Positions 1 to 61,339 of a stretch of 61,339 nucleotides of DNA are shown piece after piece. Within the stretch, counting starts at the first letter, position 1, and every line of letters begins with the position of its first letter. The DNA is from a virus: positions 1 through 61,339 of the IMG/VR virus record IMGVR_UViG_3300021959_000036. One strand, given 5' to 3'. The translations under genes were made by a program, and so were the position numbers. The notes beneath the pieces are model-generated. The model did not search any database, had not been told where the DNA came from, and worked only from the letters and a program-made list of their open reading frames with translations.

Positions 1-892
1 AAAATTTACGCTAAATACTAAAAATATTATCGGATGGGTCCCTTTCCAAGAGTATCCACAAATATCATTTAAAGACGCTATGATTGAATCCGCTCAAAAT
101 ATAGCTAGTAAAGGAAAAACTATAGATTTTCTTTGGTCAGGAGGGTTAGATAGTGTTGCAGGGCTTTTAGCTTTTATGGAAGCAGGAGTAGATAAGCAAC
201 TTCACCTTATTATAGGAGGTGTTCCTGAATCCCCAGAAATATTTAATAAATTAGTAAAAGATAGGATAGATTATACGATAATACCTGATAATGATAAAGA
301 TAAGATAACTGGTGTTGCTAGACCAGATATAAGAATACTAACTACTATGTCAGAAATGGACCCTATGTTTGGTAATAAAAGTACTAAAGCAGGACGAGGA
401 GTTGTTGTAGATAGTTGGCCCGGCTTGTGGAAAACTAAAAGACGACATTTTTTAAATCATCTGTCTTGGAGGTGGTGCTCAAATTTTCAAGGGGATAAAA
501 TTGATATAGATAATTATATGCCCTTTGCTTTACAAGAACCCCTAGAAAAATGGATGTGTAACCATGTTATTAACGAAGAAATGGTTTACTACGATGTAAG
601 CGATAAAAACTGGGAATTTGGAAATATAAACTGTCCATTAGAAAAACACTACAAAAAATGTAAAAAACCAATGAGAGACTTCATAGACGAAATTTTAAAA
701 GGAAAAATTCCTTATCTTCGAGAAAAAAACCCGAGCGGGTCACTTGTAAAAAAATTAAACAAATCAACACTCGATAGAGTCATAGGAGTTACCGACAAAG
801 GAGATGTGATTACTCCAAAAAGTTTTTATGACTACAATTTTTTAAAGTTTATTAACGTAGATCTTTTAAAAGAAGCGTATAGTGGAAGATAA
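1..892 (+). CDS. PP-loop ATP pyrophosphatase (asparagine synthase-like), 5' end missing
   Basis: The reading frame stays open from base 2 through the first ATG at position 80, so the gene starts outside the window and only its 3' part is present. The P-loop motif SGGLDSVA lies about 20 residues after that ATG and is typical of N-type ATP pyrophosphatases, which activate a carboxylate or carbonyl with ATP (asparagine synthase, QueC, NAD synthase relatives). The C-terminal half has Cys/His residues (WMCNH, NCPLEKHYKKCKK) that could bind metal. No glutaminase domain is visible in the part present. Substrate unknown. A second PP-loop protein is encoded at 7499-8317. Family call is good, function open. 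Confidence 0.7.
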   Translation, partial: KFTLNTKNIIGWVPFQEYPQISFKDAMIESAQNIASKGKTIDFLWSGGLDSVAGLLAFMEAGVDKQLHLIIGGVPESPEIFNKLVKDRIDYTIIPDNDKDKITGVARPDIRILTTMSEMDPMFGNKSTKAGRGVVVDSWPGLWKTKRRHFLNHLSWRWCSNFQGDKIDIDNYMPFALQEPLEKWMCNHVINEEMVYYDVSDKNWEFGNINCPLEKHYKKCKKPMRDFIDEILKGKIPYLREKNPSGSLVKKLNKSTLDRVIGVTDKGDVITPKSFYDYNFLKFINVDLLKEAYSGR

Positions 893-901
893 GATAAAAC
901 A

Positions 902-2194
902 ATGAATAAAATTAACATAAAATCAGCAACAATTACTGATAAAATATACATAAAAGAAGAAGATATTGAAGATGTATCAGCTTTTGAGCAGGCATATACC
1001 TATCAAATTGTTGATGATTTTCATTATACCTATGAATATGACGAAGATAAAGGAATATACACTGTTCCTAGTAACTCTTACTCTAAATTAGACATAAAAA
1101 CTATTGAGGATTTACGAAACTTCGAAGATTCTGAACAAAATTTTCAATTTAAAGGAGAACTACGAGAAGAACAACAAGATATGGTAGATGCTTTCTTTCA
1201 GATTAATGATAGAGTACGTAGTGGACTATTTCAAGCACCTTGTGGTTGGGGTAAAACCTATGTAGGATGCAATCTTTTAGCTCGTGCCAATAAACCCACT
1301 CTGATTTTAGTGCATACAAAGCTTCTTTTTAGGCAATGGATCGAAGAACTAGAAAATCAAATACCTGGAATTAAGATAGGAAAGATTGGAGACGGTCTTT
1401 TAGATATTCAAGACATTACAGTGGGTATTTATAAGAGTGTTTTAAACAATATTCCGCAATTACATGACAGGTTTGGGCTTCTAATGGTTGATGAAGCACA
1501 TTTATGTCCTGCTGATATGTTTTCGCAAGCAGTAAATGCAGTAAATTGTCGCGCAAAGATAGCTATTACCGCTACTCCTCGTAGAAAAGACGGAAAACAT
1601 ATAGTTTTAGACGACTATTTTACAACATTTAAGTCATATGCTTATGATCCCCGAATTTTAGCTACCCCAAAAGTTGAAATATATCAAACAGATATTAGAT
1701 TCAATGTTCTTGATCCAAAGCGAGATTGGAGTAGACAGACCAATAAACTTGCATCTAACTCGCAGTTGCGCCAGCGAGTATCTGAAATTGCCATATCAAA
1801 AGTGAGTGGAGGTCGGTGCATACTCATTTTAGGAGAACGTCTAGATTGGCTTCGCGAGTTAAATAAGATTATTCCAGATTCAGTACTATTGATTGGAGAA
1901 ACCGGTGAAGAACAGCGCAAAGAAATACTAGATAACGTAGGTCCAAAGTATAAAGTAGTGCTGACTACAAAACTTTTTGATGAAGGAATTAGTTGTCATA
2001 GACTTGACACTCTATTTTTAGTGTTCCCATCAAATAACCCTATAAAGCTAGAGCAAAGAATTGGAAGAATTATTAGAGAGCATCCAGATAAAAAACGTCC
2101 TCTTATTTGTGACTTTTGGCTAACAGGTCCAATAGTTTCTAAACAACAAAATAATAGAAGAAACTGGTACATACAAAGAGGATATTCTCTATGA
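902..2194 (+). CDS. Superfamily 2 DNA helicase, UvsW-like
   Basis: A 430-residue protein with the motifs of a DEAH helicase: LREEQQDMV upstream, Walker A APCGWGKT at about residues 112-119, VDEAH at 196-200, TATP at 223-226, and a motif VI-like QRIGRIIRE near residue 385. T4 UvsW has a comparable N-terminal domain followed by this core and unwinds branched recombination and R-loop intermediates. Here it probably acts in recombination-dependent replication together with the SSB and SbcCD-like genes downstream. Starts with ATG 9 bases after the PP-loop gene; its stop overlaps the next ATG (ATGA). Confidence 0.85.
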   Translation: MNKINIKSATITDKIYIKEEDIEDVSAFEQAYTYQIVDDFHYTYEYDEDKGIYTVPSNSYSKLDIKTIEDLRNFEDSEQNFQFKGELREEQQDMVDAFFQINDRVRSGLFQAPCGWGKTYVGCNLLARANKPTLILVHTKLLFRQWIEELENQIPGIKIGKIGDGLLDIQDITVGIYKSVLNNIPQLHDRFGLLMVDEAHLCPADMFSQAVNAVNCRAKIAITATPRRKDGKHIVLDDYFTTFKSYAYDPRILATPKVEIYQTDIRFNVLDPKRDWSRQTNKLASNSQLRQRVSEIAISKVSGGRCILILGERLDWLRELNKIIPDSVLLIGETGEEQRKEILDNVGPKYKVVLTTKLFDEGISCHRLDTLFLVFPSNNPIKLEQRIGRIIREHPDKKRPLICDFWLTGPIVSKQQNNRRNWYIQRGYSL

Positions 2195-2655
2195 GTTTTT
2201 ACTTTAACTGGTATGAACTTCTTAAAAAATCCAAAAAGGATTATGATTCAATTATCGTGTTGACTTATGCTTCTACTTTTGGATATAATAAGAAAATAGC
2301 AAATAGTTCTTTAGACTTAGTAAAAAAACTTAATATAAGTAGAATACCAAACTGGTTAAATTCAAGTCTAATAATGAATAAGAGAAGCTTTGAAATATTC
2401 AACAATTACAGAGTTGAAGAACCACAAAGCTATTATAGAAATCCATCATTTCTCAAAACTGTTACACCAGTAACACATAAAATACAATACTTATGGTTGC
2501 TTTCGCACAGAAGAAATGATGATAAAAACCCATTTATTAATAGAGACTTTTTTAAGTTAAAAGAAATAGATGGTATAAAAAGTAACCCATTTATAAGTAT
2601 TGATAAAGACAAAATAACATTCGTCTTAGAAAATACCTACACACAAAGAACATAG
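2191..2655 (+). CDS. Hypothetical protein, 154 aa
   Basis: Not recognised. The start codon overlaps the stop of the helicase gene as ATGA, which implies translational coupling and supports it as a real gene. The protein is rich in Asn, Lys, Tyr and Phe and basic, without signal peptide, membrane segment or Cys motif. Lying between helicase and SSB genes, it could be a replication or recombination accessory factor, for example in the position of a helicase loader. That is context only. Confidence 0.6.
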   Translation: MSFYFNWYELLKKSKKDYDSIIVLTYASTFGYNKKIANSSLDLVKKLNISRIPNWLNSSLIMNKRSFEIFNNYRVEEPQSYYRNPSFLKTVTPVTHKIQYLWLLSHRRNDDKNPFINRDFFKLKEIDGIKSNPFISIDKDKITFVLENTYTQRT

Positions 2656-2679
2656 TTCAACAAGAAAGGAAACACTAAT

Positions 2680-3339
2680 ATGGTATCATGGGATAAAGCA
2701 AAAGGAAACGCCGGAGGCGGCGGAGGCGGACAACGCCGAGAGATTGAGAGACTAACTCTCCCAGTTGGAGACACAAAGGTTCGACTAATCGGAGAAGTTA
2801 TGCCTCGTTATGTATATTGGGTAGTGACTACAGAAGGCAAAAAGATGCCTGTAGAATGTCTACGATTTGATCGTCAAAAGGAAACTTTCAATGACTCAAA
2901 CAAAGACCCAATGTCAGAAATTGACGATGAAGTATATTCAGATAAACCTCAGTTTGCATATGTTTGCAATGTAATTGATCGTGCAGATAATAAGATCAAG
3001 ATTTTTGATCTTCGTTCTACGATTTACAAGCAGATTGTAGATTATGCTACAAATCCAGATTATGGTAATCCAGCAGATGACGATGCAGGATATGACATCA
3101 CGATTAAGAAGGAGAAAACAGGTCCTCTACCACAGAATGTTAAGTATTCTGTAATTCCTGCAAGAAACAACTCCTCACTTACAGAGTCAGAGAAATCACT
3201 AGAACTATTTGAACTTGATAAGATTTACAAGCGTCAATCTTATGAAGAACAGAAACAGTGGCTTCTTCAAAATACGGCTTATTTTGCGGAGGAAGCTTCG
3301 GATGAATTTAAGCCAGAAGCAGTTGAGGATCTTGACTAA
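2680..3339 (+). CDS. Single-stranded DNA-binding protein, gp32-like
   Basis: A 219-residue protein that should coat ssDNA during replication and recombination. It starts MVSWDKAKGNAGGGGGG, a basic Gly-rich arm, followed by a beta-rich core containing VRLIGEVMPRYVYWV and repeated Tyr/Phe/Trp residues suited to base stacking. It ends in an acidic tail (EEASDEFKPEAVEDLD), the classic partner-binding tail of gp32-type SSBs. The zinc-binding Cys/His set of T4 gp32 is absent. A good ribosome site (AGAAAGGAAA) precedes the ATG. Codon use is somewhat richer in GC than the neighbours, as expected for an abundant protein. Confidence 0.8.
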   Translation: MVSWDKAKGNAGGGGGGQRREIERLTLPVGDTKVRLIGEVMPRYVYWVVTTEGKKMPVECLRFDRQKETFNDSNKDPMSEIDDEVYSDKPQFAYVCNVIDRADNKIKIFDLRSTIYKQIVDYATNPDYGNPADDDAGYDITIKKEKTGPLPQNVKYSVIPARNNSSLTESEKSLELFELDKIYKRQSYEEQKQWLLQNTAYFAEEASDEFKPEAVEDLD

Positions 3340-4167
3340 ATGGCAAAAAAGTCCTTAAGTGACTTCGAAACAATAGAGACAGAAGATTCTTCTCCTACCA
3401 ATGCATTTCAAGTAGGAGAAGACGGACAAGCACAAGTAGACCTCCAAAAGATAAGAGAAACTTGTTCTGTATTCTTTGCTACTCCTTGTTATGGAGGCAT
3501 GATTACAGATCAATATTTTCTTAGTATTTTCAAAGCATCTCAAGAATTAGTAAGGCATAATATTACCTTCCGATTAACTACTCTTAGAAATGAAAGCCTA
3601 GTAACTAGGGCTAGAAATATTCTTACTGCAATGTTTTTAGACTCTGGAGCTACTCACCTATTTTTTATTGATGCTGATATTGAGTTTGATCAAGAGTCTG
3701 TTATTAGGATGCTTGCAATGGATAAACCAATTATTGCAGCAGCATACCCTAAAAAGGCTCTTCCAATTCAATATGCTATGAATTTTAAATATACCGATCC
3801 TGTTAAAAAACAGATTAGAGTAGAAAACGGGGCTATCGAAGTGTGGGACGCCTCTACAGGATTCTTCTGTATTAAGCGCGAAGTTTTTGAGAAGATGATG
3901 GTAGAATATCCACACCTTCACTATAAGAATGATAGTAATATTGATCCTAAACTTCAGAAATACTGCTATGCATTTTTTGATACAATGATTGACCAAGATG
4001 AAAACGGAGACAATCGTTATCTTTCAGAAGACTATACTTTCTGTAGATTGTGGCAAAAAATGGGAGGGGAAATATGGATGGACCCAAATACAAAACTAAA
4101 CCATGTAGGGTCTTATACTTTTGAAGGGGATCTTAGTAAGATCATAAATACAAATATTCGAGGATGA
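3340..4167 (+). CDS. GT-A family glycosyltransferase
   Basis: A 275-residue protein. After a short acidic N-terminus it reads FATPCYGGMITDQY, RNESLVTRARN and then HLFFIDADIEF, a DxD-type metal and nucleotide-sugar site typical of GT-A glycosyltransferases. EDYTFCRLW near residue 225 fits the catalytic acidic motif of the family. It starts immediately after the SSB stop (TAAATG) and its own end overlaps the cytidylyltransferase start, so the two are probably co-translated. The acceptor is unknown: modified DNA, a virion glycan or a host surface polymer are all possible. Confidence 0.75.
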   Translation: MAKKSLSDFETIETEDSSPTNAFQVGEDGQAQVDLQKIRETCSVFFATPCYGGMITDQYFLSIFKASQELVRHNITFRLTTLRNESLVTRARNILTAMFLDSGATHLFFIDADIEFDQESVIRMLAMDKPIIAAAYPKKALPIQYAMNFKYTDPVKKQIRVENGAIEVWDASTGFFCIKREVFEKMMVEYPHLHYKNDSNIDPKLQKYCYAFFDTMIDQDENGDNRYLSEDYTFCRLWQKMGGEIWMDPNTKLNHVGSYTFEGDLSKIINTNIRG

Positions 4168-4652
4168 AAGTAGGGTTTACTTGTTCAACATTTGATTTAC
4201 TACATGCAGGACATATTCAAATGTTAAGAGAAGCAAAAGATCAATGTAATTATTTAATTTGTGGACTTCAAGTAGATCCTAGCCTTGATAGACCAGAGAA
4301 AAACTCCCCAGTGCAATCTATTGTAGAAAGATATACTCAGCTTAACGCAGTAAAATACGTTGATAAAATAATTCCTTATTGTACAGAAAGAGATTTAGAA
4401 GATATCTTAGAAATGTATAATATAGATGTAAGAATTATAGGGTCAGAGTATAGAGATGGTAACTTTACTGGAAAAGCTATCTGTGCTAAAAGAGGTATAG
4501 ATTTATATTTCAATAGCAGAGATCATAGATTTAGTTCAAGTGATCTTAGAAAAAGAATCTATGATCAAGACGCAAATGTGACGTCTTATGAAAATAGCGA
4601 ACTCCGTTCGCCCAGCTGTGTCTCTCCGAGACAACGTGAAGGAACATCGTAG
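4164..4652 (+). CDS. Cytidylyltransferase-like nucleotidyltransferase (TagD/Tag-like fold)
   Basis: The N-terminus MKVGFTCSTFDLLHAGHI carries the HxGH-type signature (HAGH) of the nucleotidylyltransferase superfamily, and SSSDLRKRI near residue 128 is its ISSS-like end motif. Relatives make CDP-glycerol, CDP-choline or ADP-sugars from CTP/ATP. The recognisable domain ends at about residue 136, the usual length of glycerol-3-phosphate cytidylyltransferase. Another 26 codons run on into a hairpin-rich region and look unlike protein under selection. Overlaps the GT-A gene by 4 bases. Could supply an activated building block for the upstream glycosyltransferase; inference. Confidence 0.75.
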   Translation: MKVGFTCSTFDLLHAGHIQMLREAKDQCNYLICGLQVDPSLDRPEKNSPVQSIVERYTQLNAVKYVDKIIPYCTERDLEDILEMYNIDVRIIGSEYRDGNFTGKAICAKRGIDLYFNSRDHRFSSSDLRKRIYDQDANVTSYENSELRSPSCVSPRQREGTS

Positions 4653-4686
4653 GTCAGCGCTCTTTAACAGCTGTTCACCTGCGGTG
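4567..4686 (+). promoter_or_regulatory. boxA-containing, hairpin-rich antitermination-like (nut-like) region
   Basis: CGCTCTTTAACA at 4658-4669 is an exact match to the consensus boxA bound by NusB/NusE (S10). It is flanked by short hairpins: AAGACG/CGTCTT (4567-4587), GCGAAC-TCC-GTTCGC (4597-4611), TGTCTC-TCC-GAGACA (4619-4633) and, just after boxA, CACC-TGC-GGTG (4676-4686), in the position of a boxB. A terminator-like hairpin follows at 4719. This arrangement is what a nut site before a terminator looks like. No lambda N-like gene is recognisable in the window. Confidence 0.55.
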
Positions 4687-4718
4687 TTCGTTTTTCACTA
4701 ATTATGCACATAGAATAG

Positions 4719-4761
4719 CATACTTTTTGCCTTTCGGCAAGTATGTAAAATAAAATTTTTT
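4719..4761 (+). terminator. Probable rho-independent terminator
   Basis: CATACTT and TGCC pair with GGCA and AGTATG around a TTTC loop (4719-4745), with a two-base bulge. About 10 bases later comes AAAATTTTTT (to 4761). The A-rich gap between stem and T-run makes it weaker than a textbook terminator. It lies 67 bases after the cytidylyltransferase stop and 50 bases after the boxA. Confidence 0.5.
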
Positions 4762-4794
4762 CTTTGCTCTTTCTGGTGCTACGTTGTAACAAAA

Positions 4795-4823
4795 TTGTAA
4801 CATAAATGTGATATATTTATAAT
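4795..4823 (+). promoter_or_regulatory. Sigma70-like promoter TTGTAA-17-TATAAT
   Basis: TTGTAA (4795-4800), a 17-base spacer and a perfect TATAAT (4818-4823). A second TTGTAAC copy lies 11 bases upstream (4784-4790). The -10 box overlaps the first ATG of the deaminase gene at 4822, so a transcript from here would start near 4830 and could only use the later in-frame ATG at 4849. Confidence 0.6.
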
Positions 4824-5268
4824 GAAAATAAAACATATTCATGCTCATATGAAATCTGCTTTTAACTATGCAGAGTGTTCCACAGCCGTCCGTCTTCAGG
4901 TCGGCTGTGTTATTGTGAAAGATGATCGTATTATCTCAATAGGATACAATGGTATGCCAAGTGGTTGGGATAATAAATGTGAAACCTCAGTGATTTGGGA
5001 TAAAGGTGTGCAGTTAGCTAGTCCTATTCTCAAAACTAAACCAGAAGTACTACATGCAGAATCAAATGCTATAGCTAAACTGGCACGATCACCTGAGAGC
5101 GGAGAAGGCGCTACAGCTTTTATTACTCACGCTCCTTGTCTAGATTGTGCAAAACTTCTGTATCAAGCTGGTATCTGTGAAGTAAACTATTGTCATAGCT
5201 ATAGACTCACAGATGGAATAGATTTTTTAAAACAGTGTAATATTAAGGTTTATCAGGTATCTCTATGA
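4822..5268 (+). CDS. dCMP/cytidine deaminase family protein
   Basis: 148 residues with the zinc deaminase signature: HAE at residues 78-80 (ligand plus catalytic Glu) and PCLDC at 105-109. VGCVIVKDDRIISIGYNG near the N-terminus is typical of dCMP deaminases, which make dUMP for thymidylate synthase, here matching ThyX and dUTPase in the same arm. The start is uncertain: ATG 4822 keeps the full first helix but overlaps a promoter -10 box, while ATG 4849 would fit a transcript from that promoter and trims nine residues. Neither has a clear Shine-Dalgarno sequence. Confidence 0.85.
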   Translation: MKIKHIHAHMKSAFNYAECSTAVRLQVGCVIVKDDRIISIGYNGMPSGWDNKCETSVIWDKGVQLASPILKTKPEVLHAESNAIAKLARSPESGEGATAFITHAPCLDCAKLLYQAGICEVNYCHSYRLTDGIDFLKQCNIKVYQVSL

Positions 5269-5501
5269 AAAGAACGATGTTTTCTGCCAATTCACATGAT
5301 GAGGAAGCAGAAGACCTTACAGATGCTATAGTAGAGATGCTACAAGATGAACCTGAGATAGAGATTAGAGATCTATCTCGTAGATTAAATGTAGAGATGA
5401 TTAGTCTTCCTTGGGGAGTTGGTTCTCCCTTTGCCTACATATATAAAGAAGACCAAAAAACCTGGTGTTGTCTCAAATCTCAATATCGAAAGAGAACTTA
5501 A
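5265..5501 (+). CDS. Hypothetical protein, 78 aa
   Basis: Not recognised. Starts inside the end of the deaminase gene with an ATGA overlap, so probably translated from the same message. The N-terminal half is strongly acidic (HDEEAEDLTDAIVEMLQDEP) and likely helical; the C-terminal half is mixed and ends basic. No Cys pair or membrane segment. Ends two bases before the permease ATG. Confidence 0.55.
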   Translation: MKRTMFSANSHDEEAEDLTDAIVEMLQDEPEIEIRDLSRRLNVEMISLPWGVGSPFAYIYKEDQKTWCCLKSQYRKRT

Positions 5502-5503
5502 CA

Positions 5504-6463
5504 ATGGATGTAGTTACAATTTGGATGGCACTAGGATTCCTCTTAGCCGCCTATTCTGTTATAGCAAACGATAGCGTTCAAACTCTTGGAACTTGGATTG
5601 CGTCGAACAATGAACGATTCCACTGGACTGCTTTATGGACCGCCGCTTCGGCGGTTTTGCTTTGGGCACTATGGTTCGGTTGGTATATCAACGGAGGAGA
5701 TATTTCATATGGTCGCCTAACTAAAATACCTTTCCAAGAAATACAGTGGTATCATGCAGCGGCTCCCGCAGTGCTACTACTACTTACTAGAATTGGTGTT
5801 CCTGTTTCAACATCATTTCTTGTGCTTTCAGCCTTCGCATCAACCTTTGTATTAGAAAAGATGTTGATGAAATCTATCATGGGATATGCTGTAGCAGCTG
5901 TCGCTGCCTATGCACTCTGGCATATCATTGCTAGATTAATTAATGAAAAGAAGCCTATTGGGGATCATTGGAGTCGTCCTTATTGGCGTGTAGCACAGTG
6001 GATAACTACTGGTCTACTTTGGTGGACTTGGTTATCACATGATATGGCTAATATCGCAGTGTTTCTTCCCAGACAAGTTCCTTGGGACTTGATGATTATC
6101 ATTTCAATCATCTTTGTTGCAGGATTAGGATGGATGTTTATGGAACGTGGAGGTAAGATTCAAAATATTGTGTTAGAAAAATCTACAACACGATATATTA
6201 GGTCAGCTACGTTAATTGATTTAGCGTATTTTATTATTCTCTACTTCTTCAAAGAACTTAATTCAATACCAATGTCTACGACTTGGGTATTCGTTGGACT
6301 ACTGACAGGACGAGAACTAGCAATTGCTAGTGTTCATAATACTAAGATGAAACAAATCTTTCCTCTTGTCACTCGTGATTTTATGAAGATGATGATAGGT
6401 CTTGGTGCTTCAGTAGGAATTGTATTATTAATTCATTATGTAATTGTACCTAACGGTTACTAG
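5504..6463 (+). CDS. PiT (Pho4/SLC20)-like inorganic phosphate permease
   Basis: A 319-residue integral membrane protein with roughly nine hydrophobic segments. It contains, in the right order, both halves of the PiT family signature: IANDSVQTLGT (residues 20-30; family GANDVANxxGT) followed by GVPVSTS (98-104; family GxPxSTTH), then SHDMANIAV (178-186) followed by SIPMSTTWVFVG (254-265). The internal duplication is the hallmark of this fold. It would move phosphate with Na+ or H+ across the host inner membrane. The His of STTH is replaced in both halves (F and W). The chosen ATG follows an AAAGAGAA site; upstream in-frame codons overlap the previous gene. Family assigned by motif reading only. 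Confidence 0.65.
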   Translation: MDVVTIWMALGFLLAAYSVIANDSVQTLGTWIASNNERFHWTALWTAASAVLLWALWFGWYINGGDISYGRLTKIPFQEIQWYHAAAPAVLLLLTRIGVPVSTSFLVLSAFASTFVLEKMLMKSIMGYAVAAVAAYALWHIIARLINEKKPIGDHWSRPYWRVAQWITTGLLWWTWLSHDMANIAVFLPRQVPWDLMIIISIIFVAGLGWMFMERGGKIQNIVLEKSTTRYIRSATLIDLAYFIILYFFKELNSIPMSTTWVFVGLLTGRELAIASVHNTKMKQIFPLVTRDFMKMMIGLGASVGIVLLIHYVIVPNGY

Positions 6464-6483
6464 AATTTAAGTTTAAATAGTTC

Positions 6484-6512
6484 TGGACAATTATGGGATA
6501 GTGTAGTAAAAT
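6484..6512 (+). promoter_or_regulatory. Possible sigma70-like promoter TGGACA-17-TAAAAT
   Basis: TGGACA (6484-6489), 17-base spacer and TAAAAT (6507-6512). It overlaps the perfect palindrome at 6495-6522, whose loop holds most of the -10 box. It could drive the SbcD-PP-loop-SbcC genes, and the palindrome could serve as operator. Confidence 0.4.
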
Positions 6513-6531
6513 ACACTATCCCTAAATTTTT
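6495..6531 (+). terminator. Rho-independent terminator or operator palindrome
   Basis: GGGATAGTGTA (6495-6505) and TACACTATCCC (6512-6522) form a perfect 11-base-pair stem with loop GTAAAA. TAAATTTTT follows (T-run 6527-6531). It sits between the permease stop and the ribosome site (GGAGAA) of the next gene. The T-run is short, so it may act partly as terminator and partly as a protein-binding palindrome. Confidence 0.55.
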
Positions 6532-6543
6532 GGAGAAGCTAGA

Positions 6544-7512
6544 TTGAAAATTTTACACAGTGCCGACTGGCATATTAACCTACATAAGAAAAAAGTTCCT
6601 GCAGACTGGAGTGCTAATCGTTTTAGATTATTCTTTGAAGAACTTCACAAATTAGAAGAAACACATGATGTCCATTTCTTGTCTGGGGACATCTTTGATA
6701 GAAAACCAGAACCAGACGAAATTTGTTTATTTTTAAGGTATATAAATGCAGCTAAAATCCCAACATACATTATTCCTGGAAACCACGAAGCGACTAGAAA
6801 GGGCGAAACATTCCTTGAACATTTCCATGAACAACATGCTATTACGAATCCAAACGTGGTTCTTATTACAAAAAATCAACGTGAAATTATACGGGGGCAA
6901 AGCGTATATTTCTTCCCATATGGCGAGATGCAAAAAGAAAATCTTTTGGATTTTGAGGGAGATGAAATTCTCGTTACTCATATTCGTGGAGAAGTACCGC
7001 CCCATATCACGGCTGAATACGATTTTGAAAAGCTTCGTCCCTGGAAACTCATACTTCTTGGTGACATACATTTTGCTCATCGTTACATGGATTATCCTGC
7101 TTGGTATAGTGGTTCTCCGATGAATGTGAGCTTTGATAGAGATGACTCTAGAGATTATGGGGTTAACTCTATCGACTTTAGATCTATTGATGATTACGAA
7201 GTATCTTTTCTACCCTTAAAACTTCCAAAGCTAGTAAGAAAAACTCTACAAGTAGGGGGCGATATGGTTCCTGATGATTTTAATCATGTAATCTATGAAG
7301 TAACTGGATCAGTAGATCAACTTGCAAAAGTACAAAACTCAGAACTTTTAGACAAAAAGATAGCTCTTAAGCCAACAGAAAATTCAAAACTAGACTTAAA
7401 AAATATGAACCTAATTGAAGAACTAAGAGCCTATTTAGACTATACAAAGATCTCTAACATAGATGAGATAATAAAAGACTTTCAAGATTTAAATGTAGAT
7501 GCTGGAAATTAA
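6544..7512 (+). CDS. SbcD/Mre11-like nuclease subunit (T4 gp47-like)
   Basis: 322 residues with the calcineurin-like phosphoesterase motifs of Mre11: HSADWH (5-10), GDIFD (48-52), GNHE (79-82), THIRG and LLGDIHFAH further on. Together with the SbcC/Rad50-like protein at 8308-10134 it should form the double-strand-end nuclease that feeds recombination-dependent replication. It starts with TTG, supported by GGAGAA 6 bases upstream and by the family N-terminus MKILHSADWH. The PP-loop gene separates it from its usual partner. Confidence 0.9.
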   Translation: MKILHSADWHINLHKKKVPADWSANRFRLFFEELHKLEETHDVHFLSGDIFDRKPEPDEICLFLRYINAAKIPTYIIPGNHEATRKGETFLEHFHEQHAITNPNVVLITKNQREIIRGQSVYFFPYGEMQKENLLDFEGDEILVTHIRGEVPPHITAEYDFEKLRPWKLILLGDIHFAHRYMDYPAWYSGSPMNVSFDRDDSRDYGVNSIDFRSIDDYEVSFLPLKLPKLVRKTLQVGGDMVPDDFNHVIYEVTGSVDQLAKVQNSELLDKKIALKPTENSKLDLKNMNLIEELRAYLDYTKISNIDEIIKDFQDLNVDAGN

Positions 7513-8317
7513 TAGAGTCTACTGGGAATATGACAACGGAGACTGGTGGAGGCCTAGTCCTTACTCTACTGCCAGCGTAACCTGTCCAAAATACAGAAGA
7601 TATGGACCTACAATAAGGCACGATCTATTTACTCTTGTAGAAAAATTCGTAGAAAAGTACCCTAAATATAATTACTATATTGCCATGAGTGGGGGTATAG
7701 ACTCTGAAATTACCGCAGAAACTTTTTTTCAACTAGGTGTCCCTTTTGAAGCGGTTAGTTTGTCGTTATTTGAAGCGCAAAATGCACATGATTTAATATA
7801 TGTAAAAGCTTTCTGTGAAAAGAGAGGAATAAACTATAACTTTATAGACTTAGATATCGTAGACTTTGTTAATGTAGTAATTCCAAAAGCAGTACAGTTT
7901 GGACAGTTTACAAATTCTTTGAGTCAAGTAGCTTTAACATATCTTTTTGAATTTATGACAGAAAAAGATATACTTATATTCTCTGGACATAATCCCGATT
8001 TTTCTAAGCTTGGTATCGGTTGGTGGGAAGACTCACCTAATTTAGTAAAGTATGCTATTAATACAGATAATAACTTTTTTACTTTCACAAGTTTAGAACC
8101 TATTTTTATGCATTATCTTTGTAACTATGACCCAAATCAGCCGGGGGATAAGGATAATACTTTTATATATAACTGCTATCCCAATTTAAAAAAGAGAACA
8201 AAACGAACTGGTTGGGAAGTATTAGGACACATTCAATTCAAATATAAAGAACTTTTAGATACACCAGTATTACCTGATGGATCAAAAGGCGGACAGGTAT
8301 TTTTAACATGGAAATAA
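7499..8317 (+). CDS. PP-loop ATP pyrophosphatase domain protein between gp47- and gp46-like genes
   Basis: 272 residues. MSGGIDSEITAE near residue 63 is the PP-loop that binds ATP pyrophosphate in the adenine nucleotide alpha-hydrolase superfamily. SGHNPDFSKLGIGWWEDS later may be the substrate region. No thiol-transfer CxxC or glutaminase domain is obvious. It overlaps SbcD by 14 bases and SbcC by 10, so the three are one translational unit. What an amide- or adenylate-forming enzyme does inside a recombination-nuclease operon is unknown. Confidence 0.7.
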   Translation: MLEINRVYWEYDNGDWWRPSPYSTASVTCPKYRRYGPTIRHDLFTLVEKFVEKYPKYNYYIAMSGGIDSEITAETFFQLGVPFEAVSLSLFEAQNAHDLIYVKAFCEKRGINYNFIDLDIVDFVNVVIPKAVQFGQFTNSLSQVALTYLFEFMTEKDILIFSGHNPDFSKLGIGWWEDSPNLVKYAINTDNNFFTFTSLEPIFMHYLCNYDPNQPGDKDNTFIYNCYPNLKKRTKRTGWEVLGHIQFKYKELLDTPVLPDGSKGGQVFLTWK

Positions 8318-10134
8318 CATTAGAAACACTAAAATTTAACAATATGTTTAGTTATGGAAGCAATAATGAACTAAGCATAAATAGTAATAAAATTACACAA
8401 CTTACTGCCCCCAATGGAAGTGGTAAATCTACTATTGCATTAATTATACAAGAACTTCTTTTTTCAAAGAATATTAAAAACATTAAAAAAGGTGATATAG
8501 TTAACAGATATGGTAACTCTAAAGAATGGAACGGAAGTTTAGAATTTAAGGTTTCTTCCAACAACTATAGAATAGAGGTTAAAAGAGTAGGAAACTCATC
8601 AAAAGTATCTCTTTTTGAAAATGGAACTGATATATCGGATCATAAAGTTCCTGATACCTATAAAAAATTATCTAATATTTTAGGTATGGATTTTGAAGTA
8701 TTCTCTCAACTAACATATCAAAGTTCTACAGATTTATTAGATTTTATAAAAGCAACAGATACTAATAGGAAAAAGTTCTTAATTAATCTATTCGGGCTAG
8801 AAAAGTACATAGGAATTGGAGATGCTTTAAAAGTATCTTTGTCATCTTTAGAAAAAGAACTGGCTACTAAAAATGGAGAGATAAAAACTGTTAATGCTTT
8901 TTTGGACGAAACCACTATCGGAGAAACAAAAGAGTTAATATTTGTACCAGAGGTAGACGATACATTAAGGCAAAAAATTGCAAGGCGTAAAAATGAGCTA
9001 GAAGACTATGAAGATCAATGTAAAAAAATTGATAGAAATAATTCTCTAATTGAAGATAGAAATTCTATAAAATTTGATATGTCATTAAAATCTCCAGAAT
9101 TAAATGACTCAACAAATGACGGGTTTGAAACTGCTAAAAATAACGTATCAAAGAGAAAAAATCATATCTCTAACATAAATAAACAACTTAAGGATATAGA
9201 CACAGCCGATAAATGTTATGTATGCGGACAGCAAATCGACAACACGCATTCAATACTTATGAAGGCTAATCTTGAAGAAGATTTATTCTCTTCTAAAAAA
9301 GAACTAGAAGTTGAAGAACAAAGGCTACAAGAATTACAAAAAGTGTTAGATGATTATTTTAAACTGGATAAAGAGTACAGTAAAAACTTAGCGGCAATTG
9401 AAAAGTTTGAGAACTTAACGCAAATTATTGATAATACTATTCCAACTGATTATCCTGACTACACTCAGATACAAAATGAATTAAAAGAGTTGTCAAAAAA
9501 TCTTTTTGAGCAAGAAAAAGAAAGAGACTTCGCTCTAGAACACAATGAACAAGTTAAGATTCATAATACAAAACTAGATGCCCTACAGGAACAAAAACGA
9601 CAATTTTTAGTTAGACAACAGCTATTAAACAATGATATAATTTCTTTAAACTCAAAAATCAAAAATATAACAATTTTAAGAAAAGCATTTAGTACAACAG
9701 GTATTGTAGCGTTTAAACTTGAAAATCTAACAAAAGAACTTGAAGACACTATTAATAGATATTTATCTGAATTATCAGATGGTAAATTTCAAGTTGTTTT
9801 CAGGTTAGAGGGTGAAAAACTAAATATCGTTGTAGTCAATGATAGTAAAGAAACCCCTATTGAAACTGTCTCAGGAGGAGAGTTTAGTAGGATACAAACA
9901 GCTATTCTTCTTTCTATAAGAAGCCTATTATCTAAAATAGGTGGAAACTATATTAATCTGCTATTCTTAGATGAAATAACTGGTGTTCTTGATGATGCCG
10001 GTAAGGAAAAACTTATTGATATTTTACAAGAAGAAAATAACTTAAATGTGTTTTTAATATCGCATGATTTTACACACCCTTTAATTGAAAAAGTTTCAAT
10101 ACAAAAAGAAAATAATATAAGCCACATAGAATAG
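8308..10134 (+). CDS. SbcC/Rad50-like ATPase subunit (T4 gp46-like)
   Basis: 608 residues in Rad50 layout: Walker A APNGSGKST near residue 36; a long Lys/Glu-rich coiled coil; a zinc hook CYVCG at about residue 304; returning coiled coil; then the ABC signature VSGGEFSR and Walker B LLFLDE with D-loop region near the C-terminus. It dimerises around DNA ends and activates the SbcD-like nuclease. Length resembles T4 gp46 (about 560) and is shorter than bacterial SbcC. Confidence 0.92.
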   Translation: MEITLETLKFNNMFSYGSNNELSINSNKITQLTAPNGSGKSTIALIIQELLFSKNIKNIKKGDIVNRYGNSKEWNGSLEFKVSSNNYRIEVKRVGNSSKVSLFENGTDISDHKVPDTYKKLSNILGMDFEVFSQLTYQSSTDLLDFIKATDTNRKKFLINLFGLEKYIGIGDALKVSLSSLEKELATKNGEIKTVNAFLDETTIGETKELIFVPEVDDTLRQKIARRKNELEDYEDQCKKIDRNNSLIEDRNSIKFDMSLKSPELNDSTNDGFETAKNNVSKRKNHISNINKQLKDIDTADKCYVCGQQIDNTHSILMKANLEEDLFSSKKELEVEEQRLQELQKVLDDYFKLDKEYSKNLAAIEKFENLTQIIDNTIPTDYPDYTQIQNELKELSKNLFEQEKERDFALEHNEQVKIHNTKLDALQEQKRQFLVRQQLLNNDIISLNSKIKNITILRKAFSTTGIVAFKLENLTKELEDTINRYLSELSDGKFQVVFRLEGEKLNIVVVNDSKETPIETVSGGEFSRIQTAILLSIRSLLSKIGGNYINLLFLDEITGVLDDAGKEKLIDILQEENNLNVFLISHDFTHPLIEKVSIQKENNISHIE

Positions 10135-10146
10135 GAGAAAAATATA

Positions 10147-12447
10147 GTGTCAAACATAGAAGTAGTAAAAAGGAACGGGTCAAAAGAACCCTTAAATTTA
10201 GAAAAGCTACATAAGATGACTTTTGAAGCGTGTGAAGGTCTAAGTAGTGTTTCTGCATCGCAGATAGAAATGAATTCTGGTATTCAGTTTTATGATGGAG
10301 TATCAACAAAAGATATTCAAGATATATTAGTTAAAAGTGCTGCAGACCTAATATCTTTAGATACTCCAAATTATCAATTTGCTGCAGCTAGATTACTACT
10401 GTTTGCTCTTCGTAAGGAAGTTATGGGACACTTTGACTATATTTCTTTACCAGAAATGATTAATAGAAATATTAAAAATGGCGTATATGATGAGAGTATC
10501 TTAGAGTGGTATACAGCAAAAGAGATAGAAAAAATAGACTCTTATATTAAACATCAAAGAGATCTTGAATTTACATATGCGGGACTTAGACAAGTAGTGG
10601 ATAAATACTTAGTACAAGATCGTTCTAGCGGACAAATTTATGAAACTCCTCAGTTTATGTACATAATGATTGCTGCAACTATGTTTGCACAATATCCTAA
10701 AGAAACGAGACTAAACTATGTTAAAAAATACTACGATGCTATTTCGACATTTAAAATTAATATCCCAACTCCTGTTATGGCTGGCGTTCGCACTCCTATC
10801 CGCCAGTTTGCTTCTTGTGTGCTTGTTGATGCTGACGATACTCTTCAGTCCATTTTTAGTTCTGATACGGCTATCGGATATTATACTGCACAAAGAGCCG
10901 GAATTGGAATCAATGCTGGAAGAATTAGAGCAATCAATTCTAAAATTAGAGGAGGAGAAGTCCAGCACACAGGAGTCATCCCATTTCTTAAAAAGTTTGA
11001 AAGTACGGTTCGTTGCTGCACTCAAAATGGTGTACGGGGCGGGTCTGCGACTGTCCATTTTCCTATTTGGCACAAAGAAATTGAAGACATCCTAGTTCTT
11101 AAAAACAATAAAGGTACAGAAGATAATCGTGTTCGTAAACTAGATTATTCAATTCAAATTTCAAAACTATTTTATGAAAGACTAATTGAAGACAAACAAA
11201 TTTCTTTATTCTCGCCACATGACGTTCCGGGACTATATGAAGCATATGGTACAGATAAGTTTGATGAATTATACGAAAAATATGAACGAGCCTATTCTGT
11301 ACCAAAGAAAAAAGTAAAAGCACAAGATATATTTATGTCTCTCTTAAAAGAACGAGCAGAAACTGGTCGTCTGTACATTATGAACTTAGATCATTGTAAT
11401 TCGCACTCATCTTTTAAAGATAAAGTATATATGTCTAATCTGTGCCAAGAAATTACCCTCCCAACAAAACCAATCCAACACATTGATGACAAAAACGGAG
11501 AAATTGCTCTTTGTATTTTAAGTGCTTTAAATCTAGGTAAAATTAGTAAGCTAGATGAAATGGAAGAGCTTTCTGATATAGCAGTTCGTGCACTAGACGA
11601 GCTAATTGACTTCCAAGGATATCCAGTTGATGCCGCAGAAAAGTCTACAAAAGCTAGACGTTCATTAGGTGTAGGATATATCGGAGTAGCACATTATTTA
11701 GCTAAAAACAAAGTAAAGTATGACTCTCCTGAAGCCTGGCAGCTTATGCATGATACTACAGAAGCATTTCAATATTATCTAATTAAAGCTTCTGTAAATC
11801 TTGCAAAAGAAAAAGGTGCTTGTGAGTATTTTAATCGTACCAAGTACCATGATGGTATTCTACCGATTGATACATATAAAAAAGAAGTAGATGAAATTAT
11901 TCGTGATCCTTCTTTAAAATATGATTGGGAGCGACTAAGAGAAGAAATCTGTAGACACGGTATGAGACACTCTACTCTTACAGCACAAATGCCCTCAGAA
12001 TCATCTTCTGTAGTATCAAATGCTACAAATGGTATTGAACCTCCTCGTGGTTATTTATCAGTTAAAAAGTCTAAAAAAGGACCTCTAAAGCAAATTGTTC
12101 CTGGGTACTATCACTACAGAAATTACTATAGTCTACTATGGGACTTACCTTCTAATGAAGGATATATCAATATTGTAGCTGTAATGCAAAAATTCTTTGA
12201 TCAAGCTATTAGCGGTAACTGGAGTTATAATCCAGAACACTTTGACGACAATGAAGTTCCTCTTTCTGTAATGGCTAAAGACTTACTTAGTACTTATAAA
12301 CTAGGATGGAAAACGTCTTATTATCAAAATACTTATGATGCTAAGAGGGACGAAGATGAAGAGCCACAACATAGTATTGGATGGCACGACGAAACAGAAA
12401 TGAAAGAACAAGAAGACGAAGAAGAGTGTGAAAGCTGTACAATATGA
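10147..12447 (+). CDS. nrdA: Class Ia ribonucleoside-diphosphate reductase, alpha subunit
   Basis: 766 residues, reduces NDPs to dNDPs with the NrdB-like subunit. An ATP-cone starts at IEVVKRNGSKEPLNLEKL. The catalytic barrel shows FASCVLVDADD (first redox Cys), SNLCQE (the N-C-E active-site triad) and CILSALNLG (second redox Cys). The conserved YY pair lies in RNYYSLLWDLPSNEGY. The C-terminus ends ECESCTI, a CxxC swing-arm cysteine pair tighter than that of the E. coli enzyme. GTG start with AGGAGAA upstream, 12 bases after sbcC-like gene. Electrons probably come from the glutaredoxin at 14100. Confidence 0.95.
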   Translation: MSNIEVVKRNGSKEPLNLEKLHKMTFEACEGLSSVSASQIEMNSGIQFYDGVSTKDIQDILVKSAADLISLDTPNYQFAAARLLLFALRKEVMGHFDYISLPEMINRNIKNGVYDESILEWYTAKEIEKIDSYIKHQRDLEFTYAGLRQVVDKYLVQDRSSGQIYETPQFMYIMIAATMFAQYPKETRLNYVKKYYDAISTFKINIPTPVMAGVRTPIRQFASCVLVDADDTLQSIFSSDTAIGYYTAQRAGIGINAGRIRAINSKIRGGEVQHTGVIPFLKKFESTVRCCTQNGVRGGSATVHFPIWHKEIEDILVLKNNKGTEDNRVRKLDYSIQISKLFYERLIEDKQISLFSPHDVPGLYEAYGTDKFDELYEKYERAYSVPKKKVKAQDIFMSLLKERAETGRLYIMNLDHCNSHSSFKDKVYMSNLCQEITLPTKPIQHIDDKNGEIALCILSALNLGKISKLDEMEELSDIAVRALDELIDFQGYPVDAAEKSTKARRSLGVGYIGVAHYLAKNKVKYDSPEAWQLMHDTTEAFQYYLIKASVNLAKEKGACEYFNRTKYHDGILPIDTYKKEVDEIIRDPSLKYDWERLREEICRHGMRHSTLTAQMPSESSSVVSNATNGIEPPRGYLSVKKSKKGPLKQIVPGYYHYRNYYSLLWDLPSNEGYINIVAVMQKFFDQAISGNWSYNPEHFDDNEVPLSVMAKDLLSTYKLGWKTSYYQNTYDAKRDEDEEPQHSIGWHDETEMKEQEDEEECESCTI

Positions 12448-13019
12448 ATAAAAAAGTAGTATTCTTTAACGGACCTCCCAGATCAGGAAAAGATTTAGCA
12501 GTAACAAGTCTTATGGATTGTTATGATAATGTAGAGCATATTAAGTTTTCTGTGCCATTAAAAACAGCATTACCAGTATTTTTTGGCTTGTCCCCTTTAC
12601 AAGCTATAAGACTAGAACAAACTAAAGATACTAAAACAGATGACTTACTAGGAATGAGTTTTAGAGAAGCACAAATTTCTCTTTCAGAAAATTGGGCGAA
12701 ACCTACTTTTGGAGAAGGAGTATTTGGGGAAATAGCTTTAAACAATATTAAACGGTCTGCTAACTCTTTATTTTTTATTAGCGATAGTGGGTTTTATGAA
12801 GAAGCTAAATGTTTAGTAGAAGCACTTGGAGAAAATAACTGTCTTTTAATTAGACTTAGTAGAAAAGGATATGATTTCAATAATGATTCTAGAAGTTACT
12901 GGGATCACGAATATAACATGAAAGAAGTAGAGATAAAAAATGATTCTAGTGAACAGAATTTGATTTATAGCTGTATTTCTGAAATTGATGGATGGAGAAA
13001 AAATGACAACAGTATTTAA
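12444..13019 (+). CDS. Deoxynucleoside monophosphate kinase-like P-loop protein (T4 gp1-like)
   Basis: 191 residues. The P-loop GPPRSGKD (residues 10-17) right after a beta strand, and the overall size, match phage dNMP kinases, which phosphorylate dNMPs from degraded host DNA. Start overlaps the nrdA stop (ATGA), and nrdB starts 17 bases inside its 3' end, so it is embedded in the nucleotide-reduction operon. Family call rests on P-loop, length and context. Confidence 0.7.
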   Translation: MNKKVVFFNGPPRSGKDLAVTSLMDCYDNVEHIKFSVPLKTALPVFFGLSPLQAIRLEQTKDTKTDDLLGMSFREAQISLSENWAKPTFGEGVFGEIALNNIKRSANSLFFISDSGFYEEAKCLVEALGENNCLLIRLSRKGYDFNNDSRSYWDHEYNMKEVEIKNDSSEQNLIYSCISEIDGWRKNDNSI

Positions 13020-14103
13020 TAAAACTAAAATTGATTTTACAAAACAGCCTATGTTTTTTGGGGAAGAGTTGAACTCACAGAGATACGATGTATTTAAGTA
13101 TCCTATTTTTGACAAGTTAACTCAGTCTCAGCTAGGATATTTTTGGCGACCAGAAGAAATATCGCTTCAAAAAGATAGAGGTGATTATCAGGAACTTAGA
13201 GAAGAACAAAAATTTATTTTTACCTCTAATCTTAAATATCAAACACTCTTAGACTCTGTTCAAGGTAGAGGACCCGCTCTAGCTTTTATACCTTTCTGTA
13301 CTTTACCAGAGTTAGAATCTTGTATGATTACTTGGGACTTTTTTGAAACAATTCACAGTCGTTCATATACACACATTATAAAAAACGTATATGCTAACCC
13401 AAGTGAGGTCTTTGACACTATTCTTGATGATCCTATGATTATCGAAAGAGCAGAAAGCGTAACAAAAACTTATGATGATTTTATTGAGTACGGCAACCGA
13501 TTTAAATTAGGTCTAGTAAATGATACTAAGGAACTTAAAAGAAAACTATGGCTCGCCCTTGTGAATGTTAATATTCTAGAAGGTATAAGATTTTATGTAA
13601 GTTTTGCTTGCACTTTCGCCTTTGGCGAGTTAAAACTTATGGAAGGATCAGCTAAAATTATTTCTTTGATTGCAAGAGATGAATCACAACATCTCGCTAT
13701 TTCTCAACATATTATTAAAAATTATCGTGCTGCAGAGGGCGATAAAGAAATGAGAGAAGTTATTAAAGAATGTGAACCTTTAGTATATCAAATGTATAAA
13801 GACGCTGTAGCAGAAGAAAAACGTTGGGCAGAGTATTTATTTGAAAAAGGTTCTATGGTAGGCCTTAACGCTCGACTCTTATCTGACTATGTAGAGTGGG
13901 TTGCAAATAAACGTATGAAAGCAATAGGACTTGATCCTGTTTTTGATCAAAAAGCTAACTCTAATCCCCTACCTTGGACTCAACACTGGTTAAACTCAAG
14001 GGAACTTCAAAACGCTCCCCAAGAAACAGAAATTGAGTCTTATATTGTAGGAGGTATTAAACAAGACATCAGTAAAAATACATTTGAAGGATTTAAACTA
14101 TGA
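13003..14103 (+). CDS. nrdB: Class Ia ribonucleoside-diphosphate reductase, beta subunit
   Basis: 366 residues from the preferred ATG. Conserved throughout with NrdB: KQPMFFGEELNSQRYD at the start, TWDFFETIHSRSYTHII with the radical-carrying Tyr, and RDESQHLAIS with di-iron ligands. It holds the tyrosyl radical and di-iron centre for the alpha subunit. An ATG 18 bases earlier is in frame, but the later one has GGAG at the right distance and gives the family N-terminus. Confidence 0.95.
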   Translation: MTTVFNKTKIDFTKQPMFFGEELNSQRYDVFKYPIFDKLTQSQLGYFWRPEEISLQKDRGDYQELREEQKFIFTSNLKYQTLLDSVQGRGPALAFIPFCTLPELESCMITWDFFETIHSRSYTHIIKNVYANPSEVFDTILDDPMIIERAESVTKTYDDFIEYGNRFKLGLVNDTKELKRKLWLALVNVNILEGIRFYVSFACTFAFGELKLMEGSAKIISLIARDESQHLAISQHIIKNYRAAEGDKEMREVIKECEPLVYQMYKDAVAEEKRWAEYLFEKGSMVGLNARLLSDYVEWVANKRMKAIGLDPVFDQKANSNPLPWTQHWLNSRELQNAPQETEIESYIVGGIKQDISKNTFEGFKL

Positions 14104-14345
14104 AGAAAAATATTATCTGGTCAAAAGATGATTGTATTTTTTGCCAAAAAGCAAAACATGAACTAGATTCAAGAAAAATTCCTTATGAAGAAAGAAAACT
14201 AGGAGACGGCTGGACAAAAGAACAGTTACTAGAATCAGTGCCTAATGCCAAAACTGTACCTCAAATATTCATGTGGGGAGAATACGTAGGAGGCTACACA
14301 GACCTACAAAATTATATTGAGAATCATGGAATGAACATTGGCTAG
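14100..14345 (+). CDS. Glutaredoxin (NrdC-like)
   Basis: 81 residues with the thioredoxin-fold active site C-I-F-C (12-15), the cis-proline segment TVPQIF and the glutathione-binding GGYTDL. Reduces the cysteine swing arm of the class Ia reductase. ATGA overlap with nrdB indicates coupling. Confidence 0.9.
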   Translation: MKKNIIWSKDDCIFCQKAKHELDSRKIPYEERKLGDGWTKEQLLESVPNAKTVPQIFMWGEYVGGYTDLQNYIENHGMNIG

Positions 14346-14781
14346 TCGTAGTAAAATAAAAGGCTCTGCTTATGAAGCTAAAATAAGAGATTTATTAACA
14401 AAAGAACTTAAAATAGAATTTAAGCGTATGCCTCTTAGTGGCTCACTTGAGTATTTAAAAGGGGATCTGTGGACTCCACATGATACAGCTGCTTGGCCTT
14501 ATTGTATAGAATGTAAACATTATGCAGAAGTAAACTGGAATGGACTTTTAACCGCTACATCTTCTGATTTATTAAACTTTTGGAGACAGGCTGTTAGAGA
14601 AGCAGAAGTCATGAAAAAGAAACCCCTTGTTATTTATAGGTGGAATCGTTCTAAAGATTATATATGCTGGAATGATGAAATAGAGTTGGAAAATCAAATT
14701 CACTGTCAGGTCTTTGACTGTGACTTTAAAATGGGGTTACTCCAAGACTGGTTAAAAGTTTACAAAAAGATTGCCAAATGA
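14338..14781 (+). CDS. PD-(D/E)XK nuclease, Holliday-junction-resolvase-like
   Basis: 147 residues starting at a TTG inside the end of the glutaredoxin gene. RSKIKGSAYEAKI supplies the early Glu, KGDLW the Asp and YCIECKHY the E-x-K, which together form the PD-(D/E)XK metal site in the order seen in archaeal Hjc-type resolvases and related phage nucleases. Likely resolves branched DNA before packaging. The exact substrate is inferred. Confidence 0.65.
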   Translation: MASRSKIKGSAYEAKIRDLLTKELKIEFKRMPLSGSLEYLKGDLWTPHDTAAWPYCIECKHYAEVNWNGLLTATSSDLLNFWRQAVREAEVMKKKPLVIYRWNRSKDYICWNDEIELENQIHCQVFDCDFKMGLLQDWLKVYKKIAK

Positions 14782-14799
14782 CTGAATTTATTATATAAT
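14771..14799 (+). promoter_or_regulatory. Sigma70-like promoter TTGCCA-17-TATAAT
   Basis: TTGCCA (14771-14776), a 17-base spacer and perfect TATAAT (14794-14799), straddling the end of the resolvase gene. The expected start site near 14806 leaves a short leader with AGAAAGAA before the flap-nuclease ATG at 14833. Probably drives the flap nuclease-dUTPase-ThyX genes. Confidence 0.6.
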
Positions 14800-14832
14800 A
14801 CATTATAAATTAAAAATAGAAAGAACATAAAA

Positions 14833-15687
14833 ATGAATACTAAAACTTGGGATGACTTAGCTGAAGTTGAAAATATCAAGTCCCAGCCAAAGTCTTTACT
14901 TGTTATTGACGGTAACAATTTGGCTTATCGTTGGCTTCACAGAAAAAACTATAACTCTTTTCAAAATGATTACATTCGAACAGTAGAAAGCCTAGCTAAG
15001 AGCTATAACGCAGAAAAAAGTATTGTATGCTTTGACTTTGGAAAAAGCTACTATAGAATGGATTTACTTGACTCTTACAAAGGTAACAGAACAAAACCAA
15101 AAGAAGAAGAAGAGCAGAAGCACTATGAAGAATTCTTTGCCTGTCTAAACGACATTCCCGATCTTTTACCTTGTCAATATCTTAAATTTAGGGGTCTAGA
15201 GGCGGATGATATCATAACTTTCCTAACATTAAATTTATCTGATAGATATGAACACACTTGGATAGTAACAAGTGATAGAGATATGTATCAACTTATCTCA
15301 GACAAAATAAGTATTTTTAATATGTTCTCTAGAAAAGAAATTGATCTTGGGGAGTTTTATGAAACATATAATCTAGAGCCTTCACAATATTTATTTTCTC
15401 GTATCTTAGAAGGAGATAAAAGCGATAATATATTAGGAGTAGAAGGTGTAGGCCCTAAAAGAGCACAACAACTTGCTAGAGATTATGAGTCTCTTCCTAA
15501 TCTATTAGATAATCTTCCCCTTAAAGGTAAATCAAAATACATACAAAATCTTAATCAAAGTAAAGACAAACTCATTAAAAATGAGCAACTTATCTCTCTT
15601 AAAAAATACAATAGAAATGTGATTGAAGCAGCTAAAAATGGAGAGGAAGTTTGGGAGATACTATGCGAGACAGTGAACAGCTGGTAG
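14833..15687 (+). CDS. 5'-3' exonuclease / flap endonuclease (T4 RNase H or T5 D15-like)
   Basis: 284 residues. Acidic metal-binding residues appear in the family pattern: LLVIDGNNLAYR (Asp 26), IVCFDFG, GLEADD and VTSDRDM. They are followed by the helix-hairpin-helix region SDNILGVEGVGPKRAQ that grips DNA. Removes RNA primers and flaps during lagging-strand synthesis. The next gene starts before its stop. Confidence 0.9.
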   Translation: MNTKTWDDLAEVENIKSQPKSLLVIDGNNLAYRWLHRKNYNSFQNDYIRTVESLAKSYNAEKSIVCFDFGKSYYRMDLLDSYKGNRTKPKEEEEQKHYEEFFACLNDIPDLLPCQYLKFRGLEADDIITFLTLNLSDRYEHTWIVTSDRDMYQLISDKISIFNMFSRKEIDLGEFYETYNLEPSQYLFSRILEGDKSDNILGVEGVGPKRAQQLARDYESLPNLLDNLPLKGKSKYIQNLNQSKDKLIKNEQLISLKKYNRNVIEAAKNGEEVWEILCETVNSW

Positions 15688-16259
15688 TTCTATACGAAGT
15701 TTCTACACTAGCACAACAATTATCAAAAGAGTATAATATCGAATGGGGACTTACGCAAGAGTCTCCATTTGACTCTGTATATTTTTTAAGAAACTCTAGC
15801 TTAAAAGAAAAAATAGTACCTAAAAAATCAATAAAAACTATATATACTGGATTGTATGTACAATTAACAGATCCTAGAGTTAGAATGCAAGTAGTTACTA
15901 ACTCTAATGTACTAAGAAGTAAAAATATAGGTGTATTAAATAGTATATTTGATTATGATTTTAGAAATGAGATTACCTTAATTGTATATAATTATGGTGA
16001 CAAAGATGAAAGTATTTCTCAAGGGGAAATTATAGCTAACTTAACTTTTAGTGGTTTTCCTTTAGTAAGGATTAAAAAAGTTGAGAGAGTAGAGTCAGGA
16101 GAAAAATACAAAGGGACTAAAGACAACAACTGGGTACAAGAAGAGAAAAAAGAAAGAACCAGAGACATTGTATCTAAAAACTACTCAAGAGATCACGAAA
16201 AAACTAATCCTATAAGTAAGCACATAGTAAATAAAGTTATACAAGAAAGAACAAGATGA
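15663..16259 (+). CDS. dUTPase-like nucleotide hydrolase (divergent)
   Basis: 198 residues from an ATG with GGGAG five bases upstream. Trimeric dUTPase motifs can be traced though diverged: TGLYVQL (motif 2 entry), NSNVLRSKNIGVL, SIFDYDFRNEITLIVYN (motif 3 with the catalytic Asp in the IFD position) and ISQGEIIANL (motif 4). Would remove dUTP and supply dUMP to ThyX, whose gene is two positions downstream. A Lys/Glu/Arg-rich tail replaces the usual Gly-rich fifth motif, so activity is not certain. Confidence 0.65.
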   Translation: MRDSEQLVVLYEVSTLAQQLSKEYNIEWGLTQESPFDSVYFLRNSSLKEKIVPKKSIKTIYTGLYVQLTDPRVRMQVVTNSNVLRSKNIGVLNSIFDYDFRNEITLIVYNYGDKDESISQGEIIANLTFSGFPLVRIKKVERVESGEKYKGTKDNNWVQEEKKERTRDIVSKNYSRDHEKTNPISKHIVNKVIQERTR

Positions 16260-16462
16260 AAAAATACATACTGATATCTTTTTATACTGTACTTTGCATA
16301 GGTATCTTAATTACTGGATACTTTGAATATCAGATATATAACTCTATATACCATACTATAATAATTGTAGGAATACTAACAATTAATATTAATATATGGT
16401 ATCAATCAACACACACTAAGAATCTACACTCAACCTTAAAAAGGTGGTTAGGATGGAAATAA
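16256..16462 (+). CDS. Small membrane protein, 68 aa
   Basis: Not recognised. Two hydrophobic segments (about residues 3-22 and 30-47) with a basic C-terminus. ATGA overlap with the dUTPase gene and TAATG overlap with thyX place it firmly in the operon. It could be an inner-membrane accessory or holin-like protein; nothing in the sequence decides this. Confidence 0.55.
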   Translation: MKKYILISFYTVLCIGILITGYFEYQIYNSIYHTIIIVGILTININIWYQSTHTKNLHSTLKRWLGWK

Positions 16463-17121
16463 TGAAAGTAAAATTAATATCTCACTCTAGTAGTGATGTG
16501 GAAGGACTACTAAATTGTCAAGATTTAGTAGCCTTTTGTGCAAGGGTTTCTAACCCTTCTAATCAAATGAATAAGGAAACTTCAGAAAAACTTATTAAAT
16601 ATTTAATTAAACATAGTCACTGGTCGCCTTTAGAAATGGCTAACGCATGTTTAGAAATACAAACTACCCGTGATATTGCACATCAAATTGTAAGACATCG
16701 TAGTTTTGCTTTTCAAGAGTTTAGTCAAAGATACGCAAATCCAGAAGATCAAGGCGATATGTTTTCTTACAGCGAGGCTAGGCTACAAGACACAAAAAAC
16801 AGACAAAACTCTGTTGAAGTTGAAGACACCAAGTTGCAAAGAGAATGGGAACGGGCACAACAACGTATATCTGTTTTAGCTAAAAAAGAGTATGATGCTG
16901 CAATTAAATTAGGAATTGCTAAAGAGCAAGCTCGTAAGGTATTACCAGAAGGAATTACTAAAACAACTCTTTACATGAATGGAAGTCTTCGTTCTTGGGT
17001 ACACTATGTAGAATTACGTAGTGGGCATGGAACTCAAAAAGAACATATGGAAATAGCGAGAGCCTGTGCCGATGCTATTGAACCATTCTTTCCTATGATA
17101 AGAGATTTCGTAAACGAATGA
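16462..17121 (+). CDS. thyX: Flavin-dependent thymidylate synthase
   Basis: 219 residues with the diagnostic ThyX motif RHRSFAFQEFSQR (78-90; consensus RHRx7S) and IVRH/YMNGSLRSW elements. Converts dUMP to dTMP with FAD and methylene-folate. The ATG at 16462 overlaps the upstream stop and has AGGA in front; an in-frame upstream extension would overlap the small membrane protein. Works with the dCMP deaminase and dUTPase. Confidence 0.93.
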   Translation: MKVKLISHSSSDVEGLLNCQDLVAFCARVSNPSNQMNKETSEKLIKYLIKHSHWSPLEMANACLEIQTTRDIAHQIVRHRSFAFQEFSQRYANPEDQGDMFSYSEARLQDTKNRQNSVEVEDTKLQREWERAQQRISVLAKKEYDAAIKLGIAKEQARKVLPEGITKTTLYMNGSLRSWVHYVELRSGHGTQKEHMEIARACADAIEPFFPMIRDFVNE

Positions 17122-18233
17122 TTGCTTTTCATACCCAATACTATAGAGGATTGGGTCATGCAATGCGAATTAAGTATATCTCTGATAACTTACCAGCAAA
17201 TTCGTTTGTAATGATAAATCAATTATTTAATCCTCCTATTAAATATAATACCGAACATTCTTACTATTTAGAAGAAAATCCTGAAACATTAGAAAATGAT
17301 TATAAATTTCTGATGCAACGAGAGAGGGTTAGAAGAAGGTGGACTAAACTAGTAAAAATTTTAGATAAGCACCCAGAGATAACAAAATTGGTGTGCGAAG
17401 GATTTCCTTTTTGTCGTCAGCAATTTTCCTATGAATACTTTTCAATGTTTGAAGAATGTAAAAAAAGGGGAATTCAAATTATAATTAGTATAAGAGATTT
17501 TCCTTGGGACGAACCTCATTACGAAAGTTTACAAGATTGGGTTTCTAAAACTATAAATCAAACTATATTACACTATGATTGCAAAGTTCTAGTTCATGGA
17601 GATGAAAATTATCTACCCTTAATGGCAGACGCAATTAGAAACTACAACTGGTCAGAATTAGAAAAAGATTTAGAAAATAGAGTATTTTATACAGGTTACG
17701 TATGCAATCCCGATATTAAAGAACATAAAAAAGAAAATAATAATGTATACATAAGTTGTGGATTAAATAAAGAAGAAGGATTTTTTATATATAGTAAAAT
17801 CTTAAGGTCAGTCGTTAAAAAGTTTCCTGATCTTAATTTTATTGTACCTTTGGGAGATGCAGAGTTATTCTCTAAAATTGGAGGAAGAACTTCTAATAAT
17901 GTAGAGATAGTTAATTATATACCTAATTTATCTAAAAAATTAGAAAGTTGTACTGCTTATATAACTTATGGAGGATATAATAGTACGACGGATATTTTAA
18001 AAGCTAAAATACCTTCTATTATAATACCGCGACAAGACGGACATAAATTAGAACAACTTATAAGATGTTATAAATTTGAGGAGTTTGAGTGGTTTAAGGT
18101 GTGTTCGTACCACAGTCTTTTTAATATTGATGTTTATTTAAAAAGGCTCATAGAAGAGGATAACTTTCCAAAACAAAACGATATCAATTTAGAAGGAGCT
18201 ATAAATAGTGCCAGACAAATTGAAAACTTTTAA
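17118..18233 (+). CDS. GT-B glycosyltransferase (family 28 / MurG-like)
   Basis: 371 residues. The N-terminal YRGLGHAMR is the Gly-rich acceptor loop of GT28 enzymes and YGGYNSTTDILKAKIPSIII near residue 290 is the nucleotide-sugar site (family HGGxNT...G.P.I..P). HGDENYLPL and YTGYVCNP fit the fold. Starts in an ATGA overlap with thyX. Acceptor unknown; modified bases, virion glycan or host lipid-linked sugars are possible. Confidence 0.7.
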   Translation: MIAFHTQYYRGLGHAMRIKYISDNLPANSFVMINQLFNPPIKYNTEHSYYLEENPETLENDYKFLMQRERVRRRWTKLVKILDKHPEITKLVCEGFPFCRQQFSYEYFSMFEECKKRGIQIIISIRDFPWDEPHYESLQDWVSKTINQTILHYDCKVLVHGDENYLPLMADAIRNYNWSELEKDLENRVFYTGYVCNPDIKEHKKENNNVYISCGLNKEEGFFIYSKILRSVVKKFPDLNFIVPLGDAELFSKIGGRTSNNVEIVNYIPNLSKKLESCTAYITYGGYNSTTDILKAKIPSIIIPRQDGHKLEQLIRCYKFEEFEWFKVCSYHSLFNIDVYLKRLIEEDNFPKQNDINLEGAINSARQIENF

Positions 18234-18759
18234 TAAATTAGAATCTAACTGGAAAAAAGGACTAAGAGAAACTGAATTTAAATTCATAGAATGGATAATA
18301 AAAAATGAAAGATATGATTTATTTAGAAGTAAGCAGCCTAGAAAAAATTGGATTAGAGAAACTCTTTTAGAAAAGAAGTGTGCTTCTAAGTTTAAAACAT
18401 GCAATACTCTTGTTATGGTTGGGTCAGGAATGTATCCATATAGTTTGGTAGATTTAAATAAAGAGTACCCTAACATGAAAATGATAGGAATTGATTTTGA
18501 TGAGAAGTGTGTAAAAATTAGTCAGTTCCTAATAAAGAAAAGTAGAATAAAAAATTTAGATATAATTCACATGGACGGAAAAGACTATGACTATTCTAAT
18601 CTAGAACACGAAGATTTAGTATTTTTTAGTATAGATGTTGTAGGAATAGATGGTGTTTTTCAAAAAGTTATAGAAACAAGTAAGGCGCAGCCTTTTATCT
18701 GCGCCCCGGGTAAACATGCTTGGTTTAAAAACTCTTTTGGTGATTATTTAAAAAGTTAA
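18208..18759 (+). CDS. SAM-binding Rossmann-fold protein, methyltransferase or nicotianamine synthase-like
   Basis: 183 residues from a GTG with AGAAGGAG upstream. LVMVGSGMYPYSLVDL (about 70-85) is a glycine-rich SAM motif I of the nicotianamine-synthase type (VGSGP.P.S). MIGIDFDEKCVKIS supplies the ribose-binding acidic residue and HEDLVFFSIDVVG a motif-II-like strand. No catalytic NPPY/DPPY motif, so a DNA amino-methyltransferase is unlikely. Overlaps the GT-B gene, hinting at a shared pathway. Last gene of the rightward arm. Confidence 0.55.
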   Translation: MPDKLKTFNKLESNWKKGLRETEFKFIEWIIKNERYDLFRSKQPRKNWIRETLLEKKCASKFKTCNTLVMVGSGMYPYSLVDLNKEYPNMKMIGIDFDEKCVKISQFLIKKSRIKNLDIIHMDGKDYDYSNLEHEDLVFFSIDVVGIDGVFQKVIETSKAQPFICAPGKHAWFKNSFGDYLKS

Positions 18760-18894
18760 TTTTTTTGGTTTCTTATTCGTAGAGATACCCTTACCAGAAA
18801 TTAAGCGTACAGCAATAGAATCTTTTTTCTTTTTGCTGTACGCTTTTTTATTTATCTTGGGCATAGATCGTTGTAAAAACGCGGGAATATCCAT
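18748..18894 (-). CDS. Small basic protein, 48 aa
   Basis: A 48-codon frame starting MDIPAFLQRSMPKINKKAYS and ending KKPKKLTF, strongly Lys-rich. AAGG lies 8 bases before the ATG, and it follows the 79-aa gene by a few bases on the same strand. It overlaps the 3' end of the methyltransferase gene by 12 bases on the opposite strand and contains the plus-strand terminator, whose stem dictates part of its sequence. Reality as a gene is therefore moderate. Not recognised. Confidence 0.45.
   Translation of the reverse strand: MDIPAFLQRSMPKINKKAYSKKKKDSIAVRLISGKGISTNKKPKKLTF
18803..18849 (+). terminator. Strong rho-independent terminator of the rightward arm
   Basis: AAGCGTACAGCAA (18803-18815) pairs perfectly with TTGCTGTACGCTT (18833-18845), and the run TTTTTT follows the GC part (18844-18849). 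It lies 44 bases beyond the last plus-strand stop. It falls inside a small minus-strand reading frame, so it marks the collision point of the two convergent arms. Confidence 0.8.
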
Positions 18895-19133
18895 TATTCG
18901 CCTTTTTGTTTTACAACTTTTTTACCGTAGTTTAGTTGTCTTTGAGGATACGTTCCTAGATCAAGTCCGGTTCCGTTATATACCGCTTTGAGTTCTCTAG
19001 AAGCTGAGTCTCCTTCACGATACTTCATAACAGTTTTTTGCTTACGAACAGGATCATACTCTTCGGGCACACCATAACGGTTATCACCTATCATAATAAC
19101 CCTACGTTCTCCTTTTCCTGCTGCTCCTGCCAT
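18894..19133 (-). CDS. Hypothetical protein, 79 aa
   Basis: Not recognised. Basic N-terminus (MAGAAGKGERRVIMIG), then a Tyr/Gly-containing region (NRYGVPEEYDPVRKQK, GTGLDLGTYPQRQLNYGKK). Excellent AGGAGG ribosome site. One of six tightly packed small late genes at the end of the leftward transcript; such genes often encode minor virion proteins, which is inference. Confidence 0.6.
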   Translation of the reverse strand: MAGAAGKGERRVIMIGDNRYGVPEEYDPVRKQKTVMKYREGDSASRELKAVYNGTGLDLGTYPQRQLNYGKKVVKQKGE

Positions 19134-19148
19134 TTAGCTATCCTCCTA

Positions 19149-19409
19149 TTAGAAACGACCCTTGCCGTTACCACTGAGAGAAGTCCCAGTAACGCCTAGG
19201 GAGCCATTCTGTGGACCTTTTGAAAGACCATGAGCGTTTGTATCTGCTCCTGCATCATTACCAATAAGGCCGGGTGCTTCATTTAAATATTTCTTACCTG
19301 TTGCGTCTCCAGAAGCTCCAGGACCTGCATCGGTCCCGCCCTGTGGATTCATATCATAAGCATTTGCTAGATCTGCTGCAACACCAGTAACTTCTTTTCT
19401 TACTGCCAT
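19149..19409 (-). CDS. Gly/Asn/Ala-rich small protein, 86 aa
   Basis: Not recognised. Low-complexity, Gly-, Asn-, Asp- and Ser-rich with no hydrophobic core (for example PQGGTDAGPGASGDATGKKY), so probably extended or disordered. AAAGGAGAA in front of the ATG predicts strong translation. Possible virion-associated or decoration protein, by context only. Confidence 0.6.
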   Translation of the reverse strand: MAVRKEVTGVAADLANAYDMNPQGGTDAGPGASGDATGKKYLNEAPGLIGNDAGADTNAHGLSKGPQNGSLGVTGTSLSGNGKGRF

Positions 19410-19433
19410 TTTAAGTTCTCCTTTAAAATAAGA

Positions 19434-19607
19434 TTAGGATTTTCCTAACTTTCCTTTTCTTTTTTTGCCTGATTTTCTCTTAATCAAACCACGAGCCTTA
19501 AGTCTAGCTTCTGCTGTTGCTCCGATAGACTCTCCTCGACGATATTTAGCAAGCATCTTGTTAAGATGAGATTTCATTTTCTTGCCTTTGTAGCTTAAAT
19601 CAGCCAT
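19434..19607 (-). CDS. Small Lys-rich protein, 57 aa
   Basis: Frame from ATG at 19607 to TAA at 19434: MADLSYKGKKMKSHLNKMLA, then an Arg/Lys-rich helix-like region ending KSGKKRKGKLGKS. Highly basic. Similar small proteins occur in many uncultured marine phages as far as I recall, with no known function. DNA or RNA binding is plausible from charge. Confidence 0.6.
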   Translation of the reverse strand: MADLSYKGKKMKSHLNKMLAKYRRGESIGATAEARLKARGLIKRKSGKKRKGKLGKS

Positions 19608-19656
19608 ATTAAATTATATCTTGCTAGTGTCTTTTTAGCAATAGTTATTTTCTAAA

Positions 19657-19878
19657 TTATTGTATTTCCAGTTGAACTATCTTATCTCTTTTTTCTTCAA
19701 CCGATAAGACTCGTTCGTTTTCTATCATATCAATAATAATATTAGTAACATTAATTTCTTTTTGTAAGCCAGAAACTTTTAACTGAAGTCTTTGTAAAAC
19801 CTCTATATAATAATCTAACTCTTGTTGTTTTTTAAGTCTTGACTCTACTAACTCTACTAAAGAAATTACTTCTGTCAT
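19657..19878 (-). CDS. Small coiled-coil protein, 73 aa
   Basis: From ATG 19878 (MTEVISLVELVESRLKKQQE) the protein is almost one long amphipathic helix with heptad-like Leu/Ile/Val spacing (YYIEVLQRLQLKVSGLQKEI). An in-frame ATG at 19911 would overlap the preceding membrane-protein gene, whose stop lies just before 19878, so the later start is preferred. Could pair with the adjacent membrane protein, as in two-component holin or anti-holin loci; weak inference. Confidence 0.55.
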   Translation of the reverse strand: MTEVISLVELVESRLKKQQELDYYIEVLQRLQLKVSGLQKEINVTNIIIDMIENERVLSVEEKRDKIVQLEIQ

Positions 19879-19879
19879 A

Positions 19880-20047
19880 TTACTCTGATTTCCAAACAGT
19901 CCATACTCCATATGCTATAGCTAACCAACAAATAAGATTCATTGGAATAATTGCTGAAAAGAATAGTCCAATAACCCCTACAGCTATAAGAGCGCCGCCA
20001 TCCCAAGATGTCCGTTCTTTAATTCTATTTTTAATCCATTCAATCAT
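19880..20047 (-). CDS. Small membrane protein, 55 aa, holin-like
   Basis: Frame from ATG 20047: MIEWIKNRIKERTSWDGGAL, then two close hydrophobic segments (IAVGVIGLFFSAIIPM and LICWLAIAYGVWTVW) joined by a short turn. Basic N-terminus and two membrane helices fit a class II holin, but no lysis enzyme lies beside it. Overlaps the upstream gene by ATGA. Confidence 0.55.
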   Translation of the reverse strand: MIEWIKNRIKERTSWDGGALIAVGVIGLFFSAIIPMNLICWLAIAYGVWTVWKSE

Positions 20048-20184
20048 TTCTTTTTACCTCCTTTTGGTTTTTTGTACCCAGAAGCATAAGCAGCCGCAGC
20101 TTGTTTAGATGCTTGCTTTTTTGTTGGGTAAGTTTTACCAGAACTTCCCCAACGATAGCCACCTTTTACTTTTCTAATAGGCAT
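20044..20184 (-). CDS. Small basic protein, 46 aa
   Basis: MPIRKVKGGYRWGSSGKTYP followed by KKQASKQAAAAYASGYKK and a KGGKKK tail. The pattern GGYRWGSSGKTYPTKKQA is a small-protein signature I have seen in phage structural regions, with a short strand-strand-helix fold. Function unknown. Its stop overlaps the next ATG. Confidence 0.6.
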   Translation of the reverse strand: MPIRKVKGGYRWGSSGKTYPTKKQASKQAAAAYASGYKKPKGGKKK

Positions 20185-20194
20185 TTTAGTCTCC

Positions 20195-21064
20195 TTACAT
20201 ATGTGTATGTGATTTAGATTCTATGATTTTTAAATCCTTTGCGGGTACTCCTTTAGCAATACCGTTAGAAAATACTACATCATAAAATTCAACAGTTCCG
20301 TCTTTTTCTAATGAATGAGTTGTTGGAATGCACATTCCAAAGCCCATTTTTTCATGTTGCACAGATAACGCACATACATGATCAATACCTTGTGCAGTTG
20401 GGGGTAGAGGCATTTGCTCATCTGCATGAACTGCTTGAGGCTTTGGCTCATAACGCTCTCCAAATTTATAGTATGTATAAACAGCCTCAATCATGTGATC
20501 CATTTCTGCCATCTTAGCTTGCACCCAAGATTCCATTTCATCTTCAGGCTCAATCATACTAAGCATTTCACCAGCATACATAATTAATTTTCTAAGAGAA
20601 GCACGGGCCATACGTCCTTCACCATATTCTTTTTCTTTGTCCATTGTTGTAATTTCTCCGTACATTTTCTTTTCCTCTTCTACAGCTTTATCAGGTAAAG
20701 CAGGATTAATTTTTTTATAAGGATGCCTAATCTGTTCAATGTGCATTGGAAGATAATCAAACATATCAACAATTTCCATATCAAGTTCTGCGGAAACCAT
20801 ACCGATAGCATAAGTTGTCATATGAGATAGCATTACAGCTTCTTCAACTTGATCCATATCTACTTCAGTACTACCAATTTCATAAAGAGCTTTTTCAATA
20901 CCGAACATAGCATCTTGATATTTCATCGCTGAAAGCACATCTTCTCTAGACTGCTTACTCATATCGGGAATCATTGCTTTTAGTTTTGTAAAGGCTTGAA
21001 CAGCTCCCATACAAATATCAAAGTTTTTAGTGGTGTATCCCATAAGTTCTACTTGATTTTCCAT
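20195..21064 (-). CDS. Hypothetical helical protein, 289 aa
   Basis: Not confidently recognised. Met- and Glu-rich, mostly helical, acidic. The segment ASLRKLIMYAGEMLSMIEPE followed by WVQAKMAEMDHMI resembles a helix pair found in small virion-associated proteins of marine phages. C-terminal part (VCALSVQHEKMGFGMCIPTT) is beta-like with His/Cys. TAGGAGA ribosome site; a possible promoter lies upstream. Good gene, function open; a virion protein is my guess. Confidence 0.65.
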   Translation of the reverse strand: MENQVELMGYTTKNFDICMGAVQAFTKLKAMIPDMSKQSREDVLSAMKYQDAMFGIEKALYEIGSTEVDMDQVEEAVMLSHMTTYAIGMVSAELDMEIVDMFDYLPMHIEQIRHPYKKINPALPDKAVEEEKKMYGEITTMDKEKEYGEGRMARASLRKLIMYAGEMLSMIEPEDEMESWVQAKMAEMDHMIEAVYTYYKFGERYEPKPQAVHADEQMPLPPTAQGIDHVCALSVQHEKMGFGMCIPTTHSLEKDGTVEFYDVVFSNGIAKGVPAKDLKIIESKSHTHM

Positions 21065-21089
21065 TAGACATCTCCTAAAATTTTCTTTT

Positions 21090-21095
21090 ATTATA
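21090..21095 (-). promoter_or_regulatory. Possible -10 box TATAAT upstream of the 289-aa gene
   Basis: On the minus strand TATAAT lies 26 bases before the ATG of the 289-aa gene in a very AT-rich gap. The best -35 candidate (TGGAAG at 17 bases) is poor, so this is only a weak promoter candidate. Confidence 0.3.
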
Positions 21096-21134
21096 GCTTT
21101 TATATTATTTTACTTCCAGTTAAAAATTATTAAA

Positions 21135-22115
21135 TTAAGTCCCAAGCCCTGCTTCAAATACAGTCTTTTCTCCAGTAGTTAAATTCTCCTCAATCTTTTC
21201 TCTACTACTTAATAATTTTCCACACTGAGACTTACAAAGTTTAAAACTTCTGTCATATCCTTGTAAATATGCTTTTAACTTATTCCAGTATTCATAGGAT
21301 ATAATAGTTTCTAGAGGAACTTTTGTAGCATTAAACTTTTCTTCTATGTCGTCTACATAATAAAATCTATCATTACTTTTATCAAAGTAGTGTGCTCCTG
21401 TCCAACAACATCTAAATACTAGACCATTTGGAGCAACATACCACTTTCCCCATTCTTCCCACGAACATATAATTTGTTTTGGGATAGAAGATAAGTCTGT
21501 TTTCTTTTTAGCATGAACATAATCTCCAGATTTTGGTGCTGCAAAATCACGACCAGTTTTAACAGTAGAAAAAGAATGAAAACCTTCTGAGATAGCTAGT
21601 TCTTTAGCTTTTTCTACTTGGTGCTTATTATGTTCAAAAACTATATACTTCCAATGTACTTGTGGACGTTTAGTCGCTATAACAGAACGAGCATTATTAA
21701 ATACATTTTCAAACCTAGTATTAATTCTGTAGATAGAGTGTGTATCTTCTAAACCATCTAAATCAAAATTAATAATATCATCTGACGTTAAAATATTTCC
21801 TACATCGGTCCAGTAGCTAGAATCATGTATGCCACCATTAGTATGAATATTTAAACGAGTTCCATATGTTTTAACATATGTAATAATTTCACGAAACTCT
21901 TTATTCATAATAGAGTCTCCAAAATTACCATTTAAAACAATCCAGTCAAGTTGTTCTAAAAATTCTGGATAAAATACTTTTTTAAATCTATCTAGTGTAT
22001 ATGTATATTGTTCATCATTTAAATTTATTCTTAGAGGTTTTAAACGATGACACGCAGGACACTTTGCATTACATCTAAAAGTTAATTCAGTAGTTATTTG
22101 TCTATATTTTCGCAT
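21135..22115 (-). CDS. Radical SAM enzyme with C-terminal Cys cluster (SPASM/twitch-like)
   Basis: 326 residues. CNAKCPAC (15-22) is the CxxxCxxC loop that binds the SAM-reactive [4Fe-4S] cluster. VLNGNFGDSIMNKEF takes the place of the GGEP motif. The C-terminal third has CSWEEWGKWYVAPNG, FRCCWTG and CKSQCG, consistent with an auxiliary cluster as in peptide-modifying SPASM enzymes. It directly follows a fibre gene and precedes the 289-aa gene, so a late protein or peptide substrate is suggested. Reaction unknown. Confidence 0.75.
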   Translation of the reverse strand: MRKYRQITTELTFRCNAKCPACHRLKPLRINLNDEQYTYTLDRFKKVFYPEFLEQLDWIVLNGNFGDSIMNKEFREIITYVKTYGTRLNIHTNGGIHDSSYWTDVGNILTSDDIINFDLDGLEDTHSIYRINTRFENVFNNARSVIATKRPQVHWKYIVFEHNKHQVEKAKELAISEGFHSFSTVKTGRDFAAPKSGDYVHAKKKTDLSSIPKQIICSWEEWGKWYVAPNGLVFRCCWTGAHYFDKSNDRFYYVDDIEEKFNATKVPLETIISYEYWNKLKAYLQGYDRSFKLCKSQCGKLLSSREKIEENLTTGEKTVFEAGLGT

Positions 22116-22125
22116 CTATCCCTCA

Positions 22126-25005
22126 TTATGGTGTATCCCATGAGGAGATAACAGAAACTAAGCCAGAGGGAAGGCTTGCTACAGTATATTGAATTGAGTT
22201 ATTTCCTCCATTAAATATCCAATCAGCGGTTGGTGCTTGTACGACACCATTCAAAGCAACACTAATTCTATCAATACTAGCAGGAGAGTTGGTTAAAGCA
22301 ATCACGTTTGAAGTTCCTAGAGAGGTATTAGTTACATAAGTAGGAACAATTGAAGCACCAAGAAGACCATCTACATATGCTTTAGTTGCGGCATCTTGTA
22401 GGGCAGTAGGATCACCTAGACCAGTAATTTTATTGGTTCCCATAGCAAGAGCGCCTGTCATAGAGTCTCCTGCTTTCTCTACTTTAGCATCCGCATTAGA
22501 AGATACTGCATTAAGGTTTGCATTTAATTGAGTATAAGTAATATAGTCATTTGCACGAAGTTCTACTCCATCAGATGTTACAGATGCAGCAGTAACTGCT
22601 CCAGCAAAGGTAGCCCCTGTTGTTCCAGTTGGGACTGAAAGAACACTTGCACCGGTGTCATTAACAATTAAAATATCGTTGGTTGATCCTTGACCGCTAA
22701 GAACTAAACCATGTGTAGCATTTTTATATATTTGCGTTTCGGCAGTAGTTCCTGTTCCTGCATTTGTAAATGTAAGCTCGCCTGTTGTGATAATAACATC
22801 GCCAGTAGAGGTAACAGAACCTGCGGTGAGAGTTCCAGATACATCGCCATCACCGTCTACATCAAGAGAATCAGATTGTAATTCACCTGTAATGTCTACA
22901 CCGTCTGTTTTAGTTGTAAGTTTAGCACTTCCACCAAAATATAGTAAAGCCGCAGTTGTAGAACCATCTGCTAAGAAGTAGTTTGCTAACCCTCCAGAAC
23001 CGTCATCAGATGCTATAGCAACATCTTTATCGGTAGCAGTGTTTCTAATATGTAAATCTCCAGTAAAGTTATAAACTGTAGAGTCTGTTCCGTCGTGATA
23101 TATTTTAAAGTCAGTATCAGTACCTAATTGAATCTCATCACTATCTCCCATGATAAGATGAGAACCAAGAGTTAAAGTTCCAGAAATATCACCATTACCA
23201 TCTACATCAAGGGAATCTGACTGAAGTTCCCCAGTAATGTCTACACCATCTGTTTTAGTGTCAAGTTTTTTCGCATTATCAAAGTAAAGTTCTACTGCAC
23301 CATCTGCACGAGCAATAAAACTGTTTTCTCCAGATTTTGCTTGTAATACCAAAGTACCATCATCATCTTGAATAGTTAAATTGCCTGTAGTGTTTTTAAT
23401 ATAGGAAGACGAACCATCATGGTAAATCTGTAGGTCTTGATCATTACCAACTCCAATATATTGACCATCAGCAATCTCAACATTACTCGCAAAAGAAGCA
23501 TCTTGATCGTCTGCAATAGTTAAAGCAGCAGTTCCCCCTGTTGAGAAACCAAGTCCGTCAGTTCCTGTTCGATACATACCAGTATCTGTATCACCACTAA
23601 AGTTAAATGCAGGAGCAGCCTCAGTACCGTTTGCAGATAATAATCTAATACCGCCTGTAGTAGGACTTCCCATAGAAGTAGTAGTTATTGAAAATCTATC
23701 AGTACCAGATGTAGTAAAAGTAATAGTTTCAGCAGCTGATCTATAAATACCTGTATTAGGATCAGAGTCAAAAGTAATAGAGGGAGCGCCGGCAGACCCT
23801 GCATCAAAATAGCCAGTATTTAATCTAAGGTTAGCAGCATCAGAAGCAGAAATAGCTGTATTAGTAGCAGGGTCAAAGTTGTGTAGTAGAGCAACCTCCC
23901 CTTGAGATTCATCGTACCCAATAAATACATTACCATCATTTCCACGATTTAGTAGAAGACCAACATCAAGAGAAGGCGAGCCTGTAAAGTTATTAGCTAA
24001 ATATAAAAGTCTATCATCAGTGTAAGAGTCTTGAACTGCAAGATTTGCAAAAGAACCTGCTACAGTTAGGTTACCTTGAACTGTTAAATCGTCATTCATA
24101 GTAACGGCACCAGTAAAGGCTGTTGACCCGTCTACTATAGCATCAATAGCTGTGTTAGCACCTTCAAGACCAGTTACAAGATTAGTGATGTCTGTATCAT
24201 TACCAGAGATATTAGTGTTTGCACCTCCAAGACCAGTTACAAGGTTTGTAATATCTGTGTTGGTAGCTGCAATTTCATTAGATAGAGCAGTATTAGCACC
24301 TTCAAGACCAGTTACAAGATTTGTGATGTCAGTATTAGTAGCTGCGATCTCATTAGAGATCGCAGTATTAGCCCCGTCGATACCGCCTTTAGCTGTAAGA
24401 TAAGTAGCATAATCATTTGCTCTAAGTTCAACTCCGGCAGAGGATACAGAAGTAGCAGTTATAGCCCCTGTATTAGCAGTGCCTCGTAAGTCAAAAGTAA
24501 ATCCCGTAGTAGCTATAGTAGTACCAATTAAAACATTAGCTCCTACTGCTCCATAGTTAAAGATAATATTTGCGGGAGAGCCTATAGTAATACTAGACGC
24601 AATAGGGCCAGTATTACTAATACCAATACCATCTGTTGACTTATCGATAAAGAAAGTACCATTATCAATATTTAAATCAGTACTATCATTAGTAATATTT
24701 GTAACATTTTGGGAAACGATATCTATGTTGGCATTTGCTCTAGCAGCATAGGCTATAACATTAGCATTAATAGATCCTGCATTAGCACTAACAGTGTTTA
24801 CATTTGTTTGGGTAGCAACAACATTAGATTGAACTACGTTAATATTAGCAGCAATAGGCCCTTCGGAAACAACATTAGCAGCAAAGTGTTCTGCTGTAAT
24901 GATTCCGTGCTCTAAATGTCTTCCGACAATAGCATTTGAAGCTACTAAGTCTGCTGTAATAACATTTGATGAAATTACTTGTGATGTAATTTGTGTCAGT
25001 GCCAT
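22126..25005 (-). CDS. Tail fibre protein with internal repeats, 959 aa
   Basis: N-terminal part is repetitive Ala/Asn/Val (SSNVITADLVASNAIVGRHL). Then come three copies of a TDITNLVTGLEGANTA unit (about residues 205-290), suggesting a trimeric coiled-coil/beta shaft. Several units of the type LQIYHDGSSSYIKNTTGNL and DGVDITGELQSDSLDVDG follow, common in marine phage fibres. The end (AATKAYVDGLL, then VALNGVVQAP) resembles the C-terminus of the partial fibre at the right edge. Probably a side or tip fibre that binds the host. Confidence 0.8.
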   Translation of the reverse strand: MALTQITSQVISSNVITADLVASNAIVGRHLEHGIITAEHFAANVVSEGPIAANINVVQSNVVATQTNVNTVSANAGSINANVIAYAARANANIDIVSQNVTNITNDSTDLNIDNGTFFIDKSTDGIGISNTGPIASSITIGSPANIIFNYGAVGANVLIGTTIATTGFTFDLRGTANTGAITATSVSSAGVELRANDYATYLTAKGGIDGANTAISNEIAATNTDITNLVTGLEGANTALSNEIAATNTDITNLVTGLGGANTNISGNDTDITNLVTGLEGANTAIDAIVDGSTAFTGAVTMNDDLTVQGNLTVAGSFANLAVQDSYTDDRLLYLANNFTGSPSLDVGLLLNRGNDGNVFIGYDESQGEVALLHNFDPATNTAISASDAANLRLNTGYFDAGSAGAPSITFDSDPNTGIYRSAAETITFTTSGTDRFSITTTSMGSPTTGGIRLLSANGTEAAPAFNFSGDTDTGMYRTGTDGLGFSTGGTAALTIADDQDASFASNVEIADGQYIGVGNDQDLQIYHDGSSSYIKNTTGNLTIQDDDGTLVLQAKSGENSFIARADGAVELYFDNAKKLDTKTDGVDITGELQSDSLDVDGNGDISGTLTLGSHLIMGDSDEIQLGTDTDFKIYHDGTDSTVYNFTGDLHIRNTATDKDVAIASDDGSGGLANYFLADGSTTAALLYFGGSAKLTTKTDGVDITGELQSDSLDVDGDGDVSGTLTAGSVTSTGDVIITTGELTFTNAGTGTTAETQIYKNATHGLVLSGQGSTNDILIVNDTGASVLSVPTGTTGATFAGAVTAASVTSDGVELRANDYITYTQLNANLNAVSSNADAKVEKAGDSMTGALAMGTNKITGLGDPTALQDAATKAYVDGLLGASIVPTYVTNTSLGTSNVIALTNSPASIDRISVALNGVVQAPTADWIFNGGNNSIQYTVASLPSGLVSVISSWDTP
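22840..23290 (-). repeat. Diverged direct repeat in fibre gene
   Basis: Two copies about 330 bases apart encode nearly the same DGVDITGELQSDSLDVDG peptide, with synonymous differences at the DNA level (for example around 22856-22930 and 23209-23275). Indicates an old in-frame duplication of a fibre module. Confidence 0.6.
24140..24375 (-). repeat. Tandem repeats in fibre gene
   Basis: Three to four imperfect copies, about 60-75 bases apart, of a unit beginning (plus strand) CCTTCAAGACCAGTTACAAG and coding for NLVTGLEGANTAISNEIAAT-type segments. In-frame, so copy number can change shaft length without breaking the gene. Confidence 0.65.
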
Positions 25006-25024
25006 TTAAATAAACGCTTCCTAA

Positions 25025-25462
25025 TTATTTATCTTCTTCTAATTCCTTAAAAAAGTCTGCTAAAAAGTCTTTTTGCTCTGCTGGATTATCATCTTCATCA
25101 AAAAATTCTTTAATGAAAGAATCAATTTGATCATCTACAGAAGGAGGAGCTAGTAAGTCTTCGTATTCTAAATCTCTACAAGCCTTGTAAACTATGTTTT
25201 TGCAGTATTCTATTTCTTCTTCATCCATAGGTCCAAAAGTTCCATCTAAAACTTTTTTCTCAGTATAACCGTCCTCAATGTATAAAGAATATACATCTCC
25301 TTCTAAAAGTGCTAGAAGGTGAGGCTCTCTTTCCATAAAAGCATCAAAAGGAAAAGACCTTTCTACAGGGGTTGCTCTAGGTCCCTCAATTTCGACATTT
25401 CTAAAGTAACAATACACTGTTTTTGCTTCAATGTCAATAGCATTAAATTTAATTGTATTCAT
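25025..25462 (-). CDS. Acidic hypothetical protein between fibre genes, 145 aa
   Basis: Not recognised. N-terminal half looks beta-rich (MNTIKFNAIDIEAKTVYCYF), C-terminal half is helical and very acidic, ending FLADFFKELEEDK. It lies between two fibre genes, the usual place of a fibre-assembly chaperone (as with lambda Tfa or T4 gp38), so that role is possible but only contextual. Confidence 0.55.
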   Translation of the reverse strand: MNTIKFNAIDIEAKTVYCYFRNVEIEGPRATPVERSFPFDAFMEREPHLLALLEGDVYSLYIEDGYTEKKVLDGTFGPMDEEEIEYCKNIVYKACRDLEYEDLLAPPSVDDQIDSFIKEFFDEDDNPAEQKDFLADFFKELEEDK

Positions 25463-25472
25463 TTGGTATCTC

Positions 25473-26774
25473 CTAAGTTTTTATAATATAATTCATTGAA
25501 ATTCCGGGGAAAGTAACTGTATGAGTGTGCGCCCCACCAGAGTTTGTTGGTGAAGTAGCAACAGCAACGGCGACAGCTGCGTCTTTGTCTGTAGTACTAG
25601 TAACATTTGTAGTTGTAGATGTATGTACGTGTCCTGAATGAGAATCAGTAGTATTAGTAAAACTAGACGAAATTCCTGTAGTTTTAGTCCCTAAGTTAAT
25701 GGTTCCAGTACTTGTTCCGTAAATAGCTCTACCTCTAAGATCAGGAACATTAAAAGTAGTAGATCCATCTCCTGGTCCAAAAGTAGTACCACAAGCTCCA
25801 TATAGAGAAGCATAGGTAGTTCGACTAAGGGCTTGCCCGGTACATAGTACCCAACCTTCTGGAGCTGTAGAGGCTGGCCAAGCTACAGTCACCCCTGCGG
25901 GCAATAAAGGAGCCGCTGTTGATTCTGTAGTAGTACCTGTAATAGCAGATTGCATTACTAAGTTAGCTCTGATAGGAGCAAGCTCGTCTGCAGTAGTATA
26001 TACCCCTACACCTCTATCTGTATTTCCAGTGTTACCTGGAATCATTTTTATAGAGGCATTTTTTGATCCGTTATTGAATCCCAAAGCTACATCGTTAGTT
26101 ACAGTAGCAGTTTTTAATTCAATAGCAGCACTAGTAGCTATAGTTTGGTTATTCGCAAAACTAGAAACTACTATTCTTGGAGTAATTGTAACTGCAGAAG
26201 TATGTTCCATTACAGTTGTAGGAATTGCTGTCATAGAAGCGTTTAATTTAGGGCCTGTAATAGCTTGATCTTGAATTAAACCAGTAGCTACTGTATCTGA
26301 TTGAGGAGTTCTTAGATTAATCCAATCAGAGGCAAAAGTACCCGTTGTAGCAACTCTTAACCATACAGAGTTATTTGAGGACCCTTCAGTATCTTTAACT
26401 ATCGCAAAAGCTTCTCCTACGTCGAAGTCTGATATGTTAGCCGCCGCTGCTGCAAGACTTCCTTGTTGTCTCCAAGCTATACCGTATCTAGTAAAGTTGC
26501 CTCCTATGGGACGATTTGTTCTACCAGAGGCAACAGTGATAGCGCTATCAGAAATATAAACCACACCTGTATCAGACGACCTATAAAACATACCATCATA
26601 TTCAGTAGCGGATAGAGAACTACCACCCTCCACTAAATTCTCGCTATCTGGTGTTGCATCTGAATAAAAATTAGATAAAACAGCTTTTAAACTGTTATTA
26701 AATTGCGATCTTGAAACCGCAATAGAAGCTCCCTGAGAAGGGAGCACAAAAGTATTTGAATCTGATAGTGCCAT
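25473..26774 (-). CDS. Tail fibre with phage tail collar domain, 433 aa
   Basis: The C-terminal half carries the collar domain: VAWPASTAPEGWVLCTGQAL, then YGACGTTFGPGDGSTTFNVP and DLRGRAIYG, followed by a His-containing tip (HSGHVHTS, GGAHTHTVTFPG). The N-terminal part is likely the attachment and shaft region. It lies immediately downstream of the J-like gene, where lambda has its side fibre gene. HxH pairs in the tip may bind metal. Confidence 0.85.
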   Translation of the reverse strand: MALSDSNTFVLPSQGASIAVSRSQFNNSLKAVLSNFYSDATPDSENLVEGGSSLSATEYDGMFYRSSDTGVVYISDSAITVASGRTNRPIGGNFTRYGIAWRQQGSLAAAAANISDFDVGEAFAIVKDTEGSSNNSVWLRVATTGTFASDWINLRTPQSDTVATGLIQDQAITGPKLNASMTAIPTTVMEHTSAVTITPRIVVSSFANNQTIATSAAIELKTATVTNDVALGFNNGSKNASIKMIPGNTGNTDRGVGVYTTADELAPIRANLVMQSAITGTTTESTAAPLLPAGVTVAWPASTAPEGWVLCTGQALSRTTYASLYGACGTTFGPGDGSTTFNVPDLRGRAIYGTSTGTINLGTKTTGISSSFTNTTDSHSGHVHTSTTTNVTSTTDKDAAVAVAVATSPTNSGGAHTHTVTFPGISMNYIIKT

Positions 26775-26777
26775 TTT

Positions 26778-29700
26778 TTAAACTCCTGTCACGGCAAAGT
26801 CTATTTGTGGTGTTATAACGTCTGATGTTCCATCAGGAGTTAATATATCGTGTGCTGATGCGCCGTTCGCAAAATAAACTGATACATTTGCTCCTTGTAA
26901 CCCTCTATCCAGAATAACTGCTTGTGGTAAAGCTATTTGGTTAGAACTTGCAGATACAGACAATGAAGTAATTTTAGGAATTTGAGTGTACCCCATTTGG
27001 CTGTAATCTATATTAACTACTTGTGTATCTACAGTCACAATTTCTGTGAATGTTTTTTCATCTAATGCAACTTGATACCTAAACTGATCTAATAATAACT
27101 CGGCTTGTGTTGGGTCTGTGTTAGTTACTTCATACTTAAATTGTAAGTATCTAAAAGTTCTAGCACCTGTAACAAAGTTACTAAATCCATCAGAATTAGC
27201 TACAGTAGTGAAGGCGCTTACATTAACATTACCATTAGCATAGAATGGATTATCTGTTGAGTATCTAAATAATAGATTACTTGTAACAATTCCTACAGTC
27301 CCATAAAAAGTCGATGACTCAGATAAATCTAGCCACTGTTTTAAGTTTACCAGTTTATAGGAGGTTCCTGCAACTGTTAAATTTGAAAAACCGTTACTTC
27401 CTGTAGATCTTCCATTAGCATACCAAGAATCTCCTAAAACAATTTCATCATCACTAGAAACCCCAGCGATTAGAGAAAAGACATTTGCATTTGAGTCATC
27501 TCCGTCAAAATTACCTAGAGTAACAATTCCGAATACATTAGCAGGAAAAGACCCTGAAATACCACTTACCAAAGTCTTATTCTCTACTCCATATGTTACT
27601 GTTGCAGCTCCTGTGTTAGAACTACCAAGAATTTCTCCTATACCCAAAGTACCGGAAAAATCTATATCTTTCAATATACCCGCACCAGAAGAGGCTTCAG
27701 TTACTTGATCTCCACCTATTTGGTCTGTATAATCTAACCAAGTAGATTTAAGAGATTGATCGCCTACAACAGTAGCAGATATAGATCCTGTTATTGTATT
27801 ACCTAAATCTCTAATCTGAGTTTGATAAACTGCATCTGATAAAGCTCTTAAGTCTGTAGGAGAGCCGCTAATTACACTCCATCCAGAGGAAGTTCCGTTA
27901 GAGTTGTCAACTACACTAGAGTCAAAAGCACTATCTGCTTTGGCAAAAGCCAATCCTCCAGTATTTGAGTCGGCAAAACTTGGAAAGTTTGTTTCTCCGT
28001 CATTTGCATTTGTAATACCAGTAATAAATGAAGTACCTGGGGAGTCTTCATTATAAGCTCTGTAAATATTAGTAAAACCTTGCGCAATAGAAGTAAAGGT
28101 AGATGCTACAATTGTTTCACTAAATATACCTGATGTATCTTTTGTTCTAGCTAAATATGTGTATTGCCCAAACTGATCAATATCTACAACAATTCTGTTT
28201 GTTCTAGCATCAACGATAGCGACTTCATCAGATCGAGGCCATAAGTCTAATAAGGTTGCTTGATCTGTAGCTACTTGTCCTGCGACTCTTCTTATTTGAA
28301 CTTCCATTAGATCAAGGTCAATATTGTCGCCTGTTACAGGATCAATTTGATATTTCCAAACAAAGAGGAGAGTATCGCCTGCCTGTCCAGCAGCAAAGTT
28401 TAGTACGTTTCGAGGTGGAGCAAGTTTTCCTATAATTTCTTGTGTTTTAGCAACTGTAGAGCCTCTAATATTTTTATTTAAAGGAGTAACCCTAGCAGTA
28501 ACAGTATTAGGGTTAGTATTTAATCCTTTTTCTATATTATCTATTTTAAATCTAATTTTACCATCAGAATCTACACCAGCAGCAGAAACTTTTACAGTGT
28601 TAAAGGATGTTAAATCTCCTGTAGCAGTTCCAGTTATTTTGTATGAAATTTCATAATCAGTAACTTCTTGTCCTTCAATATGGTCAAATATAATAATAGC
28701 TCTAACAGCTACACCAATTGTAGAGTCTTTATAAATTTCTTCTATAATATTTAAGTTAGAAACAGCTTTGATAGGAATGTTTCTTACAACAACTTCTTTT
28801 TGTACAAAGTCACTACGTCTTCCAAACTTATTAACATTTCTAGCCCTTACTGCGTGAACACCTGCTTCTGCTCTGTGTATATATCTAGTATTAGTACCAC
28901 TATCAAAATCTAAAGGAGTGAAGTTATCTAAAGGAACGTTTAGTCTGTAAACTGCATTATTAGCTAAATTTAGTAGACCTGGAAATCTTGTATGATCGTA
29001 ATCAAAAGTAAAAGTTTTTGCTCCAACATTTAAATTTCCTACAAGTCCAATAGGATTTGGAGTAACATTAATTGCATAAGCTTGGGCTACGTTAGATTTA
29101 ATGTTATCATCTAAAGTAACTCTAAATATACCATTAGCAGTTAGATAAGCATTGTAAGAAGGTGCTCCGATATCAAAAGTAGTGTCTGAAATTCCATAAG
29201 TATTACCTACATTCCAAGTCACATTGTCTCCTCTTTCGATAATAGGAGGAGTATAAACATTTGCTGTGACTCTAATATCAATATTAGCTTCTGCTGTAGG
29301 TAAAGAGGATAAAGAAATACTAACCTGAGAATTGGCTAAATTGTCTAACCCTTTTTCTAGAGTAAAGTTTGATGTTGCTTCATTATTTAAAAATACATCT
29401 ACAAACCCTGAATGCCTAACTGAAATACCAAGAGGTTGTTTGAAGGTATGAGTTTCAAATAAGTTAGTAGTTGTAGCTACATTTGTTCTGACTACCTCTA
29501 AATAATTACCAGTTACATAAAGAGTATTATTAGCAAAAAATCTATGATCAACTACCTGGGGTACGTTTATGAAAAAAGGAGGATTAGGAAGTAAACTTAC
29601 TAATTGTGAAGCGCCTGAATGATCATTATCAATTTTTATCGTGTGAGCAGATTTATCAAATCCAACTACGTTAGCACTATATCTTGCTAATCTAGTATCT

Positions 29701-32700
29701 GATCCTATAAAACCAAGTAACCCTGCAGCGTCTCCAGAACCTCCTTGAACTTTTTGATTTATGGGTAAAGAAATTCTATCGTTACCTTTTAAGCCTGCAA
29801 AATCAAAGGTATTATTTACGTCTAAAACATGTATATCGGAACCAAAGTTTTTATCAATTATTCCACCAAAACCAGATACTGATAAAGAAATATTACCATT
29901 TGCTTTATCAGGAGCTTCGTCTACTTTAGAATATCCATGAACTAACAAACGGGTGGTTGCAAATTCAAAAGAATAACCATTTTTCCCATAAATTATACAA
30001 GACTCTCCTTCTGTTACATTTTCAATATTGTCTAAATTCATTTCTACAATATCTCTAGATGCTTGAGGAGTAGCGTTAGAAATTAACTTAAGTGAGGTAG
30101 TAGGCCTAGACCGATAATACTCAGTTCTAAATTCATTTGAATACCCAGTTCTATCTGTTACAGCATTAATTTCAATATCTGTATATACTGACCCGTCTAA
30201 ATCCCTTTTTGGAATCGAACGAAGAGTAAATTGAGGAGCTGGAGGTTTTCTAAGGGGATCAAATAAATCATTGAATAATAAAGGGGAGTAGTTAATCAAA
30301 GTATCAGAATCAGTATAAACTGTAGGGATATACTCTGTAGCTTCTACATCAATTTTTTCTTCTTTGTCTCTTTTTAGATTAATTATTCTAAAAAGCTTTC
30401 CAGATAAAGAAGTGTAAATATCAGTAGGATCATTAATCTCTCCTAAAGACCAGACATCATACCTTTTAGGTCGGTTTAAATCACCCCAAGTAATAGTATC
30501 AAAACTTTTATTTTCATTATTCCACTTAGATAAAGCAACCACTTCAGCGATTTCAGTCCCTCCAGAAACGTTTGCAGTATTACTAAGGCTATAAGAAGTA
30601 TTACTAATTACGTAAGTATCAACATGCCCATTTTTTGTACTAGCTACTCTTAAGGCTAGAGGCCCTGAATTAGCAGTGAAGATGGTGCTAGTCAAAGAAG
30701 GAGCGCTAATATGTTCTAATTTAATATTAGATGTTGAAGCCCCGCTACTAGGAGTATCTTCAAAAACAATGCCTCCATAACCCCAAGAAACACTAGCACT
30801 TTTTTGAGATACAGAAATTACATCTCCTGGTTTTAACTCAGAAGCTTCAGAAGTGGTTTTAAAATTAACTTTTCTCCTAGAGTATTTTTTGTCAGCAATC
30901 ATATATTGCGCTAATCTAATAGCTTGACTTTTTCTTGTTATTCCATCCGTTGCTATATCAATAACATTTTCAATACCGTTTCTTTCGTCTAATGCGCGAG
31001 CATCATCAATTCTAAGAACTTCCTGCCTATAATGATTAGTAGGGTCTGTATAGGTTATATTAACACCAGTAATTAATTCTTCTTCATCAATTCCTGATAT
31101 ACTAAAAGTGTCTTTTAGTATATTAGTTTCATTAAATATAGCTACAGGTAAACTATCAGGTCTGTCTTGGAATAAGAATAACTTTCCGTTTTTATAGAAT
31201 AAAATAGCTCTAAAAGTGATTGTGATTATATTAACAACATCCATAACCTGTTTTTTATCACCTAAAGACCCATCGTATATAAACCGACGCTCTTTAACAG
31301 AAGTACCAGGAGGTAATCCTTGTAAAGTTTCAGAAACAGAACTTTTAGTGGTCCTTGGTTTATTACGGTAAGTTCCGTCTGCTGCCGCGTCAACTCCTTG
31401 AAATATTCCTGTAGTGATATCACAAGCATCACAGTATACAGCAGCGTCATAAAACGAGTATCTATCAATGTGATCCTCTGGTATGCCTAATCCATAAGAA
31501 CTATTAGTAAGCATATCATAAATTACCCAAACAGGGTTTTGAGTCCAAGAGTAAACAAATTGACCGTCCCATAATCCGTCATATATTAAAGGAGAGCTTT
31601 GAAGAGTGGGACCTGTTTTTTGTAGTCTAAATTGATAAGTAGACCTATCTGCATCTGATACTTCTACCTCTCTCCAATCAATTTCTCCGTTTTCTAAAAT
31701 AGGCTGATTGTAGTTAGAAGGAACCTTTATTAATAAGCCTTTTACCATCTGAGTAATTGCAGGCATAGACCCTTTATGTTCAGCAAAAGCTTTTAAAGCG
31801 TACCCAACTGTAGCTGTTCTTACATACCCAATAGGAGTCTCAATTACCTCAGTCCAGCCCTGGAAAGCGACATTTTCTTGAACTTTAGAAGAAGAATTGT
31901 CTGCGCTTGTTTTTTCTATTGTAAAAAGATAACCTAAATCAGAAACGTGTTCTGCTGGAATAGCAAGAAATAAATCAAAAGAATATGCAACATTTGTCTT
32001 TCCTGAAATAGTTCTTTCTTTAAAAGCAATTTCAGTAGTCCCAGTCCTATCATAAACAGTAGCCTTTACTGTAACAGAACTTCCTAAAATGTCGCCATTA
32101 GTGTTTTGTTTTTGAAGTCCTCCGATAGTAAAATAAAATTTAATAGCGGTCAAAGCAGTAGGACTAGTATTTTGTTTATCTACTGAAGATCTAGCTACTC
32201 CATCTAAGTTTCCTTTTTTAAGCTCAGTCGCTCCAGAGAGTCTTTGAGGAACAAATACAAAATCACCAAATAGAGGTAGAGGTTGTTGAGATACTGTTCC
32301 TGTGTTATTAAATATAAAGAACTTTTCATCATCTACTAAACCATTAATTAATAGATCATCAATAAGCCCTTCATTAAACTCGATATCTTGAGGACCATTA
32401 GGATTAATTCTGTAAATAGGTCCTTCGCCTAGTCCAAGTTGAAGAAATAAAACATCAGTTGAGAATAAATTATTTGGAGTTTCTGTACCGCCACCGCCAC
32501 CGCTTTTACCTCCGCCACCGCCATTGTGTACCTTAATACCATTAGCAATGTAAGAGTGTAAGTGAGATACTTTAAAATTGTATACAGGTTCTTCTTTTAA
32601 AAACTCTATTGAATTAATTTTAGATAATTGGTTATCTGTTGTTAATAATCTATCTCCAACAACAAAGTCTCCCATTTCTTGATATTCACCATCTTCTTTA

Positions 32701-32975
32701 AGAACCCAGTGATTTAAGGTAATATCAATATTTCCAGTTTCATGATTAACTCTATAGATTTTATCTTTTTGATGATAAAAAGTTTCAGTAACAAAAGATA
32801 AGACAGGCCGACCTATTTCATCATAAGCCCATACTTTATCTCCGACTTCAATATCACAAATTTGTTTTTGACCGTCTTCAATAGAGATAAGAGTGTCAGA
32901 GGCAAAACAGCCTCCACCACCTCCGCCTCCTTCAATAAGAGGAACTGCTTTATCATCAATATAAATAATAGTCAT
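26778..32975 (-). CDS. Tail tip / host-specificity protein J-like, with Hint domain insertion
   Basis: 2065 residues. Residues 1-22 are followed by a seven-Gly run, a Hint domain (23-151), another Gly-rich linker (152-163), and then a J-type body. NLFSTDVLFLQLGLGEGPIY matches the J N-terminal region, and LLIKVPSNYNQP, YDGLWDGQFVYSWTQNPVWV and MLTNSSYGLGIPEDHIDRYS match the central J hub. Fibronectin-like repeats follow (ISNLNI...YEISYKI region near 1430) and then long receptor-binding parts. It forms the central tail fibre and hub. Its position after I- and K-like genes agrees. Confidence 0.9.
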   Translation of the reverse strand: MTIIYIDDKAVPLIEGGGGGGGCFASDTLISIEDGQKQICDIEVGDKVWAYDEIGRPVLSFVTETFYHQKDKIYRVNHETGNIDITLNHWVLKEDGEYQEMGDFVVGDRLLTTDNQLSKINSIEFLKEEPVYNFKVSHLHSYIANGIKVHNGGGGGKSGGGGGTETPNNLFSTDVLFLQLGLGEGPIYRINPNGPQDIEFNEGLIDDLLINGLVDDEKFFIFNNTGTVSQQPLPLFGDFVFVPQRLSGATELKKGNLDGVARSSVDKQNTSPTALTAIKFYFTIGGLQKQNTNGDILGSSVTVKATVYDRTGTTEIAFKERTISGKTNVAYSFDLFLAIPAEHVSDLGYLFTIEKTSADNSSSKVQENVAFQGWTEVIETPIGYVRTATVGYALKAFAEHKGSMPAITQMVKGLLIKVPSNYNQPILENGEIDWREVEVSDADRSTYQFRLQKTGPTLQSSPLIYDGLWDGQFVYSWTQNPVWVIYDMLTNSSYGLGIPEDHIDRYSFYDAAVYCDACDITTGIFQGVDAAADGTYRNKPRTTKSSVSETLQGLPPGTSVKERRFIYDGSLGDKKQVMDVVNIITITFRAILFYKNGKLFLFQDRPDSLPVAIFNETNILKDTFSISGIDEEELITGVNITYTDPTNHYRQEVLRIDDARALDERNGIENVIDIATDGITRKSQAIRLAQYMIADKKYSRRKVNFKTTSEASELKPGDVISVSQKSASVSWGYGGIVFEDTPSSGASTSNIKLEHISAPSLTSTIFTANSGPLALRVASTKNGHVDTYVISNTSYSLSNTANVSGGTEIAEVVALSKWNNENKSFDTITWGDLNRPKRYDVWSLGEINDPTDIYTSLSGKLFRIINLKRDKEEKIDVEATEYIPTVYTDSDTLINYSPLLFNDLFDPLRKPPAPQFTLRSIPKRDLDGSVYTDIEINAVTDRTGYSNEFRTEYYRSRPTTSLKLISNATPQASRDIVEMNLDNIENVTEGESCIIYGKNGYSFEFATTRLLVHGYSKVDEAPDKANGNISLSVSGFGGIIDKNFGSDIHVLDVNNTFDFAGLKGNDRISLPINQKVQGGSGDAAGLLGFIGSDTRLARYSANVVGFDKSAHTIKIDNDHSGASQLVSLLPNPPFFINVPQVVDHRFFANNTLYVTGNYLEVVRTNVATTTNLFETHTFKQPLGISVRHSGFVDVFLNNEATSNFTLEKGLDNLANSQVSISLSSLPTAEANIDIRVTANVYTPPIIERGDNVTWNVGNTYGISDTTFDIGAPSYNAYLTANGIFRVTLDDNIKSNVAQAYAINVTPNPIGLVGNLNVGAKTFTFDYDHTRFPGLLNLANNAVYRLNVPLDNFTPLDFDSGTNTRYIHRAEAGVHAVRARNVNKFGRRSDFVQKEVVVRNIPIKAVSNLNIIEEIYKDSTIGVAVRAIIIFDHIEGQEVTDYEISYKITGTATGDLTSFNTVKVSAAGVDSDGKIRFKIDNIEKGLNTNPNTVTARVTPLNKNIRGSTVAKTQEIIGKLAPPRNVLNFAAGQAGDTLLFVWKYQIDPVTGDNIDLDLMEVQIRRVAGQVATDQATLLDLWPRSDEVAIVDARTNRIVVDIDQFGQYTYLARTKDTSGIFSETIVASTFTSIAQGFTNIYRAYNEDSPGTSFITGITNANDGETNFPSFADSNTGGLAFAKADSAFDSSVVDNSNGTSSGWSVISGSPTDLRALSDAVYQTQIRDLGNTITGSISATVVGDQSLKSTWLDYTDQIGGDQVTEASSGAGILKDIDFSGTLGIGEILGSSNTGAATVTYGVENKTLVSGISGSFPANVFGIVTLGNFDGDDSNANVFSLIAGVSSDDEIVLGDSWYANGRSTGSNGFSNLTVAGTSYKLVNLKQWLDLSESSTFYGTVGIVTSNLLFRYSTDNPFYANGNVNVSAFTTVANSDGFSNFVTGARTFRYLQFKYEVTNTDPTQAELLLDQFRYQVALDEKTFTEIVTVDTQVVNIDYSQMGYTQIPKITSLSVSASSNQIALPQAVILDRGLQGANVSVYFANGASAHDILTPDGTSDVITPQIDFAVTGV
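32523..32909 (-). other. Hint (intein-like / BIL-like) domain inside the J-like protein
   Basis: Residues 23-151 show intein-type splicing blocks: Cys at the first position (CFASDTLISIEDG, block A), DITLNHWVL with TxxH (block B), and VYNFKVSHLHSYIANGI then KVHN (blocks F and G, terminal His-Asn). Residue +1 is Gly instead of Cys/Ser/Thr, so canonical splicing is not expected. N- or C-terminal cleavage, as in bacterial intein-like domains, is possible. No homing endonuclease is inserted. Both flanks are poly-Gly. Confidence 0.8.
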
Positions 32976-32977
32976 TA

Positions 32978-33691
32978 TTAACCCTCTACTCTGGTTATTT
33001 CAGAGCTTTTTGCGTATAATAAATCTCTGACAAAAATAGTGTCAGACTCTCCATGAGTCATAGTTTCTACGTGACCGCTTAACATCTGTCCTGAAACTCT
33101 AGCAAGTCCATAAATAAGAGGCACCGAAGTATTCGGGTCTGTAGTGTTTTCCATAGCATCAAACATATCATTATTTCTTCTTTGCTGAGAAGAGTTAGAC
33201 GTCTCTGCTGAAGGCGGTTTCGGAGGAGTAGCTAGTAACTGCATCACCCCACTTAAAGCTAAACTAATACCTGCAGACACAATACTACCTGCGGTAATTG
33301 CAGCAGTTCCAGTAAGTCCCATTGCCGAATTAAGACCCGCAGCAATCGCAGGAGCATAGGCAATCATAACAACAGCTGCTATAATCATTAGTATAGGAAG
33401 AATTTTTCTTCCTCCTCCTGCAACAACGGGACAAAGTGTGTACTCATCATCTTGAACTAAGTTAAACTCAAACTCTTTCCTAGTTACAGGTGTTCCATCA
33501 GGTTTTACTAAACATAAATTTTCTTTCCCTAAAGAGTTATTCATAATTAGATGGATATACCTTCTCATTTTAGGAAATAAGACTACTAAAGCATCTTTAA
33601 TATCTTTTAACTTAGCAACTTCTATATTGTGCTGCTTTACACCCCCAGTAAACTTATATAAAGTCGGGTGAAAATTCAAAGTTATTAACAT
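32978..33691 (-). CDS. Tail assembly protein I-like
   Basis: 237 residues in the layout of lambda gpI. A ubiquitin-like N-terminal domain ends in VAGGGRK (LCPVVAGGGRKILPILM), followed by a hydrophobic stretch (ILMIIAAVVMIAYAPAIAAG and AAITAGSIVSAGISLALSG). A C-terminal soluble part follows with SVPLIYGLARVSG, HVETMTHGES and ITRVEG. Required for tail tip assembly and believed to leave before completion. Overlaps the JAMM gene start-to-stop and ends two bases before the J-like gene starts. Confidence 0.85.
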   Translation of the reverse strand: MLITLNFHPTLYKFTGGVKQHNIEVAKLKDIKDALVVLFPKMRRYIHLIMNNSLGKENLCLVKPDGTPVTRKEFEFNLVQDDEYTLCPVVAGGGRKILPILMIIAAVVMIAYAPAIAAGLNSAMGLTGTAAITAGSIVSAGISLALSGVMQLLATPPKPPSAETSNSSQQRRNNDMFDAMENTTDPNTSVPLIYGLARVSGQMLSGHVETMTHGESDTIFVRDLLYAKSSEITRVEG

Positions 33692-34056
33692 ACCAAAGAC
33701 TCCTCATTAAAATCTTTAAACTCTAACATATTATGATCATTTAACCAGTATTGATAAAAAGAACCATTTAAATTTCCTACTACAAATTTATACTCTTTAT
33801 AAAAAGCAGAATTTTTATCTTCTTCACTAGGAAGGTCATCATGGTGTAAAGGGTGGCTATGAAAAATTCCCCAACAATTATCCCAATATTTAACTAAATC
33901 TGTAGGATTTAAAACAAAAGAATCTGCTGGCTGAGGACTAAGGTTTTTACTGGGAACATAAGAAAAATCCTTTGTAATAATACCACAGCATTCTACATTA
34001 GGATTTTCTTTCATATGCTCTTTAAAAGATTCAATTAATTTTGTAAACCTATCCAC
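33685..34056 (-). CDS. JAMM/MPN-type metallopeptidase (N-terminal half of lambda K)
   Basis: 123 residues with a complete JAMM site: Glu in VECCGII (residue 22), HSHP at 66-69, then Ser 77 and Asp 80 in the HxHP-x7-SxxD arrangement. In lambda, gpK is a fusion of this domain with an NlpC/P60 domain; here the halves are separate genes. Likely processes a tail-tip protein during assembly. Confidence 0.85.
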   Translation of the reverse strand: MDRFTKLIESFKEHMKENPNVECCGIITKDFSYVPSKNLSPQPADSFVLNPTDLVKYWDNCWGIFHSHPLHHDDLPSEEDKNSAFYKEYKFVVGNLNGSFYQYWLNDHNMLEFKDFNEESLVC

Positions 34057-34466
34057 CTGTAAACCCCCATTGTATATTGTTTAAAATAATTACCATAAAC
34101 TGATGTATGTGATTTATGGTTTTGAAAAGTGTGTAAAATTTTATTATGTCCGATGTATATGGCACAATGATTAGTTATTGTAGAAGACCCCAGAACCATA
34201 GTTATTACATCAAACTCTTTTGGTTCTTTTACTCTTTTCCAGCCATAATCTTTTGACGACGCTTTTTTAATATAATCTTCGTGAATATTTTGATACCAGT
34301 ATTCATCTACTATTTTACACCAGTCTCTAGTAGTATACGGTATTTCTATTCCAAGTTCATTTTTATAAATACATTTAATTAGATTAAAACAATCTATGCC
34401 TTTTTCTAAGTCTAATCCTAGATGCTTAAAAGGAAGCCCTACGTATCTATCCCATTCCACCGCCAT
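34035..34466 (-). CDS. NlpC/P60-type peptidase (C-terminal half of lambda K)
   Basis: 143 residues. LGLDLEKGIDCFNLIKCIYK holds the catalytic Cys 26, and ITNHCAIYIGHNKILHTF holds the His, in NlpC/P60 order. Such tail-tip enzymes cut peptidoglycan stem peptides during entry. Overlaps the genes on both sides. A paralogue is encoded just upstream. Confidence 0.8.
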   Translation of the reverse strand: MAVEWDRYVGLPFKHLGLDLEKGIDCFNLIKCIYKNELGIEIPYTTRDWCKIVDEYWYQNIHEDYIKKASSKDYGWKRVKEPKEFDVITMVLGSSTITNHCAIYIGHNKILHTFQNHKSHTSVYGNYFKQYTMGVYRWIGLQN

Positions 34467-34867
34467 ATACTTGCAATTTCTTCTCTATACTCTTGATCCA
34501 GTACATCAATTTTAGAGAATTTCCCCTCTGCTAAATGAATAAACCTATTATTCTCTACATATAATCCAAAATGAGTAGGTATTAGTCTTCTTGATTTAAA
34601 TATTATTACATCATATTCTTGTAACTCTGTCAAGTTAACTTTTGTAGCAACTGTAGATGCCCAAGTTTCTAAGGAGGATATAGAAAAACGCTTCATCCAA
34701 CCTCTTCCATCTTTCGGCCTACCCTCCGGTAACTCTAAATACTCCCACAGCCCCTCAAATACGTTTGAATTAAGTTCATTTTTATAAATAGAATCTATCA
34801 AAGTAATACAATTATGCTCTGTGTAATTGTGTTTAAGTCCTAAATATTTAAGATATTTTAAGTCCAT
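34439..34867 (-). CDS. Second NlpC/P60-like protein
   Basis: 142 residues, same size and layout as its neighbour: catalytic Cys 20 in YTEHNCITLIDSIYKNEL and His in IPTHFGLYVENNRFIHL. YKNEL occurs at the same place in both, suggesting tandem duplication followed by divergence. The two may cut different bonds, or one may have become structural; the Cys and His are both retained. Confidence 0.75.
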   Translation of the reverse strand: MDLKYLKYLGLKHNYTEHNCITLIDSIYKNELNSNVFEGLWEYLELPEGRPKDGRGWMKRFSISSLETWASTVATKVNLTELQEYDVIIFKSRRLIPTHFGLYVENNRFIHLAEGKFSKIDVLDQEYREEIASIWRWNGIDT

Positions 34868-36023
34868 TGTACCAATCTGCTAATTCTGGAACTACATCAG
34901 TAAAATTTTCATTTCTATTTCTATCTAATAATCCAGTATTTTTCTTAAATAGAGAAGACAATTTTTCTTTTTCTGGTAGCTCTCCTTTCATATATTTTAA
35001 CCAGTCTGACATATGACGTATATCCGATATATGTAAATCTTTTTTGTTATTTTCTATAAAACTTTTGTAATATATTAAAATATTTCTTTTTTCATTTTCA
35101 GGTAGTATTTGTAAAGAATAATAGGACGGAGTAACTAACGTAGTTCCAAACACAGGAATGTTTTTTCTTTTTCCCCATAAAAGCAACTTAGGCATAGAGT
35201 ATATGGTTAAAATTGATACTACAGAGCTAATAGTAGTAACATAGGGCTTAACTTTTTCTACATTAGACTCAAATTCTTCCCACACTAACTCTTTTCTAAC
35301 ATACTCTGATACGTTTTTATATCCATCACAACTAGTCCACAAGTTTACTTTTTTAAACTTTTTCCATAAGTCTAGAAGATCATATTCTTTAAATTTTAAA
35401 ATAGATAAATTAGTATTATACTGCACATTTATGTCAGTTTTACCTTTAGAGATTAAATATTCTAATATTTTATAGTGTTGCTCTAATACTAAAGGCTCTC
35501 CTCCTGCAAAATATAAAACCTCTAAGTTAGGATATATTAACTCTAATCCTTCCCAGAATAAATCATTATCCCACCGCTCTTCTTTTTTGCCTTGAATTGA
35601 AAATAAGTTTTTACCCTCTTTTATCCAAGCAGTACTAGAAGCAGGACCACAAGTTCTACATCTAAAGTTACAAGTATTTCCTACTCTAAAATCTATATAA
35701 GGGGGTGGAGGAGGGGTAAGTGTTTTTTGTAGATGCTCTTTGTGTTTCCAAAAATTGTTAGCGTTATTTTTTGGATTTTCACAAACGCCTAATTCATCTT
35801 TTTTAAAACAAGGGTTGTAACACTGTTCTGGTATTTTACCTTCTAAAAAAGATTTTCTTAATTCTATATAAGGAGTTCCATGCCACACATCCATGATAGA
35901 TTGTGAATTATCTCCTAAAGAATCTTTATTTGAAAAAGAATCTGAAAAGCAACAAGCTTTGTATTCCCCTCTCATATTACCATGCAAATGAATCCAAGGT
36001 AATATACACCCTTTTATTGCCAT
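34848..36023 (-). CDS. Radical SAM enzyme with N-terminal SPASM/twitch-like domain
   Basis: 391 residues. The N-terminal 85 residues carry Cys 6, 24, 25, 68, 72 and 81 (GCILPWIHLHG, YKACCFS, EQCYNPC), arranged like a twitch/SPASM auxiliary-cluster domain placed before the catalytic core. CNFRCRTC (118-125) is the radical SAM loop, preceded by PPPPPYIDFRVGN, and YFAGGEPLV is the GGEP motif. Related enzymes modify peptides. It lies exactly between the L-like and K-like tail genes, overlapping NlpC/P60 and abutting L, so it is co-expressed with tail-tip proteins. Confidence 0.8.
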   Translation of the reverse strand: MAIKGCILPWIHLHGNMRGEYKACCFSDSFSNKDSLGDNSQSIMDVWHGTPYIELRKSFLEGKIPEQCYNPCFKKDELGVCENPKNNANNFWKHKEHLQKTLTPPPPPYIDFRVGNTCNFRCRTCGPASSTAWIKEGKNLFSIQGKKEERWDNDLFWEGLELIYPNLEVLYFAGGEPLVLEQHYKILEYLISKGKTDINVQYNTNLSILKFKEYDLLDLWKKFKKVNLWTSCDGYKNVSEYVRKELVWEEFESNVEKVKPYVTTISSVVSILTIYSMPKLLLWGKRKNIPVFGTTLVTPSYYSLQILPENEKRNILIYYKSFIENNKKDLHISDIRHMSDWLKYMKGELPEKEKLSSLFKKNTGLLDRNRNENFTDVVPELADWYNGLKIS

Positions 36024-37762
36024 TATTGTTTAGGTATCTGCCTTCCTGTTCCTGGAAATGCCCCAAAATGAACAGTATTGTTTCTAATTCTACACGCTTC
36101 ATAAGACTTTGAACATTCATCATCAGAGTCGGATACTGCAGCCTGATTATTAGCAAATATTGGGTTAGCATTAGAAGTTTTTGGAGGAAAAGTGCCGGGA
36201 ATGGGTAGACTACCAGGACCTGGGTATTGACACTCAGATCCTTTATAAACCCATTGACAGGTGTTTTTAAAAAATTTTCTTTTTGGTAATTGTAATTTAA
36301 AATATTGTAACCAACTAGTAAGCTCAAATTCAGCTACGGTTTCATTTAACAAATTAAGTTTAGTTACTTTAAATACATCTCTAACATAAGCTTCGTCGTC
36401 GTAGTTATCATTTACTATGTATAAATTTTCATTACGTTGTCCACTAGTTAAAGGAGCAGATAAAAACAATATTCTTTCTTCTTGAATATCTTGAATTTGA
36501 ACAGTGTTTGTAGAGAGTGTTGTAGTAACATTGTCTCCGGGTCTATAAGGAGAGCCATTTAAAACAGAAACTACATTATCATACATATAATCAATTTTTG
36601 AATGTTCTGGCCAGTATTTTAAATGGTTAGCAAAAGTAGTTTTAAACTCGACGACAGCGCCAAGTAAATCTCTACTATCTGATTTTAAATTTTTCCAAGT
36701 TTCTCCTAAAGAGGTAGCTTGATCATATAACCAAGGAGAGTTAGCCCCTCCATATATATTATCTACAGTATCTTGATTATAATGAGTATTGCCTGTAACA
36801 GTTCTAGGGTCAAGACCATACACAAGCTCTCCATTAACATATCCTTGAGCCGAATTAGAAGTTACATTCCCAACTATATAAGGATTCTCAACAAAAGTAG
36901 TAATTAAGTTATCATAGTTAGACATTGTAAAAGTTACTCGATCAATAGTACCGTCAGAAGAAGTTGCAATACCGTCTGCTTCCATAGGATACGGCGTATA
37001 GCTTTCTCCTTTAAATGTTACATTATAAGATAAATCAGAATAAATGTCTCCAATAACCTCTGCAAATCTTAAAGGGGTTTCTGTAGGCCATGCATACCCC
37101 GCACCAGTGCCAGAAGGATTACCAGCTTCATTAGGAGGATACCATTCTCCTGGGTAATAAACTTCTACAAGTCTAACAATAGGAGCTTGTGTAAAAGCAT
37201 TTAAAGTAGCAATGAAAGGACTATTATAAATAGCGCTTATAGTAGCCGTTGTAGAGCTTTGAACGTTTCCTAAATGTTGATGAGAGGATTGAAAAGAATA
37301 TGCTTGAGTATTTCCAGTTTGTCTTCTAATAGTAACAACGGAACCAGCATTTGGAGTAGCAAAAGCAAAAAACTCTAGTTGATTATTACCAGTATGATAA
37401 GTCCAACCAGATCTTTGAGCTAGATTAGAACCTACAAATACATCTAACTCAGAAATAATATCCGTGTCAACTGGAGAAGAAACAGAAATAAATAAACTTT
37501 GTCCGCCACCTGGAGTTGCACTTACAGTATGGGTACTAGAGTGAAAAGTATTTGAAATTAAATAGTGATTGCTAACAACAGACTCTGACACAGAAAACTC
37601 TTGGTCTACGTTAGACATTTTAACTTTAATATTGCTTGTGGAAGAGTCTACATTAGCTATATATCCAAAAGCATTAGAAGTTAACCCTAAAATAGTGTTG
37701 CCTTGTTTAAAGGGAGAAGTATCTGATACCGTTAAAATATAATCATATACTCTAGAACTCAT
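36023..37762 (-). CDS. Minor tail protein L-like, with C-terminal Cys cluster
   Basis: 579 residues. The body resembles the tail-tip hub protein gpL (TPLRFAEVIGDIYS, LGAVVEFKTTFANHLKYWP). The C-terminus has four cysteines in NTCQWVYKGSECQYPG and DDECSKSYEACRIRNN, followed by VHFGAFPG. This is the same pattern as lambda gpL, where it holds an iron-sulfur cluster. The N-terminal 200 residues are longer than in lambda and beta-rich. Confidence 0.85.
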   Translation of the reverse strand: MSSRVYDYILTVSDTSPFKQGNTILGLTSNAFGYIANVDSSTSNIKVKMSNVDQEFSVSESVVSNHYLISNTFHSSTHTVSATPGGGQSLFISVSSPVDTDIISELDVFVGSNLAQRSGWTYHTGNNQLEFFAFATPNAGSVVTIRRQTGNTQAYSFQSSHQHLGNVQSSTTATISAIYNSPFIATLNAFTQAPIVRLVEVYYPGEWYPPNEAGNPSGTGAGYAWPTETPLRFAEVIGDIYSDLSYNVTFKGESYTPYPMEADGIATSSDGTIDRVTFTMSNYDNLITTFVENPYIVGNVTSNSAQGYVNGELVYGLDPRTVTGNTHYNQDTVDNIYGGANSPWLYDQATSLGETWKNLKSDSRDLLGAVVEFKTTFANHLKYWPEHSKIDYMYDNVVSVLNGSPYRPGDNVTTTLSTNTVQIQDIQEERILFLSAPLTSGQRNENLYIVNDNYDDEAYVRDVFKVTKLNLLNETVAEFELTSWLQYFKLQLPKRKFFKNTCQWVYKGSECQYPGPGSLPIPGTFPPKTSNANPIFANNQAAVSDSDDECSKSYEACRIRNNTVHFGAFPGTGRQIPKQ

Positions 37763-38739
37763 TAGCTAAAATCTTCCTTTAAAGTTATTTGAACTGAATA
37801 AAAATTTTGAGTAAGAGCACTTCCTCCAGAAATTACTTGTTCTATTTGTATAGGACCATCAAAACGAGTTCTAACAGTACCAGCTGAGTTAATATGGGCT
37901 AAATCAAAAGTAAAAGTTTCAAAGTCTCCATTTCTAGCAGTATAAAAATCCTCTATGGCTTGTTTCTCTACACCAGAAATATTATTATAAGTAAGCTCAA
38001 AAGTTCTCCTGCTTCTTCTGCTCATTAATCTACGCTTTTCATAACCAGATTGACTCTCGTATTTTTTAGTACTAAATTCTCTATCTATAGAAAAACCATT
38101 AGAAGGTTTCCTATCCCTCATATCTGTAAATCTACCTATAGAATCTACTTGAGGTATCAAAGTTCTAATTTCAAGAGTAGTATTAGCATAGTCTACCCCT
38201 CCATCGTCTATAGCAGGAGCTTCTGGAAAGTCTATTCCATTTACCCCTAGTGTAGCACTCGGATAGGTAAAAGCATCTTGGTTTTGTAAAACACCAGAAA
38301 GAGTTACAAAAATAGAATTCGCTTGGTTTTCTCCAAAATTTCCTAAAGCGGGAGTAGGAAGAGAAAAAGACGTTTGAACTCCGTTTAGCAAATAGGTGTT
38401 CGAATCAATTGTAGTAGCTGAAGTATTAGAATAACTAGCTACATAAACAGCTGGATAAGAGCGAGTAGCTCTAAATCTAGTAGGTAAATCAATAGTTTTA
38501 AATACTAACTCTGTAGCGTTTGGAGCGGCAATAAAAGTAACAGAACCCCCAGAATTAGATAAGTAGTATGAAGAAACATCTTGAACAATACCATCAATGG
38601 TAACTATTACATCTCCTACAAAAGAGACAGTAGAAGGAAGAGGGAATTCTATATCACTCCCAGTTGAATTATAAGTTTTTAGCCCTACAGTCCCAAAAGC
38701 GGTTAAAGAAACTGTTGCATCATCAGGATAAGTTGCCAT
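37762..38739 (-). CDS. Minor tail protein M-like
   Basis: 325 residues. The C-terminal 120 residues (RRTFELTYNNISGVEKQAIE, then GDFETFTFDL and YSVQITLKEDFS) match the gpM-type domain that joins tube end and tip. The N-terminal 190 residues repeat a beta-sandwich-like pattern (ITFSLPTPAL-type segments with DGIVQD/SGVLQN) found in phage fibre and base-plate adaptors. Placed between tape measure and L, as in lambda. Confidence 0.75.
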   Translation of the reverse strand: MATYPDDATVSLTAFGTVGLKTYNSTGSDIEFPLPSTVSFVGDVIVTIDGIVQDVSSYYLSNSGGSVTFIAAPNATELVFKTIDLPTRFRATRSYPAVYVASYSNTSATTIDSNTYLLNGVQTSFSLPTPALGNFGENQANSIFVTLSGVLQNQDAFTYPSATLGVNGIDFPEAPAIDDGGVDYANTTLEIRTLIPQVDSIGRFTDMRDRKPSNGFSIDREFSTKKYESQSGYEKRRLMSRRSRRTFELTYNNISGVEKQAIEDFYTARNGDFETFTFDLAHINSAGTVRTRFDGPIQIEQVISGGSALTQNFYSVQITLKEDFS

Positions 38740-38842
38740 TTTTTATCTCCATAAAGTTCTCATTACTTAAACTACTAATGCCATTATAAATTAAAATGTG
38801 AGTAGTAGTCTCTAACTTTTTTAATTTATTTACTGTTTGGTA
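38740..38842. other. Intergenic gap between M-like and tape measure genes
   Basis: 103 AT-rich bases. On the minus strand there is a TATAAT around 38784 without a convincing -35, and a GGAG ribosome site before the M-like ATG. No strong hairpin seen. May hold a weak late promoter. Confidence 0.3.
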
Positions 38843-41800
38843 TTATCTTCCGTTAGCTCTAATACTCTTTCTAATTGGTCCATTAGATTTCAAGTCTTTA
38901 AGTATCATTTTAACTACCATTGCTTCTCCGTCCATCATAGACTCGCCTTGTTCTGCATCTTTCTCCTGACCTGAATTTTCTATTTGAATCTTTACAGGAG
39001 GCATTCCAGATTTACCAGTAGCATTCATACGTTCCATAGCAGGGAGTCCCATAGATTCTACCGCACTTTTACGCATTACAAACTCTCCAGGCTCAAGAAG
39101 GGCAGGAACACTATCTCTTTGAAGCCCTCCCCCAGCAAAACGATGGACAGCTCCTCCTCCAGCCATTCTACCTATAGCACCGTATCCATTTACAAGTCCT
39201 CCGCTTGATAATAACATAGACTTTAGGAATATACCACCAATAGTACCAATAATACTACCTATAGCACTTCCTGCAGGTCCTCCAATTGCTCCTCCAACCA
39301 ATGCGCCTAACCCTGCACCTGCCATTTGAGCTATACTGCCTAAATTCATAAAAGAATTTCCAAGACTAAAGCTCTCGGTACCAAGAGCACTAAACTCCAT
39401 ACCGACCATCTGAGAAGCGTCAGTTATACCATTCATATCATACCCTACAGAAGAAGCATAGTCCTCAAGAGATCCTGAAAATCCACTCATATTAAATCCG
39501 TCTTCTAGGTCTTCTAAATCAGCGAAACCAAATTGTGTATCAGAGGTAGTTCCATCAAAACTTACTCCTTTTCCTAACCCTCCTACTCCGCCAGCTGCTT
39601 TTCCAGCTAAACCAGACAGTCCTTGACCGGTAGTAGTTACTAGTAGAGGACCAATTTGTCCTACTATTTGAACATTTGTAACTTCTCCAAAAGTCTTAGT
39701 TAAAAGATCAGTCTGTGCTTTGAGAGCGTCTCCAGTAATATTTGCTTGCTGTGCTCCATTAGCTTTAATTTGTGATGCTAATTGATTGAAGTTTTGTGTT
39801 TGTTGCTGCTGTTGTTTCGCACCTCTACCAGTAACCATATCAACAACACTTCTTATGCCTGTGCTTACAAAATCTTTTATAGGTGCTAAAACATACTCTT
39901 TAACAATCTCTTTTTGAATGTCTGCAAGAATGTCTGTGAGTAAATCTTTAACTCCTTGCTTAAAGTTTTGCATAGTAAGAGTTCCCTCTTTCATAGCTGT
40001 AAACAAGTCGTCAAGACCTTGATCTAATCTAGAGTTAACAATTCCAGCGGCTGCATTAGCTACTTTTCTAAATTTGTCATTTAACATCTCATTAAGTTGT
40101 TCTTGTGCTGCGATGGCTTTTAGTTTTGCCTCTACTTCATTCTCTGCTGCTTTCAGGGTCCTATTAGAAGCGTCTATTTCAATATCTTTTTGTCTTTTAG
40201 CGGCTTTAATTCTTTCTTCTAGACCAGCTAACTCTGTTTGTTTTTGCATATCTACGATAGCTTCTCTATCTCCAAAAGCCTTCTTTTGCATATTTAAAAT
40301 TTTCAATTCAGAGTCTATTGCGGCTACTCTCTTATCTCTTGCGCCTTCAATTGCATCTACTTTATTCTGTTCTTCTTGCAGAGCAATACTAGCTTGAGTT
40401 CCAGCAATCTTTTCTTGCGTGTCAAATAGTTCTTGGTTTTTAGCTTTTAGCAGCCTGACTTGTTCGACTAAACCATCTAGATTAAGGGTTTTTCCAAAAT
40501 CATCTCTCTTTAGATCAAATTGCATACCCATAGCTTCTGTAACTTTTTTAGCGTGTTGAAACAAAGCATCTCCTACAGCTTTTTGGTGTTTATCAAGTGC
40601 TTCAGCTTGTACCATCATTACATCTAACTGTTTATCTGTAAGTTCTTTTTGCACTTTTTGAGAAGCAAGAGTTGCGTTAATTTGGGCCAATCTAGACTCT
40701 CTGTCTAATTCAGCTTGGCGAATTTGATCAGTAGCATTTTGACCTACACTTGTTTTTTCTGCGTTTAAGGCTTTTATTCTATCAGCATTAATAGCTTTTT
40801 CATTTTCAAGCTTTTTTTCTTCTATTTCAAATCTTTTTTGAATTATGCCTTTTTCTGTATTAAGTAGTGCCAGTTGGTCTGTATATTTTTTCTTTGCTAA
40901 AGCAATTTCTTCTGCAGTTTGTTGTTTTTGAATTTCAGCAAGCTTTATTGCCTCAGAAGCGTCAATACGAAGAGCCTCTAATTCAATAGCTTGTCTGTCT
41001 CTATCAGTAAATAGATTACTAAAAGTAGAAGCAACAGTGCTTTTTCTTGCATTTTCTATACGGGCATCGTCTGCAGCAATTTTAGCAGCTATTCTTTGCT
41101 GATCTCTTAAAAGGTTATTTTGACGTAAAGTTTCTTCGGCCGCAGCAATCTTAGCGTCAACACCTTGTTTTGCAAGTTCTAATGTTGCCTGTTCATAGTC
41201 TAGTTGTACTTTGAGTCCATTAGTTATTTGAGCTTGTGCTTCTGCGGTGGCTTGAGAAATTTTATCTTTATCTGCTGCAATCTGCCTATTTCTTTTGTCT
41301 ATTTGTCCTTGCAAACTAATTTTTTCTAGCTTATTTGTCTCAATGGTTAGCTGTAACTGCGCTTTCTCAATAGCTTTATCCAACGCCTTATTTTGTTTTT
41401 CTATTTCTCGATTTATTTCAACATAAAGACCTTTTAAAGCTGTAACAGCTTTATTTTTTAATTGCTGTACTGCGTTGCTTGATTCTTCTCTGCCTAAAGC
41501 AGTAGTTAAAAAACTTAGCCTAGATTTTTCTACATCAGCAGCATCTTTATTTATTTTTACTGTTCCATCAGCTTCTACCCTAATGGCTTTATATAAATCT
41601 GCGGCAGCCTTTGTTTCTTTACCAAATAACTTTTTTATAGAATCTCCTAACTGGGCGATTCGCTCAGCTGCTTTTTGTGCTTCTCTGGTTATAGAACCCT
41701 CACCAAATAACTCTTTTATTTGCGTAAGCACAGCTGCATCAATACCTTCCATTCCTTCTAATTCTTTAAGAAGTTTTTCAAAGGTTTGACGTAAAGCCCC

Positions 41801-44047
41801 TGATGACTTGCTCAACCCTTCAGAAGTATAAGCAGTATCTTGTAACATTTTTTGATACTCAACAAGCATAGGCAAAAATATACCTAACGTTTTAGATTGA
41901 TTTAAAAGTTCTTGAGTAAATATTTGTTGAGGGCCGGAGTCCACTTCTTCCGCCTCTATAGCTCCTGCTTCTACCCCAGCTCTAAAATCTTGATTTAATT
42001 GAAATCTATTAATTACTCCTTTTTCGTTTGTCATTGCAGTAGTAGCTGCTTGAAATCTGCTAGCTATTCCGGGAGCAAGATTTTCTAAATATTCATATAA
42101 CTTTTTTGTTTCTTTTTGAAGTTCTGCTTGCACTCCTGAAATAGGGCTAACAACAGCGTCTTTTAAGGCTTTTCGGAACTCGGGAGTAACGTCTTTTAAC
42201 TTTCTAGTGACTTGTGTTACTATTTGATCTCCAGCAAGTGCTCGTATTGCCTTCTCTCTTTCCTCTAAAGCTTCTGTAGGCAATTGAACTATTCTTCTTA
42301 ATTCATTTTTATCTATGCCTTGAGTGTCTATACCTGCGCTTTGCAATAAAAGCCTAATATCGTTTGTTTGTCTAGACCCACCACGCTGCTTAAACTGTCT
42401 TGCAAATCCTTCTTGAAATTGTGTTGCTAATCTTTCTGCAGTTTTAGTAATTTCTGCTCCTGTTTTTTGTTCATCTGCACCAAAAAAGCTCTGGACAAAA
42501 TTTAAATCTCTTGTAAAAGCCTTATCCTGAAATCCCTTTAAATTTTGCATCGCAGATGAAGCATTGGCCGAAGTTTCTATTAATAACTTATTAAAAACTG
42601 CTTGTGCCCTGTTTGCTGCGTTTGCTTTTCTAGTATATTCTTCAAAAAATGATTTAATCTTTTCGCCTGCTGCTGAAAATAAATCTATCCCAAAAACAAC
42701 TTTTCCTATTGTAGAAGATAAAAGTTGAAAAATAGAAACTATAAAAAAGATTTTACCAATAGCACCTACTAATATATTAACCGCTTTAGTAGCTCCTGAA
42801 ATAACTTTAGTGGCAAAAGCAGTTGCTGTAGCTGCGATTTGTGCTCCACGACCTAAATTTTTATACGCCTCCGTCGCCGCACCTAAAGCAAGTTTAACGT
42901 TTACTCCTGCTCTTTGTTGCGCTTCTAAAGCTTTAACTAGGCTACGCAATTCTACCGCAGTTAAAGTACCTTGTCTTCCTAGTTTAACTAGTTCTCGGAC
43001 TTGATTTTGAGTTTCTCTAGTTCCTCTAACTAATTTTAGGTTAAAGCTATCTAATTCTTTTCCTAAAGTTGCTTGTAACTGTCCCCCTGCTTGAGCAGCT
43101 CTAGCACTAAAAGTTTCTGCTAATCTGGCACCAAAATTTTGAACAGATATAGTAGCTCGACCAAGACCGGCACTAGTTACTTCAGCGAGTTTAGAAAAGA
43201 TTAGCCCTCCTAGAACACCCGCTGCCGCTAAAGTATTTGCAAAGTTTCCAGATAAGAAACTAACGAAAGGAACGACAGCTTGTGCCAAAATACCTAGTAG
43301 ATTATCAGATAAATTTTGCAAGTCAGCACTAAACTTATTTAGAGCCTCTGCGCTCGTAGTTACTGATGTATCAATAATAGAGAACTTTTTAGTACCTTGA
43401 TCAATAGTAGCATTAGCAAAAGCTTGACTTCTTTCATAAGTAGTTAAGTCACTAGCAGCTTTACCAATAGAGTCAGCGTATTTTTTAACCGCATCGTCTA
43501 ATCTAACAATAATACCCAATTCGTCCAAAATTTCCGGTTCAATCTTAGCAACACCTCGAATTAACCTGTCTTGAGAATCAACCAAGTTTCTTCCCAAAGC
43601 AACAGAAGCTTTTAAGGCTACGTTTGTTAATTTTTCAATTTGTTCTGAATTAAATCCTGCGGATAACGCAAGGTTAGTAGTCTTAGCTGCTTCTGCAATG
43701 CTAAGTTGTCCTTTAGTAATTTCTTGAATTTTTGAAAGAATTTTATCGCCCTGTTCTCCAACTGTTGCAGCTAGAGTTCTAGTCCCATCAATAGCTTGTT
43801 GACTTTGAGCAGCTCGGTTTAAAGCATTAAAGGCAGAAGAAATAGCAAAGATTGTTGCAGCAGCACCGGCATAGGCGGCAACCAAACCACCTAAACCAGA
43901 AGCTTGTGCGGAAAACTGACGCCCTGCAGAAGCAGAAGACTGTCCAAGACGAGTTTGAGCTTTTGTAACATTTTGAGTAGAGGTAGCAGCTTTTTCTGCC
44001 CCCTTTGTTACAAACATTGTCTCAATGATATTTCTGATACTTGCCAC
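38843..44047 (-). CDS. Tape measure protein, 1734 aa
   Basis: The longest structural ruler in the window. N-terminus FVTKGAEKAATSTQNVTKAQ and a Gly/Ala-rich membrane-like segment are followed by very long heptad coiled coil (residues about 850-1400, Gln/Lys/Ala/Glu-rich). Hydrophobic stretches lie near 430 and near 1630 (GAGLGALVGGAIGGPAGSAI), the latter able to insert in the host membrane. A conserved tail-end MRKSAVESMGLPAMERMN closes the protein. Using about 0.15 nm per residue gives a tail near 250 nm. Follows the chaperone genes. Confidence 0.95.
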   Translation of the reverse strand: MASIRNIIETMFVTKGAEKAATSTQNVTKAQTRLGQSSASAGRQFSAQASGLGGLVAAYAGAAATIFAISSAFNALNRAAQSQQAIDGTRTLAATVGEQGDKILSKIQEITKGQLSIAEAAKTTNLALSAGFNSEQIEKLTNVALKASVALGRNLVDSQDRLIRGVAKIEPEILDELGIIVRLDDAVKKYADSIGKAASDLTTYERSQAFANATIDQGTKKFSIIDTSVTTSAEALNKFSADLQNLSDNLLGILAQAVVPFVSFLSGNFANTLAAAGVLGGLIFSKLAEVTSAGLGRATISVQNFGARLAETFSARAAQAGGQLQATLGKELDSFNLKLVRGTRETQNQVRELVKLGRQGTLTAVELRSLVKALEAQQRAGVNVKLALGAATEAYKNLGRGAQIAATATAFATKVISGATKAVNILVGAIGKIFFIVSIFQLLSSTIGKVVFGIDLFSAAGEKIKSFFEEYTRKANAANRAQAVFNKLLIETSANASSAMQNLKGFQDKAFTRDLNFVQSFFGADEQKTGAEITKTAERLATQFQEGFARQFKQRGGSRQTNDIRLLLQSAGIDTQGIDKNELRRIVQLPTEALEEREKAIRALAGDQIVTQVTRKLKDVTPEFRKALKDAVVSPISGVQAELQKETKKLYEYLENLAPGIASRFQAATTAMTNEKGVINRFQLNQDFRAGVEAGAIEAEEVDSGPQQIFTQELLNQSKTLGIFLPMLVEYQKMLQDTAYTSEGLSKSSGALRQTFEKLLKELEGMEGIDAAVLTQIKELFGEGSITREAQKAAERIAQLGDSIKKLFGKETKAAADLYKAIRVEADGTVKINKDAADVEKSRLSFLTTALGREESSNAVQQLKNKAVTALKGLYVEINREIEKQNKALDKAIEKAQLQLTIETNKLEKISLQGQIDKRNRQIAADKDKISQATAEAQAQITNGLKVQLDYEQATLELAKQGVDAKIAAAEETLRQNNLLRDQQRIAAKIAADDARIENARKSTVASTFSNLFTDRDRQAIELEALRIDASEAIKLAEIQKQQTAEEIALAKKKYTDQLALLNTEKGIIQKRFEIEEKKLENEKAINADRIKALNAEKTSVGQNATDQIRQAELDRESRLAQINATLASQKVQKELTDKQLDVMMVQAEALDKHQKAVGDALFQHAKKVTEAMGMQFDLKRDDFGKTLNLDGLVEQVRLLKAKNQELFDTQEKIAGTQASIALQEEQNKVDAIEGARDKRVAAIDSELKILNMQKKAFGDREAIVDMQKQTELAGLEERIKAAKRQKDIEIDASNRTLKAAENEVEAKLKAIAAQEQLNEMLNDKFRKVANAAAGIVNSRLDQGLDDLFTAMKEGTLTMQNFKQGVKDLLTDILADIQKEIVKEYVLAPIKDFVSTGIRSVVDMVTGRGAKQQQQQTQNFNQLASQIKANGAQQANITGDALKAQTDLLTKTFGEVTNVQIVGQIGPLLVTTTGQGLSGLAGKAAGGVGGLGKGVSFDGTTSDTQFGFADLEDLEDGFNMSGFSGSLEDYASSVGYDMNGITDASQMVGMEFSALGTESFSLGNSFMNLGSIAQMAGAGLGALVGGAIGGPAGSAIGSIIGTIGGIFLKSMLLSSGGLVNGYGAIGRMAGGGAVHRFAGGGLQRDSVPALLEPGEFVMRKSAVESMGLPAMERMNATGKSGMPPVKIQIENSGQEKDAEQGESMMDGEAMVVKMILKDLKSNGPIRKSIRANGR

Positions 44048-44370
44048 TAGCGTCTCACCTTTGAAGCAGCTTCTCTAGCTTTACGTTGTTGCTCGTAATG
44101 AGTAGCAGCTTCTACAACACAAACTTGAAGAAGATCGAAAACTTCTTCACTGTCGTCGATTTTATATATACGCATTATGTCTCCTAGACCTGCGTAATCT
44201 TTACCTAACCATAGACCGTTCATTCCTTCAACCTTATCGGGTAAAGCGTTAAATAGTCTTAGAGCTTGTTGTGCTTCATAACTTAGTTCATGTACCTCTG
44301 GCGGCATTTCATCAGGGTTAGGATCCCAGCCCATCTGTTCACACATTAACAGATACTGGTCTTGGGTCAT
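44047..44370 (-). CDS. Tail assembly chaperone, downstream (T-like) part
   Basis: 107 residues from the internal ATG (MTQDQYLLMCEQMGWDPNPD, then EMPPEVHELSYEAQQ). Size and position match the T half of lambda G/GT, which is normally made only as a -1 frameshift extension of G and recruits the major tail protein to the tape measure. The frame is open upstream through the slippery site at 44409, supporting that it is read as a fusion. Overlaps the tape measure gene by one base. Confidence 0.75.
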   Translation of the reverse strand: MTQDQYLLMCEQMGWDPNPDEMPPEVHELSYEAQQALRLFNALPDKVEGMNGLWLGKDYAGLGDIMRIYKIDDSEEVFDLLQVCVVEAATHYEQQRKAREAASKVRR

Positions 44371-44837
44371 TCCCCCTGCTTGGAAGTTGTGCCGGAGGTA
44401 CTTTTCGAGTTTTTTGAGTCTTCAGCCTTTTTACTAATCGAAAATTGTTCGTAGTCATTCATGGCGTCAGTAACAAACTGATCAAAAATAGTAGAATTTT
44501 GTAGAAGATCAAGTGCGTCTTCTTCTGAATAGTCTACTGCCTCATCTTTATCCATAGAGCTAATATCTACTGGAAGAAGTTTTGGAAGAGAGCCTACTTT
44601 AAGACCGCTCCATCCTTTAATAGCTCTACGAGCATATTCTTCAATAAACTTATCGTTATCAATTTCTTCTTCTCGTTGACGAGTGCGCTTATTAAATTTG
44701 TATGTAAGACTTGCATTTCTAATTTTCATTAGGTCATCTCGACCAAGATAAACTAGGTTAACTACGAAACCTTCAATATCAGGAAACTCTACGTCAATTA
44801 CTGTTTCCTTAGCCATTAAGTTTGAGATTTTACTCAT
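44367..44837 (-). CDS. Tail assembly chaperone, upstream (G-like) part
   Basis: 156 residues: VEFPDIEGFVVNLVYLGRDD and KGWSGLKVGSLPKLLPVDIS are typical of siphovirus tail chaperones that coat the tape measure before tube polymerisation. It ends with a polar linker (KAEDSKNSKSTSGTTSKQGE). GAGGGG 8 bases before the ATG is a strong ribosome site. A slippery A AAA AAC spans codons 141-143, 14 codons before the stop. Confidence 0.8.
   Translation of the reverse strand: MSKISNLMAKETVIDVEFPDIEGFVVNLVYLGRDDLMKIRNASLTYKFNKRTRQREEEIDNDKFIEEYARRAIKGWSGLKVGSLPKLLPVDISSMDKDEAVDYSEEDALDLLQNSTIFDQFVTDAMNDYEQFSISKKAEDSKNSKSTSGTTSKQGE
44409..44415 (-). promoter_or_regulatory. -1 ribosomal frameshift site A AAA AAC in the tail chaperone pair
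   Basis: On the minus strand TCA AAA AAC of the G-like frame contains the heptamer A AAA AAC in the X XXY YYZ phase. After a -1 slip the new frame reads LEKYLRHNFQAGG and enters the T-like protein at its Met without a stop. The predicted fusion is about 263 residues (143 plus 120). This is the expected place for the G/GT frameshift. Confidence 0.85.
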
Positions 44838-44845
44838 TTATTTTT

Positions 44846-44970
44846 CCCCTCTGTGTTAATAATAAAAAGGGTGCTCACTATAGTTTTCAACGCCTGTCAA
44901 ACTGAGGGGGCAAGTTTGACGTTTGTTAATAGTGAGCACCCATATGGAATTAAATTTTACCCCCTCAAAG
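44846..44970 (-). terminator. Structured terminator between major tail protein and chaperone genes
   Basis: On the minus strand GGGTGCTCACTAT (44941-44929) pairs perfectly with ATAGTGAGCACCC (44881-44869) and is followed by TTTTTATT. Nested inside is GTCAAACT/AGTTTGAC (44920-44913 and 44903-44896) with loop TGCCCCCTC. The loop is complementary to GAGGGGG at 44966-44960 just after the major tail protein stop, and to GAGGGG at 44851-44846, the ribosome site of the chaperone gene. Likely limits read-through and may regulate chaperone translation. Confidence 0.75.
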
Positions 44971-44980
44971 TTCATTTAAT

Positions 44981-46234
44981 TTACTTTTCTACAATAAGTG
45001 TCATTTCATCTCCAGTACCCTTAGTTGTTTCTTGGGCAAGGAAGTTGACAGAAACACCAATCACATCTTCAATAGCATGAACTGGAAGTTCGAACTGAAC
45101 TCTTGGCATATTAATGGCAAAGAATGGTGCAGTTGCGCCACCAATTTTAAGGTTAGCGTTAGAAGTAGCTGCAGAAGAGGTACGACCATCTTCAACAATC
45201 TGCTTCAAGAACTGAGCTGAGTTATCTGAGCCACCACGTAAGTATGCACTTAGAGATCCAGAAATTGCACGAGCACCGGCAAACTGACCAATTGGTGAGT
45301 TAAGAGCTGCTAGTTCTTCTGGTGTTAAGTATGTGATGTTGTTATTGTAATCAAAACTGAGTGCTGTAACTGGGAATGTAAAGTCAATACCCGCTGCAGA
45401 TGCACTTTCAGCGTGCTTAACATCAATTGTTGAAAGTCTATTCTTAATGAAGCTGGCTGATGATATTGTGCCAGAAACATTATAAGAGTTCCAAGGATGA
45501 TATGAAGCTTCAGCTGTCAGTGCATACTGATTAGAGTTGGCTGTTACATCTGTCCCAGCATTTAGAGTTCCGCCGAATACAGAAACAGCATTGTTTCGTT
45601 TATCATCGCGAAGCTCAATCAAGTTTGTTCCGAAGCCTGTCCAAGTGGTCGTAGCAATGCCATCAATTGCGGCATCAACAGAACCTTGGTTAACAGTAGC
45701 GTTAGAAACTTGATAAAAAACGTTATCCATTTTAAAGTATAGATGGTACTCAGTTGCGGTAGCGAAGTTAGAGGAATGCTGGAATACGTTTGATCCAGCA
45801 GCTCGCTCGCCAAGTGCAAATTTACCATCAGCCTGCCAAGTACTCTGAAGTTCTGATCCAGAAGCAAAAGCAGTATTACTCATTAGTGCTTGCCACATAA
45901 ACCAATCAGCACAAGGCATAGAATTACCTTCAGCAGCCTTATTTGAACCACCTGCGGTCTTTGTAAGACCTGTTGGCTTTAGATAGGCCTGGAAGTTCCA
46001 GTCAACTGGGTTTAGGGCAGTATTAAATCTTTGTTGTGAACGATCAGGTGTTAGACCACTTTCGAGTGATGTAATATCCTGAGTTGCAGCAGCCTGTGAA
46101 ACAGCATAACCAGCAAGAATTTCTACTTGCCATGTGTTTGCAGGAGTCAGGGCTGTTACTGTCGCACCGCTGGCAATATCAACGGTGGACATAAACACTT
46201 TTGTGTTTCTTTGTAGGTTAAGTTGGGCTGACAT
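44981..46234 (-). CDS. Major tail (tube) protein
   Basis: 417 residues, Ala/Ser/Thr/Asn-rich and beta-rich with few charges. It begins MSAQLNLQRNTKVFMSTVDI, has a mid-region ITSLESGLTPDRSQQRFN, and ends in FELPVHAIEDVIGVSVNFLA. The position between tail terminator and chaperones, and the GC-richer codon use, fit the most abundant tail protein. It polymerises into the tail tube around the tape measure. A promoter lies upstream of its partner gene and a strong terminator follows it. Confidence 0.85.
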   Translation of the reverse strand: MSAQLNLQRNTKVFMSTVDIASGATVTALTPANTWQVEILAGYAVSQAAATQDITSLESGLTPDRSQQRFNTALNPVDWNFQAYLKPTGLTKTAGGSNKAAEGNSMPCADWFMWQALMSNTAFASGSELQSTWQADGKFALGERAAGSNVFQHSSNFATATEYHLYFKMDNVFYQVSNATVNQGSVDAAIDGIATTTWTGFGTNLIELRDDKRNNAVSVFGGTLNAGTDVTANSNQYALTAEASYHPWNSYNVSGTISSASFIKNRLSTIDVKHAESASAAGIDFTFPVTALSFDYNNNITYLTPEELAALNSPIGQFAGARAISGSLSAYLRGGSDNSAQFLKQIVEDGRTSSAATSNANLKIGGATAPFFAINMPRVQFELPVHAIEDVIGVSVNFLAQETTKGTGDEMTLIVEK

Positions 46235-46247
46235 TTAATTTAACTCC

Positions 46248-46700
46248 TTATATATTTAATTGGTATCTTGCTAAAATATCAATCTCTAGTATGCCAAAGG
46301 GAGCTACTAAACCTTCATCTGTAGAAACACCTTCTATTATCATATCCAGTATTCCAATACTTGATCTATCTCCTAAGTTGTATACAACATGTTCTATATC
46401 ATCTGCTAGACTTTCTGCGGTTGTTATAGGGTTTTCTGCTCTAACGTAGGAACGAACATTTATGTTTAGTTCTCCAGTAGTTAATCCTGCGGTATCATAA
46501 ATTCTGGTTTCTGTACCTGCATTTACGCACACTGTAGGAAAATCATTTATTTCGTCTAAAAATATCATACGACGAAAGCAATTATTAGAAATGTTTAAGT
46601 TATAGGTATATGAAGCGTCAAATGTAGAAACATCACCATTTATCTTCTTTAGCTCAGATACCAATAACTCGGTTATATCTTTTCTTCGACTTAACGCCAT
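46248..46700 (-). CDS. Tail terminator (lambda U-like)
   Basis: 150 residues, one alpha/beta domain: RRKDITELLVSELKKINGDV helix, FPTVCVNAG strand, ELNINVRSYVRAENPITTAE, then DDIEHVVYN and FGILEIDILARYQLNI. This pattern (helix, strand, conserved RxYVR, final strand) is that of tail terminator proteins that cap the tube for head joining. The gene directly precedes the major tail protein. Confidence 0.75.
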   Translation of the reverse strand: MALSRRKDITELLVSELKKINGDVSTFDASYTYNLNISNNCFRRMIFLDEINDFPTVCVNAGTETRIYDTAGLTTGELNINVRSYVRAENPITTAESLADDIEHVVYNLGDRSSIGILDMIIEGVSTDEGLVAPFGILEIDILARYQLNI

Positions 46701-46719
46701 TTATTTTCTACCTTTTCAT

Positions 46720-46748
46720 AGTATAGCAAATTGACTTTTATAAAGCAA
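46720..46748 (-). promoter_or_regulatory. Sigma70-like late promoter TTGCTT-17-TATACT
   Basis: On the minus strand TTGCTT (46748-46743), 17 bases, TATACT (46725-46720), 20 bases before the tail terminator ATG, in an 80-base gap of otherwise tightly packed late genes. With the structured terminator at 44869 it brackets a two-gene unit (tail terminator and major tail protein). Confidence 0.5.
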
Positions 46749-46781
46749 ATCTTAAATTCTCAAAACAGATTCGTGCCCAGT

Positions 46782-48083
46782 TTAAAAACCTCTTATAATT
46801 CTAAAACGTTCTCCATACACTCTTTTTACTACATCTCTTATAGACCCTTGTAGCAAAAATCTAGGCGCTCTAGCGCCTCTTTTCTCATGTACACGATAAT
46901 TAGGAGCATAGTAATATTTAATTATATTGCTTCTTATATTTTGCATTACTTTAATTGATTCTACAAATTGACCAGTTCTATAAGTTAGTACAGTAGGACT
47001 GAGAGGTTCTCCTCTTTTTGGTCCTCTAGGCATTCGGCGCTCTGTCTCTTGCTGTACTAAAGCAGTTAACTGAATATCAGAAATAACTTTTAGTCTTGTA
47101 GCAGCTTTTTTTCTTTTTGTCTTAGCTACTATACTACCTCTTCCTAAAAGAGCAGATCCTTTGTCATATTCAATCACAAATTGACCTTTCATTTGACTAT
47201 TTAAAAACTGAATTACTTGAGGAGAAAATTGGGCAAACTCTGCCGCTAAATCTCTTGCCAGTTGACTACTGATTTTCTTTAGTTCCACATCTAAACGAGC
47301 ATTTGCGTTATTGAGCGATTTTCTAACTTCTGCTTCGGTAAAATATATTTGAAAAAATACTTCGCCTTTTTTACCTTCTGTTACTTTTATCTTAGCTTTC
47401 GGGTTACGACTTATTTGTTTCCATGACCACCCGATTGATTTTACTATTCTTCTATTACCCACTTGAATAGGGACTCTAATATTTGCAGATTTTAGTTCAA
47501 AGTTTTTTCTTAATGCGATAGCAGCAGGAGATCGGCTTTTATTTAAAAAAGCTTTTAACCCGCTATTATCATTTTTTAAAGCTAGTAGTTGAGAAATAAA
47601 AGATTTTGAAAAACTTACATCTTCTTCTACTGCCCGTGCCGCGCCAGTAGCATCGGTAGAAAAACCTGTTAATAATCTACTAGTACGCCTTAAATTAATA
47701 CCCTTACCGCCTGCCACTCCTATCTCTCTAGCCCGAGTAACTTGTCCAGAGGCGTCTACTCTTGTAGAAATAGCTTTACCTTCTGATACGTCTACCTCTC
47801 CTTCTTCATCATAGGTTATAAAATCAGGTATAACACCAGATCCAGCTTTACCTTTTATAATAGTACCACCTAAATTTTCGACAACGGCTCTATCCACAAG
47901 ATTAGATAATCTAGAGTAGATACTAAATAAAGCTTTAGATAAAGGTTCATTGTTAGGTTTTAGATAAAATCGAGCAGGGCCTATTTTTTGTCTAGAATTA
48001 AATAGTAAATCTAAAGCTTGTGGCCCTTTAAAAACTCTTCCATCAGGACCAGTAACTCTTACATTATTGACCACCTTAAGCAT
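46782..48083 (-). CDS. Putative neck / tail-completion protein, 433 aa
   Basis: Not confidently recognised. Basic, Arg/Lys-rich. The end (PNYRVHEKRGARAPRFLLQG, SIRDVVKRVYGERFR) and PSPTVLTYRTGQFVESI-like region resemble HK97 gp10-type tail-completion proteins, in which VHE and a C-terminal basic helix are common, but it is about three times longer than that family. The position between connector and tail terminator supports a head-tail joining role. A 1-base stop/start overlap joins it to the connector gene. Confidence 0.5.
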   Translation of the reverse strand: MLKVVNNVRVTGPDGRVFKGPQALDLLFNSRQKIGPARFYLKPNNEPLSKALFSIYSRLSNLVDRAVVENLGGTIIKGKAGSGVIPDFITYDEEGEVDVSEGKAISTRVDASGQVTRAREIGVAGGKGINLRRTSRLLTGFSTDATGAARAVEEDVSFSKSFISQLLALKNDNSGLKAFLNKSRSPAAIALRKNFELKSANIRVPIQVGNRRIVKSIGWSWKQISRNPKAKIKVTEGKKGEVFFQIYFTEAEVRKSLNNANARLDVELKKISSQLARDLAAEFAQFSPQVIQFLNSQMKGQFVIEYDKGSALLGRGSIVAKTKRKKAATRLKVISDIQLTALVQQETERRMPRGPKRGEPLSPTVLTYRTGQFVESIKVMQNIRSNIIKYYYAPNYRVHEKRGARAPRFLLQGSIRDVVKRVYGERFRIIRGF

Positions 48084-49381
48084 TAAATGATCACTCTATA
48101 TAAATCTAAAATACGCCGGATATGAGGGGGAAAATTAGAACTTAACTGTCTATCCTGTACGTTCTCTCCTTGAAAAGTGAAACCTTGAGATTCTTGACGG
48201 TCTTTATGAAGCATTTTAGCATAATCCATAGTAGCCATTAAAAGGTCGTTAGGAACACTACCAGAAGCATACCCTGATTTATAAGTTACACGAACTCCAC
48301 GAGGATAGTTTTTAAATACAGCAGCTCCTACAATTGTAAGACCGAAGTCTCCTGTTCCATCTCCAATATTCTTAGTAATTTCACCAGTATTAGGATAGAA
48401 TAAAAAGTCTTCTACAGAAGCATGATCATCCGCAAAATCAGAATTATCGTTAGCACCATCAAAATGAACTAGTAAAACAGTGTCATCATCTGTCGCGTGT
48501 TGATAAGAAGGAGCAGTAAAAGCAGCAGTATGTCTTGCTACATGAGAAATACGAGTCTCATCAATAAAACCATTAAAATATTTATAACTAGAGGACACGT
48601 TCTGACGAGCAAATTCTAATTGAGCGGAAATATCCGGCATTACATTAGAGGTTGTTTGTGAAGCAATAGAAGTTCCATCTCTGTACAAATTCCAAGAAGA
48701 ACCTGATCTTACGATTTCTACATGATGAAAAGTATTAGCTGAATAACCAGTTGATGCTGCGTGTGTTACATTTACAACCTCAGTACCTCCAAATACTGCT
48801 CTAAAAGTAAAGCCATTTGTAGTATCATAACCGAGGGACCAAAGATTATCTGCATCCGCAGCTTGTGAGATAAAAGTAGTATTTGCAGAGTAAGAATTTG
48901 ATCTCACTTGCATATCAATAGTAAAATCGGAATCTCCAAAATACCAGTCATTTGAATCTGCTAAAAATATAAAATCATCAGAACCATCAAAAAACACAGA
49001 GGAGTCCCCGAACTTTTTATATCTAGTTTTTAAGACGGGTCCTCCACTGCGAGTTAAAGTGTGATTTGAATCAATTCGAGTTACTGAAGATCCGTCTGAT
49101 TGTGGATTATTTAATTTTCGGTAAGCAGTACCATCATATTCAGAAATAGAGTGTACATCTTGTAAAGGAAGTCGAGAAACAAAAACTGAAGACTTTCCTC
49201 CATCAAAAACTTCTGAATAAGAATTACTTAGAACTTCGTGTCCAATGTAATTTTCTACCGCACCACAAGCAAAAGAAATAAGATTGCTGAGTCTAGCATC
49301 TTCATTAGAGCTTGTAATATTTAGATAATTTTTTATCTGTGCTAAAGTTACATATGGATATTTACCATAATTGCTAGACAT
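48083..49381 (-). CDS. Head-tail connector (gp6-like) with inserted LamG domain
   Basis: 432 residues. The ends form a small helical connector: YVTLAQIKNYLNITSSNEDA and LSNLISFACGAVENYIG at the N-terminus, then YKSGYASGSVPNDLLMATMD and YAKMLHKDRQESQG at the C-terminus, as in HK97 gp6-type adaptors (about 110-150 residues). Between them (about 115-310) lies a LamG/concanavalin-like beta-sandwich: SVFFDGSDDFIFL, FTIDMQVRSNS, FHHVEIVRSGSSWNLYRDG, FIDETRISHVAR, LLVHFDG. The insert probably projects from the neck and may bind glycans. Confidence 0.8.
   Translation of the reverse strand: MSSNYGKYPYVTLAQIKNYLNITSSNEDARLSNLISFACGAVENYIGHEVLSNSYSEVFDGGKSSVFVSRLPLQDVHSISEYDGTAYRKLNNPQSDGSSVTRIDSNHTLTRSGGPVLKTRYKKFGDSSVFFDGSDDFIFLADSNDWYFGDSDFTIDMQVRSNSYSANTTFISQAADADNLWSLGYDTTNGFTFRAVFGGTEVVNVTHAASTGYSANTFHHVEIVRSGSSWNLYRDGTSIASQTTSNVMPDISAQLEFARQNVSSSYKYFNGFIDETRISHVARHTAAFTAPSYQHATDDDTVLLVHFDGANDNSDFADDHASVEDFLFYPNTGEITKNIGDGTGDFGLTIVGAAVFKNYPRGVRVTYKSGYASGSVPNDLLMATMDYAKMLHKDRQESQGFTFQGENVQDRQLSSNFPPHIRRILDLYRVII
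48452..49039 (-). other. LamG/concanavalin A-like lectin domain within the connector
   Basis: Residues about 115-310 read as a complete LamG-type jelly roll, with the usual sequence of strands from FDGSDDFIFL to LVHFDG. Such domains are normally found in fibres or extracellular proteins that bind sugars. Its boundaries coincide with a loop of the connector fold. Confidence 0.75.
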
Positions 49382-49395
49382 CTCTCACCCCTTTT

Positions 49396-49620
49396 TTATT
49401 TAGTAACGATTGTTGTTTTTGGTTTAGCTGTTGCTACAGTCTCTACGGAAGTAGCACTAACCACCTTTTTCTTAATTGGAGCAGGAGCCGGTTTAGAAGC
49501 AGCTTTAGCTTTTTTCCACTCTTCGATATACAGTTCTACCTGCCCTAGCCCATTACCGCGCTTCATAAGAATAGTACGGGCTTCGTCTTCATCATCAATG
49601 TTCATAATTTCATCAAGCAT
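49396..49620 (-). CDS. Small protein with Ala/Lys/Pro-rich tail, 74 aa
   Basis: Not recognised. N-terminal acidic helix (MLDEIMNIDDEDEARTILMK), short GNGLGQVELYIEEWKKAKAA helix, then a flexible Ala/Pro/Lys/Thr tail. AAGGAGA ribosome site. Lies between capsid and connector genes, where head-stabilising or head-completion proteins are common. Confidence 0.6.
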   Translation of the reverse strand: MLDEIMNIDDEDEARTILMKRGNGLGQVELYIEEWKKAKAASKPAPAPIKKKVVSATSVETVATAKPKTTIVTK

Positions 49621-49651
49621 TAAAATTATCTCCTTGTTTTATAGTAAGAAA

Positions 49652-49675
49652 GGGAGGCAGGTGATCCTACCTCCC
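49652..49675 (-). terminator. Hairpin terminator after the major capsid protein
   Basis: GGGAGG...AGG-loop-CCT...CCTCCC (24 bases, one C/A mismatch) lies 45 bases after the capsid stop. On the minus strand it is followed by TTTCTTACT. The T-run is interrupted, so it probably attenuates rather than stops transcription, giving more capsid message than downstream message. Confidence 0.5.
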
Positions 49676-49719
49676 TCTCCCTTAAAGGTTAATCAGAATA
49701 TTCTCTAATCTAAATTAAA

Positions 49720-52700
49720 TTAGGCGAGTGTTCTGATTGTTGCAGCGTAGCCGTAGGTGGAAGAAACGTTTGCACCTGCGCCTGAGCCAGTGGTTGAGAG
49801 AGCCTTGAAGTCAAAGCGTGTGCTCATGTACATCGCTGTGACCTGCTGGCGGGGTTCGTACTCGCTCTCGATCTCCATACCACGTCGTTCTGCGATCATC
49901 CAGCCTGGCTTGTAGACTAGAGCACCGATGTCGGCTGAGTTTGAACCAACGTTATCAAGGAATTCAGTAATAACAACTGGAATACCATAGATTGCACCAA
50001 CAGAACCTGTGAGGTATGTTGCGTTTGGACCAAACTTGTCAACTGTGCGGAAGTCTGAAGTTGTGACTAGCTCGTTGTAACCTTCAATTGTGGTGAGGTA
50101 TACGAGGTGATCACCAAGCTGTAGACCATATTTGCCCATAAGAGCGCGAGCTGATGCGATATTTGCGGCAGAAGCCTTTGTATCACCATCGGCGGTGCGA
50201 ACTGATAGACCGTCTGTAGCAACTTGGTTAACCATTGTGGTAATACCCTTAACAACAGAGGCATAAGTTGATGTGCCACCTGGGTTAGCTGTGAATCCAG
50301 TAAGAGCACCAGTACCACGAAGGATTGCCTTATCAATTGACCGTGATAGACGACGGGTTGCTGCGCGACGGAGGAAGTCGATTAGAGGAAGAACTGTATC
50401 CTCTTCTTCGTCCTTGGCAAGATGGGTTGTAACCATGAACTTGTGTGGTGTAAAGTCTACTGACTTAATTGCGTTCTGGTTTGAGGTTGGGACGTTTGTG
50501 GTATCACCAACACCTGTGGCATATGTGCCAGAAGCGAATTGTGCTACCTGATCGTCGGTATCCTCATCGGCTACGGGGACACGGAATGTCTTCGCATCGA
50601 CCTGGATTCTATCGAACATAGGAGCGATAACGAGCTGCTGCTCCATTTCTTCGTAGATATTTGTTGAGAAGTTGCTTAGGAACTGATCAACTGAAGTGAC
50701 GGCCTTAATCTGATTACCGAGTTTGGTATCAAATGGGTCACGACGATTGAGAGCCTTAGCAAGAAGGAAAGCATTAGCCATTTCCTTTTCAGAATACTTG
50801 CTTGAAGTCTTCTGAGCTTGATAGACATGCTTGCTATCAGAGATTGCTTTAATCTCGTCTTTATATTTTGCGATCTGAGACTTGAGTTCATCAAGTTCTT
50901 CACGAGTTTGACGGGTTGATTCACCGTGGCGGTCAACTTCGTCGGATTCTTTTAGAACAGCTTCACCAGCTTTTTCAACTAGCTTTTCTGTGTTGTTTTC
51001 TCCAACTTTTACACTGGAGACTTCCTCTGCGGCCTTTTCTACAACTGTTTCAGTTGCAGGAGCAGCCTTTTCAGTCTCTAGTACAATTGGATCACCTGCA
51101 TTTTCGGTTGCCATTGTTTCATTCTCCTTTATAGTCTTAGTAGTCTTATGACCGGTTACTAATAAGGCTAGATCCTTGGAAGTCTCTTCGCCATCGTTGC
51201 AGTCAATACTCTTAAGCTTTTCGATGTTATTAATCATCATTTTAGCAATGTGGTAGTTTGTATCATTCCATTCTGTGGATGGGACAGTGGTTAGGTTAAT
51301 TGTTTTATTCAGCTTTTCCTGTAAAAGTTCACTATTTTTAATAGCTTCGTTATCTTTTACTGCATAAAGCTCTTGCTCAGAAAGTGTGACTAGGTTTTCA
51401 AAATCTTCTTTAATTGAAGCTCTTTCTCCGTCACTTAGATTTTTAAATTCTGTTACTGAAACATCTAAATCAAATTGTGATCCGATGTCCCAAAAATTCA
51501 CTACTGATAAATTTTCAGCAGGGATCGTAACTGTATTATCTAATGATTTTCCATTTAAGTCAACTTCTAAAAATTGAAAAATAGGGTTTTGGGCAGTAGC
51601 AATTTTTACAGTCTGATACCTTTTACCCTCATTTTTTACAAAAGCACCATTTTTAATTTGTGCGGTTTCTGCACTAAGAAGATTAACAAAAGGAATTAGC
51701 TCATAAGGATCAGATGAAAGGTTTACGACCTCTTCATCATCATCTTCCTCAGATAGTTTCTCAATGTCTACGTCTTCAGCAAGATTGACTTCCTTAATAA
51801 TTTCCTTCTCTTCTTCTTCAGCGGCAGCAACAATGACTTCTTCTGTTTCGTTTGTTTCAACGTCTTTAGTCATAGTATTCTCCTCTTCAGAATATAGAGT
51901 AACAGATGAATAATTAGGGTTTTTAGACCCACCGTTTGCCTCAGTCTCACTAGGAGACATAGGACGGGCTTCTCCATCTGTCTTATCAGGTGAATCAACA
52001 TTGTTAGAAGGTTGAACTAAGAACACAATTTCGTGACTGTGCCCTTCTGCTTCTTCAATAGTATAATTCACAATTTTGTGATAATGCTTTTGGCCATGAG
52101 AGGAATAGGTAGTAACACCATTGCCACTATCATCCATTTCCATAGTATGATAATGACCAGCTTTGCTACCAGTTATTCCGACATAAATGCCTTCCATCAT
52201 TTTCACTTCGTCTTTTAGACTAGCCTCTTTGAGACTATTCTTAAAGTCTTCATATTCATCGTTAGATTCAAAACTTTTTCTAACGCTGAATAAGCTTTCT
52301 TGGTTGCAAGGAACGGATACAACACTAATTTCGTGAAGTTCTACATCAGTAATTTGTGTTGTGTCTGTATTTCGATCATAGCGACCATCCTTAACGCGGA
52401 ACCCTACAGAAAAGCTCTTTAAAGCTCCGTCATTAATAAGTGTTTGCACACCGTGAAGTTTTTCTGCTGCGTCACTAACGTATGCCTCAACAAAAATACC
52501 TTTACGATCTACAGAAATCTTTTGAACACGCCCAATTGGTTTGTTATGATCGTGTTGATAAAGAAGAACAGGATTTTTGCGATAATAATCAACGCCTTTG
52601 GCCCATGCATTGGCTGTAATGATATCACCCGCTCGATCTTTATCGGTGGTGTTAGCATAGCCTGCAATAACTAGACCTTTCTTCTTTTTAGTAGCACGTT

Positions 52701-52743
52701 TCTCAACCGTTAGAGGGCTGTATACATGAAACATTTTTTCCAT
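49720..52743 (-). CDS. Prohead protease - linker/scaffold - HK97-type major capsid protein fusion, 1007 aa
   Basis: Residues 1-158 are an HK97-family prohead serine protease: AGYANTTDKDRAGDIITANA, LLYQHDHNKPIGR (His 64 or 66), GALKSFSVGFRV (Ser 112) and DVELHEISVVSVP. Residues 160-545 hold a His-rich segment (GHYHTMEM, GQKHYHKI, EGHSHEIV), acidic low complexity and an unknown domain. Residues 545-645 look like the delta/scaffold coiled coil. Residues about 660-1007 are the HK97-fold capsid protein (MANAFLLAKAL, APMFDRIQVDAKTFRVPVAD, LVYKPGWMIAERRGMEIESE). Internal ATGs at 51873 and 51114 have strong ribosome sites. The capsid part is clearly GC-richer. Confidence 0.9.
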   Translation of the reverse strand: MEKMFHVYSPLTVEKRATKKKKGLVIAGYANTTDKDRAGDIITANAWAKGVDYYRKNPVLLYQHDHNKPIGRVQKISVDRKGIFVEAYVSDAAEKLHGVQTLINDGALKSFSVGFRVKDGRYDRNTDTTQITDVELHEISVVSVPCNQESLFSVRKSFESNDEYEDFKNSLKEASLKDEVKMMEGIYVGITGSKAGHYHTMEMDDSGNGVTTYSSHGQKHYHKIVNYTIEEAEGHSHEIVFLVQPSNNVDSPDKTDGEARPMSPSETEANGGSKNPNYSSVTLYSEEENTMTKDVETNETEEVIVAAAEEEEKEIIKEVNLAEDVDIEKLSEEDDDEEVVNLSSDPYELIPFVNLLSAETAQIKNGAFVKNEGKRYQTVKIATAQNPIFQFLEVDLNGKSLDNTVTIPAENLSVVNFWDIGSQFDLDVSVTEFKNLSDGERASIKEDFENLVTLSEQELYAVKDNEAIKNSELLQEKLNKTINLTTVPSTEWNDTNYHIAKMMINNIEKLKSIDCNDGEETSKDLALLVTGHKTTKTIKENETMATENAGDPIVLETEKAAPATETVVEKAAEEVSSVKVGENNTEKLVEKAGEAVLKESDEVDRHGESTRQTREELDELKSQIAKYKDEIKAISDSKHVYQAQKTSSKYSEKEMANAFLLAKALNRRDPFDTKLGNQIKAVTSVDQFLSNFSTNIYEEMEQQLVIAPMFDRIQVDAKTFRVPVADEDTDDQVAQFASGTYATGVGDTTNVPTSNQNAIKSVDFTPHKFMVTTHLAKDEEEDTVLPLIDFLRRAATRRLSRSIDKAILRGTGALTGFTANPGGTSTYASVVKGITTMVNQVATDGLSVRTADGDTKASAANIASARALMGKYGLQLGDHLVYLTTIEGYNELVTTSDFRTVDKFGPNATYLTGSVGAIYGIPVVITEFLDNVGSNSADIGALVYKPGWMIAERRGMEIESEYEPRQQVTAMYMSTRFDFKALSTTGSGAGANVSSTYGYAATIRTLA
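51112..51129 (-). promoter_or_regulatory. Internal ribosome-binding site and start for the capsid part
   Basis: On the minus strand AAGGAG (51129-51124), nine bases and ATG (51114-51112), in frame at codon 544. It would yield a 464-residue delta-domain plus capsid precursor (MATENAGDPIVLE...), close to the usual size of an HK97 capsid precursor. Confidence 0.6.
51871..51887 (-). promoter_or_regulatory. Internal ribosome-binding site and start for the middle part
   Basis: On the minus strand AAGAGGAG (51887-51880), six bases and ATG (51873-51871), in frame at codon 291 (MTKDVETNETEEV). Marks a second place where separate genes may have been fused. Confidence 0.5.
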
Positions 52744-52744
52744 T

Positions 52745-54007
52745 CTACGTATCCCCTTGTGTAGGATCAGGAGGTGTATCTGTATTATCTTCTGTAGGCC
52801 TGCCTCCTTGAGACGGATCTACAGCACTTCCTGTAATATTTTGTGGTATTCTAATTTCATCGCAATCATCACGATGTTGGAATCTCAAACCTATTCTAGC
52901 TTCATTAGGTGTAATAATACCAGTATTTACTAATGTAGAATAGTACATAGCTTGTGTTTTTTCATCTGCCCTGAGAGCAGCTACAGCAGCTCTATCAGGT
53001 CGAATAATAATATCTGAGTTAAAGAAATGAGAAAATGCACTACAAAACTGTTCAAGAATTGGCATAACAGTATGATTATAAAATAATACTTGGTTAGCTG
53101 CAATATTCGCATTATTACCAGACTTTAAAAGAACATATGGAACACCAAGAGCTTTTGCTATATCTTGCTGAACTCTTTCTACAGAGGCTTCAAAGTCTAG
53201 TTCAGAAAATTTAATCTGACCAAAAGGACTTAATTGAAGACCTCCATCTAAAATAGCAGGATTTCTAGCCCCACCATATATAGTAGAGTAGCTCTGTCTC
53301 CACTGTTCTAAAAGTCTATCTTTAACTTTTGGGCTTAAAACAGAATCAGTCTGTAAAACAATACCTGGAATACCATTATTCTTGAAGAACTGACGCTGGA
53401 AGTTAATTAAATAATAATAAAGTTCAATTAATCTTTTAATAGATTTTAGCTTTGGGGCACCTCGGTAGATACTATCTTCATTATCATTTTTAATATGAAT
53501 AATCTCATCGGTATCAAATTTTAAAGCAGATTCTTGTCTAGTTGTTTGCTTACCGTACCCGTATACGCTAGAAGACTGAACATTTCTAACTAAGAAGTTA
53601 AAGTGTGAAATAAAAGTCTTTTCATCTGGGATAACTTCCATATCATTAGCAGGTAGTACATAAAGATTAGTACGATCATAATAAAAGAAAGCATTACCAT
53701 CTAACATAAAATCTAAAAATGCTCTACGAAATAACTTAACTCTATCCTCAAAAGGATTAGGAGAACGATTCAAAAGTTTGTCTACTTTTTTTACTGCTCC
53801 ACCACCTTCTACTATAATTGGAACTTCTATTAAAGCGTTTATGATAATATCAATAGTCCTATTAACAACTTCTACTTCGCGGTATGCTTGTTCAAAATCA
53901 AGAATAGTTTCTGGACTAGCATAAGGCTCTGCAGCTGCCAAAGAGGGTTGAGCAGGGTTAAGTTTTTCTGATATCCATCTTCTCCAACCTGGAACTTCGT
54001 TAGCCAT
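52745..54007 (-). CDS. Portal protein (HK97-type)
   Basis: 420 residues from ATG 54007, chosen because AGGGAG lies six bases upstream; an ATG 18 bases earlier is also in frame. Conserved portal features: REVEVVNRTIDIIINALIEV, FLDFMLDGNAFFYYDR, DEIIHIKNDNEDSIYRGAPK, SVERVQQDIAKALGVPYVLL and FYNHTVMPILEQF. Forms the dodecameric packaging channel. Lies 1 base upstream of the protease-capsid fusion stop-start boundary. Confidence 0.93.
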   Translation of the reverse strand: MANEVPGWRRWISEKLNPAQPSLAAAEPYASPETILDFEQAYREVEVVNRTIDIIINALIEVPIIVEGGGAVKKVDKLLNRSPNPFEDRVKLFRRAFLDFMLDGNAFFYYDRTNLYVLPANDMEVIPDEKTFISHFNFLVRNVQSSSVYGYGKQTTRQESALKFDTDEIIHIKNDNEDSIYRGAPKLKSIKRLIELYYYLINFQRQFFKNNGIPGIVLQTDSVLSPKVKDRLLEQWRQSYSTIYGGARNPAILDGGLQLSPFGQIKFSELDFEASVERVQQDIAKALGVPYVLLKSGNNANIAANQVLFYNHTVMPILEQFCSAFSHFFNSDIIIRPDRAAVAALRADEKTQAMYYSTLVNTGIITPNEARIGLRFQHRDDCDEIRIPQNITGSAVDPSQGGRPTEDNTDTPPDPTQGDT

Positions 54008-54374
54008 TTTTCTCCCTTTGAACATTCAACCAGTTTATAATTTTATTTGATAAATGATTACTATATCTTTGTCCGTATAAATTGTGCAATCTTTCATGGT
54101 GTTGTTTGCAGAGAGTATAAAGATTATCATTACTTAATCGTTGAAACTCATCTTTATAAAACTTAACTCTTAGATCTTTAATAGAATCTACAGAACTAAT
54201 TTCTTCTATGTTTTCCTTGATACACCAGTCATTAAACAATTGAGATATAGAATAAATATGATGAAGTTCTAAATTATTTTTTTCTTTACAAATAAAACAC
54301 TCATCACGTAACTTGTAGTCTTTTTTAATATAATCCCTTATGTACTTAATAGGAATTCTTTTTAAATCTGCCAT
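54000..54374 (-). CDS. HNH endonuclease
   Basis: 124 residues with a complete HNH unit: CFICKEKNNLELHHIYS (CxxC and HH), NLYTLCKQHHERLHNLYG (N and H). HNH proteins beside the terminase are needed for cos cleavage and packaging in HK97-like phages. Here it lies between the terminase-side glycosyltransferase and portal, so a packaging role is likely, though a free-standing homing nuclease is the alternative. Overlaps the portal start by 8 bases. Confidence 0.8.
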   Translation of the reverse strand: MADLKRIPIKYIRDYIKKDYKLRDECFICKEKNNLELHHIYSISQLFNDWCIKENIEEISSVDSIKDLRVKFYKDEFQRLSNDNLYTLCKQHHERLHNLYGQRYSNHLSNKIINWLNVQREKNG

Positions 54375-54414
54375 TAGAATAACTTTACCAAATACTAAAC
54401 TTTGTGTCCAATCT

Positions 54415-55083
54415 TTAATTTTCAGAAGCTAAGAAAGGGGAACGAAAATCCTGAATTACTTTCCATCTTTTACTAAAATGATCAGGATGCTTGTTCAATC
54501 CTACTTTTCCCTCCTCTAATAATGAAACTTCAGTTTTAATTATTTTGGGTCGGGTTTTGTAGTAATCACTCATAGATAAAGATACTTGTATGTCATCTCC
54601 TCTATCCTTTGTACCCCAAGGCTCTAAGTAATCTTTCCATATAGTTTTTAGATGGGGGATAGATACAGATAAACAGGCTCCTACTGCAATGTCTGATTCA
54701 GTATCAATGCACCACTCACTTGACAAGTCTTCATAACGAGAAACCTTGTTTATTCCTGACCTTCCATAAATGGATACAAGTCTATCAGGAGTTTTTCTTA
54801 TCTCTGTTACCAGTTTCATTATACAGTGAAAGCTTGGATTTATATCATCATCTAAAATAATAGCATATTTATAATCTAAGTCTTTAGCAAACTTCCAACG
54901 CTCAATACACCACCCATTTTTTTCTTTATTTACTACTCCAGCACCTTTAATTTGATGTAGCCTATAAGAGGGATTATTATTGATGATATAAATTGGTAAT
55001 TTACCTTTAAATTTTTCTACTAAATAATAGATGTTACCAAGTCTTTTATAATTTAAGATTATTAAAACAGTATCTTTAAGCAT
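54415..55083 (-). CDS. Glycosyltransferase-like protein (GT-A, GT64-like)
   Basis: 222 residues. Begins LIILNYKRLGNIYYLVEKFK, has PIYIINNNPS and YAIILDDDINPS with a DDD metal and sugar-nucleotide motif, then SDIAVGACLSVS. This is the GT-A layout, nearest to GT64-type enzymes. Starts 8 bases inside the TerL gene, so it is co-translated with packaging genes. Could glycosylate a head protein or phage DNA; no evidence for either. Confidence 0.65.
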   Translation of the reverse strand: MLKDTVLIILNYKRLGNIYYLVEKFKGKLPIYIINNNPSYRLHQIKGAGVVNKEKNGWCIERWKFAKDLDYKYAIILDDDINPSFHCIMKLVTEIRKTPDRLVSIYGRSGINKVSRYEDLSSEWCIDTESDIAVGACLSVSIPHLKTIWKDYLEPWGTKDRGDDIQVSLSMSDYYKTRPKIIKTEVSLLEEGKVGLNKHPDHFSKRWKVIQDFRSPFLASEN

Positions 55084-56338
55084 AAATAGATGCCGAAGTC
55101 TTTACATAAGTATAAATGCCGTACCTAGCGGCATCAGAAGCATGAGAATTATCATCATGAATTGTTTTTGGGTTTTCTGTTTTAGGATTCCATTTATAAT
55201 TAGCCATTGATGTAAAAGTTTGAAAACCAGTTTCAGAATCAAAAACTAAACGATCATGGTCTATAAGAGCACCTAAATAATTTATACCGTCTTTTACAGA
55301 CTTTATTGCATTCTCACAAAAAATATCATAGTCATAAGCAAAATCAGCTTTAAGTTGTTGAGCAGCAGAGTCTATGTAAATCATTTCTACTTCCCACTTT
55401 TCTTCTAGTTCTTTAATATTTTCTGCAAGTTCTGAGGTTGTTACCTCTCCAGAAATATATTCATCTATAACATAAAAATATTCACCGTCCGTGGCTATCA
55501 CAATAAAAGCATTTAAATCACGATAGCCCACATCAAGTCCTGCAATAACTTCAAAACGATTAAGATTTTCTTTTACCCAAGTTAAGTCTTGCAGATGACG
55601 ACTTTCATCTAAATTATAGACCTGCATTTCTGTAGTAGTCCAATCACACTCATACTCTTGAGCAAACATCTTATTAGAAATAGAATGACGAGCTTCTTCG
55701 ATATCTTTTGTACTTAAGAGAGGATTAGATCTCCACGTAAATAATCCTGACCCCCAGTCGTCAAACTCTGGATCTTGGCCACGAAGATAGTAAGAGTAAA
55801 GATAATTTGTTTTACCACGGGGAGTAGATATAAAGAGTGCCCTAGAATCGGGGTAGGTAGAAAGAGCAGGACGTAGATCACGAGTAAAATACTCATCATC
55901 AGGGATGATTGCCGCCTCGTCTACAATTATAAGATGAGCAGCACGCCCCACAAGTGAGTCTCTGTTGTTAGCTGATAAGAGGCGAAAGGTAGAACCATTG
56001 ATAAGTTTAACAACTTTATCTTTTTGGTTGAATCTTTCCACTTCCAGTTGTAAATTTCTGATGATATCTGTGACATAATCCCAAATAATTGATGATAGAG
56101 TAAAGTTAGGAGCTACTACCATCACTTGTTTCCCAGGTTCTAAAAGTTTAGCAAACGCTAAAATACCAGCAGACAGAGACTTACCAGTTCTTCTTGCAGA
56201 TATATGAGTCCAGAAACGATGGTTTTCTAGTCCTTCAACCATCCCCCATTGAGACTCATTAAACTGTATTCCGTTATGTTCTCCTACAACAATTTTATCA
56301 AGTAACCTTTCTACAGGGACTTTAAAATATTTATCCAT
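55076..56338 (-). CDS. terL: Terminase large subunit
   Basis: 420 residues. ATPase: Walker A SARRTGKS (47-54), Walker B LIIVDEAA (136-143), coupling motif LFISTPRG (169-175). RNase H-like nuclease: Asp 269 in GLDVGYRD, Asp 323 in IYIDSAA and Asp 402 in SHASDAARYG. Cuts and pumps DNA into the prohead. GAGGG ribosome site. No small terminase is recognisable next to it. Confidence 0.95.
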   Translation of the reverse strand: MDKYFKVPVERLLDKIVVGEHNGIQFNESQWGMVEGLENHRFWTHISARRTGKSLSAGILAFAKLLEPGKQVMVVAPNFTLSSIIWDYVTDIIRNLQLEVERFNQKDKVVKLINGSTFRLLSANNRDSLVGRAAHLIIVDEAAIIPDDEYFTRDLRPALSTYPDSRALFISTPRGKTNYLYSYYLRGQDPEFDDWGSGLFTWRSNPLLSTKDIEEARHSISNKMFAQEYECDWTTTEMQVYNLDESRHLQDLTWVKENLNRFEVIAGLDVGYRDLNAFIVIATDGEYFYVIDEYISGEVTTSELAENIKELEEKWEVEMIYIDSAAQQLKADFAYDYDIFCENAIKSVKDGINYLGALIDHDRLVFDSETGFQTFTSMANYKWNPKTENPKTIHDDNSHASDAARYGIYTYVKTSASIYA

Positions 56339-56344
56339 TTACCC

Positions 56345-56623
56345 TCATTTCAAATAATTAGCTAAAGCTATACCAAGTCCTGCAACAGCACCAGCTACAG
56401 AGCCTACCCAGATTAGAGTTTTTAGGCTTATACGACCAGAAGTTGCCATAATTTTCAGTTCATTGATTTCTTTGTGCATTTCTGAGATAGTTTTTGACAT
56501 AGCTTCCATGTTCTTTAACAGCTGTTCATACCTCTCTTGACACACAGCTTCATGTCTAGAAAACTCTAGCTTAGATTGTTGTGTACGTTCATGTAGGGTG
56601 TCAATATTTTCATTAATGTCCAT
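56345..56623 (-). CDS. Coiled-coil protein with C-terminal membrane anchor (XhlA/holin-accessory-like)
   Basis: 92 residues from ATG 56623 (GGAG seven bases upstream; ATG 56638 is less well placed). A long charged helix (MDINENIDTLHERTQQSKLE through MSKTISEMHKEINELK) ends in one hydrophobic segment (TLIWVGSVAGAVAGLGIALA). This is the topology of XhlA-type haemolysin accessory proteins and some holins. No muralytic gene beside it, so the lysis role is tentative. Confidence 0.55.
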   Translation of the reverse strand: MDINENIDTLHERTQQSKLEFSRHEAVCQERYEQLLKNMEAMSKTISEMHKEINELKIMATSGRISLKTLIWVGSVAGAVAGLGIALANYLK

Positions 56624-56627
56624 TGTT

Positions 56628-57215
56628 CTACTCCGCATACTCTACCATATTAGAGTACCAAATAGCAATAGTGTAGCGGTTACCTGCTTCTATAGGTAGG
56701 ACTTGATGAGTGTGTTCAAGACCGGCTTTAAACCCTACGAACATGCCTTTCTTTGGTTTTACTCTGTAGTTTAGATTTACAAAATATATATCGCCACCTT
56801 TAAATGAATCATTAAGATAAAATATACCAGAATATGATCTAAATCTAGTGGGATGCTTTGTTTTTTTAATTTCTTCGTCTACATCTGGTTGCCAACAATT
56901 ATCAGCATGGGGAGACATATCTTGCCCCTGTCTCCAGATTGTAAGCTCTGTGTTTTCTGGAAAACAATGATCTTGATAAAAGGTGTTTATCTCACGTTGT
57001 CCTAAAAACCTAGAATAGTTTAGTACCGATGAAACAGTAGTATAAGGAGTTTCAGTTGCTCCACGTATATTTTTATAAGCTACTGTCCTATCTTTAAACG
57101 CCTCAATTCTTTGAAAAGGATTCACAAAAGCTTGAGGATATTTTTCACAAAACTTTGATAGAAAATCACAACTTTCTTCTGGAAGTGCATTCTCTACTAC
57201 TACAAGGTCATTCAT
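56628..57215 (-). CDS. 2-oxoglutarate/Fe(II) oxygenase (prolyl-4-hydroxylase-like)
   Basis: 195 residues with the full facial triad: HxD at 103-105 in MSPHADNCW, distal His near 170 in LEHTHQVLPIEAGNRYTIAI, and Arg 180 for 2-oxoglutarate. SYSGIFYLNDSFKGGDIYF is the typical strand pair between them. Such enzymes hydroxylate proteins or small molecules and are frequent in marine phages. Next to a small unknown and a fibre gene, so a structural protein may be the target; untested. Confidence 0.85.
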   Translation of the reverse strand: MNDLVVVENALPEESCDFLSKFCEKYPQAFVNPFQRIEAFKDRTVAYKNIRGATETPYTTVSSVLNYSRFLGQREINTFYQDHCFPENTELTIWRQGQDMSPHADNCWQPDVDEEIKKTKHPTRFRSYSGIFYLNDSFKGGDIYFVNLNYRVKPKKGMFVGFKAGLEHTHQVLPIEAGNRYTIAIWYSNMVEYAE

Positions 57216-57489
57216 CTGGTCGTTTTATTCCCGGAATGACTTCTTCTTCGTCTATAACCAGCTCTTCTCTAGCTTCCTCTTCTCGTCTAGCATTTAAGTC
57301 TTCAATAAAATCAGACCTTGATTGGTCAAAAAGAAATACGCCTAAAAGTGATATTTCATATCTTTGTTTATCTGCGGTTATAAAGTACCGCATTGGATGA
57401 TCATCTACATAACCATCTTCTACCAAGTTTGTTAATTTGTGGAATCTTAGTTGTCCCGGTAACTTATACCGGACTGAATATGTTTTCAT
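57208..57489 (-). CDS. Hypothetical protein, 93 aa
   Basis: Not recognised. Starts MKTYSVRYKLPGQLRFHKLT, beta-rich first half, then an acidic helical end (REEEAREELVIDEEEVIPG). GAGGG ribosome site; its stop overlaps the oxygenase start. Possibly a partner of fibre or oxygenase. Confidence 0.55.
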   Translation of the reverse strand: MKTYSVRYKLPGQLRFHKLTNLVEDGYVDDHPMRYFITADKQRYEISLLGVFLFDQSRSDFIEDLNARREEEAREELVIDEEEVIPGIKRPDE

Positions 57490-57503
57490 TCTTACCCTCT
57501 TAA

Positions 57504-59438
57504 TTAAGTTTTAATAATAAATTTCACTGCCACACCTGGATGAGTAACCGTTAGTGCTGGCACTGAATGAGTGTGTCCGTTAACTGTAAGAGAGGGGATA
57601 GTTAGTGCTGGAACACTTAATCCTGGGATTGATAACCCAGGAACTGAGTGAGTGTGCGAGTTAACTGTCATAGCTGGAATTGATAGTGCAGGAACAGTAT
57701 GAGTATGTGAGTTAACTGTTAGAGACGGAATTGAGTGTGCGTGTGCATTAACTGTTAATGCAGGAATAGCATGAGTATGGTTTCCTACGTTAGCTACTGC
57801 TGTAACAGCTGCAATGGCTCCTGTAACGTCTTTATCTGTAGTTGAGTTAGTATTAGCTGTAGTTACAGTATGTCCGTGTGAACCGCCTGACCCTGTATTA
57901 GAGGCAACAGTTGTTGCACCTGCGTTTCCAGTATTGGCAGCAACTGTGGAAGCTCCTGAACCTCCAGAAGTTCCTGATCCTGTATTATAGGTAGAAGCTG
58001 GAATACTTGGAGCGGTACCGCCCGATGTTGCGGTGCCAGTAGTACCAGTACCTGTTGTGCCGCTGCCTGTATTATTGGCTACAGTTGAAGCCCCACTTGA
58101 TCCTGATGTTCCGGTTCCAGTGGAGTTCTGACCACTTGCATTAACTTCTCCAGCTGTCTTAGAACCAAGAGTAAAGGTTGAAGCACCATATGGAGCGCGA
58201 TCTCTAAAGTCAGGAACGTTGAAGGTCGTAGACCCGTCGCCTGCGCCGTATGTAGTACCAATTACACCAAAAAGTGCTGAATAGGTGCTACGAGAAATAG
58301 CCGCACCTTCACAGAGATAATAACCTCCAGGTGCAGCGGCTGCACCATACATGATGATAGAACCTGTAGGATTCAAAATTGATGAATCATTAGCGTGTAT
58401 ACCATCAACAGTATCAGCATCTAGACCAGAGCCAGAGCCATCGTTACCAGCGTGCCAGACGCGATAGTAGTTCGCGCCCATCGACCACCCACCAACAGCA
58501 AAGTCATTAATGTCGCCCTTCAGTCCAAAGTATGCCGCAAAGTCACTGCCTACATGGAATTGCATGAATGCGTCTGCACCCGCTGTCCCATTGATCACCT
58601 CTAGGGTTGCTTGATCGCCACTTCCAGTTTCAAGAACGTCATTACAATAAAAACTAATTTCAACTCCGGTATTTGTAACCGCATCATCTGCATCGCTACG
58701 TAGGAAACTTGCTGATGAGATACCGTCTAATAAATCAGCATCAAGACCAGAGCCAGCGCCGTCTACAGTTTTAATAGCCGTAAGTATCTCGCTGGCAGTT
58801 TGATCCGCTGTAGCACCAGATTCTATACCGTCTAACTTAGTACCGTCCGTAGCAATATCACGACCGTCTACTGTACCGGTTACTGCAATATTACCAGTGA
58901 TAGTAACACCAGCAGTATCGGTTTCAAACTTCTTTGAATTATCATAGAAAAGGTTAACCGTACCATTACTAACAAATTGAGCCTTAAACTCTGTACCTGC
59001 TGCATTAAGAATATTAACATTGCCATCGGCTAGTAAATTTAAGTTACCTGTTCCCACATCTTTAATATAACTATTTGATCCATCATGGTAAATCTCTAAA
59101 TCGCTATCAGTACCAAATTTAGCCTTGACGCTATCATTATATAAGGCATCACCTGTCATCGTGCCACCAGCAGTAGCTAGTTTGCCGTCTAACTGTGTTT
59201 GAATATTACTTGTGACACCATCTGTGTAATTGAGTTCAGTGGCTGTTGATGTTACAGCAGTTCCACCAATTTTTAAAGTAGTCGCATCTACAGTAGAAGA
59301 AACAACTTCCCCACCAATATTTACGTTACCTGTAGAAGTTCCATTACCGACTGTAACAGTGGCATTAGAGGCTACTTCAAACTTGTTTGTGGCGTCTATA
59401 CCAAGACCACCTAGAAATTTATCTACACGGGTTACCAT
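57504..59438 (-). CDS. Tail fibre with collar domain and HxH-repeat tip, 644 aa
   Basis: N-terminus MVTRVDKFLGGLGIDATNKF (virion attachment type), shaft units such as SDLEIYHDGSNSYIKD and TKLDGIESGATADQTASEIL. The collar domain is near 375-430 (APGGYYLCEGAAISRSTYSA, GAGDGSTTFNVPDFRDR). A Gly/Ser/Thr-rich linker follows, then a His-rich tip ending GVAVKFIIKT. The tip has six HxH motifs, as in iron-binding fibre needles. AAGGAAGG ribosome site. Confidence 0.88.
   Translation of the reverse strand: MVTRVDKFLGGLGIDATNKFEVASNATVTVGNGTSTGNVNIGGEVVSSTVDATTLKIGGTAVTSTATELNYTDGVTSNIQTQLDGKLATAGGTMTGDALYNDSVKAKFGTDSDLEIYHDGSNSYIKDVGTGNLNLLADGNVNILNAAGTEFKAQFVSNGTVNLFYDNSKKFETDTAGVTITGNIAVTGTVDGRDIATDGTKLDGIESGATADQTASEILTAIKTVDGAGSGLDADLLDGISSASFLRSDADDAVTNTGVEISFYCNDVLETGSGDQATLEVINGTAGADAFMQFHVGSDFAAYFGLKGDINDFAVGGWSMGANYYRVWHAGNDGSGSGLDADTVDGIHANDSSILNPTGSIIMYGAAAAPGGYYLCEGAAISRSTYSALFGVIGTTYGAGDGSTTFNVPDFRDRAPYGASTFTLGSKTAGEVNASGQNSTGTGTSGSSGASTVANNTGSGTTGTGTTGTATSGGTAPSIPASTYNTGSGTSGGSGASTVAANTGNAGATTVASNTGSGGSHGHTVTTANTNSTTDKDVTGAIAAVTAVANVGNHTHAIPALTVNAHAHSIPSLTVNSHTHTVPALSIPAMTVNSHTHSVPGLSIPGLSVPALTIPSLTVNGHTHSVPALTVTHPGVAVKFIIKT
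57537..57890 (-). repeat. Short-period repeat encoding HTHSVPALTV-type units
   Basis: About five imperfect copies of a unit coding [ALT/LSI]-x-[VNx]-HTH-[SVP], recognisable on the plus strand by repeated GTGTG and TTAACTGT words. In-frame, so it can vary tip length and number of metal-binding HxH pairs. Confidence 0.65.
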
Positions 59439-59755
59439 TATTTCTTAACCTTCCTTCTTGGCGATGCGCCTGTGGCTACATTTACAGGGGTACCAGTTCC
59501 TTGTCCTTTTTTACCTGCTCCAGCTTTTCTTTGTGCTGCTTGTTTACGACGAACAAAAGAAGCAATTCCAGATTTTCCTAATTTTTTGGCTTTTTCTCGT
59601 GACAGACAGGCTGCATAAGGATCACCTTTTGCTCCCTCTCCACATTTTCCAATGCGTTTTCCTTGAGAGTTATACCGATCCCATCCACCGCCTCCAACGC
59701 CGCCGGTTTTACCAGTACCAAACCATGCTTTGAGTCCTCCACGAGGTTTTGCCAT
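59438..59755 (-). CDS. Small Gly/Lys-rich conserved phage protein, 105 aa
   Basis: MAKPRGGLKAWFGTGKTGGV, GGGGWDRYNSQGKRIGKCGE, AAKGDPYAACLSREKAKKLG-type region and KSGIASFVRRKQAAQRKAG form a pattern I recognise from many marine phages and some giant viruses, with unknown function. Two Cys flank a short loop (GKCGEG ... AACLS). Basic; possible DNA-bound virion protein. Confidence 0.7.
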   Translation of the reverse strand: MAKPRGGLKAWFGTGKTGGVGGGGWDRYNSQGKRIGKCGEGAKGDPYAACLSREKAKKLGKSGIASFVRRKQAAQRKAGAGKKGQGTGTPVNVATGASPRRKVKK

Positions 59756-59956
59756 TTAGCTCTCCAATGATGATTTTATCTTAGAAATGAATACTGATTT
59801 AGCCGCCTCTAGTTGTTCATATTGCATTTTTAAATTAGACTGTTTTATACCAATATCTCTAAGTTGAGTAATATATTTAACTTGGTCTTCATTAAAATTT
59901 GTTAAATCATATTCCTTATCATCTATAAAAATTTTATTTTGGTTTTCTTGTTCCAT
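59756..59956 (-). CDS. Small helical protein, 66 aa
   Basis: From ATG 59956 (GAGGGG six bases upstream; an upstream TTG lies inside that ribosome site): MEQENQNKIFIDDKEYDLTN followed by FNEDQVKYITQLRDIGIKQS and a long helix. The IFIDDKEY/FNEDQVKYITQLRDI pattern recurs in marine phages; function unknown. Confidence 0.65.
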   Translation of the reverse strand: MEQENQNKIFIDDKEYDLTNFNEDQVKYITQLRDIGIKQSNLKMQYEQLEAAKSVFISKIKSSLES

Positions 59957-59964
59957 TATTCCCC

Positions 59965-60207
59965 TCAATATTTTCTTTTTGGATTTCTAATCACTTGATT
60001 TTTAAATGGTGTTTTTGATGCACACCACTCATCATACCCCATATATCCTGGCTTTTTACCAGAGGGTTTGGTGACCATTCTACCGAGGGGAGTGTAGAAT
60101 TCACACCAGTCTTGTTTTTCTTTGTAACGACGATCAGAAGATGCCTGTTCCCAAGCACCCCCTGATCTAGACTTTTTATCACGATAGCGATAACGAAGTG
60201 TCGCCAT
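59965..60207 (-). CDS. Small basic protein, 80 aa
   Basis: Not recognised. Arg/Lys/Tyr-rich: MATLRYRYRDKKSRSGGAWE, EKQDWCEFYTPLGRMV, KKPGYMGYDEWCASKTPFKN. Two Trp-Cys pairs (DWCEF, EWCAS) 36 residues apart may bind metal or form a disulfide. A one-base stop/start overlap (TAATG) joins it to the preceding 46-aa gene. Confidence 0.55.
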   Translation of the reverse strand: MATLRYRYRDKKSRSGGAWEQASSDRRYKEKQDWCEFYTPLGRMVTKPSGKKPGYMGYDEWCASKTPFKNQVIRNPKRKY

Positions 60208-60347
60208 TACTTTTTCTTCTTTTTAGCTAAAATCGCTTTCTGAAGTGCAGGAGGCAGCTTCTTTTGAGCAGCAGTTAAACCACCGTTACCATTTGCTTTC
60301 TTCTTACCATTTTTCATAGGCTTCTTTTTACCATAATGTCCGGGCAT
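60207..60347 (-). CDS. Small Lys-rich protein, 46 aa
   Basis: MPGHYGKKKPMKNGKKKANG then GGLTAAQKKLPPALQKAILA and a KKKKK end. The MPGHYGKKKP start and LTAAQKKLPPALQKAIL helix are a pattern seen in phage small-protein islands. Highly basic; function unknown. Confidence 0.6.
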   Translation of the reverse strand: MPGHYGKKKPMKNGKKKANGNGGLTAAQKKLPPALQKAILAKKKKK

Positions 60348-60349
60348 AG

Positions 60350-60520
60350 TTATTTCTTCCTTTTTGTAGTAGAAGTACGGTATTTACCGCCACGTTTTTT
60401 ATATTCACGCACTAACCAACCATTAGCGTATGCAGAAGGGTAAACAGCAAACTTACGTTTGGCTTCTGCCTTAACTCGATTGTATAGCGCTTTGTTGGTT
60501 GGAATTGCTTTTTGTGCCAT
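60350..60520 (-). CDS. Small basic conserved phage protein, 56 aa
   Basis: MAQKAIPTNKALYNRVKAEA, KRKFAVYPSAYANGWLVREY, KKRGGKYRTS. The PTNKALYNRVKAEAKRKF...PSAYANGWLV pattern is a conserved small protein common in marine tailed phages; function unknown. Basic and compact, possibly DNA-binding. Confidence 0.7.
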   Translation of the reverse strand: MAQKAIPTNKALYNRVKAEAKRKFAVYPSAYANGWLVREYKKRGGKYRTSTTKRKK

Positions 60521-60566
60521 AATCTTTATACTTTACCTTATATTTTAGTAGGAGTCAAATCAAAAT

Positions 60567-61339
60567 TTACGAAATTGTTCTAAGCTCTAAATCTAAGCCA
60601 GAGGCAAGAGAAGCGTCTTTAAATTGAACATTTGCTCCAGAAGCTCCAAGAACATACTCTGTGGGTCGTTGAGATACTCCGTTAATACTTACGAAAACAT
60701 TATTTACACTAGAAACTGTTATTCCAATTGCATATGAGTTATAGGTTCCTGTTGTATGCTCTGTACTAGTAACCGTTGCAAATCCACCACCACTTGATCC
60801 TGCAGAAACAATACCTGCAGCAAGTTGAGCAGCGTTTGAAGATCGAGTGGATTCTACTGCATAGTAAGCACTTGACTGACCATCTAGTAAGTCAGCGTCT
60901 AGACCAGATCCAGCCCCATCCACTGTTTTGATTTTAGTTAGAACATCAGCTGCTGTATAACTTGCTGAGGCAAGTTTAGCATCTAAAGCTGTTTGTAATC
61001 CATCTATGTTACTGATAATGTGATTATGACTATCATCAGCAACTGTGACAGTAATGCTAGTTGTACCAGATCCACTTACATCACCACTGAGAGTGATAGT
61101 TTGGTTACCAGTTAAGTAAGAACCAGACGCTTGTTTACCATCTAACTGTGTTTGGATAGCAGAAGTTACACCATCTAAGTATCCTAACTCTGTAGAGGTT
61201 ACTGCTGATACAGCTACTTTACCAGAACCGTCAGATACAATAGCTCTAGACGCGGTTAAATCTGAAGTAGTAATTGATGATACCGCACCAGCAACATTCG
61301 CTGCTCGACGAGACTCTACTGCTGTAATATTAGTAGCAT
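60567..61339 (-). CDS. Tail fibre protein, C-terminal part (runs off the right edge)
   Basis: The minus-strand frame is open from the window edge to its stop at 60567, so only the C-terminal 256 or so residues are present. Contains TELGYLDGVTSAIQTQLDGK, GSYLTGNQTITLSGDVSGSG, IKTVDGAGSGLDADLLDGQS, and an end domain VSINGVSQRPTEYVLGAS. Shares DNA-level and protein-level words with the fibre at 57504-59438 and an end domain with that at 22126-25005. Confidence 0.8.
   Translation of the reverse strand, partial: ATNITAVESRRAANVAGAVSSITTSDLTASRAIVSDGSGKVAVSAVTSTELGYLDGVTSAIQTQLDGKQASGSYLTGNQTITLSGDVSGSGTTSITVTVADDSHNHIISNIDGLQTALDAKLASASYTAADVLTKIKTVDGAGSGLDADLLDGQSSAYYAVESTRSSNAAQLAAGIVSAGSSGGGFATVTSTEHTTGTYNSYAIGITVSSVNNVFVSINGVSQRPTEYVLGASGANVQFKDASLASGLDLELRTIS

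Follow-up and report, generated by a model that had tools for sequence, protein, structure and literature searches.

At the step from the tube protein gene to the tail assembly chaperone gene, the viral DNA analysed here (61,339 nucleotides, positions 1 to 61,339 of IMG/VR record IMGVR_UViG_3300021959_000036; hereafter, the window) carries a conserved cis-acting RNA whose anatomy, two hairpins with complementary loops, is well supported by comparison with related loci. The comparison of sequences establishes that this anatomy belongs to the sense strand and keeps a fixed place. We put at roughly 0.5 the probability that leaky termination, combined with a loop 2 that alternates between loop 1 and the ribosome site of the chaperone, sets a step-down in expression from the tube protein to the chaperone and the low-copy tail genes.

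Results

The gene for the major tail (tube) protein (44981–46234, minus strand) encodes 417 amino acids and matches phrog_3575, major tail protein, with an E-value of 3.5e-52; its product shares ∼27–30% identity with T5-like tail tube proteins. It is followed by a tail assembly chaperone gene (44367–44837, minus strand, 156 amino acids; phrog_313, E-value 5.4e-17). The tube protein TAA occupies 44983–44981 (minus strand) and the chaperone ATG lies at 44837, leaving a gap of 143 bases in which, along the message, hairpin 1, hairpin 2, a U-run (TTTTTATTATT) and the GAGGGG ribosome site of the chaperone follow one another. No promoter-like site was found on the minus strand of this gap, and the genes that follow it (chaperones, tape measure and tail tip) are encoded on that strand as well. 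We also considered, and set aside, a readthrough or bypass of the tube protein stop: this codon is TAA in 146 of 153 regions and TAG in 7, and the window has a further in-frame stop soon after it. The end of the chaperone gene (44367–44378, minus strand) looks like a −1 frameshift site for a fusion of the lambda G/GT type, with most relatives ending in A AAA AAC TAA and the window's clade in CAG GGG GAA TGA overlapping the next start.

The earlier note on this DNA had described a perfect 13-bp outer stem and an 8-bp inner stem between the two genes, and we found every one of its elements in place. The 5′ arm of the outer stem of hairpin 2 (GGGTGCTCACTAT, 44941–44929, minus strand) pairs at 13 of 13 positions with the 3′ arm (ATAGTGAGCACCC, 44881–44869), a stem also found by RNAalifold. 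Within it, the predicted fold has a short middle helix of AAC (44927–44925) with GTT (44891–44889), whose counterparts in relatives are CUUGC/GCA or AAC/GUU. The alignment places the 3′ side of this helix together with an asymmetric, purine-rich bulge (GAAAACT) at 44891–44882. A purine or A/U bulge between the middle and outer stems recurs in nearly all clades, as GAUAU, GAUC or GAAAA types, and could serve to bend the hairpin or to bind a protein. The inner stem (44896–44920) joins GTCAAACT (44920–44913) to AGTTTGAC (44903–44896) at 8 of 8 positions; its exact 25-mer occurs in 19 IMG/VR stretches, and it covaries in relatives. It encloses the terminal loop TGCCCCCTC (44912–44904, minus strand), which contains the CCCCCTC of loop 2 (44910–44904). 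Directly 3′ of the outer stem lies the intrinsic-terminator-like U-run (44868–44858), a position that is T-rich in relatives too.

In order to follow this structure across related phages, we scanned IMG/VR with tail-protein queries and two DNA patterns and obtained several hundred loci; one tail-protein scan gave 303 stretches encoding relatives. All element-bearing relatives are uncultured metagenomic contigs. The broad DNA pattern scan also returned G+C-rich chance matches, which were removed by composition and context. A scan of bacterial genomes for relatives of the tail protein, and hence for prophage or host evidence, found none. From the loci fetched by protein similarity we took the regions 3′ of the tail-protein stop, 133 distinct sequences. 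Both loop motifs, including the CCCCTC core of loop 2, were present in 133/133 of these protein-anchored regions and in 0/2660 mononucleotide shuffles.

The earlier note had named covariation in relatives among its checks, and the structure does covary, with many compensatory changes in the outer stem and hairpin 1. Among 47 representatives, where the events counted are not independent (as in every covariation count made off the tail-protein tree), changes on both sides were seen at 13 of 13 outer-stem pairs, and 97.4% of cells were paired versus 58.3% in shuffled alignments. The outer stem contained 32 G-U and 2 A-C pairs when read in the sense strand, and this excess of G-U over A-C indicates that the selected strand is the sense RNA. 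Given no prior structure, RNAalifold recovered both hairpin 1 and the outer stem; 15 of the 17 pairs carried compensatory changes. When the window's clade was left out of the alignment, 90.8% of cells were still paired, versus at most 52.6% when the structure was slid by 1–3 columns, and there were 156 double-change cells versus 50 in shuffled alignments; both-side changes remained in 4 of 5 pairs of hairpin 1 and in 12 of 13 of the outer stem. Trained on this alignment, from which the clade was absent, a covariance model matched the window at 44980–44869 (minus strand) with 56.9 bits and an E-value of ∼1e-10, and other loci of the clade at 1e-9 to 1e-10; by the tool's own statement such E-values are rough, and the ranking is clear. 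The same model gave no second convincing match within the 61-kb window.

Hairpin 1 (44948–44981, minus strand) begins at the tail-protein stop codon. In the window, AATTAAAT (44981–44974) faces ATTTAATT (44955–44948), and an inner pairing joins TTTG (44969–44966) to TAAA (44959–44956) with one G-U. This version of the hairpin is A/U-rich and weak; in relatives it is strong and covarying, as in AAACTGCGC-TTGAGGGG-GCGCGGTTT (L133), GAATGCAC-TTGAGGGG-GTGCATTC (L139) and AATTCATGAA-AGTTGAGGGG-TTCATGAATT (L177). The best contiguous stem around loop 1 averaged 8.2 bp, versus 3.8 bp in shuffled flanks. Loop 1 itself, GAGGGGG at 44966–44960, lies 14 bases 3′ of the TAA and is complementary to loop 2; GAGGGG is found 8–26 nucleotides (median 14) past the tail-protein stop in all relatives. 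Because the relatives place this upstream GAGGGG in a hairpin loop, the element consists of two hairpins with complementary loops. The pairing of loop 2 with the upstream GAGGGGG had been proposed earlier as a pseudoknot: the complementarity is universal, but kissing loops fit better than a pseudoknot with a single-stranded tail.

Complementarity between loop 1 and loop 2 extends over 6–14 pairs in every representative. Its core, UGAGGGG/CCCCUCA, is nearly invariant, which leaves no room for covariation. One position further out, the pair was G-C in 35, A-U in 12, G-U in 11 and another combination in 5 (Fisher p 5e-7, uncorrected). Placed on the tail-protein tree, changes at this edge pair came to 5.3 same, 0 opposite and 6.7 no difference (median p 0.06), a covariation that is supportive of a contact between the loops but not proof of it. 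The predicted duplex energy in the window, which excludes any geometric cost, was −18.4 kcal/mol for loop 2 with loop 1 versus −13.3 kcal/mol with the ribosome site, and loop 1 was the stronger predicted partner in 93 of 102 distinct sequence sets. From this universal complementarity we infer that the two loops can kiss.

The window has a G+C-rich stem followed by a U-run, the pattern of an intrinsic terminator; a simple terminator scan did not report the site because it permitted loops of at most 8 nucleotides. In relatives, the 8 bases 3′ of the outer stem were 65% T, versus 31% and 29% in neighbouring parts. At least five of these eight positions were T in 55 of 73 clusters, and at least four consecutive U followed the stem in 46 of 73, the run being weak in the remainder. 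In 65 of 73 clusters the outer stem had a G at its base. Several clades have no U-run and few U after the stem (e.g., GCTTTATG and ACCTTATG). Thus the termination suggested previously is plausible, but its signature looks like that of a terminator in most clades and not in all. Any termination here must be partial, because the downstream genes share the strand and no promoter-like site was found on it within the gap.

The ribosome-binding site of the chaperone gene, GAGGGG at 44851–44846 (minus strand), repeats loop 1; of the 46 genes listed for the window, no other has this site. Loop 2 pairs with this Shine-Dalgarno (SD) sequence over 6 bp and with loop 1 over 8 or more, and no other listed gene has an upstream region that matches loop 2 as well as that of the chaperone; the G-run at the chaperone end is its second-best partner among gene starts. 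As a ribosome site it is mediocre, with a 4-base anti-SD match, to which the last two G of GAGGGG add nothing, compared with a 7-base match for the tail protein. GAGGGG was kept in 113 of 150 distinct relatives. Upstream of representative chaperone starts it occurred in 33 of 49 cases, and upstream of the remaining ORFs of these loci in 2 of 212. Just one further GAGGGG was noticed in the window as a candidate ribosome site; it lies at 59961–59966 (minus strand), immediately ahead of what may be an internal start (ATGAGGGGTATCATGGAACAA) in a small ORF.

Masking of the ribosome site by loop 2, the second step of the switch envisaged in the earlier note, is plausible on these counts, but the two sequences do not evolve together. 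We saw no covariation between the ribosome site and loop 2, and the base after GAGGGG never changes with loop 2. GAGGGG was present at the chaperone site in 40 of 63 clusters and absent from 23, with ∼11 gains or losses on the tree, and whole clades (the L128, L133 and L150 types) have no ribosome-site match to loop 2. Given these absences, this turnover and the lack of covariation, masking would plausibly be a common but optional layer. There was no visible trade-off between the U-run and the ribosome-site match (29/20/17/7).

Discussion

Siphophages need many copies of the tube protein and few of the chaperone and tape measure from one late operon. Because one of its loops also matches the chaperone ribosome site, the RNA, carried within a polycistronic late message, probably sets a lower output of the chaperone. 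In the reading to which we give about even odds, hairpin 2 and its U-rich tail would in most members form a leaky intrinsic terminator. In messages that read through, loop 1 and the chaperone ribosome site would compete for loop 2. With loop 1 free to hold loop 2, the ribosome site would be open; a ribosome terminating at the tail-protein stop would cover hairpin 1 and release loop 2, which could then mask the ribosome site. Heavy translation of the tube protein would thus hold the chaperone down. The direction of this switch is a guess. The position of loop 1, so soon after the tail-protein stop, suggests that a ribosome located there may exert the control; the footprint of a terminating ribosome brings hairpin 1 within its reach. 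In the tail module, the −1 frameshift that occurs within the chaperone gene is already known as a ratio device (PMC5009743). If our reading is true, a conserved RNA at the step from tube protein to chaperone would be a concrete answer to how the ratio is set.

A stricter version, in which the element senses translation and governs tail assembly, with chaperone output falling as tube protein output rises and leaky termination as a second layer, we regard as possible but doubtful.

Similarly tentative is an explanation in which the element combines a leaky terminator with a protector of the mRNA 3′ end. Here, the kissing hairpins and the U-tail would terminate most messages past the tube protein gene and give them a compact 3′ end resistant to exonucleases, keeping tube protein mRNA abundant, and the ribosome-site match would be a by-product of G-rich sites. 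The T-rich bases right after the outer stem and the G at its base are what such an element would have, and the loop-loop contact persists where the ribosome-site match is lost. However, some clades have few U after the stem, the strong over-representation of GAGGGG is confined to the chaperone ribosome site, and a strong terminator would starve the downstream tail-tip genes, as the gap has no promoter-like site from which to resume.

The loop core is invariant and an asymmetric, GAUAU-like bulge recurs, which suggests that more than base pairing is under constraint, as would be expected if a late phage protein (the tube protein or the chaperone, for example) bound the kissing structure or the purine bulge as an operator, repressing chaperone translation or protecting the message in the manner of autogenous control. 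We consider this improbable, since three-way complementarity also accounts for the invariance. A DNA-level element (a replication, packaging or recombination signal) that is only incidentally an inverted repeat is very improbable: the outer stem in the window is indeed a perfect inverted repeat, but the pairs favour G-U over A-C in the sense strand, place and orientation are fixed between the same two genes, and hairpin 1 keeps its loop complementarity without perfect arms. A DNA cruciform was rejected on the same G-U bias. Functionless chance complementarity of G- and C-runs has a negligible probability, for although neither GAGGGG (14 versus 9.1 expected) nor CCCCCTC (3 versus 1.9 expected) is in significant excess across the window, and the 161-nucleotide window region folded alone gives only a moderate z of −2.5 (2 of 200 shuffles being equally good), chance is refuted by the universal conservation and covariation in relatives, the match of the held-out covariance model, and the presence of both motifs in every protein-anchored region and in none of the shuffles.

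The RNA family is absent from Rfam and is found in hundreds of uncultured phage contigs. At gathering thresholds, Rfam release 15 had 0 matches in the window, and permissive settings gave chance-level matches only, the highest scoring 14.7 bits where the cut-off was 43. At the DNA level the window shared only short chance matches with cultured phages, and similarity searches found no cultured phage with the element. Three cultured T5-like (Demerecviridae) phages had neither loop motif and no covariance-model match; in them, the gap is short and another gene comes right after the tail protein. Literature searches found no published description of the element. An intergenic RNA that sets differential expression is of a known kind; this family, in which a loop-loop contact is combined with a ribosome site that copies loop 1, is a new form of it.

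The closest documented logic is that of E. coli infC-rpmI, where translation of infC disturbs a pseudoknot whose two sides lie at the infC 3′ end and shortly ahead of the start of rpmI (PMC6962249). As in infC-rpmI-rplT, a structure between two genes would control translation of the downstream gene and be opened by vigorous translation of the upstream one; there, however, the ligand is a ribosomal protein, L20, and the contact a pseudoknot, whereas here complementary hairpin loops are followed by a U-tail. The E. coli system is therefore a precedent for upstream translation opening an intergenic pseudoknot.

In the repZ/repA genes of IncI and IncL/M plasmids, a hairpin loop reportedly pairs with a distant stretch near the ribosome site, work attributed to Asano and Mizobuchi in 1998 and Athanasopoulos in 1999, and expression is said to depend on whether an upstream reading frame is translated and on which of its alternative partners the loop takes. 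The element resembles these in having a hairpin loop with a distant complement near a ribosome site and alternative partners. The plasmid pseudoknots are cited in PMC10724649. There, the pairing activates a replication gene and an antisense RNA blocks it; here, in contrast, loop 2 would act by masking the ribosome site, with loop 1 as a rival partner in cis.

The T7 terminator after gene 10 is a partial intrinsic terminator past a major structural gene, and the element would likewise stop transcription incompletely where high-copy structural genes give way to low-copy ones. Unlike it, the outer stem described here encloses ∼47 nucleotides with an inner stem, there is a conserved loop-loop contact, and the U-run is not universal. 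In OxyS-fhlA kissing, as here, a C-rich loop is complementary to a G-rich ribosome site; OxyS is a trans-acting small RNA, whereas the element acts in cis and has its competing partner built in.

Elsewhere in the window, a head-tail adaptor-like protein (48083–49381, minus strand) has an apparent inserted domain of ∼220 residues with matches to portions of baseplate and virion proteins from phages (phrog_13163, phrog_701 and others). A single ORF of 1007 amino acids (49720–52743, minus strand) has an N-terminal match to a head maturation protease and a capsid-like C-terminal part, which suggests a protease-capsid fusion. A tail protein of 2065 amino acids (26778–32975, minus strand) has, by eye, an N-terminal Hint/intein-like stretch (CFASDTLISIEDG...HSYIANGIKVHN) between glycine runs.
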